A stretch of 27,151 nt of DNA, from the IMG/VR virus record IMGVR_UViG_3300034101_001901, positions 1 to 27,151 of that record; one strand, given 5' to 3'. Position numbers and translations under genes: made by a program. Numbering within the stretch: position 1 is the first letter of the stretch; each line of letters starts with the position of its first letter. Shown here piece after piece: positions 1-27,151 of this stretch. The notes below the pieces were generated by a model. The model was not told the origin of the DNA and did no database searches. It saw only the letters and a list, made by a program, of their open reading frames with translations. This stretch comes from a virus.

Positions 1-2235
1 CCTAATAAACTACTTATTCCAGCTGGAAACTGGAACTTAGAGACTTATTTTAGCGCATCAAGTAGTGGAGGAACGCCGTCCTTTTATGTTGAGCTTTATA
101 AGTACAACGGCACAACATTTACTTTAATTGCAACAAGTAGCTCGGCTCCTGAATTAATAGCTTTTGGAACTAACCTAAACCCATATTTCAGCACATTAGC
201 GGTGCCTGAAACAATTCTAACTTTAACAGATAGGTTGGCGTTGAGGTACTACGTTAACACCTCAGGCCGCACAATTACGTTGCATACTGAAAACAACCAT
301 TTATGCCAAGTTATAACCACGTTTACAACTGGTTTAACGGCTTTAAACGGATTGACTAGCCAAGTCCAATTCTTTGCGGTTGGGACTAGCGGAACAGATT
401 TTGCAATTTCTAGCGCAACGGATACCCATACGTTTAATCTACCAACGGCAAGCGCGACAAATAGAGGCGCTTTAAGTTCTGCGGATTGGACGACTTTTAA
501 TAACAAAACTTCCAACCTTGGAACGGTTACCTCGGTCGGCTTATCCTCGGCGACTAGCGGCGTTACTATAGGCTCAACTCCAATAACAACAAGCGGAACT
601 ATTACCTTAGCAATTGCAACGGCTAGCGGCTCGCAAAATGGCTTGTTATCTAGTACCGATTGGACAACCTTTAACTCTAAGCAGAACGCTTTGACCAATC
701 CTGTAACAGGAACTGGTGTAAACGGCCAAGTTGCTTATTGGAACGGCACCAACTCAATTACAAGTGATTCAGATTTATTTTTTGACGGAAGTGATTTATC
801 TGTCGGTGGCAATATTACTTTAACGAATGGTGCAAACAGGTATTTGAGAATTGGCTCTTCAACTGTTTATTATTACGATTTACAAACTGTTGGAGATGAC
901 TTTCAAATTAGGGAAGCTGGAACAACGCCAAGATTGACTATTAAATATCCAAACGGAAACGTATTAATTAACACAACCACAGATGCTGGCTTTAAGCTAG
1001 ACGTTAACGGAACTGGGCGGTTTACAAGTAGTGTAATAGCTAATGGTTTAAACGCTTTGGGTTCAACTTTAAATAATGGTAATGCTTTTAGATTTTATAG
1101 GGCAGGCCTTGTTGAAATGGCTTATATTGGATGGTCAAATGAAAACGCAAATAACTCGACTTGGCTTTTTAAATCTAGTAATGGAAACCCAATTGCATTT
1201 AGTGCGGATGGGACTAATCAAAATGTATTTATAAGCTCAGGCGGCAACGTTGGGATTGGTCACATTAATCCAATTGCACCTTTGCAAGTTACAGGACAAA
1301 GTGCAAGTCCAAATAATGGGTTTTTCCTTAGTACTAATTCTTTTACTTTATCATCTAGCGGCTCATTGCTTAGAATGGGACACGTTGCGTCTTCAGGTAA
1401 TACTACTGCAATTATTCAAAATCTAAGCGTTGGAGGCACAACGGCTGCTAACATTGCATTTCCTGACGGCAACGTGCTGATTGGAACGACAACGGATATT
1501 GGATTAAGGTTGCAAGTTAGTGGGGATATTTACGCAAGTAATGAAATGTATTTGGACAATGGTAAATATTTGCGCTTTAAACGTTCAAGTGGTGGCTTGT
1601 ATATACAAACTTTAGGAATTGATTCGGGTACGGACAACGTTAGATTGTTAACAACTGGAGATTTAAACATTGTTAACGGCTCTTTGACTAATTTAATGAC
1701 TGTTAAAAACGGCGGCAACGTTGGGATTGGGGTAAATAATCCAACAAAAAAATTAGAAGTTGCCGCATCTGTATCTGGACAAGTTGTTAATATTTCAAAT
1801 GAAAGAAATAATTCATCTGGAGATTATGCAATTGTATCTTTATTAGGTTCAAATTGTAGTAATTTAAATAGTTACCATTATATAGCATCAACAGGAGGTG
1901 CAGATAAATTTTATATCTATGGAAATGGGGTTTATGCAACTGTATCAGACATAAGGCTAAAGAAAAATATTGAAAGCGTAACAGATAAGTTTTTGCAAAA
2001 AGTAATGGATTTAAATGTAGTTAACTATAATTGGAATGAGCAACAAGATGGCGATAAAAAAGAGTTTGGATTAATTGCACAAGAGGTTGAAAAAAGTTTT
2101 CCATTTATTGTAAACGAAAATAGACCAAACCAAAAAGGCCAAATATTTAAAAACATTTCGGTAAGCGTTTTGCCTTATATTTTAATAAAAGCAATTCAAG
2201 AGTTAAAACAAGAAATCGACACTTTAAAAAACTAA
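1..2235 (+). CDS. Phage tail fibre / receptor-binding protein with C-terminal S74 chaperone domain (5' truncated)
   Basis: The frame is open from base 1, so the gene starts outside the window; the GTG at 202 is only an internal codon. The 744 visible residues are rich in Gly, Ser, Thr and Asn. They carry repeated fibre motifs: GALSSADWTTFN and GLLSSTDWTTFN, then several blocks of the type GNVLIxTTTD...L.V.G and GGNVGIG..NP. Residues about 647-744 form an intramolecular chaperone of the peptidase S74 family. The SDIRLKKNI motif contains the presumed autocleavage serine, Ser649 in this numbering. A short coiled-coil (LIKAIQELKQEI) ends the protein. In this family the domain trims itself after helping a beta-helical trimer fold. 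Likely role: host-surface recognition at the tail tip. Confidence 0.9.
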   Translation, partial: PNKLLIPAGNWNLETYFSASSSGGTPSFYVELYKYNGTTFTLIATSSSAPELIAFGTNLNPYFSTLAVPETILTLTDRLALRYYVNTSGRTITLHTENNHLCQVITTFTTGLTALNGLTSQVQFFAVGTSGTDFAISSATDTHTFNLPTASATNRGALSSADWTTFNNKTSNLGTVTSVGLSSATSGVTIGSTPITTSGTITLAIATASGSQNGLLSSTDWTTFNSKQNALTNPVTGTGVNGQVAYWNGTNSITSDSDLFFDGSDLSVGGNITLTNGANRYLRIGSSTVYYYDLQTVGDDFQIREAGTTPRLTIKYPNGNVLINTTTDAGFKLDVNGTGRFTSSVIANGLNALGSTLNNGNAFRFYRAGLVEMAYIGWSNENANNSTWLFKSSNGNPIAFSADGTNQNVFISSGGNVGIGHINPIAPLQVTGQSASPNNGFFLSTNSFTLSSSGSLLRMGHVASSGNTTAIIQNLSVGGTTAANIAFPDGNVLIGTTTDIGLRLQVSGDIYASNEMYLDNGKYLRFKRSSGGLYIQTLGIDSGTDNVRLLTTGDLNIVNGSLTNLMTVKNGGNVGIGVNNPTKKLEVAASVSGQVVNISNERNNSSGDYAIVSLLGSNCSNLNSYHYIASTGGADKFYIYGNGVYATVSDIRLKKNIESVTDKFLQKVMDLNVVNYNWNEQQDGDKKEFGLIAQEVEKSFPFIVNENRPNQKGQIFKNISVSVLPYILIKAIQELKQEIDTLKN

Positions 2236-2239
2236 AAAT

Positions 2240-2521
2240 ATGAAACCAATCGAACCAGTAACAATTTGGAAAAACGGCGAAAGCCAAGAGGCTAACTTAT
2301 TAAACGCCTACATTATTAACGACAACCTGCAATCGTCTTGCTCTTTTTACTATTCGCTTTGTGCAAGTGGCGAAGGAACAGAGGCAATGCCTTTGGTAAT
2401 TGGTCAAACGCTTGCGGAGGGTAACATTACAATGGATGGAGAAAATTATTTGGCTTGGGACGGCGACAACGATTATGCGTTTACCTATATTGCCGAAAAA
2501 TTAAACCTTACACTTATATGA
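2240..2521 (+). CDS. Small fibre-associated protein of unknown function
   Basis: 93 residues beginning MKPIEPVTIWKNGESQEAN, four bases after the fibre stop. The protein is acidic, with no signal peptide or membrane segment, and contains a WDGDNDYAF stretch. Short proteins with this kind of start commonly follow tail-fibre genes in Bacteroidota phages. A fibre accessory or assembly role is inferred from position only. The stop overlaps the next start (ATGA), which indicates translational coupling. Confidence 0.75.
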   Translation: MKPIEPVTIWKNGESQEANLLNAYIINDNLQSSCSFYYSLCASGEGTEAMPLVIGQTLAEGNITMDGENYLAWDGDNDYAFTYIAEKLNLTLI

Positions 2522-2805
2522 TTGTAAATCTAGCAATTGCCTTAACTGATATCGAAGGCAACAAAATCACAAGCGAAAACGGCGAGTTTATGTACTTGTC
2601 TAAGATGGTCGGAAACGCTTTGTTTTCAGCTGAAGAGAAAGAAGACCCGATAAGACTTTACGAGCTGGCTAAGAAAATTTACTATTCCGAGGGAGACATT
2701 GAACTAAGCAAATCGGACGCGGATTTAGTAAAGGAAAAGGTCAAGGCTAAAGGCTTTACTGTGCTTGTTTTAGGGCCGCTTTACGAGGCTTTAAAAGAAA
2801 AGTAA
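2518..2805 (+). CDS. Small protein of unknown function, end of tail-fibre operon
   Basis: 95 residues, mostly alpha-helical and charged, rich in Lys and Glu. I chose the ATG at 2518 because it overlaps the upstream TGA as ATGA and gives a protein beginning MIVNLAIALTDIEGN. The longer reading from 2455 only repeats the upstream gene out of frame. No catalytic motif is visible. It is the last gene before the tRNA-like element and a strong terminator, so it closes the fibre transcription unit. Confidence 0.75.
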   Translation: MIVNLAIALTDIEGNKITSENGEFMYLSKMVGNALFSAEEKEDPIRLYELAKKIYYSEGDIELSKSDADLVKEKVKAKGFTVLVLGPLYEALKEK

Positions 2806-2814
2806 TGGTAACAA

Positions 2815-2913
2815 AGTTAGGTGGCGGAATTGGTAGACGCTAAGTGTCGGTTAGAAGGGTACATAATACCGCACAACAAACCCTTCATACAGGTTCAAAT
2901 CCTGTCCTGACTA
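2815..2913 (+). tRNA. tRNA-Leu-like element with an aberrant central domain
   Basis: A 7-bp acceptor stem pairs 2815-2821 with 2906-2912, including one G-U pair. The discriminator A is 2913 and no CCA is encoded. The D arm (GCG/CGC at 2824-2826 and 2838-2840, loop GGAATTGGTAGA-like) has the class II leucine/serine look. The T arm is perfect: ACAGG (2889-2893), loop TTCAAAT, CCTGT (2901-2905). The 48 bases between D and T arms form no normal anticodon arm. They can instead form an H-type pseudoknot (2844-2851 with 2868-2874; 2854-2859 with 2881-2886). A strained alternative puts UAG (Leu) at 2852-2854 with a weak stem. It may be a degenerate tRNA-Leu or a tRNA-like RNA. Confidence 0.6.
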
Positions 2914-2921
2914 CTAAATTT

Positions 2922-2950
2922 AAAGGGCTAGAAATAGCCCTTTTTTATTT
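2922..2950 (+). terminator. Rho-independent terminator
   Basis: A 9-bp perfect stem (AAAGGGCTA at 2922-2930, TAGCCCTTT at 2935-2943) is closed by a GAAA tetraloop and followed by a run of T. It lies directly after the tRNA-like element and ends the tail-fibre transcription unit. Confidence 0.85.
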
Positions 2951-2964
2951 GCTTTAAAATGCCT

Positions 2965-2982
2965 TATTTTTGATAAACGAAT
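2965..2982 (+). promoter_or_regulatory. Candidate Bacteroidota-type promoter for the lysis cassette
   Basis: TATTTTTG (2965-2972) matches the TANNTTTG -7 element and is followed by AAACGAAT (2975-2982). The same pair of motifs precedes the portal and protease genes. The nearest upstream TTTG is at 2948-2951, closer than the usual 17-21 bases, so the -33 part is weak. The site follows a terminator and precedes the start at 2995. Confidence 0.5.
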
Positions 2983-2994
2983 TAATTAAATGTA

Positions 2995-3204
2995 ATGCAC
3001 CACGTCCCTCCATTTGAACAAGTTTTAGGCCTAGGAATAATTGGAACGCTTGCCTCGATTATTGATATGAACGAAAGCCTTAAATTTCTTATTCTTTTAC
3101 TGACGTTTGTCGGTTTGATTATTAAAGTCTGGGAGCAAGTAAAGAAAAGCGAGTTTTTCTTGGAGGACATGAAAGGCATTTGGCGCAAAATATTTAAAAA
3201 GTAA
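2995..3204 (+). CDS. Small membrane protein, holin candidate
   Basis: 69 residues with two hydrophobic stretches (about 9-24, LGLGIIGTLASII; about 29-46, LKFLILLLTFVGLIIKVW) separated by a short charged turn, and a basic C-terminal tail ending WRKIFKK. Two short membrane spans and a positively charged tail, at the head of a cassette containing an endopeptidase, fit a class II holin. There is no sequence-specific proof. The stop overlaps the next ATG (TAATG). Confidence 0.6.
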   Translation: MHHVPPFEQVLGLGIIGTLASIIDMNESLKFLILLLTFVGLIIKVWEQVKKSEFFLEDMKGIWRKIFKK

Positions 3205-3326
3205 TGGCAAAGGCAGTACAAGCAACTAAGCCAAATTCATTCGGCAAGCGAAGGAACGGAAAAGCTAAAAAAGCCTATTCTAAAAATGAGCAAAAGCCAA
3301 AAACATATCGTGGACAAGGACGCTGA
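3204..3326 (+). CDS. Very small basic protein
   Basis: 40 residues, strongly basic, containing SFGKRRNGKAKKAYSKNE and ending TYRGQGR. It starts at an ATG overlapping the previous stop (TAATG), and its last 41 bases overlap the next gene in another frame. Short proteins ending in a similar YRGQGR tail occur in Bacteroidota phages. Function unknown; the charge suggests contact with nucleic acid or membrane lipid. Confidence 0.6.
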   Translation: MAKAVQATKPNSFGKRRNGKAKKAYSKNEQKPKTYRGQGR

Positions 3327-3468
3327 AAAATCAAAATTCATCCGCCTAGGAATTTGGGCGGTTTTTTTAATTGTAGTCGGCGGAGTTGCTGCCTACTTTC
3401 TACCGGAGCATTCCGTAGGTTCATTTTTTGACCTACTTAAAACTATTGTAACCAGCCTAATTCTATAA
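3286..3468 (+). CDS. Small membrane protein, second holin/antiholin candidate
   Basis: 60 residues: a charged N-terminus, one clear membrane span (about 23-39, IWAVFLIVVGGVAAYFL) and a second weaker hydrophobic tail (FFDLLKTIVTSLIL). The start overlaps the basic protein, and the stop is directly followed by the next ATG. Placement between a holin-like gene and an endopeptidase suggests a lysis or lysis-inhibition role. This is inference. Confidence 0.55.
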   Translation: MSKSQKHIVDKDAEKSKFIRLGIWAVFLIVVGGVAAYFLPEHSVGSFFDLLKTIVTSLIL

Positions 3469-4191
3469 ATGGAAGAATTTAGACCGAGATTAAACCGCGA
3501 AGAGTGGGAAATTATTAAAGGTATCAGAAATTCAAATAGGGGGGGTGGGGTCTTAGAAATTGGAGACCTACACGAGCCTTTTTGCCTTGATGATTATTTG
3601 GAGTTTTGTATTGAACAGAAGAATCGTTATAAATGTGATAAGGTTGTCTTTATTGGTGACATTATTGACAATCACTATGCATCTTACCATGAGACTGATC
3701 CTGACGGCATGAGTGCCTTGGATGAATTAAACTATGCTATTGAAAGGATTAAAAAATGGCGAGATGCTTTTCCAGAGGCGGTTGTAATCATTGGGAATCA
3801 CGACAGATTAGTAATGCGAAAGGCTTTTACTGCCGGTATTTCTAAAAAGTGGATTAAGAGCTACAAAGAAGTCTTGGAGACTCCAGCATGGGAATTTACC
3901 GAAGAGCATATTTTAAACGATGTTTTGTACGTACATGGCGAACAAGGAGGAGCAATTGCTAGAGCCAAAGCGGACTTAATTAGCACCGTTCAAGGTCACC
4001 GACATACGGAAGCTTACACCAACTTCGTAGTTGGTAAAAACTTTAAGATATTTGGTAAGCAAGTTGGATGCGGAATTGATAAGGATAGTTATGCAATGGC
4101 ATATGCTAAGTCTGGAAGGAAGCCAGCTATTGGTGTTGGTGTTACCTTAGATTATGGTCGATTGCCGTTTAATGTGATGATGGAATTATAA
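3469..4191 (+). CDS. Calcineurin-like metallophosphoesterase
   Basis: 240 residues with all signature blocks of the binuclear-metal phosphoesterase fold: GDLHEPF (Asp33, His35), GDIIDN (Asp64, Asp67), GNHD (Asn110, His111, Asp112), YVHGE (His156) and GHRHTE (His177, His179). The family hydrolyses phosphomono- or phosphodiesters; the substrate cannot be read from the sequence. It sits between lysis genes without a gap, and the ATG follows the previous stop at once. A run of seven G near codon 25 encodes Gly residues and belongs to the recurrent G-tract motif. Confidence 0.9.
   Translation: MEEFRPRLNREEWEIIKGIRNSNRGGGVLEIGDLHEPFCLDDYLEFCIEQKNRYKCDKVVFIGDIIDNHYASYHETDPDGMSALDELNYAIERIKKWRDAFPEAVVIIGNHDRLVMRKAFTAGISKKWIKSYKEVLETPAWEFTEEHILNDVLYVHGEQGGAIARAKADLISTVQGHRHTEAYTNFVVGKNFKIFGKQVGCGIDKDSYAMAYAKSGRKPAIGVGVTLDYGRLPFNVMMEL
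3539..3551 (+). repeat. G-tract motif, copy 1
   Basis: Seven G, T, four G, T, inside the phosphoesterase gene. One of six plus-strand copies. Confidence 0.7.
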
Positions 4192-4208
4192 TTTGCTAAA
4201 TTTACAAG

Positions 4209-4586
4209 ATGAAACTTTCTACAAACTTTAGTCTAGATGAATTTGCCTCAGCTGATGGAAAGGCTCCTACTAATGATGTGCTTAAAAACCTAACAGAGTT
4301 AGCTAAGAATTTGGAGGTACTACGTAAGAATTTAGGTCAGCCAATACGTATTACTTCAGGGTTTAGAAGCAAAGAACACAATGCAAAAATTGGAGGCGCT
4401 TTAAATAGCTTTCATGTCTTAGGGATGGCTGCCGACATTCAGGTTGCAAAAATGAAACCAGAGAATGTAGCTAAGGCAATCGAGTTGTTGATTAAAGATG
4501 GCAAAATGAAAGAGGGTGGATTGGGAATTTACAAGACTTGGATTCATTACGATATTAGAGGAACTAAAGCACGCTGGAAAATATGA
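4209..4586 (+). CDS. Peptidase M15-type endolysin (D-Ala/L-Ala-D-Glu peptidase-like)
   Basis: 125 residues forming a compact peptidase M15 domain with its zinc ligands: SFHVLGMAADIQV supplies His69 and Asp76, and WIHYDIRG supplies His113. The ITSGFRSKEHNAKIGG segment is typical of the family. These enzymes cut the peptide part of peptidoglycan. There is no signal peptide, so release probably depends on the holin candidates upstream. A TATAATTTG sequence at 4187-4195 resembles the plus-strand promoter core. The stop overlaps the next gene (ATGA). Confidence 0.88.
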   Translation: MKLSTNFSLDEFASADGKAPTNDVLKNLTELAKNLEVLRKNLGQPIRITSGFRSKEHNAKIGGALNSFHVLGMAADIQVAKMKPENVAKAIELLIKDGKMKEGGLGIYKTWIHYDIRGTKARWKI

Positions 4587-4804
4587 AAGTAGTATTAGAG
4601 TTTGATTTGCCTGACGATGAATATGATTTTCAAGCTGCTATTAATGGGAAAAAGCTAAAAGGAATTTCCTACGATTACGATGAAAAGTTAAGAAGTATAA
4701 TTAAGTACAATGACCTTACAGATGAAGAATATCAGACATATCAGAAATGCAGAGATATTTTTAGAGAAATGTTTTACGATGAAAACTTATTTATAGAACA
4801 ATAA
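4583..4804 (+). CDS. Small acidic protein of unknown function
   Basis: 73 residues, acidic and Tyr-rich (YDYDEKLRSIIKYNDLTDEEYQTY). Overlapping start and stop codons link it to the M15 gene before it and to the small gene after it. No recognised domain. Its place in the lysis cassette is the only hint of role. Confidence 0.7.
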   Translation: MKVVLEFDLPDDEYDFQAAINGKKLKGISYDYDEKLRSIIKYNDLTDEEYQTYQKCRDIFREMFYDENLFIEQ

Positions 4805-4947
4805 TGCCACTACCAAAGCCAAAGCCTGTCGAAAGTCAAAGCGATTTTGTCGCTAGATGTGTAGCCGACCCAGTTATGGAACGAGAATTTCCGCGTATGG
4901 ATCAGCGCTTGGTAATTTGTTATGTACAATTCAGAGAAAAAAAATGA
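4804..4947 (+). CDS. Short conserved phage protein (MPLPKPK... type)
   Basis: 47 residues with a Pro/Lys-rich start (MPLPKPKPVESQSDFVARC) and a DPVMEREFPRMDQR centre. Short peptides of this pattern, often ending near an RLAVCY-like stretch, are recurrent in phages and prophages, usually near structural genes. Function unknown. Start and stop codons overlap both neighbours (TAATG and ATGA), which supports real translation. Confidence 0.65.
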   Translation: MPLPKPKPVESQSDFVARCVADPVMEREFPRMDQRLVICYVQFREKK

Positions 4948-5492
4948 GACAGTTACTAGATGACGAGCGCAAACGAATTGCAATAATTGCCTTTTTAATT
5001 GGTGTTATTTTGACTTTTGTCATTTATCCAAAACCTGAGCAAGAGACTGTCTACAAATATGAAACTGTGACAAAAACGGACACGTTGATTGTGGAGGTTA
5101 AAGACACAGTTTATGTGCCGAAAAAGTGGATAAAATCACAGATTATTAGGGATACAGTACTAATCGATTTTAAGCCACAAATTAGCCATTTTAAGACCAC
5201 TTTACCTTTTGAATATGGTAATACCTATGTAAGCGGAGAAGTCCTCGGAGAAGTGCTTAAAATGACCGCTACTAACGATTATAAGATACCCGTGGTGACA
5301 AATACTATTACGGAGACAAAAACCGAGACAATCGTTAAAAAAGCTAAAGGAATTTACATTGGTGTTGGTGTTAATTCATTGATCCAGCCGAGCGCATCGC
5401 TTAGCTATTTGGACAATAAGTATTTGTTTACCTATCAATTTCAGCCTTTGCAAAAAGTACACCAAATCGGAGTGTCTAAAAAGTTATTCTAA
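4944..5492 (+). CDS. Membrane-anchored periplasmic protein, spanin-like candidate
   Basis: 182 residues from the ATG at 4944, chosen because it overlaps the previous stop (ATGA). One N-terminal membrane span (about 12-29, IAIIAFLIGVILTFVIYP) is followed by a Thr/Val-rich, beta-prone region with alternating charges (KTDTLIVEVKDTVYVPKKW, then TNTITETKTETIVKKAKG). The last 45 residues look like short amphipathic beta strands and end in Phe. The topology (inner-membrane anchor, long periplasmic part) and the position after the endopeptidase fit a protein bridging the envelope at lysis. No spanin motif is diagnostic, so this is inference. Confidence 0.6.
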   Translation: MRQLLDDERKRIAIIAFLIGVILTFVIYPKPEQETVYKYETVTKTDTLIVEVKDTVYVPKKWIKSQIIRDTVLIDFKPQISHFKTTLPFEYGNTYVSGEVLGEVLKMTATNDYKIPVVTNTITETKTETIVKKAKGIYIGVGVNSLIQPSASLSYLDNKYLFTYQFQPLQKVHQIGVSKKLF

Positions 5493-5629
5493 AGGTTAAT
5501 AAAAGTTCCCAATTTGTGAACTTATAAGTTGCTTGTTACCTTTTTACATAAATTCGTCCCAAAAATCGACAATATTAGTGTCCAACTGTCTCCATTTTGT
5601 CGACACTTGCATGAATTTTTACTAAAATC
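5493..5629. other. Convergent intergenic junction
   Basis: 137 bases between converging plus- and minus-strand units. It holds a small hairpin (AAGTTC 5503-5508, GAACTT 5518-5523, 9-base loop), a perfect 12-base palindrome AACTTATAAGTT (5519-5530) and GTGTC...GACAC arms (5575-5579, 5602-5606). Neither side shows a strong hairpin followed by a T run, so bidirectional termination is likely but unproved. Confidence 0.4.
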
Positions 5630-5827
5630 TTACTTCTTTTTTACAATATCTTGAAGCTGACCCCAAATAGCTTCGCTTAAATCACCCCAGTACATTTCGC
5701 ATTTGCCATTCTTAATAGGCGGATTCATAAAATAGGATTGCATATACTCGCTTGGCTTTGCCGTAAATCTGTAACAACTTTCTTTGTAGGGACAGTTTGT
5801 CCCTAGGCACATCGTGATATCAGGCAT
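5630..5827 (-). CDS. Small cysteine-rich protein, possible zinc-binding
   Basis: 65 residues with cysteines at 7, 12, 18 and 43 (CLGTNCPYKESCYRF ... GKCEMYW), a spacing that could hold one metal ion. It resembles short Cys-rich phage proteins of unknown function. It is the last gene of the minus-strand unit and has its own 76-base leader containing an imperfect palindrome. Confidence 0.7.
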   Translation of the reverse strand: MPDITMCLGTNCPYKESCYRFTAKPSEYMQSYFMNPPIKNGKCEMYWGDLSEAIWGQLQDIVKKK

Positions 5828-5864
5828 GATTATTCATTCATTAAGTGGTAAAAACTGGGTTAAT

Positions 5865-5880
5865 GTGCAATATATTACAC
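5865..5880. promoter_or_regulatory. Imperfect 16-base palindrome upstream of the Cys-rich gene
   Basis: GTGCAATATATTACAC has dyad symmetry with one mismatched pair. It lies between two minus-strand genes, about 40 bases upstream of the start at 5827. It could be an operator. Evidence is weak. Confidence 0.25.
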
Positions 5881-5903
5881 ATTTATTGTGCATTTTGTAA
5901 ATC

Positions 5904-6170
5904 CTACTTTACATTATCGCTGATTTTCAGCAGGACAAGGTAACCAATTAAGTCATTTACCACATCCTCATCATCTTTCTCTAAGCTTCCGTTTTTAATT
6001 CTCTTTAGCTTATCATCAATTCGGATCAGTAGTCCTTCTTTTGCGGACAACTGACTAAACACGCCAAGAGGCTCTAATGCAGAGTTTCCGTACTTACGAT
6101 TTTTGTCGATAAGCATTTTATGAATATGCTCTAGGACTTCTTCTACTTGGATTGCAAATGGTGGTATCAT
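5904..6170 (-). CDS. Nmad1-like (DUF1599) nucleotide-modification-associated protein
   Basis: 88 residues with the pattern of the Nmad1/DUF1599 family: KNRKYGNSALEPLGVF, then a helix with RIDDKLKRIKNG, then EDVVNDLIGYLVLLKI. The all-helical fold and acidic/Arg residues recall MazG-like nucleotide binding. The family often accompanies phage DNA-base modification, and this region also encodes a cytosine methyltransferase and a PP-loop enzyme. The biochemical role is not established. It lies just downstream of the second tRNA-like element. Confidence 0.75.
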   Translation of the reverse strand: MIPPFAIQVEEVLEHIHKMLIDKNRKYGNSALEPLGVFSQLSAKEGLLIRIDDKLKRIKNGSLEKDDEDVVNDLIGYLVLLKISDNVK

Positions 6171-6184
6171 GTTTTTATATTTTG

Positions 6185-6288
6185 TAGTCAGGGCAGGCTA
6201 TGATCCTGCACGCACATCTAAGGTTATCTCAATGTGCCATTACTTTTACAAGCAGTTCCAATGTGTGTCTTCATTCCACCACCTGACT
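6185..6288 (-). ncRNA. Second tRNA-like element, same acceptor stem as the first
   Basis: Read on the minus strand it starts AGTCAGG and ends CCTGACT plus discriminator A: a perfect 7-bp acceptor stem (6282-6288 with 6186-6192). Its nine 3' bases (CCTGACTAC) match the first element. A D arm follows (GTG/CAC, loop GAATGAAGA, lacking the usual GG). The T arm has a 5-bp stem, GCAGG/CCTGC, but an odd loop ATCATAG. The 55 bases between allow a 5-bp hairpin with a GUAA tetraloop (TGCTT/AAGTA) and a 6-bp variable-arm-like stem GCACAT/ATGTGC. No 7-base anticodon loop is apparent. It lies in a 136-base gap between two minus-strand genes. Confidence 0.5.
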
Positions 6289-6306
6289 AGTTACTATACT
6301 TCGGCA

Positions 6307-6561
6307 CTAATTGTCACATTGTGCCAAAAATTCCTTAAATGATACAAACTTCTCTGATTTTAAATACTGGCTAGTCCTAAACTTAGACCTTCCTTTTTTA
6401 ACCAGTAACCCATCTGAAAAAAGAACATAGAATTCGTTTTCAGCTACTATTTCGTTAAACTCTAGGTACTCAATCCACCACTCACTAGGTTTGCGGTTTT
6501 CATCGAGTACCTTGGTAGCAGATAGGTATCCAAAGGGATTGAGTACTTGAGCTTCTTCCAT
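6307..6561 (-). CDS. Hypothetical early protein
   Basis: 84 residues, aromatic-rich (PSEWWIEYLEFNE), no recognised domain. The start overlaps the stop of the upstream gene (TAATG on the coding strand), so it is part of a tightly packed cluster. The tRNA-like element follows directly downstream. Confidence 0.65.
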   Translation of the reverse strand: MEEAQVLNPFGYLSATKVLDENRKPSEWWIEYLEFNEIVAENEFYVLFSDGLLVKKGRSKFRTSQYLKSEKFVSFKEFLAQCDN

Positions 6562-6752
6562 TATTTAAAGAATCGTTTGATTACACTTTCTTTTTGTTCT
6601 CTATGCAAATAGAGTTTCTGTCTCAATATTTCAACAAGCTCTATTGCAATGTGATTTTCTATTTCAACTACATTTTCTCCGTAGTCGATAACCAAGTTTC
6701 CTGATTCTGAATCAACATGAAAGTCCAATTCTTCGTATTTATATTTTATCAT
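6561..6752 (-). CDS. Hypothetical small early protein
   Basis: 63 residues: an acidic beta-prone first half (ELDFHVDSESGNLVIDYGEN) and a basic helical tail (LHREQKESVIKRFFK). It is coupled to both neighbours by overlapping start and stop codons. No function can be assigned. Confidence 0.65.
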   Translation of the reverse strand: MIKYKYEELDFHVDSESGNLVIDYGENVVEIENHIAIELVEILRQKLYLHREQKESVIKRFFK

Positions 6753-6979
6753 TTGTAATTGTGTTGTAAGTGTCTAGTAATAAGTTGTAGCTTAATAACG
6801 TATCTAGTATTCTCAAGCAGTTGGGTAAGTCTAGGCTCCACAATGCCACTGAAATGGTTAAAGAATATCTCTCCAGCTTCGGTATGGTCTTCCATGTCAA
6901 GATGTACTTTTAAGCCATTGTTTTGGCAACATACGCAGGATCGAACTGCTCTTTTAATCTGTTCCGTTGAGTATTTCAT
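6749..6979 (-). CDS. Hypothetical small early protein with CxCC motif
   Basis: 76 residues from the ATG at 6979; a TTG three bases earlier is possible but less likely. It contains SCVCCQNNG near residue 14 and His residues later (DMEDHTEAG, FNHF), so metal binding is conceivable. Its start overlaps the 3' end of the small membrane protein gene by 26 bases in another frame, and its stop overlaps the next start (ATGA). Confidence 0.6.
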   Translation of the reverse strand: MKYSTEQIKRAVRSCVCCQNNGLKVHLDMEDHTEAGEIFFNHFSGIVEPRLTQLLENTRYVIKLQLITRHLQHNYK

Positions 6980-7121
6980 CAATAATTATGTTTAAGTAAA
7001 TGATGAAGATAGCAAGTACCAATGCAAACATCCCTAGAGACTCACTTATTAAATATAGGCAAGTCATAAAACCGAAAGCTGTATTTATAAATTTAAGTAA
7101 CTGCAAAAGATGCTTTTTCAT
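6954..7121 (-). CDS. Small two-span membrane protein
   Basis: 55 residues (MKKHLLQLLKFINTAFGF...). There is a first hydrophobic stretch at about 9-25 and a strong one at about 30-47 (GMFALVLAIFIIYLNIII). The ATG overlaps the upstream stop as ATGA, which supports real translation. Function unknown. Small early membrane proteins of phages often act on the host envelope or in exclusion, but nothing here shows that. Confidence 0.6.
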   Translation of the reverse strand: MKKHLLQLLKFINTAFGFMTCLYLISESLGMFALVLAIFIIYLNIIIDEILNGTD

Positions 7122-7378
7122 TTTGGTGTAAATTTAATTGGATGTGATATTTCATTTCCATTAAAATCTAGCAATTTACCATTCATTTCAAAGTGTACCT
7201 CCATGTGTTTATTCTTATAGTTCTGAATCATGAGCTTGATTTTGTCTTGAACATCTTCAATGGAGAGAAACTCTCCATATCCGATATCTTGCCACTCTGT
7301 ATATTCATTAAAGTTATTAATAAACCTACGCTTGAGGATAAACTTAGAATGGGAGGTCGTTGCTTTCTTTCTCGGCAT
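7118..7378 (-). CDS. Hypothetical basic early protein
   Basis: 86 residues with a Lys/Arg-rich start (MPRKKATTSHSKFILKRRF) and a beta-prone end (MEVHFEMNGKLLDFNGNEI). It overlaps the upstream SSB-tail protein gene by 35 bases and the downstream membrane gene by 4. No recognised domain. Confidence 0.65.
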   Translation of the reverse strand: MPRKKATTSHSKFILKRRFINNFNEYTEWQDIGYGEFLSIEDVQDKIKLMIQNYKNKHMEVHFEMNGKLLDFNGNEISHPIKFTPK

Positions 7379-7658
7379 ATTGAGCTTTAGATTGATGCGC
7401 TTGCTTTTTTTCTACTACCATTGCGGGTTTTCCATCAGACCAAAATACTTTGCCTGAACCCGTCCAAAATTTAGGCTTTTTAGCCTCTCTGTCCTCTTTT
7501 GTCTGTGAGACATAAGATTGCACATTCTGACCGTAATCGTTCGCCTCATCGTTCATTGAGATGGTTAGAGAGACTCCTTTTAAACCCTTTGCCTTAACGG
7601 TGGTAAGTAAGGTTTCTAATGTTTCCTGCTTGAGGAAGATTTCTGATAAATTTGCCAT
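7344..7658 (-). CDS. Early protein with SSB-like C-terminal tail (SNDLPF)
   Basis: 104 residues. An N-terminal helical part is followed by a beta-prone segment (GVSLTISMNDEANDYGQNV) and a basic region, and the end is KESNDLPF. An acidic tail ending in Pro-Phe is the hallmark of bacterial single-stranded DNA-binding proteins, whose tails recruit repair and replication partners. The protein may bind DNA itself or mimic the SSB tail. It sits between replication-type genes. The leader before the start is A/C-rich (CAAAACAATG). Confidence 0.6.
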   Translation of the reverse strand: MANLSEIFLKQETLETLLTTVKAKGLKGVSLTISMNDEANDYGQNVQSYVSQTKEDREAKKPKFWTGSGKVFWSDGKPAMVVEKKQAHQSKAQYAEKESNDLPF

Positions 7659-7690
7659 TGTTTTGTTTGTTTTTGTTTTGTCTTGTAATA

Positions 7691-8173
7691 TTAACTTATT
7701 GATTTATTGGATAAAAGAAAATTTTCATATTTTTTATAGAAGTCATCAAAGTTTTTCACTATCCAGTACTGACCTCCAGACTTTTCGATAGCTTCTTGAT
7801 AGATTTTCTGGTGTTCTGACTGCCTATCTGCTCCTATCTTTACTTCTATTTTTACCGACCTTCCAAGGATTGTAGCTGAAATGTCCGCTGATCCTTTGGT
7901 GGCCGTTGACTTACCCCATGTCATGGATCCGATGGTCTTGGTTCTGCCTATTACATCGGTTACTTGCTTGCGTTTGTCTATTGGCCTACCCATAGTGTTG
8001 ATTCGCTCTGCTTGGTATCCACTAAGCTCTAGGAACTCCTTGACGCACTTGGTTAGGCCATTGGCTGTCTTATCCTCGTACTTTGGTGCTGAAATAGCAT
8101 ACTTGGGCACATTAGGATAGGATTTTAGCATAGAATCTTGCTTGAGCTGTTTTAGAATGTCTAAAGGTTTCAT
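7691..8173 (-). CDS. VRR-NUC-like PD-(D/E)xK nuclease
   Basis: 160 residues. The core reads GSADISATILGRSVKIEVKIG, with Asp97, Glu110 and Lys112 as the presumed metal/catalytic triad, followed by Gln122 in EHQKIYQEAI and a GGQYWIV strand. This is the layout of VRR-NUC/Holliday-junction-resolvase-like nucleases. Likely role: processing branched replication or recombination intermediates. The start overlaps the stop of the methyltransferase gene (ATGA), so the two are coupled. Confidence 0.75.
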   Translation of the reverse strand: MKPLDILKQLKQDSMLKSYPNVPKYAISAPKYEDKTANGLTKCVKEFLELSGYQAERINTMGRPIDKRKQVTDVIGRTKTIGSMTWGKSTATKGSADISATILGRSVKIEVKIGADRQSEHQKIYQEAIEKSGGQYWIVKNFDDFYKKYENFLLSNKSIS

Positions 8174-9312
8174 ATAGATAGTTGCTTATCAAGTTGATTA
8201 TACTGCTCGATTGCTTTAAATATCTGATAAACTACTTGTGGGACGATTGCGTTTCCTCCTGCTTTGATTGATTCGTTTCTCCATTTAGAAAAGGTAATTC
8301 CGTCCAATCTGTCGGAAATCCCATCATCTCCATCACAAATTGGGGAGACAGTTGGGAAGTTTGCCCAGTTATTTGCCTTGCTCTTTTTGTTAGTGAATCT
8401 TGAGTTTCCAATCCTGTCACTTTGTCCCCGCAATCCGATGCCATTGGAGTCGGTAGCATCTGATTCTTTATTAATTGAGGGAGACTCAATTGCAGATTCA
8501 CTCCTTTTTCCGCCCAAAGTTCCTTTCTTTCCTGATACTTTTCGGGTGTTTGTGCATCCTTGTAATCCCTTGAGTTCGGAGTCGGTAGCATCCCCATTGA
8601 AAATGCCCTTGTCAATGTGACTGAATGCATTGATCCTTCCTTCACCTGTGTTGACTTCATTGTGTTGGATGCGTTGGTCGCATCGAAACAGGTCGGAGTC
8701 GGAAGTAGTCCCCTCAATGCCATTTGGTCTAATGGCATGGTAAATGGTTTGTGACCCTTCTCTATCAATCTCTCCATTCTCTGATCGTATTTGTCGAAGC
8801 TCTTTTGCTCTCTTGCTTGCGCTAGAGGAGTAGGCAACAAACCAAATTCGGTCTCTTCTATGTGGTGCGTTAACGGCACAAGCTGGAAGTAGAAACGGTG
8901 TGACTTCGTAGCCTTCAGCTTCCAGGTCAGCCTGCACTTCATCGAAAACCAACCCTCCGTTCCAATTAGTAAGCCCGCGAACGTTTTCGCCCACAACCCA
9001 GGTCGGTTGAATCTCTCGAATTGTTCTAAGCATCTCAGGCCAGAGGTGTCTCGAATCCTCTTTTCCAAGTCTCTTTCCTGCGGATGAGTATGGTTGACAT
9101 GGGAATCCACCTGTAAGGATGTCAATTGTTCCTCGGTGAATAGTGAAATCTGTCTTGGTGATATCATTGTAAGTTATTGCTTTAGGCCAGTAATATTTTA
9201 AAACTTTTTGTCCAAATTCATTCCATTCGCAATGGAAAACATTTTCCCATCCAATCCACTCTGAGGCTAAATCAAAGCCTCCAATACCTGAAAATAAAGA
9301 GCCGTGTCTCAT
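8170..9312 (-). CDS. DNA (cytosine-5) methyltransferase
   Basis: 380 residues with ordered C5-methyltransferase motifs: I, FSGIGGFD (7-14); IV, GGFPCQPYSSAGKR with catalytic Cys72; VI, GENVRG with ENV at 109-111; VIII, APHRRDRIW (149-157); X, AGGNAIVPQVV near 351-361. The region between VIII and X (target recognition) is low in complexity and repeats ATDS-type motifs. No restriction endonuclease is adjacent, so it is likely a solitary phage methylase that protects phage DNA. A 311-codon gene lies inside it in another frame. A nine-G tract (plus strand) lies just upstream of the start. Confidence 0.92.
   Translation of the reverse strand: MRHGSLFSGIGGFDLASEWIGWENVFHCEWNEFGQKVLKYYWPKAITYNDITKTDFTIHRGTIDILTGGFPCQPYSSAGKRLGKEDSRHLWPEMLRTIREIQPTWVVGENVRGLTNWNGGLVFDEVQADLEAEGYEVTPFLLPACAVNAPHRRDRIWFVAYSSSASKRAKELRQIRSENGEIDREGSQTIYHAIRPNGIEGTTSDSDLFRCDQRIQHNEVNTGEGRINAFSHIDKGIFNGDATDSELKGLQGCTNTRKVSGKKGTLGGKRSESAIESPSINKESDATDSNGIGLRGQSDRIGNSRFTNKKSKANNWANFPTVSPICDGDDGISDRLDGITFSKWRNESIKAGGNAIVPQVVYQIFKAIEQYNQLDKQLSI
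8232..9167 (-). CDS. Overprinted gene within the methyltransferase gene (LPTP-repeat protein)
   Basis: 311 codons in a frame shifted by one relative to the methyltransferase and wholly inside it. The product is protein-like. It has an N-terminal block SGLRCLEQFERFNRPGLWAK, then FSMKCRLTWKLKATKSHRFY, then four LPTP repeats (residues 111, 155, 194, 238) and a conserved-looking end LSPQFVMEMMGFPTDW. From memory, phage proteins with LPTP or WPTP repeats and this ending occur beside cytosine methylases. The LPTP codons coincide with the ATDS repeats of the other frame. Function unknown. It could be a partner of the methylase, or a frame kept open by the repeats. Confidence 0.6.
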   Translation of the reverse strand: MISPRQISLFTEEQLTSLQVDSHVNHTHPQERDLEKRIRDTSGLRCLEQFERFNRPGLWAKTFAGLLIGTEGWFSMKCRLTWKLKATKSHRFYFQLVPLTHHIEETEFGLLPTPLAQAREQKSFDKYDQRMERLIEKGHKPFTMPLDQMALRGLLPTPTCFDATNASNTMKSTQVKEGSMHSVTLTRAFSMGMLPTPNSRDYKDAQTPEKYQERKELWAEKGVNLQLSLPQLIKNQMLPTPMASDCGDKVTGLETQDSLTKRARQITGQTSQLSPQFVMEMMGFPTDWTELPFLNGETNQSKQEETQSSHK

Positions 9313-9320
9313 ATAAAAAA

Positions 9321-9334
9321 GGGGGGGGGTGGGT
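9321..9334 (+). repeat. G-tract motif, copy 2
   Basis: Nine G, T, three G, T in the 24-base gap upstream of the methyltransferase start. On the transcribed (minus) strand it is a C run within the leader. Confidence 0.7.
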
Positions 9335-9336
9335 AT

Positions 9337-9558
9337 TTAGAAGGGTAAATCAAAAACTTCTAGATGTATATGTGGTGCCTTGTAATCTGTTCCAAACCTG
9401 CATAGGTAACCAAATGCAAGTACCCTATTTGCTTCTCTCATTTTTAGCCATATCCCTTGGGTATAAGTCTTATCGTACTCCCCAGGTCTTGCTTCTATGA
9501 ATTTATCCCAAAATACATCAAATGGAATTTCTGATACTTCGTCTAGTGCTTCAATCAT
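9337..9558 (-). CDS. Hypothetical early protein ending in DLPF
   Basis: 73 residues: an acidic start, then FDVFWDKFIEARPGEYDK, WLKMREANRVLAFGY, and an end VFDLPF. Proteins of this pattern are seen in Bacteroidota phages without known role. The terminal DLPF recalls the SSB tail, as in the 104-residue protein at 7344-7658. It lies between the PP-loop enzyme and the methyltransferase. Confidence 0.65.
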   Translation of the reverse strand: MIEALDEVSEIPFDVFWDKFIEARPGEYDKTYTQGIWLKMREANRVLAFGYLCRFGTDYKAPHIHLEVFDLPF

Positions 9559-9570
9559 TTGTTTAAGTGT

Positions 9571-10377
9571 TTAATCTGTGCAAAATCCAGCTTGGCATCC
9601 GCTACCTGTTCCAAAATTAAAATCTTGTTGCAATCCAATTGTTTTAACTTGCTCATAACTCATTTCTTTTTTCCAAGTAGCATTCTTTTCTTGATCTGCA
9701 AACCACTGCATTTTGGCCGGCTCTGTGTCCCAATTTTTTCTAAGTTGTTGTACTGGCTTCCAAAAGCATCCAACGCAATTGCTATCGGGTGGAAATATTA
9801 TACCGCTTTTCTGTGCCCATTGATAAATAGGATAATGAGTTAATTTATTTTCAATTAATGGAAAATAACCTTCTCGCCATTCTATTTCTTTCCATTTGTT
9901 TCTATCCCCACTACCCTTACCTACAATCCCGTTAAAACTTGTGCTAAATCTTTCGGCTCTTTCCTTTTCGTCGTATCTAAAGCCAACTCCCATTTTAACC
10001 TTTTCGCCAATGTTTTTATACCACCAATCAAATATTGGTCTTAATTTCATCTCGGTAGTGCAAAATCTAAATTGTTGATTAGGTATTGCCTTTTTCTTTT
10101 TGTTTAAAGCGTCAAAGGTTTTTCCAGCAACCCAAATAATTTCTTTTCCAATCAATTGTTCAAGGTCTCGCATTGCGTACAAAGTAAGGTCGCTTTCTGC
10201 CGTTGCAATAAAATCCTTTCCTAGCTTTTCGGAGGCGTACTTTACAAGACTTAAATCTTTAGGCTTGCAATTAATATCCTCAATTTGTACCAAAGCAAAA
10301 ATTTGATAATCCGCTGGATAATGCACCGCCAAATATGATGAGGTTTTGCCTCCACTTAAACTATTTATTGTTTTCAT
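9571..10377 (-). CDS. PAPS-reductase-like PP-loop enzyme
   Basis: 268 residues. The N-terminal SLSGGKTSSYLA (7-18) is a PP-loop that binds ATP or a PAPS-like nucleotide. FRFCTTEMKLRPI holds the conserved Cys/Lys region of the PAPS-reductase/ATP-sulfurtransferase family. Further cysteines come in pairs (NCVGCFWK, GCQAGFC), suggesting an Fe-S or zinc site. The family includes sulfur carriers for DNA phosphorothioation and tRNA thiolation as well as sulfate assimilation. Next to a DNA methylase, nucleic-acid modification is plausible. Start and stop overlap with the primase gene (ATGA). Confidence 0.82.
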   Translation of the reverse strand: MKTINSLSGGKTSSYLAVHYPADYQIFALVQIEDINCKPKDLSLVKYASEKLGKDFIATAESDLTLYAMRDLEQLIGKEIIWVAGKTFDALNKKKKAIPNQQFRFCTTEMKLRPIFDWWYKNIGEKVKMGVGFRYDEKERAERFSTSFNGIVGKGSGDRNKWKEIEWREGYFPLIENKLTHYPIYQWAQKSGIIFPPDSNCVGCFWKPVQQLRKNWDTEPAKMQWFADQEKNATWKKEMSYEQVKTIGLQQDFNFGTGSGCQAGFCTD

Positions 10378-12581
10378 TTCTTTAAGTGTTTATAAATCGT
10401 TGTTCTACTTACATTTAGTAACTCTGCTAATTCAGAGCGGTTAAAATCAGGGATGGTCTTATTAATCATCTCAATTTTCTTTTCTATTGACTCATTTTTC
10501 ATAGACCTGATAATCTCACTAAGTTCATTGGATTCAAGACTACTAATCTTAATTTTCTTTGACATCGCAATAAAATAGTTACTCAATTTTTCTGCCTTCA
10601 GTAAAGATTCCCTAGTAACAAAGTCAAAATCCTTTCCGGTCTCGAATGACCAAAGCGTATTAATCAAAAGAGCAAATCTAGGGACATAAGCTTTCTGCTT
10701 ACTCAACATCGACTTAACATATTCCGATATATCATCAGAGTTCTGCAAATCTGTGATGTTGTTAAAGATACGCTCCCACTCAATATCTGCTTTGCTATCA
10801 AATCGAATGATTCGACTCTCAATCTCTCCAAATTTAGTGTACTGCAAAACTTGGTTTCTCACTAGGTTATAGAACTGACTAATGTAAGCTTCGTACCAAT
10901 CCAATATTTCTTGGTCAATTGAGTTCTTATTGTAGTGTTCAATCTCCTTGTCTGGGTAACTTACTAGCAATCTGTCTAGGAATCCATTGTCTTTGTTTTC
11001 CATGGTGGAAATCTGAGAAAATATACCAGGCTGAATACCACCAAGAACAGGAATCAATGGACTCGCAACAAAGCTACTTTTTGCAGACTTTCTAGTTAGA
11101 ATTGCTGCTTGGTTAGACCAGCATGAGAGCCAGAATTCGAGATCAGAGCCAGGCTTGTATTTATTCATGTCCTTAATCCACCCATTCAACTCATCCTTAA
11201 ATACCGCAATACCTACTTGATTTTCCTCGTGCAAATCCGCCAAGGCTTCTACGGTGATGTCATTTACAATTAGCTGCTTCCTTACAGGCTCCTTAATTTC
11301 CTCTACATCCTTTTTTTCCTTTGCAGTCAATCGCTCAAATTCCTTGTACTTTTTGTACTCGTTCTGGTAATGCTTAATCTCAAAGCTATTTTTCTTAGCA
11401 ATCGGGAAGATGATGGCATTTATACTAGGTGTTTTTCCTAGTCCTGCCTTGCCTATTAATCCGATCCAGATGTTGCAAGATTCCCTCCAGCCCGTTTTTA
11501 CCTCTACCTTGCAAGCGTTTCCAATGCAAAGAGACAAAAGCCAAAGCAATGAACATCCCATGTAGTCAATAGAATGATTAAGTGTTTTCTGATTTAACAG
11601 AATATAACTCTGCAATGACTCTGGAAACACATCAATCGGAAATATTAAATCCTCTTGCGGAATCTCAATTTTCTCTATTTCTACCTTGCGAATCTTACGC
11701 TCACCATAGCCTTCCTTATACAGCTCTTTTGCAGCCATTGAGAAGTCTCCATTGAAGTACTTGTATGCGTAGATACTAAACGGAGTTAAAGGTGTCTCGT
11801 GAGGGTAAATCGTGGCCGTAGTGAAGAGATAACACAATCCGCTATCCTTGTATATAAATCCATGCAAGGCATCCTTAGAATTAGTTTTTCTTATCACTAT
11901 CCGATCCGTGAGGTGCTTAACTGCGGTAAACTCATTTGCAATTAAATCTAGCACCTTGTTTCTCTGATTATAATCTTGCCAAGGAGTAAGTCCACTATAT
12001 TCTGTGATTTCAATCTTAGTTTCCTCCTTGGCTTCATCGTAATGGAAGTACCTACACAATCCAAACAGAATCTCTCTTTCTTCTTCCGTAATCTCCTGCA
12101 CTTGCTCATAAGACAAATCAGATACTTGATTGTCGTAGATGTAAATGTATCCACCAGTTCCCCTAGTTTCGATTAAGGCTTGAGAATGTCCCTTAAGTGT
12201 TGCAAGCTTTCTGTTTCCCTCTACCTTCGAGCATCGGTAAATAATATGGTAACCTGAATTTATAGTCTTATATATTACAAACTTTCTATTAAAGTCATCA
12301 ATATAATCTGATATAAAAGAAATAAAGTCACTCCAGAACTTCTTTCCGTCTTGGATAGTTGGAAATACCTTTAAGTCTACATCTATACATTCAACATCGT
12401 AAAAACCAGTTATAATACCGTATCCTTTGGTCTTGTATTCGAGCTTCTCTAATTCTGACTTTTCTATCTTTTTTGTCTGGTACTCCTTCCATAAAATCAG
12501 AGGTTTTTTACCCTCCGATATGGGCATTACACTGAACCCTGAGTTCAGTAAGTTAATTGCTCTTCCTAGTGTTACGTTCAT
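10374..12581 (-). CDS. Bifunctional prim-pol / DUF3987 helicase-like replication protein
   Basis: 735 residues. The N-terminal prim-pol domain shows VECIDVDLK (Asp67, Asp69), NSGYHIIYR (109-116) and ETRGTGGYI (138-146), i.e. catalytic acids, His and the nucleotide loop. The central region (about 310-660) is DUF3987-like, with Walker A GKAGLGKTPS at 377-386 and a later FKDELNGW stretch. The C-terminus is a helix-turn-helix (about 713-735, RSELAELLNVSRTTIYKHLKK). Expected to start phage DNA synthesis and unwind DNA. The gene lies directly downstream of the repeat array at 12582-12921, a natural place for an origin. Confidence 0.88.
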   Translation of the reverse strand: MNVTLGRAINLLNSGFSVMPISEGKKPLILWKEYQTKKIEKSELEKLEYKTKGYGIITGFYDVECIDVDLKVFPTIQDGKKFWSDFISFISDYIDDFNRKFVIYKTINSGYHIIYRCSKVEGNRKLATLKGHSQALIETRGTGGYIYIYDNQVSDLSYEQVQEITEEEREILFGLCRYFHYDEAKEETKIEITEYSGLTPWQDYNQRNKVLDLIANEFTAVKHLTDRIVIRKTNSKDALHGFIYKDSGLCYLFTTATIYPHETPLTPFSIYAYKYFNGDFSMAAKELYKEGYGERKIRKVEIEKIEIPQEDLIFPIDVFPESLQSYILLNQKTLNHSIDYMGCSLLWLLSLCIGNACKVEVKTGWRESCNIWIGLIGKAGLGKTPSINAIIFPIAKKNSFEIKHYQNEYKKYKEFERLTAKEKKDVEEIKEPVRKQLIVNDITVEALADLHEENQVGIAVFKDELNGWIKDMNKYKPGSDLEFWLSCWSNQAAILTRKSAKSSFVASPLIPVLGGIQPGIFSQISTMENKDNGFLDRLLVSYPDKEIEHYNKNSIDQEILDWYEAYISQFYNLVRNQVLQYTKFGEIESRIIRFDSKADIEWERIFNNITDLQNSDDISEYVKSMLSKQKAYVPRFALLINTLWSFETGKDFDFVTRESLLKAEKLSNYFIAMSKKIKISSLESNELSEIIRSMKNESIEKKIEMINKTIPDFNRSELAELLNVSRTTIYKHLKK

Positions 12582-12590
12582 TTTTGTGTT

Positions 12591-12606
12591 TTACAAAGGT
12601 TTGAAA
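12591..12606. promoter_or_regulatory. Degenerate copy of the TTACAAAGGTTTGTAA operator
   Basis: TTACAAA-GG-TTTGAAA, an imperfect copy of the dyad at 17424 and 17545, lies 10 bases upstream of the prim-pol start. Confidence 0.4.
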
Positions 12607-12611
12607 AAAGA

Positions 12612-12625
12612 GGGGGGGGTAGGGT
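12612..12625 (+). repeat. G-tract motif, copy 3
   Basis: Eight G, TA, three G, T in the leader region of the prim-pol gene. Confidence 0.7.
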
Positions 12626-12910
12626 AAAATTTAGCTGTTTTTGGCAAAAAAGTGTACACAAGTTTACACTTAGTTTACACCTAGTGTAAACCCCCCTAAA
12701 GTGCCAATGCGCTTAAATTAGCGGGATTTTAGGCCGTTTTTTGCCCTAGGTTTACAGGTTTACACTTTTTTTTATAATGTATTTTTTTTGACTAGGTGAA
12801 AATTTATTTTTTTTCATTTTTGTCAAAAAGTGTTCAAAGTGTTCACTTATTGCGATTGGAGGCAATGGAGGCCGATTTTGGTTTACACTTAGGTGTACAC
12901 TTAGTGTAAA

Positions 12911-13357
12911 CTAGTGTACACCCTCCTTTCGTGCTTTTCTCACCCAATGTGATACTCGATTGTAGTCTAAATTCATCTCTTTTGCTATATCGCAAGTTCT
13001 CCAATTTTCCTCTACCATGCTCTCTATTTGCCTAACTAATTTTATAGATAAAGGATCAATTCTTCTTTTTGGTGTAAGTTTTATAATCTCGCACAAATGA
13101 TGGTATTTTACACCAGTGAAAGACATAATTTCTTTATACGGTAATCCTTTAACATATAATTCAATTACCTTATCTGCATCTTTCATGTAAGAGCAAGTAT
13201 TTTTGGCTCTTTCATTAGTAAGCAAGTAGTCTTTGTAGATGTAATTGTTTACTATGTGCCTACTAATATTTAAAATAGTAGCTATATTTTTATTCATTAC
13301 TTTAAGTTTATATAGCCTAACTATTTCGTCTTTTTGTTCCTGATTTAGTGATGTCAT
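12911..13357 (-). CDS. Triple helix-turn-helix DNA-binding protein
   Basis: 148 residues made of three similar HTH units: 4-42 (QEQKDEIVRLYKLKVMNKNI...), 58-95 (ADKVIELYVKGLPYKEIMSF...) and 103-148 (IKLVRQIESMVEENWRTCDI...). The pattern is that of resolvase/Hin-type or Sigma-70 region 4-like HTHs without a catalytic domain. The stop codon lies inside the GTTTACAC-type array, whose boxes recur every 10-12 bases, so this protein is the obvious candidate to bind it (origin binding or autoregulation). That link is inference from position. Confidence 0.75.
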   Translation of the reverse strand: MTSLNQEQKDEIVRLYKLKVMNKNIATILNISRHIVNNYIYKDYLLTNERAKNTCSYMKDADKVIELYVKGLPYKEIMSFTGVKYHHLCEIIKLTPKRRIDPLSIKLVRQIESMVEENWRTCDIAKEMNLDYNRVSHWVRKARKEGVH

Positions 13358-13560
13358 TTCTTTCCGTAGGTTTCTTGATAGTATTCTTCTGAATTGAAAT
13401 CAAATTTTTCTTGATCAAATCTTCCGTCAATAAATGCTTTTTTTATTTGTAGCTTTTCGGATTCCATTGCTATTCTAAGAATTTCCTCTGATGTCTTGCT
13501 ATCAAACCAAGTGGAAGTTAGCTGATGATGTATCCATTCTACTGCTGTTTGCTTTTTCAT
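13354..13560 (-). CDS. Hypothetical small early protein
   Basis: 68 residues beginning MKKQTAVEWIHHQL, a pattern seen in many short Bacteroidota phage proteins. It continues as a charged helix and ends EEYYQETYGKK. Coupled by 4-base overlaps to the exonuclease before it and the triple-HTH gene after it. No known function. Confidence 0.7.
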   Translation of the reverse strand: MKKQTAVEWIHHQLTSTWFDSKTSEEILRIAMESEKLQIKKAFIDGRFDQEKFDFNSEEYYQETYGKK

Positions 13561-14156
13561 ATTCCAATTCCGTTTAAATATTCTCTACATTCCAAAACTC
13601 TACTTTTCGCCGTTTCAATCACTTCTGGATCGTAATCGATATCAAATTCCTTGATTCTGAACTTGTTTTCCACGTGAGAGTAGCTTACCGGCTCCTCGTA
13701 AGTCAAAAACTCTGGAGTGTCTTGAAGCGTGTAAACCAATTTGGCCTTTTTTAAGCCTGTCAGATGCATATAAACTTGCAACTGATAGAAGTACCCATTA
13801 TCAGGCTGATCGTCAAACAGAGGGAAGGTAAAGCAGTCCCACGAGGTTTTAAAGTCGTAAACTATTCCGTCATGAAAACAATCTGGAGTTCCTGTGAAGA
13901 AATCATCTTCAAATTTGTCCAGATTTTTAATCATGAAGTCCTTTTCCATAGCTACCGAGTAAAACTCGATAGCCTGATCTTCCAAAGCCAATCCTTTTTC
14001 GATGTACTTTGACTTAATTTGCTTTTTTACGCCGTAAATCTGCTCTTTGTACCATTCTTGTAGATAACTTTTTGTTGTCTGAGACAAAGTTTCTGTTTTA
14101 CTTCTAGCGTTAGTCATCAAATGACCAAGCGCACTTGCTCTGCATTTAAAGTTCAT
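13557..14156 (-). CDS. YqaJ-like PD-(D/E)xK recombination exonuclease
   Basis: 199 residues. Core motifs: KGLALEDQAIEFY (Glu59), FTGTPDCF (Asp92), VYDFKTSW (Asp101, Lys103) and YFYQLQVYMHL (Gln125/127). This order is that of lambda-exonuclease/YqaJ-type enzymes. It probably resects double-stranded ends to feed the ERF-type annealing protein encoded directly upstream, whose stop overlaps this start (ATGA). DxK in place of the commoner ExK is a known variant. Confidence 0.82.
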   Translation of the reverse strand: MNFKCRASALGHLMTNARSKTETLSQTTKSYLQEWYKEQIYGVKKQIKSKYIEKGLALEDQAIEFYSVAMEKDFMIKNLDKFEDDFFTGTPDCFHDGIVYDFKTSWDCFTFPLFDDQPDNGYFYQLQVYMHLTGLKKAKLVYTLQDTPEFLTYEEPVSYSHVENKFRIKEFDIDYDPEVIETAKSRVLECREYLNGIGI

Positions 14157-14674
14157 GATAATAATAGTTTTTCGTTTTGTGCTGTTAAAATATAAACCGA
14201 CTTAATTTGCTCTAGCGTTACTTTTCCATTAGCTAAAGAATCCTTTGCTCCATTCCATTTTACATGAGAAGGATTTAATTCCTCTTTTTTACCGCCGTGA
14301 TCGTTGGTTGAATCAGGGTCTTTTGTATCATCGATGAGAAAAAGACCGTTAAGCGCGTATTTTCGAGCATATGAGCTGCTGCTACCGAAACTTTGCGCCA
14401 CATCCATTCCTTTGCGGTTGATGTCGATGCCAGCTTGCGCCGTTACCGCTCGGCCTTCCATGTCTTTTTGAATCGATGCGGTTGCCTCAATGAAAACAAT
14501 TCCGCCAACCTCTTTTACTTCGTCCTCGATAATCAAGGTGCATTCATATTTTAGAAGCAAAGGTTTAACCGCTTCCAGAATATCCTCAACGGATCGGTAT
14601 TTGTACTTGCCGAACGCGTTAAACTGGTTCTTTGGAGCTTTTAGCTCGGATTGAATTGCAATTAGTTCTTTCAT
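14153..14674 (-). CDS. ERF-family single-strand annealing protein
   Basis: 173 residues with ERF features: KYKYRSVEDILEAVKPLL near residue 25, the beta-sheet core IEATASIQKDMEGRAVTAQA, and the signature GSSSSYARKYALNGLF with DDTKDPDS after it. These proteins anneal complementary single strands in phage recombination. They are normally paired with an exonuclease, as here. The C-terminal linker is Lys/Asn-rich. The leader is A/C-rich (ACACGAAACACATG). Confidence 0.88.
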   Translation of the reverse strand: MKELIAIQSELKAPKNQFNAFGKYKYRSVEDILEAVKPLLLKYECTLIIEDEVKEVGGIVFIEATASIQKDMEGRAVTAQAGIDINRKGMDVAQSFGSSSSYARKYALNGLFLIDDTKDPDSTNDHGGKKEELNPSHVKWNGAKDSLANGKVTLEQIKSVYILTAQNEKLLLS

Positions 14675-14697
14675 GTGTTTCGTGTTTTTTTTTCGTT

Positions 14698-14871
14698 TTA
14701 GTTAGGAAAAAAGGGGGGGGGTGGGTATTTTTTTAGCGTTTTAATCTCAGCGTATGGGAAATTAAATTGATCCCAGTACAATTCGAAGGTTTTCATTATC
14801 TCGAATTTTTCACTATCGGCTAGTTTTCCGTAGTTCTCGAGAATCCATTGCTCAATTATTTCCTCTACCAT
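14698..14871 (-). CDS. Small acidic protein ending in a poly-Pro tract
   Basis: 57 codons (MVEEIIEQWILENYGKLADS...) continuing FELYWDQFNFPYAEIKTLKKY and ending PPPPFFPN. The four prolines come from a G-tract motif read on the other strand. The start overlaps the previous gene by 20 bases. The helical, acidic sequence looks like a real protein; no function is recognised. Slippage in the G tract would change the last residues. Confidence 0.55.
   Translation of the reverse strand: MVEEIIEQWILENYGKLADSEKFEIMKTFELYWDQFNFPYAEIKTLKKYPPPPFFPN
14713..14726 (+). repeat. G-tract motif, copy 4
   Basis: Nine G, T, three G, T near the 3' end of the 57-codon gene, just upstream of the ERF gene. Confidence 0.7.
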
Positions 14872-15046
14872 TTTCTATCCATTCAGTTGAAACAAAAACT
14901 ACCCATTGATTTCCTAGCTTTCTAGGCGGATGAACCCACTCAGGTGGATTAACTCCAGATCGAATAATCTGGTGAACTCTTGTTGATTTTTCGCTAAAGC
15001 CACGCAATACTCCGTATTCTGTGGCGGTCATCATTTCGTAAAGCAT
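14852..15046 (-). CDS. Small protein, possible HTH (excisionase-like)
   Basis: 64 residues. The part MTATEYGVLRGFSEKSTRVHQIIRSG resembles the short winged-HTH of excisionase or MerR-type proteins (a TATEYA..RG.S..TV..~I..G pattern), followed by Pro-rich HPPRKLGNQWVVF. An ATG at residue 6 is an alternative start. No integrase is visible, so a regulatory role is more likely than excision. It overlaps both neighbours. Confidence 0.55.
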   Translation of the reverse strand: MLYEMMTATEYGVLRGFSEKSTRVHQIIRSGVNPPEWVHPPRKLGNQWVVFVSTEWIENGRGNN

Positions 15047-15270
15047 AATTGTACGTTGTTTTCTAATTGTTCAATAATAAAAGAATCAAGAATTGCACAA
15101 ATCGTGCGGTAATGGTCGGAGAATCTTTCTGTTAAACAGTCGTAAAGTTCTAGCGTGAGCGATTTTCCATTACCGAAATAAAGGTCAAGAACAATTCCTT
15201 CGTTCTCGAAAGATTCAAGCTCGAGACTGAATCCCGATTGCTCAAAAATAAAGTGGTGATCTTTTAGCAT
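15031..15270 (-). CDS. Hypothetical early protein
   Basis: 79 residues from the ATG at 15270 (MLKDHHFIFEQSGFSLELES...). A longer reading from 15327 would run through the predicted promoter, so I reject it. Acidic, beta-prone first half and helical end (TICAILDSFIIEQLENN). No known domain. It is the first gene after the promoter at 15296-15327. Confidence 0.65.
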   Translation of the reverse strand: MLKDHHFIFEQSGFSLELESFENEGIVLDLYFGNGKSLTLELYDCLTERFSDHYRTICAILDSFIIEQLENNVQLCFTK

Positions 15271-15295
15271 TTTGTGTGTGTGTTTTAGTGTGATA

Positions 15296-15327
15296 TAAAT
15301 GTACAAACTTCTGTATATTAATTGCAA
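15296..15327 (-). promoter_or_regulatory. Minus-strand promoter candidate
   Basis: On the minus strand TTG (15325-15327) is followed after 21 bases by TACATTTA (15296-15303), one base off TANNTTTG. It carries the half-site GTACAAA (15301-15307) and the ACTTGCA block shared with the two promoters near 17420-17570. It lies 26 bases upstream of the start at 15270. Confidence 0.6.
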
Positions 15328-15350
15328 GTGAATTGTAAAATTTATTTTTG

Positions 15351-15653
15351 TTTTCCACCAGCGGTAAGTTTTTTGTTTAAGTGGTTTTAATTTCCACTAC
15401 CGATTTTAATTTCCACTAGCGCGCTGGAATTTTTGTTTTCCACTACTGGCGCGATCCAGTTTTATTTTCCACTAGCGCCTGGGAAATTTTGTTTTCCACT
15501 ACTGGTTTTGTTTTCCACTAGATCGCGGCGCTGGTTTTGTTTTCCACTACTTATTTGTTCAGGTCGCAATTTGCGGCCGCAAAATTTTAGACATTTGTAG
15601 TAGGTTTCCTTCTACTTATTTAATTTTATTAAACTTCTTTTCCTTTTCCACTA
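15351..15653. repeat. Nine TTTTCCACTA-type direct repeats, candidate origin/iterons
   Basis: Copies start at 15351, 15390, 15409, 15436, 15465, 15492, 15511, 15540 and 15644; all are in the same orientation, with consensus TTTTCCACTA preceded by TTTTG. Successive spacings are 39, 19, 27, 29, 27, 19, 29 and 104. Spacers alternate T-rich with short GC-rich dyads (GCGCGC, TGGCGCGATCCA). The box is close to, but not the same as, a DnaA box (TTWTNCACA). No gene is seen in the 599-base gap 15271-15869, which this array dominates. Confidence 0.65.
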
Positions 15654-15676
15654 CTTATTTTGTTTTATACTACTGC

Positions 15677-15728
15677 TTTGGGTTTCGTCCACTCGTTTGG
15701 GTTTCGTCCTCTGGTTTGGGTTTCGTCT
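15677..15728. repeat. Three 19-base tandem repeats TTTGGGTTTCGTCC
   Basis: TTTGGGTTTCGTC(C/T) starts at 15677, 15696 and 15715, exactly 19 bases apart. The block is bracketed by two copies of TTTTGTTTTATACTAC (ending about 15673 and 15748). It belongs to the same gap as the TTTTCCACTA array but is a separate family. Confidence 0.7.
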
Positions 15729-15847
15729 ACCTATTTTGTTTTATACTACGGTTTCGCGCTTGGTTTATTAAGCTATTTTTAAGCCCGTGGTAAAGCGATT
15801 TTTTTTTACTATAGGTAATATATACGCTAAAATTTAAACTCGTTAAA

Positions 15848-15865
15848 CGGGCTAAAATAAGCCCG
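15848..15865 (-). terminator. Hairpin terminator candidate
   Basis: CGGGCT (15848-15853) pairs with AGCCCG (15860-15865) around a 6-base loop, five bases past the stop at 15870. On the minus strand it is followed by only TTTAACG, so it is weak. A further AAGCCCG at 15780-15786 could compete for pairing. Confidence 0.45.
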
Positions 15866-15869
15866 AAAA

Positions 15870-16058
15870 TTACGCTCCATAAACAGGACGAACGCTAATT
15901 TTTACGTCGTGGAACTCAATAAACCAAACCGAACTAGGATAAAGCTTTTTAGCTAATTCTAATTTATCTGGCGTGTTCTCAATATTTGCGCGAATTACAG
16001 AAAACGCCCGGCTTTCGAGCGCTTTAACTGAATGAATAGTAAAATAGGGCTTTCTCAT
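15870..16058 (-). CDS. Hypothetical small early protein
   Basis: 62 residues from the ATG at 16058, chosen because it overlaps the upstream TGA as ATGA (MRKPYFTIHSVKALESRAFS...). Basic start, amphipathic centre, and beta-prone end VWFIEFHDVKISVRP. No recognised domain. Last gene of this small operon, followed by a hairpin. Confidence 0.6.
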   Translation of the reverse strand: MRKPYFTIHSVKALESRAFSVIRANIENTPDKLELAKKLYPSSVWFIEFHDVKISVRPVYGA

Positions 16059-16243
16059 TTGTTTATTTTGTTTAAGTTGTAGGCCATACAATCTAAACCG
16101 TACTCAATCGAATAGCCTATTTTTAATAAGTCGTTTTCAAGTCGTATTAAGTTGGTGTACGTTTGTTCCTTTGCCATGTAACGCGCCAAAATAGCCCGCA
16201 AATTAGCGGGCCATTGTTCAGGATATTCGAATAAATCATTCAT
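16055..16243 (-). CDS. Small conserved-looking protein (MNDLFEYPEQWP type)
   Basis: 62 residues: MNDLFEYPEQWPANLRAILARY, a central helix, and GYSIEYGLDCMAYNL at the end. The pattern (Glu/Pro start, GYxxEYGLDxxxYxL end) is one I associate with short proteins of Bacteroidota mobile elements, without a known function. Coupled to the next gene by ATGA. Confidence 0.6.
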   Translation of the reverse strand: MNDLFEYPEQWPANLRAILARYMAKEQTYTNLIRLENDLLKIGYSIEYGLDCMAYNLNKINK

Positions 16244-16246
16244 GTT

Positions 16247-16459
16247 TTAAATATTATTTTGTAAACAAAAATTATCAAAATAGGCGTTTTCGTTCGCCTG
16301 TATATGTGCAAAGGTTTGGTTAGCTTCCTTCCTATCTTTGTAGGCTTTTGATCCTTCGCTGTAGGCTTTACCGTCGAAAAATATAGTTTCGCCTTTGTTT
16401 ATTGTTTTGCCCGTTCCAGCGCATACGCTGGTAAATTTAGCGGTTATAAAACGTCCCAT
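16247..16459 (-). CDS. Small protein with GKxIxKGExIxFD pattern
   Basis: 70 residues from the ATG at 16459 (MGRFITAKFTSVCAGTGKTI...); the longer frame from 16519 overlaps the GP88-like gene and is less likely. The segment TGKTINKGETIFFDGKAY resembles a small beta-barrel motif found in many short phage proteins. The rest is helical with His, Asn and Cys. Function unknown. Confidence 0.6.
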   Translation of the reverse strand: MGRFITAKFTSVCAGTGKTINKGETIFFDGKAYSEGSKAYKDRKEANQTFAHIQANENAYFDNFCLQNNI

Positions 16460-16476
16460 TTTTTTAGTGTTTTTTA

Positions 16477-17106
16477 TTAGTGAATGATTAAACCTATTTT
16501 GTGATTCTCTGTGATCCACTTAGTCGCCACTATGTCTAGATAGCTTGAATCCGTGTAGCCTTGCGCTTGCATTTCCTCAGATGAATAAAATATCTTTGAG
16601 TGGCGCTCTGTATCCTGGTTAATTAGTTCGTCATTTTTACTACCAAGGGAAAAAATAAGATCGAAATTTTCGGGCAAATTTATACCACGGATAAACGAAT
16701 GCGATTTAGTGTACGCGTAAAAACGAACGCTTGGATTTAATCTAGCTATTTCTAGCCACTTTGCAAAGTACGTCGGACTATAAAAGTCCCCGCTATCGTG
16801 GATTCGTACGTACGTTTGTTTATCTTTTTTAACCTTGCTTAGTTCGTTTGTGATTGTTTCAACAAAATTTTCCTCCTTGCTAGCCTCATATCTTTTAGTC
16901 AAGGCGCGTTCCACGTTACCAAAGCGATACATTCCGCGTTTTGCATAGCAAAGCTTTAAACAGCTTCCAGCGAAAGGACAAGTTATTTTACCGCTTTTTT
17001 TATCATTACCGGCAGGGATCGAAAAATTGAATATCCGTACGCCGAACTCTTTTGCAGTCTTTACTAATTTACTATTTCCCGTTCCTAATAAGTTTTGAGT
17101 TTTCAT
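16477..17106 (-). CDS. GP88-like phage protein
   Basis: 209 residues resembling the 'gene product 88' family first named in mycobacteriophages. It has a Cys-rich block CPFAGSCLKLCYAKRG (43-58), then VRIHDSGDFYSPTYFAKWLE and VRFYAYTKSHSF. The clustered cysteines suggest a metal or Fe-S site; the HDSGDFY motif is the family's most constant part. Biochemical role unknown. The gene follows two very small membrane-protein genes in the same unit. Confidence 0.78.
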   Translation of the reverse strand: MKTQNLLGTGNSKLVKTAKEFGVRIFNFSIPAGNDKKSGKITCPFAGSCLKLCYAKRGMYRFGNVERALTKRYEASKEENFVETITNELSKVKKDKQTYVRIHDSGDFYSPTYFAKWLEIARLNPSVRFYAYTKSHSFIRGINLPENFDLIFSLGSKNDELINQDTERHSKIFYSSEEMQAQGYTDSSYLDIVATKWITENHKIGLIIH

Positions 17107-17134
17107 TTTGTGTCGTGTTTATTATTGTTTGTGT

Positions 17135-17239
17135 TTATTTAAGTAGTTGTAAACCTAGCAAGTAACCTAGGAAAAATATAGGACTTAATGCGATAATTGT
17201 GTAAATGATTTGTGCGAGTACTTTGGTGGCTTTCTTCAT
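17135..17239 (-). CDS. Very small single-span membrane protein
   Basis: 34 residues (MKKATKVLAQIIYTIIALSP...). A basic start is followed by one hydrophobic span of about 23 residues. It begins three bases after the stop of the 45-residue gene. Function unknown. Confidence 0.5.
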   Translation of the reverse strand: MKKATKVLAQIIYTIIALSPIFFLGYLLGLQLLK

Positions 17240-17241
17240 AA

Positions 17242-17379
17242 TTAATACCCGATCGCGTCTAACTGCATACCATAAACCAGGCCGATAATTATTACCAGGG
17301 CCATAATTCCAAAAGCGATAATATTGGCTTTTGCATTCTCGTTGTTTCTTGTTGCTGTGTTGTTGTTTGAAGTTGTCAT
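17242..17379 (-). CDS. Very small single-span membrane protein
   Basis: 45 residues: an Asn/Thr-rich polar N-terminus (MTTSNNNTATRNNENAK) and one clear span (NIIAFGIMALVIIIGLVYG), with a short tail. The leader ahead of the ATG is purely A/C-rich (AACACAAACACAATG). It is the first gene downstream of the tandem minus-strand promoters at 17419-17570. Confidence 0.55.
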   Translation of the reverse strand: MTTSNNNTATRNNENAKANIIAFGIMALVIIIGLVYGMQLDAIGY

Positions 17380-17418
17380 TGTGTTTGTGTTTTAGTGTTT
17401 GTGTTTCTAATTGTTAAG

Positions 17419-17449
17419 TAAATTTACAAAGGTTTGTAAGTAATTGCAA
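17419..17449 (-). promoter_or_regulatory. Minus-strand promoter with dyad operator, proximal copy
   Basis: On the minus strand TTG (17447-17449), a 20-base spacer, then TAAATTTA (17419-17426). The spacer is covered by the inverted repeat TTACAAA-GG-TTTGTAA (17424-17439), which a repressor could occupy. It lies 40 bases upstream of the start at 17379. Confidence 0.6.
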
Positions 17450-17539
17450 GTAATTAGTGAAATATTTTTTACTTTTTTTACTCTTTTTTTTTTACTTTTT
17501 AAACCGCCTTTTGCGATTTGTTTGTGCCTTATCACTTAT

Positions 17540-17570
17540 CAAATGTACAAAGGTTTGTACTTATGTGCAA
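17540..17570 (-). promoter_or_regulatory. Minus-strand promoter with dyad operator, distal copy
   Basis: On the minus strand TTG (17568-17570), a 20-base spacer, then a perfect TACATTTG (17540-17547). The dyad GTACAAA-GG-TTTGTAC (17545-17560) overlaps the -7 element. This is the best match to the Bacteroidota consensus in the window. Confidence 0.65.
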
Positions 17571-17623
17571 GTATTTGTAATAATATTTTTTATTTTTTTT
17601 TATTTATTTTCATTTACCTTTAC

Positions 17624-17654
17624 TTTGATTAACCAAAATAAACCTATTTTTTTG
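17624..17654 (+). promoter_or_regulatory. Weak plus-strand promoter candidate for the packaging genes
   Basis: TTTG (17624-17627), 17 bases, then a TATTTTTTTG run (17645-17654), imperfect relative to TANNTTTG. Immediately after it, ACCTTTGTAA (about 17660-17669) repeats one arm of the minus-strand operator, so the divergent units may share a regulator. Confidence 0.35.
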
Positions 17655-17672
17655 TGCACACCTTTGTAATAT

Positions 17673-18035
17673 ATGGAAAAGAAACAACGCGGCGGACCGC
17701 GGCCAAATTCGGGTCGACCACCTAAAATACAGGAAATCAAGTTGATAGAACAAATGGACGCGATTTGTGTCCCTGAAAAAATATGGGAAGCCTTGTTAAT
17801 GAAGTGCGCGCAAGGTGACACGAACGCGCTAAAACTTTGGCTTTCTTACCGGTTTGGATTACCTAAACAGCAAATAGACGTTACTTCGAACGGTGAAAAA
17901 ATAGCGCCTCCTATTCAATGGATAGGCAAAAGAGTTGCAATAGAACAGGCAAAGTTAGTAAGCGAAGACGAACAAGAAGAAAGCGACCAGGCCGAACCTT
18001 TGGTAATTGATAATAAACAAACCTATCTTTTTTAA
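17673..18035 (+). CDS. Terminase small subunit-like protein
   Basis: 120 residues. The start MEKKQRGGPRPNSGRPPK is the basic GGxRPNxGRP leader often seen on phage terminase small subunits and packaging-linked DNA-binding proteins. A helical middle (WEALLMKCAQGDTNALKLWLSY) and an acidic C-terminus (SEDEQEESDQAEP) follow. It sits directly before the large subunit, with one base between stop and next start. It would recognise phage DNA for packaging. Confidence 0.75.
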   Translation: MEKKQRGGPRPNSGRPPKIQEIKLIEQMDAICVPEKIWEALLMKCAQGDTNALKLWLSYRFGLPKQQIDVTSNGEKIAPPIQWIGKRVAIEQAKLVSEDEQEESDQAEPLVIDNKQTYLF

Positions 18036-18036
18036 T

Positions 18037-19248
18037 ATGATCAATTTATTGGAAGACTATAAACCGTTATTCTATGAGACGCCAGATACCCGTTATTATT
18101 TAATTACAGGCGGACGCGGATCGGGTAAATCTTGGACTTTGGCGCTGTTCCTACTTAATTTAACGTATCAAAAAGGACACGTCATATTGTTCACGCGTTA
18201 CACCTTGGTGAGTGCGTTCATTTCAATTATCCCCGAGTTTCTCGACAAAATAGAAATAATGGGAAAAGTAAACGACTTTGAGGTTACCCAATCAGAAATA
18301 ATAAATAAATTAACAGGCTCAAAGATTCTATTTCGCGGCATCAAAACGAGTTCAGGCGTTAACACTGCAAATCTTAAATCGATTGCCGGTTTGTCAACGT
18401 GGGTAATTGATGAAGCCGAGGAACTAACCGACCCAGATGTTTTCGACAAGGTGGATTTATCAATACGCGCAAAGGATAACCCAAACCGCGTGATTCTAGT
18501 AATGAATCCGAGTTACAAAAGCCATTGGATATACAACGATTTCGTAAAGAAGAAAAGAGAAGATACGACCTACATACATACGACATACATAGACAACAAA
18601 GAGAATTTAAGTGATTCATTCATACAAGCAGCGGAAAAGACAAAGAAAGAAAACCGCGCGCGATATGAACACCTGTTTTTAGGTACTTGGCTAGATGATG
18701 CTGACGGAATGCTATGGAATCGCGCAATAATCGGTAAAGCCCGAATAGATGAGGCGCCGAACCTAACAAGGATAATTGTGGCAATTGACCCCGCAGTTAC
18801 TGCAAATATGCAAAGCGACGAAACAGGATTAATAATTGTCGGCAAAGATAAGGAAGGATTTGGATACGTTCTAGAAGACCTTAGCGGTAAATACTCGCCG
18901 AATCATTGGGCAAAGGTCGCAAATGATGCCGCCTTCCGTTGGAACGCCGATTGCATTGTAGCTGAAAAAAACCAAGGTGGCGACATGGTTGAAGCTGTAT
19001 TAAAGTCGCAAGGAAGTAATTTTAGAATAAAGCTAGTAACTGCGACAAAGGGAAAATATGTGAGAGCGGAACCCGTTTATTCATTATATGAGCAAGGGCA
19101 AATATATCACGTTGGAAGTTTCCCTATCTTAGAATCGCAAATGGTAACCTTTAACCCTGATAAAGGAAAATCGCCCGATCGAGTTGACGCGCTTGTTTGG
19201 GGATTAACAGAACTAATGGTAAAAAACAACTTCGAATTCTCAATATGA
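18037..19248 (+). CDS. Terminase large subunit
   Basis: 403 residues from the ATG at 18037. ATPase: Walker A GGRGSGKS (25-32) and Walker B TWVIDEAEE (Asp125, Glu126). Nuclease: IVAIDPAVT (Asp251), CIVAEKNQGG (Glu310) and KSPDRVDALVWGL (Asp384) supply the RNase H-like acids. This is the motor and headful or cos-cutting nuclease of DNA packaging. It packs DNA through the portal encoded two genes downstream. The start at 18007 is rejected because it would lie inside the small subunit gene. Confidence 0.93.
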   Translation: MINLLEDYKPLFYETPDTRYYLITGGRGSGKSWTLALFLLNLTYQKGHVILFTRYTLVSAFISIIPEFLDKIEIMGKVNDFEVTQSEIINKLTGSKILFRGIKTSSGVNTANLKSIAGLSTWVIDEAEELTDPDVFDKVDLSIRAKDNPNRVILVMNPSYKSHWIYNDFVKKKREDTTYIHTTYIDNKENLSDSFIQAAEKTKKENRARYEHLFLGTWLDDADGMLWNRAIIGKARIDEAPNLTRIIVAIDPAVTANMQSDETGLIIVGKDKEGFGYVLEDLSGKYSPNHWAKVANDAAFRWNADCIVAEKNQGGDMVEAVLKSQGSNFRIKLVTATKGKYVRAEPVYSLYEQGQIYHVGSFPILESQMVTFNPDKGKSPDRVDALVWGLTELMVKNNFEFSI

Positions 19249-19409
19249 AAAAAGAAACAATTGCCGCGCTTATCTTAATGTTAATCACTTATTTATTCAT
19301 AGTTTTCGTGACATTGGATTTTAACGTATTTAATTGGCATTGGAGCGCTCGCGCCGTTATGGTAGTAACTTGGTTTTATGGAGTTACATTTTTAGAAAAG
19401 AATAAATAA
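19245..19409 (+). CDS. Small two-span membrane protein
   Basis: 54 residues from the ATG overlapping the terminase stop (ATGA): MKKETIAALILMLITYLFIV, a polar turn, then a second hydrophobic stretch (ARAVMVVTWFYGVTF). A membrane protein between terminase and portal is unusual. Role unknown. Confidence 0.6.
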   Translation: MKKETIAALILMLITYLFIVFVTLDFNVFNWHWSARAVMVVTWFYGVTFLEKNK

Positions 19410-19410
19410 G

Positions 19411-19430
19411 TATATTTGCTAAAACGAATA
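19411..19430 (+). promoter_or_regulatory. Plus-strand promoter core upstream of the portal gene
   Basis: TATATTTG (19411-19418) matches TANNTTTG and is followed by AAAACGAATA. The same arrangement occurs at 21619 and 2965. No clear TTTG lies 17-21 bases upstream. Confidence 0.5.
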
Positions 19431-19434
19431 TGCT

Positions 19435-20817
19435 ATGCTATTAAAGGCTCTAAGGTCATACATCAATCCTACGGTTATTTCGACACCTCAGAAACCCGAT
19501 GTAAACCTTCTCAATCAAATTCTATACGGTCAATTTACGGCCTCCACAATGGTTGTTTGGTATGACTCAAACCAACAAACATTTATAGACAAAGGATACA
19601 AAGGAAACGCTCTTGTTTACTCAATTATTCGAAAGATAGCCGAAAAAGGCAAACAATGCCCTACATACGTTTACAAGGAAACTGAAGCGGCTAAAAAATA
19701 CAGAGGAGGAAAATATAACTCAAAAGAGCTTAACAGATTGCAAAGCATAGCATTTCGTAAAAAGGAATTGCAAGACGTTAACTACTCTGATCCCGTAAGC
19801 CAGTTGATTAAGAATCCGAATCCAATGCAAACTTGGGCGGAGTTTCTTGATTCTATGCTAACGTGGTACAATACTAGTGGAGAAATCTTTGTTTACGGCT
19901 TTGCTCCTCAGGATGGGTTAAATAAGGGCAAAATAAAGGAGATGTACGTTTTGCCGTCTAACTATGTCGAGTTAGTGGCTGGCAGTTTATTCGAGCCTGT
20001 AAGAGGTTACAAATTGATAATTGGAGACCAAAATATAGAGATTCCAGCTGACCAAGTATTGCACATCAAAACAACGAATTTAACTTGGGATTTGAACGGA
20101 GCGCAACTTCGAGGAATGCCTCCGCTCTTGGCTGGTTTAACAACATTGCAAGCTAACAACGAAGCGACAGAAGCAAAGCAGAAGACTTTCCAGAATGGAG
20201 GAGCAAAAGGCATTATTTCTCCTAATATTAATAACCCTGAGTTCTGGCCGTCGCCTGATCAGAGAGCTAAGATGGATGAGCGGATTGATGAGAGGATAAA
20301 CGGTAATAAGAACTTAAATAAGATTGTGGCTTCCTCGATTCCTTTGCGTTACGATGCAATCGGATTGAGTCCTGTGGCGATGGATATTATCAACTCTCAG
20401 AACATGGATTTGCAAACACTTTGCGGTCTTTGGGGAGTTAATCCTGTTTTATTTACTTCCAACGCTACCTATGCCAATTTGGAAGGTGCACAGAAGGCTT
20501 TGGTTACCGATGTGATTATGCCGCAGTTGCAAATGATTGAGGAGAAGTTTACGCAGTGGCTAGGGATGTCTTACGGCATGGATTATGTTTTAGACTTTGA
20601 TATTTCATCGTTCTCTGAGTTACAACCAGATGTTCAAGTAATTTTGGATACTTATGGCAAGTCTCCATACTTTACAGGCAATGAGGTTAGAAGCTTGTTG
20701 AACTGGCACGCTAGCGAAGACCCAGCGATGGATGTGCATTGGATACCTAGCAACGTGATTCCAAGCGATGAGGCACTAGGAAACGCTGCAACGGACTTTG
20801 TGGATTTCCAAGCATAA
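19435..20817 (+). CDS. HK97-family portal protein
   Basis: 460 residues with portal features: GNALVYSIIRKIAEKGKQCP, NPNPMQTWAEFLDSML, VLHIKTTNLTWDLNGAQLRG, the NNEATEAKQKTFQNGGAKGI helix region, and SPVAMDIINSQNMDLQTLCG with FGVP-type WGVNPVLF. It forms the dodecameric DNA channel at the head vertex. Position between terminase and the MuF-like gene is standard. Confidence 0.92.
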   Translation: MLLKALRSYINPTVISTPQKPDVNLLNQILYGQFTASTMVVWYDSNQQTFIDKGYKGNALVYSIIRKIAEKGKQCPTYVYKETEAAKKYRGGKYNSKELNRLQSIAFRKKELQDVNYSDPVSQLIKNPNPMQTWAEFLDSMLTWYNTSGEIFVYGFAPQDGLNKGKIKEMYVLPSNYVELVAGSLFEPVRGYKLIIGDQNIEIPADQVLHIKTTNLTWDLNGAQLRGMPPLLAGLTTLQANNEATEAKQKTFQNGGAKGIISPNINNPEFWPSPDQRAKMDERIDERINGNKNLNKIVASSIPLRYDAIGLSPVAMDIINSQNMDLQTLCGLWGVNPVLFTSNATYANLEGAQKALVTDVIMPQLQMIEEKFTQWLGMSYGMDYVLDFDISSFSELQPDVQVILDTYGKSPYFTGNEVRSLLNWHASEDPAMDVHWIPSNVIPSDEALGNAATDFVDFQA

Positions 20818-20820
20818 GAA

Positions 20821-21588
20821 ATGAATAAAATAAATTACTCTAAGGTTAGAAGGTCAGCTCAAGCTGATTTGAAGAAATACGAACGCCTTGGAGTAAAAAT
20901 ATTTACTGAGGCATTAAAAGAGCAAGCAAAGCCAGTTGTGCCTTTGTTGCCGATGCAAGATGCTTATGTAAAGTTCTATCAGGCTGTATTTGTTGATTCT
21001 GCCACTAAAGAGTTTAATCGGATTCGTCAGGACAATAAACAAAAGGCTTTATTACCAAATGATTTTTTTGTTAGCACTTGGCTTGAATTTATAAAGAATT
21101 GGGTAATTCAGAATTTAGGTCAGTTAATCTTTGATGTAACGGACACTAGTCAAAAAAAAGTTAACGAGATAGTTGCTCAAGGGATTGAGGATGGATTAAC
21201 TCCTAGACAGATTGAAGAGTTGTTGGTTGAGCAGATTCCTGATATTAAGAGAGCTAGGGCAATCGCTAGGACTGAATCGACACGGGCATACAATGAAGGC
21301 AAGAGGCAATCTGCAATTCAATGGGCCAATGAGACAGGTACTTCATTATGGAAGATATGGATTCATGGAGGTGCAAAGGAGCCAAGGATTCAGCACATAC
21401 AAGCACAGAATAAACCGAAGAGATTTGATCAGCCGTTTGTGTTTTTTACGAATGGAGTTGAGGTGTTAATGGACAAGCCTGGCGATTTAAACGGAGGAGC
21501 TGCTCAGACGATAAACTGCTCATGTGTAGTGGTTTACGTTTCAGAATCTTACGCTAGAAGGTATTTTAAGGATACTTTTGTTCTGTAA
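20821..21588 (+). CDS. MuF-like minor head protein
   Basis: 255 residues. The C-terminal half shows the Phage_Mu_F pattern: IKRARAIARTESTRAYNEGKR (about 145-165), then WIHGGAKEPRIQHIQ, then NGGAAQTINCSCVVVYV at the end. The N-terminal half is helical. The protein is expected inside or at the portal vertex, helping head assembly. Gene order portal-MuF-protease-capsid is typical. Confidence 0.85.
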   Translation: MNKINYSKVRRSAQADLKKYERLGVKIFTEALKEQAKPVVPLLPMQDAYVKFYQAVFVDSATKEFNRIRQDNKQKALLPNDFFVSTWLEFIKNWVIQNLGQLIFDVTDTSQKKVNEIVAQGIEDGLTPRQIEELLVEQIPDIKRARAIARTESTRAYNEGKRQSAIQWANETGTSLWKIWIHGGAKEPRIQHIQAQNKPKRFDQPFVFFTNGVEVLMDKPGDLNGGAAQTINCSCVVVYVSESYARRYFKDTFVL

Positions 21589-21593
21589 GCAGT

Positions 21594-21638
21594 TTTGTTT
21601 GTTAATTTTATTTATTTGTATATTTGTCTAAACGAATA
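21594..21638 (+). promoter_or_regulatory. Plus-strand promoter upstream of the protease and capsid genes
   Basis: TTTGTTTG (21594-21601) supplies a -33 TTTG 17 or 21 bases before TATATTTG (21619-21626), which is followed by AAACGAATA. This is the most complete of the plus-strand copies and would drive the protease-capsid unit. Confidence 0.6.
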
Positions 21639-21642
21639 AGCA

Positions 21643-22665
21643 ATGCTAGAGAAAGCCGAGCAAACGTATTCCGATTATCCCGAGGCGGTTAGAAATAATG
21701 CCAAAAGAGTTTTGAAATACGTTGATGAGAACGGATGGGGGCCATGTGGAACTCCGGTCGGAAAACAGAGGGCAAATCAGCTTGCAAACGGAGAACCTCT
21801 TTCAGTTGATACGATTAAAAGAATGTTTAGCTATCTTAGCAGACATGAAGTAGATTTAGAGTCTTCGTCATCTTATTCTGATGGTTGTGGGTTGTTGATG
21901 TACGATGCGTGGGGGGGTAGGGCTGCTTTGACGTGGAGCAGAAATAAATTAAAGGAATTAGAAAAGACTAGCGATATGGGTTTTGTAAAAAAAGGATTGA
22001 ACCAAGGCTTTACAGATAGTGACATGAAACAAGGAATTGTTTCGGGTTATTTTGCCGTTTTCGGTAACAAAGACCTCGATGGCGATGTTATTGAGCATGG
22101 AGCGTTTACCAAGACTGTAATGGAGCGCGGCCCACAAGGGAAGCAGTTAATCAAGTATTTGCTAGATCACGATAAAAATAAAGTTGTAGCAAAAATCACC
22201 AATCTTTACGAAGACAATAAAGGCTTGCGTTATGAGGCTAAAATTGGTAGTCATGCTGCTGGCCAAGACTTTCAAAAGATGATTGAGAGCGAATTGATTA
22301 ACCAGCACTCTTTTGGATTCAGAACTATAAAAGAGCAGTTCGACCAGCAAGCTAAAGCGAACCTAATTAAGGAAGTAATGATGTACGAAGGCTCAGCGGT
22401 ACAATTTTTGGGTGCTAATCCTGAGACCACGTTTATCGATCTTAAAAGCGAAGCGGACGCGTTTGAATATCTTGACAGACTTGAGAAGTTTGTAAAGACA
22501 TCTGACGCAACCGATGAAACACTTGAAAAATTAGAAAATCAACTTAAATCACTTTTGGAATTTCTAAAGCCAGCCGAGCCTACTTTGGAGATTAAAGAAG
22601 CCGAGCCCGTAGATATAATTACAATTAACGAACTTAAAAAACAATTTGAATCATGGAAAATTTAA
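21643..22665 (+). CDS. HK97 prohead protease with an extra N-terminal domain
   Basis: 340 residues. Residues about 10-107 form a separate module (YPEAVRNNAKRVLKYVDENG, CGTPVGKQRANQLANG, IKRMFSYLSRHEVD, AALTWSRNKLKEL) known in phages next to head-protease genes. Residues about 125-270 are the HK97-type prohead protease: SGYFAVFGNKDLDGDVIEHG, LLDHD (His176), QHSFGF (Ser223), then GANPETTF. It trims scaffold and capsid during head maturation. A tail (about 285-340) is helical, and its last 13 bases overlap the capsid gene. A seven-G tract (21911) encodes part of the N-terminal domain. Confidence 0.88.
   Translation: MLEKAEQTYSDYPEAVRNNAKRVLKYVDENGWGPCGTPVGKQRANQLANGEPLSVDTIKRMFSYLSRHEVDLESSSSYSDGCGLLMYDAWGGRAALTWSRNKLKELEKTSDMGFVKKGLNQGFTDSDMKQGIVSGYFAVFGNKDLDGDVIEHGAFTKTVMERGPQGKQLIKYLLDHDKNKVVAKITNLYEDNKGLRYEAKIGSHAAGQDFQKMIESELINQHSFGFRTIKEQFDQQAKANLIKEVMMYEGSAVQFLGANPETTFIDLKSEADAFEYLDRLEKFVKTSDATDETLEKLENQLKSLLEFLKPAEPTLEIKEAEPVDIITINELKKQFESWKI
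21911..21922 (+). repeat. G-tract motif, copy 5
   Basis: Seven G, TA, three G inside the protease gene (codons for WGGRA). Confidence 0.65.
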
Positions 22666-23924
22666 CAATCGATGCCGTTAAATCGGTAATCGCAGAAGCT
22701 GGCGAGGCTCTTAAGGCTAAAGCAAGCAATGCAGAAGTGAAAGCTAACGAAGCTTTCGAAAAGGCTGAAAGCCTATTGAAGTCTTTGAATGGTGTAGTAA
22801 CCAAAGAAGAGGCAGCAGAAATGCAAAAGCAACTTGATAAGTTGGACATTGCAATGCAAAAGAATGCAGTTGACAAAGAAGTAAATGCTGAAGATTTCAA
22901 AACCGCATTTATGAAGGCTTACGAGCCAGTAAGAGCAGAAATCGAAAGATTGAAGTCTGAGCCTAACGCTCGTCTTAAGGCTCCTTTGGTATTCGAAATC
23001 AACGAGAAGGCAGTTGGAACTATTACTCTAGCTTCTACAATCGCTAACGAAGCTTCTTCTGGACAAGTAACTATTTCTGAGTTTACTGGTGTTGTTTCTC
23101 CTATCCGTCAGCGTTTGTTGACTTACCTTGCTAATGCAAGCGTTGGAGCAATCGGAACTCAGTACGCAGTATGGGTAGAAGAATACGATCAGGAGGGAAC
23201 TCCAGTAATGATTGGTGAAGGTGTTGAGAAGACTCAAATCGATGTTCAGTACAAAGAGCAGAGAGCTAAAGTTGAGAAGATTGGTGTTCACATGAAGGTT
23301 TCTATGGAAATGTTGGAAGATGCCGCTTACTTGGCTTCTTACATCCAATCCAATGGTGTTAAGCGTGTTGAGACTGTAATCGAGAACCAATTGTTTACTG
23401 GTAACGGTACATCTCCTCAGCTTGCTGGTTTGCTTTCTAAGTCTACCACTTTCACTGGTGGATCAATGGCTGGTGGTGTTGAGGCTGCTACTAACTGGGA
23501 TGTTATCCACGGAATCATCGCTCAAGTAAGAGCTGCAAACGGAACTGCAACAGGCGTATTCGTTGAGACTGGACAGTATCACTTGATGCTTTCTGAGAAG
23601 GATGCTGATAAGCAGTATATCTTGCCAGCTGGCGTTACTTTCAACGCACAAGGTGGAATTTCTGCTTGGGGTGTAAACATTATCCCAACCAACGCTTTGA
23701 CCGGAACAGCTGCACAATTCGTAGGTGGTGACCTTTCTGTTATCAACGTACGTTTGAGAAGCGGTTTGCAAGTAGCTATCGGAGAGTCTGGCGATGACTT
23801 CATCGACAACTTGAAGACTGTAAGAATCGAGCAGCGTTTGGTGCAGTTCATCTCTGCTAACGATACTCCGGTATTGGTTAAGGGTGTATTCTCAACTGCT
23901 AAGGCTCTTCTTGAGACTACCTAA
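22653..23924 (+). CDS. HK97-family major capsid protein
   Basis: 423 residues. The first ~109 are a charged helical scaffold-like segment (KAKASNAEVKANEAFEKAES...). The shell domain follows: SEFTGVVSPIRQRLLTYL, KVSMEMLEDAAYLASYIQSN, LFTGNGTSPQLAGLL, and RIEQRLVQFISANDTPVLVKG near the end. Cleavage near Lys109-Ala110 by the protease is likely by analogy with HK97. Codon use differs from the neighbours (GCT, AAC, ATC and TCT heavy), fitting very high expression. A terminator follows. Confidence 0.93.
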   Translation: MENLTIDAVKSVIAEAGEALKAKASNAEVKANEAFEKAESLLKSLNGVVTKEEAAEMQKQLDKLDIAMQKNAVDKEVNAEDFKTAFMKAYEPVRAEIERLKSEPNARLKAPLVFEINEKAVGTITLASTIANEASSGQVTISEFTGVVSPIRQRLLTYLANASVGAIGTQYAVWVEEYDQEGTPVMIGEGVEKTQIDVQYKEQRAKVEKIGVHMKVSMEMLEDAAYLASYIQSNGVKRVETVIENQLFTGNGTSPQLAGLLSKSTTFTGGSMAGGVEAATNWDVIHGIIAQVRAANGTATGVFVETGQYHLMLSEKDADKQYILPAGVTFNAQGGISAWGVNIIPTNALTGTAAQFVGGDLSVINVRLRSGLQVAIGESGDDFIDNLKTVRIEQRLVQFISANDTPVLVKGVFSTAKALLETT

Positions 23925-23953
23925 TATTTAGTTTGTGTTTTGTGTTTAGTGTT

Positions 23954-23984
23954 AAAAGGGCGGGAAATTTTCCCGCCTTTTTTT
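23954..23984 (+). terminator. Strong rho-independent terminator after the capsid gene
   Basis: A stem of 11 pairs including one G-U (23955-23965 with 23971-23981; core GCGGGA/TCCCGC) with a 5-base loop, followed by T7. It would limit read-through from capsid into the following genes. Confidence 0.88.
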
Positions 23985-24029
23985 GTTTAACGAGTTCAAA
24001 ATCATTTACTTTAAAATAAATTATAAGAT

Positions 24030-24206
24030 ATGGCAACATTTACGATGTGTAAGCCTCAGAGATGCAAGCTGAAACTAACTTGCGAGCGATACACGGCAAA
24101 GCCTAGCGAGGCACAAATTTACTTTGATAATGAGCCAAGCAATCCTGATGGTACTGCTTGTGAAGTGTATTTTAAGAAAAATTGTAAGCCTTGCGGCGAA
24201 ATCTAA
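24030..24206 (+). CDS. Small cysteine-rich protein
   Basis: 58 residues (MATFTMCKPQRCKLKLTCER...) with six cysteines, at about 7, 12, 18, 44, 52 and 55 (end KKNCKPCGEI). Two Cys clusters could bind a metal or form disulfides. It lies alone between the capsid terminator and the methyltransferase. Function unknown; it may be a capsid accessory. Confidence 0.6.
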   Translation: MATFTMCKPQRCKLKLTCERYTAKPSEAQIYFDNEPSNPDGTACEVYFKKNCKPCGEI

Positions 24207-24216
24207 AAACCAAAAT

Positions 24217-24750
24217 ATGAATATTAGCGAAGACGATTTCTTAAAAGCAGAAATTGAGAATTTTAATTTAACCTTTTCCAATCCAGAATTTGTAGCGTTG
24301 GCTCAAGAGGTTGCAGATTATTGCCAAAAGTTTAAACCAGAAAGTGTGTTAGACTTTGGATGTGGAACTGGAGTTTACTCTGAGGTGCTGAGACAAAATG
24401 GATTTGAGATCACGGCCCAAGACATTTTCAAATCTCATAGAGATTATTGCAAAGAAAATTACCCAAAGTTAAAGGTATTGCAAAAGCCAAAGAAATCAGA
24501 TTTGATGTTATGGATCGAAGTGGCCGAACACATGACTGATGACGAAATATCAAAGGCTTTAAATGCGGTTTCACCAAATATTATTCTTTTCTCTTCTACT
24601 CCTGAAACGACAGATTTTGACGCTGATTGGGGACACATCAATATCAAGCAAGAGAAAGAATGGATTGCGATGTTTAAATCGTTAGGATATAAATTAATTG
24701 AGAAGCCAAAAACACCAACACAATGGGCACTCACGTTCCAAAAAATCTAA
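24217..24750 (+). CDS. Class I SAM-dependent methyltransferase
   Basis: 177 residues from the ATG at 24217. Motif I: SVLDFGCGTGVYSEVLR (about 41-57), with the acidic residue in AQDIF. The post-motif LMLWIEVAEHMTDDEI is typical of small-molecule or sugar methyltransferases. There is no DNA-methylase NPPY/DPPY motif. The two genes that follow look like glycosyltransferases, so glycan modification is the likely purpose. Its last 28 bases overlap the next gene. Confidence 0.8.
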   Translation: MNISEDDFLKAEIENFNLTFSNPEFVALAQEVADYCQKFKPESVLDFGCGTGVYSEVLRQNGFEITAQDIFKSHRDYCKENYPKLKVLQKPKKSDLMLWIEVAEHMTDDEISKALNAVSPNIILFSSTPETTDFDADWGHINIKQEKEWIAMFKSLGYKLIEKPKTPTQWALTFQKI

Positions 24751-25364
24751 TCTACTTCATTTATTACGGAGGAAAGATTACGCATTACCACAGGCTTAAT
24801 TTAAGGCTATTAAACAAGTACTGGAGCGTGTTTAATGGTAAAAAGGTAGTCAAGGTTGCAATTGATGGTAAAGCCTTCCTAGAGCCTTTAAAATCGCTTC
24901 TACCGAGCGACTGTGAGTTTGAGATTGTAGAGAATAATCCTAGACTAGGTGAGTCGGTTCATTTTATAGACTCCATCAACAAAGTAAAGGATGGGATTAC
25001 GTTTTACGCTCATTGTAAAGGCGTTTCTCGACCTGTCTGGAGTGGATTGGATATTTGGATTGAGCAATTATACAAAGGTAACTTAGATAGTATTCCAGAC
25101 CTTTCTAATAAGCTATTTTCTGGGGTATGCGGTAAACTTTTGCCATGCCCTCCTTATGTTCCTCAAGAGTTTCATTACTCTGGGTCGTTTTACTGGTTTA
25201 ATACTGAGAAAGTAAAACTAAGAATAAAGGATTACGAAATGAATCGATATTTAACCGAAAGATTTCCAGCAATTATTGCGACTAAAAGCCAGTGTAATTT
25301 TGCTTACCCATTTTCAGAAAAGAATTTAAACTTTTACGAGGAGAGAACGTGGATCAACCTTTAA
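24723..25364 (+). CDS. Glycosyltransferase-like protein (YAHxKG type)
   Basis: 213 residues: a hydrophobic start LIYFIYYGG, then GITFYAHCKGVSRPVWSG (a YAHTKG-like motif), then FHYSGSFYWFNTEKV. Both motifs recur in polysaccharide-synthesis glycosyltransferases such as rhamnan-synthesis-F-like proteins. The family match is by motif only. The start overlaps the methyltransferase by 28 bases, and the next gene starts inside its end. Confidence 0.65.
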   Translation: MGTHVPKNLIYFIYYGGKITHYHRLNLRLLNKYWSVFNGKKVVKVAIDGKAFLEPLKSLLPSDCEFEIVENNPRLGESVHFIDSINKVKDGITFYAHCKGVSRPVWSGLDIWIEQLYKGNLDSIPDLSNKLFSGVCGKLLPCPPYVPQEFHYSGSFYWFNTEKVKLRIKDYEMNRYLTERFPAIIATKSQCNFAYPFSEKNLNFYEERTWINL

Positions 25365-25903
25365 ATATATTTTATTCAAACCCTTTTGACTTAAACAAAA
25401 ATATAGGTAAAGCCTACAACGATTACTTGGCTAGTTTAAATGCAAACGATGATGATTGGGTAGTAATGCAAGACGGAGACATTCTGTATCTGACCCCAGA
25501 TTGGGGAAAGAGAATACACGATGCTTTGTCTTTAGATGGAGACAAATTTGGCTTGGTTGGATGTTATACCAATCGGCTAAGGTCAAAGCACCAATTGCAT
25601 GGAAAAGCGTTTAGCAGCGATTTAAACATAAGAAACCATTACAACATCGCCATGTCATATGAGGGGGGTGGGGTAGAAGAGATTAATGAATACATTGCCG
25701 GATTCTTTATGGCATTTCAGTACAAGACATGGAAGAAAATTAAGTTTGTTGAGAATAGCTTAGCTTTTGATTCTTTGTTTTCAATGCGAGTTAAAGAGCT
25801 TGGCTTAAAGATTGGTTTAATCCGTTCGCTTTATGTTTTTCATTCTTATAGACCTTGGACTGATTTCGAGCCTTGGAATGAGAAAAAACATTTAATGAAA
25901 TAA
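25349..25903 (+). CDS. GT-A-type glycosyltransferase with DGD motif
   Basis: 184 residues. GTG start at 25349 with a clear GAGGAG Shine-Dalgarno six bases before it, unusual in this window. IGKAYNDYLASL and DDWVVMQDGDILYLT contain the DxD-like DGD that binds metal and sugar nucleotide. GLVGCYTNRL and YIAGFFMAFQYKTWKKI follow the GT-A layout, and VFHSYRPW is a late His motif. It overlaps the previous gene by 16 bases. A G-tract copy (25663) encodes the YEGGGV stretch. Confidence 0.75.
   Translation: MDQPLNIFYSNPFDLNKNIGKAYNDYLASLNANDDDWVVMQDGDILYLTPDWGKRIHDALSLDGDKFGLVGCYTNRLRSKHQLHGKAFSSDLNIRNHYNIAMSYEGGGVEEINEYIAGFFMAFQYKTWKKIKFVENSLAFDSLFSMRVKELGLKIGLIRSLYVFHSYRPWTDFEPWNEKKHLMK
25663..25674 (+). 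repeat. G-tract motif, copy 6
   Basis: Six G, T, four G, T inside the DGD glycosyltransferase gene. Confidence 0.65.
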
Positions 25904-25914
25904 ATAGTATCTTT

Positions 25915-26055
25915 ATGATAAAATTATTAGTTGACCTAGCACCATTTCAAAAAGGCGAAGTAATAAGCGTAGGGAAGACTTACGACACTTACCTAGTTGA
26001 CAAAGGATTAGCAGTTTGGGTCAAAATGGACAAACAAGAAATAAAAACGAAATGA
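25915..26055 (+). CDS. Small protein preceding the head connector gene
   Basis: 46 residues: MIKLLVDLAPFQKGEVISVG, then KTYDTYLVDKGLAVWVK and a Lys-rich tail. The KGEVISVG...YLVDKGLA pattern resembles short head-region proteins in many phages. The stop overlaps the connector start (ATGA). Exact role unknown. Confidence 0.65.
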   Translation: MIKLLVDLAPFQKGEVISVGKTYDTYLVDKGLAVWVKMDKQEIKTK

Positions 26056-26519
26056 GCGTAATTAGACCACTCGACATTAGATACAGTTTCCAAGTAGCAA
26101 CGGAGCCAATTACTCTTCCAGAGGCAAAGGATTGGATGCAAATTGATTATAATGACTGGGATGCTTTTATAACAAACGAATTAATACCTTCTGCTAGAAA
26201 TGAATCTGAGAAGGCTTCAGGAATGCTTTATGTTCAAAGAAATGTCGTTATCACGAATAATAAAAGAGGTGAGAGAATATATCCAATTGGCCCTTGGGTG
26301 GCGGATGTAACAACGGATGAAACAGAGGTTGAAAATTACACCTATACGGCTGGATTTAATAACTCTAATCCTTTGCCTTTGGATTTGCGAGTAGCGATGC
26401 TTAAAAGAATTGCAACTGATTTTGCGTTTAGACAGAACATGATTAGTGTTCAGGAGCAATATGCTCAAAAAGCTAGCATTTCAGCAGAGTTAAAATATAG
26501 AGCAGACTTATTTGTATGA
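26052..26519 (+). CDS. Head-tail connector protein (gp6-like)
   Basis: 155 residues from the ATG at 26052. The N-terminal ITLPEAKDWMQIDYNDWDAFITNELIPSA is the gp6-like connector pattern (acidic helix pair), followed by SEKASGMLYVQRNVVI and a helical end. It sits under the portal to extend the neck. Overlaps both neighbours by four bases. Confidence 0.85.
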   Translation: MSVIRPLDIRYSFQVATEPITLPEAKDWMQIDYNDWDAFITNELIPSARNESEKASGMLYVQRNVVITNNKRGERIYPIGPWVADVTTDETEVENYTYTAGFNNSNPLPLDLRVAMLKRIATDFAFRQNMISVQEQYAQKASISAELKYRADLFV

Positions 26520-26842
26520 TAAATTTTGGCAAGTACGATCAAAAGGTTGAGTTTGTTTCCTTTCAAGCGGTAAGTGATGGAGCTGGAGGTACAACAGTTA
26601 ATCCGGCAACACGTTTATCCACCTATGCTTCTGTAAAGCAAACAAACGGAGGAAACGCTTTGGAGGCAGGAGAAATGGTTTTGCCTAATACTTATACAAT
26701 TGCTATTCAACATCGCGTTTCTTTTATTCCTAGCGAAGATCAACAGGTTTATTATCGTAACCGCTATTACAAAATTCTTGGCGTTCAATTAGATGACCAA
26801 AGGCAACACAAAGAGTACATAATTAGAATGATTGGAGTATGA
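26516..26842 (+). CDS. Head closure / head-tail adaptor protein
   Basis: 108 residues with the Phage_H_T_join-like pattern: INFGKYDQKVEFVSFQAVSD start, DGAGGTTVNP loop, STYASVKQ, then RVSFIPSEDQQVYYRNRYYKI and a C-terminal strand. It seals the neck after packaging. Start overlaps the connector stop (ATGA). Confidence 0.85.
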   Translation: MINFGKYDQKVEFVSFQAVSDGAGGTTVNPATRLSTYASVKQTNGGNALEAGEMVLPNTYTIAIQHRVSFIPSEDQQVYYRNRYYKILGVQLDDQRQHKEYIIRMIGV

Positions 26843-27151
26843 GCGTAACAGTTAAAGGATTTGATAAGGCCCTAGCTGATTTAGATAAAAAGCGAGATGC
26901 AATTGTTGAAGCAGTTAAAGATTCTTTGGCAAGCGCAGCAACTAATATTGAAATTGATGCTACTAGAAATGCACCAAATTCGTATCAAATTGGAGATGCA
27001 TCAATTAATTTAAGTTTTATAAGACAAAAAATTAATAAAAAAGTTTTGGAGTCTGGATTATTTTGGCAAGTTGGTTTAGATGTTCCAACAAGTGGTGAAC
27101 AATGGGAGGCTTGGATGGAATTCGGAACTGGATTAAGTGCGCGAGATATTT
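26839..27151 (+). CDS. HK97 gp10-like neck/tail-completion protein (3' truncated)
   Basis: The first 104 residues are visible (MSVTVKGFDKALADLDKKRD...); the gene runs off the window. A helical start, DATRNAPNSYQIGD, then the family signature WMEFGTGLSARDI near the end. These proteins join head to tail. Start overlaps the previous stop (ATGA). Confidence 0.8.
   Translation, partial: MSVTVKGFDKALADLDKKRDAIVEAVKDSLASAATNIEIDATRNAPNSYQIGDASINLSFIRQKINKKVLESGLFWQVGLDVPTSGEQWEAWMEFGTGLSARDI

Follow-up and report, generated by a model that had tools for sequence, protein, structure and literature searches.

Phage-encoded, tRNA-Leu-like RNAs with exchangeable inserts in place of the anticodon arm

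tmRNA, about 350 nt long and alanine-type, places tRNA-like ends around a foreign, pseudoknotted middle. Viruses also imitate tRNA: plant RNA viruses carry tRNA-like structures and herpesviruses produce tRNA-miRNA transcripts, in which the tRNA portion is a handle for processing of the cargo. T4-type phages carry PeSLs, mobile regulatory cassettes that combine a promoter with a stem-loop and lie between genes. Viral tRNA mimicry has been reviewed (PMC5723415), and irregular tRNAs are known from the allo-tRNAs and irregular tRNA polycistrons (Mukai 2017, reviewed in PMC7609411). Septu and retron-Eco7 cut a class-II tRNA in its variable loop; a phage tRNA-Tyr counters them, and it has been discussed as either a decoy or a supplement (PMC13096335). 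Leucylation in E. coli needs neither the anticodon nor the variable arm, whereas A73, A15-U48 and G18G19 do matter for it (PMC9976931).

The DNA analyzed here (the window) is a 27,151-nt stretch of a viral record, IMG/VR IMGVR_UViG_3300034101_001901, and it carries two tRNA-like elements, A (2815–2913, plus strand) and B (6185–6288, minus strand), which belong to a phage RNA family that resembles several of these systems in part. Like canonical tRNAs, members form a cloverleaf with a 7-bp acceptor, a D-arm and a 5-bp T-arm, but they have no 7-nt decoding loop, in place of which B has a loop of 16–18 nt and A a pseudoknot-like insert. With tRNA-Leu they share the D-arm GCGGAAUUGGUAGACGC, the T-arm, U8, A14, A15-U48, A73, mostly G18G19 and, in family B, a helix resembling the variable arm; unlike tRNA-Leu, they carry an insert in place of the anticodon arm, and the acceptor AGUCAGG (A1-U72) is common to otherwise unrelated copies. 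As in tmRNA, tRNA-like ends surround a foreign middle, but members measure about 100 nt, are leucine-type and have U-A rather than G3-U70 at pair 3-70 in 193 of 195 tRNA-like frames; the Rfam tmRNA model found no match in the window. In contrast to the plant-virus and herpesvirus mimics, the family occurs in DNA phages of bacteria, and its cargo, which differs from copy to copy, is enclosed by the cloverleaf. PeSLs are likewise small intergenic cassettes exchanged between phage loci, but the family is a tRNA-shaped RNA. By eye, it also differs from Y RNA (YrlA), where the Rsr/Ro60-binding stem is terminal, whereas here the acceptor stem is. Allo-tRNAs, too, are irregular class-II tRNA-like genes, clustered, metagenomic and in some cases unusable in translation, but theirs are 8/4 or 9/3 (12-bp) acceptor domains, serine identity and anticodons (PMC7609411), whereas the phage family combines a 7-bp acceptor and 5-bp T-stem with a leucine-type core and no anticodon. 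The phage tRNAs active against Septu and retron-Eco7 are also phage-encoded, class-II and tRNA-shaped, but those are real tRNA-Tyr (PMC13096335), and any comparable activity of the family members is putative.

Element B reads, on the minus strand, AGTCAGG TG GTG GAATGAAGA CAC A CATT GGAACTGCTTGTAAAAGT AATG in its 5′ half and, after AATG, GCACAT TGAGATAACCTTAG ATGTGC GT GCAGG ATCATAG CCTGC CCTGACT A in its 3′ half. The acceptor strands AGTCAGG (6282–6288) and CCTGACT (6186–6192) pair with each other and are followed by the discriminator A at 6185, in agreement with the position and strand given by an earlier, sequence-only reading. That reading had also described a D-stem GTG/CAC, a T-stem GCAGG/CCTGC, a missing D-loop GG and a T-loop ATCATAG, all of which we confirmed: the D-arm GTGGAATGAAGACAC (6265–6279, minus strand) lacks G18G19, although A73, A15 and U48 are present, and the T-arm GCAGG-ATCATAG-CCTGC occupies 6193–6209 (minus strand). 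The GUAA-capped hairpin that it saw in place of the anticodon arm exists, but merely as part of a larger arm (6238–6263, minus strand), in which a 4-bp stem, CATT/AATG, closes a conserved loop region, GGAACTGCTTGTAAAAGT. A separate variable arm that it did not name, GCACAT...ATGTGC, follows as the hairpin GCACATTGAGATAACCTTAGATGTGC (6212–6237, minus strand). The loop at the anticodon position (GAACUGCUUGUAAAAGU) is a conserved 16–18 nt rather than 7 nt, and an element folded in this way cannot decode. Predicted folding energy alone sets the element apart only moderately (−32 to −33 kcal/mol, z about −2.7, equaled by 2–3 of 200 shuffles). ARAGORN called no tRNA in the window, and the Rfam tRNA model (RF00005) did not detect element B at E ≤ 5.

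We then used the loop of element B, GARCTGCTTGTMAAAGT, as the key for a scan and extracted full members of its family. The scan returned about 39 distinct matches in which the correct stem closes the loop, and with one exception these lie inside a tRNA-like frame; the other matches appeared to be chance or coding sequence. Covariation was computed on 29 of the 33 distinct full members. Across these 29 relatives, the six helices (28 pairs) of the cloverleaf are paired in 99.1% of 812 cells, and double changes occur in 12 of the 28 pairs and in 57 cells, against 5.5 and 15.9 in shuffles, none of 500 of which scored as high; slid alignments were 28–45% paired, with at most three double-change pairs. 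The changes reach every stem. Acceptor pair 6 switches from G-C to U-A, giving AGTCATG/CATGACT; D-stem pair 11-25 alternates between U-A and C-G with eight double changes; the stem at the anticodon position shows T-A/C-G double changes in 13 of the 29 (CATT/AATG against CATC/GATG); and double changes affect 5 of 6 pairs in the variable arm and 3 of 5 in the T-arm. Four additional members (L056, L114, L334 and L349) keep the same loop above a different stem, ACCC/GGGT, with a variable arm AATTAG...CTAATT. The relatives have T-loops TTCAAAT or TTCGAAT, and one, L148, retains TTGGTAGACGC in its D-arm. Invariance of the loop partly reflects the search, which was keyed on the loop; among 17 members of the same insert cluster found without that key, the loop is kept except for GAGCTGCTTGTCAAAAGT in L055 and L086. 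Together, these comparisons are decisive, as sequence evidence, for a class-II (leucine-type) tRNA cloverleaf in element B, and they strongly support the earlier suggestion of a tRNA-like element that had not arisen by simple decay, as covariation extends to the acceptor, D, anticodon-position, variable and T stems alike.

Element A is the only one of the two elements that the Rfam tRNA model detects (36 bits, gathering score 29). It has a D-arm of standard tRNA-Leu form, GCGGAATTGGTAGACGC (2824–2840), and a T-arm ACAGG-TTCAAAT-CCTGT joined to the 3′ acceptor strand CCTGACT (2889–2912), all on the plus strand, and it possesses A73, A15-U48 and G18G19. Its insert (2845–2886, plus strand) is predicted on energy alone to form an H-type pseudoknot, in which the helix 2845–2851/2868–2875 is crossed by 2854–2860/2880–2886, with a helix energy of −21.1 against −2.4 ± 5.2 in shuffles. 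Its position is in a 3′ UTR, with a stop codon before it and an intrinsic terminator behind it. Most of the relatives shown have an empty site here, made up of the stop codon, about 20–30 nt and the terminator. L411 carries the same element there, and L406, L407, L433, L436 and L467 carry another structured insert of about 70 nt (tagagagaaccgttagtttgcggatg...catactcta), following a gene homologous to window 2455–2805.

Searching viral contigs with a 16-base piece of the frame matched at least 120 stretches. Taking as a frame the acceptor AGTCAGG/CCTGACT, a tRNA-Leu D-arm and a canonical T-arm, a fuzzy scan of the fetched loci found 198 frames in 132 loci, counts that do not represent independent events, since most of those given here depend on the motif searched for and many of the contigs are relatives of one another. 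A strict scan for any tRNA frame, with the acceptor sequence left free, gave 302 matches against 2 in shuffled sequence. Among 80 loci chosen by a neighboring gene rather than by motif, 14 of 15 strict matches had the acceptor AGTCAGG, many of them orthologous. When whole records were scanned with the 3′ half of the frame, 38 of 43 matched, with up to 11 copies each, and a reversed-pattern control matched none of the 43; among records picked by gene, 5 of 32 matched. A chance likeness between the acceptors of A and B is rejected by the free-acceptor scan, the gene-chosen loci and the whole-record scan alike. The sequence-only reading had counted two copies and had named the lack of a third in any related genome as evidence against itself; elements A and B are instead two among hundreds, exceeding that mark by two orders of magnitude. 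Copies also share a direction: in 22 records with at least two copies, 101 of 104 lie on the majority strand, and in 20 of the 22 records every copy is on the same strand.

The family is large and appears to be undescribed. Distant blastn among named phages found no relatives of A or B, a synthetic consensus frame retrieved ordinary tRNA pieces alone from the same phages, and the family was found neither in Rfam, beyond the generic tRNA model, nor in 50,697 phage records. The open papers searched held no description of it, with the 2017 structured-RNA survey (doi 10.1093/nar/gkx699) covered through Rfam alone. In structure and shape these elements are of a kind known from viral tRNA-like RNAs and irregular tRNAs; it is for a phage tRNA chassis with interchangeable inserts that we found no description in these sources. 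ARAGORN labels some copies as tRNAs of arbitrary identity.

The constant part of the frame retains the core of a tRNA. U8 is present in 194 of 195 frames, A14 in 190, A15 in 189 and the D-loop GG in 166; the acceptor and T-stems are paired nearly throughout, T directly precedes the T-stem in 172, and the T-loop is of the UUCGAAU type in most. The tertiary 15-48 (Levitt) pair is A-U in 170 of 195 frames, and C48 accompanies G15 in 4 of 5 cases (Fisher p 7e-5). Outside the stems, A73 follows the acceptor in 172 of 198 frames and C is the next base in 187, an ending shared with most genuine tRNAs of these phages, and T precedes the acceptor at −1 in 163 of 198, against a base frequency of 0.31. 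Features of RNase P and RNase Z substrates can be recognized in sequence (a tRNA-type acceptor/T-arm stack, U at −1 and the discriminator), and the tRNA-Leu set of A73, A15-U48 and G18G19 is complete in most frames. A tRNA mimic, one of the options raised earlier, would fit this conserved core. Inserts can be housed in the D-loop as well: in L099, from position 4211 (plus strand), a long hairpin (GTTAACAACCCCG...CGGGGTTAATGTTAAC) is, by eye, inserted there ahead of TTGGTAGACGC.

What lies between the D-arm and T-arm is, when loci are compared, an exchangeable insert, which the sequence-only reading could not have seen. The inserts are about 16–160 nt long and fall into 151 sequence clusters, 128 of them singletons. 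They take the place of both the anticodon and the variable arm and are often structured; in element B the insert itself retains a class-II arrangement whose loop is fixed. Compared with shuffles the inserts fold more stably (mean z −0.77, 125 inserts, p 3e-13), and a subset gives an H-type pseudoknot signal, element A being among the strongest; as a general description of the inserts a pseudoknot was rejected, being enriched yet significant at the 5% level in only 23%. At the site of element B, relatives are empty (L125), carry the same element, or carry other inserts (L134, L138, L139 and L157), and L150 and L157 form an empty/occupied pair. The empty site in L125 reads ...agtgccgataaatagaaaaacATG, and the gene there is directly preceded by an A-rich leader similar to the one that in the window separates element B from a start codon (6171–6184, minus strand); the window gene that follows (5904–6170, minus strand) encodes 88 aa and is assigned to PHROG 1485 (function unknown). 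Insert B itself occurs in 13 distinct upstream and 10 downstream contexts. One site in empty and occupied states, and one insert in many contexts, are what a mobile cassette would display. The insert of L111 also stands alone, outside any frame, in L051, with similar modules in L002, L027 and L120 (module TGACACGCACGGCAACC...CTACCTCACTGTGCGTAGGTAA, free-standing in these four and within the frame in L111), and in L083 a different helix closes the insert of L049. Among the proteins encoded in the window are an Erf-type annealing protein (annealase) and a RecE-like exonuclease.

Comparison across the family demonstrates, at the level of sequence, RNA-level selection on a tRNA-shaped, non-decoding RNA, orientation with transcription and modular exchange, both of inserts and of entire elements, among sites and phages; processing and function we infer, the former from established tRNA biology. 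We consider it fairly probable that A and B are instances of a mobile, non-decoding tRNA-Leu chassis that is processed by the host and carries interchangeable RNA inserts as its working part. The element would be transcribed within phage operons, its 5′ end cut by host RNase P and its 3′ end by RNase Z or exonucleases, after which a host enzyme would add CCA and so stabilize the RNA, which may even be leucylated. On a pseudoknot substrate, RNase P RNA reportedly favors a U immediately 5′ of its cut (PMC12710915). Self-encoded maturation was considered and rejected: 14 phage records have no RNase Z-type domain above the cut-off and a CCA-adding-type domain only in the 270-kb G013, and maturation would thus depend on enzymes of the host. 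Many copies could be leucylated, given that E. coli LeuRS dispenses with the anticodon and variable arm. An A1-U72 acceptor is unusual for tRNA-Leu, and this, together with the absence of G18G19 and of a canonical T-loop, disfavors efficient leucylation of element B. The insert would most likely work in trans, either by engaging the tRNA-binding machinery of the host (for instance, as a decoy for tRNA-targeting defenses) or as a regulator, and inserts may be swapped when phage-encoded Erf/RecE-type proteins promote homologous recombination at the constant ends. No other site in the window is complementary to the loop of element B, and none was consistent in 12 genome assemblies, where scattered near-matches occurred in numbers similar to controls; a simple antisense role for B is therefore unsupported. 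A broader proposal, which we advance tentatively as a possibility, is that freshwater Bacteroidota phages share a fixed, host-matured tRNA-Leu chassis for unrelated small RNA modules that they trade, each module having its own host target.

One specific form of our preferred reading, on balance rather doubtful, is that the elements are decoys against tRNA-targeting host defenses, look-alikes that would soak up or resist nucleases of the anticodon or variable loop, with inserts diversifying in an arms race. The tRNA-Tyr precedent against Septu and retron-Eco7 (PMC13096335), the hypervariable inserts, the many copies, the exchange between phages and the conserved tRNA core would all suit a decoy, but many inserts are unlike an anticodon arm. 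A different role, proposed by the sequence-only reading, is RNase P/Z punctuation of transcripts, in which the two cuts would separate cistrons and leave an A-rich leader, with the insert a neutral spacer. As part of the story punctuation is possible: an ORF starts 6–36 nt downstream of 62 of 186 frames, whereas this holds for 36 of 213 genuine tRNAs and for 14.8% of positions taken at random, the spacers between frames and such ORFs are 55% A and 6% G, and frames are codirectional with operons. As the sole function it is unlikely, because element A sits in a 3′ UTR between stop codon and terminator, where cutting would free no cistron, non-coding arrays hold many of the copies, and a neutral spacer would neither fold better than shuffles nor keep the 17-nt B loop amid covarying stems.

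That the elements are degenerate or selfish remnants, broken tRNA-Leu genes spread without function by recombination through their conserved ends, would agree with the predominance of singleton insert clusters (128 of 151) and with the existence of truncated and chimeric copies (L138 and L319). This account is quite unlikely and largely contradicted, since decay would break stems that instead covary, each arm of family B and also the tertiary 15-48 pair showing compensatory changes, and it sits poorly with the conserved loop and the orientation bias. The gain and exchange of sites would also be expected of a DNA-level signal, with AGTCAGG/CCTGACT serving as an inverted repeat for recombination or insertion, but the conserved D-loop, T-loop, U8, A73 and base −1 and the two-sided pairing changes are features of RNA, and copies show a strand bias; we regard such a signal as highly improbable. 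Scarcely credible is that these are working tRNAs of odd form, still decoding with expanded anticodon loops. Ordinary tRNAs do occur among the frames that share the AGTCAGG acceptor, a few in number, such as a tRNA-Ile(GAU) that follows a B-type element in L133 and a tRNA-Lys (UUU) in L061, but element B lacks a 7-nt anticodon loop, the decoding site could not accommodate pseudoknots or inserts as long as 160 nt, and ARAGORN, as noted, calls none in the window. Separately, L319 (about 410–510, plus strand) is, by eye, a chimera that joins a B-type insert and T-arm to a new stem, GGTCAGA/TCTGACC, and has no D-arm.

The family looks like a reusable RNA chassis swapped among phages, one that is widespread and either invisible or mis-called in present annotation, and such elements probably inflate the numbers of phage tRNA genes obtained by automatic calling. 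It offers a test system for the roles of non-decoding viral tRNA look-alikes, for tRNA maturation that releases other RNAs, and for diversified phage RNA decoys against tRNA-targeting immunity. If the broader proposal holds, each plugged-in module would act on, for example, a tRNA-cutting or tRNA-sensing defense.

The host of the window phage is probably a member of the Bacteroidota. Two of the terminase matches listed share the highest identity, 38%, one in Bacteroides phage BS-TP2 and the other in an unannotated faecal record. True frames occur on MAG contigs labeled Sediminibacterium, Flavobacterium and Chitinophagaceae, and also on contigs labeled as other phyla. A bacterial origin was considered and rejected: the 16-mer gave 106 stretches in a genome collection, close to the number estimated by chance, and among the matches listed true frames were limited to L203, L205, L211, L214, L234 and L270, which are MAG contigs of mixed phyla.

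Other structured RNAs were observed in these loci. A tmRNA gene (Rfam 68.8 bits) lies on a phage contig at L088 553–939 (minus strand) and adjoins tRNA-like frames. Non-coding arrays hold a Pistol ribozyme match above the gathering score (L270 2569–2630, plus strand) and freshwater-1 RNA matches just below it (L022 4124–4186 and L270 4389–4456, plus strand). A second RNA family with constant ends and a variable middle, GTTGTTCCCTTGAGAAAGGA-[39-79 nt]-CACAGAGGACTTCTCATCCTC, often stands directly upstream of a tRNA-like frame; its sites (plus strand) are at L029 2016, L102 6391, L104 1900, L107 4583, L074 335, L099 11824 and L022 2487. A conserved hairpin with a covarying stem, TGACRGCTCG-GAAAGA-CGAGC, often lies a few bases before a tRNA or tRNA-like frame (L002, L012, L085, L089, L111, L118, L133, L138, L211 and others). 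After many frames there is an element ggctaagcgatcccacctgcctacaattgggatgtgagttgttagtaggtagcc (L124 downstream of 3907, L129, L133, L134, L145 and others), in which, by eye, ATCCCA/TGGGAT would cross CTGCCTAC/GTAGGTAG as a pseudoknot. In the window itself, a strong GC-rich hairpin with a T-run follows a structural gene at 23895–23990 (plus strand); it gives a weak L20_leader match and is most likely an intrinsic terminator.
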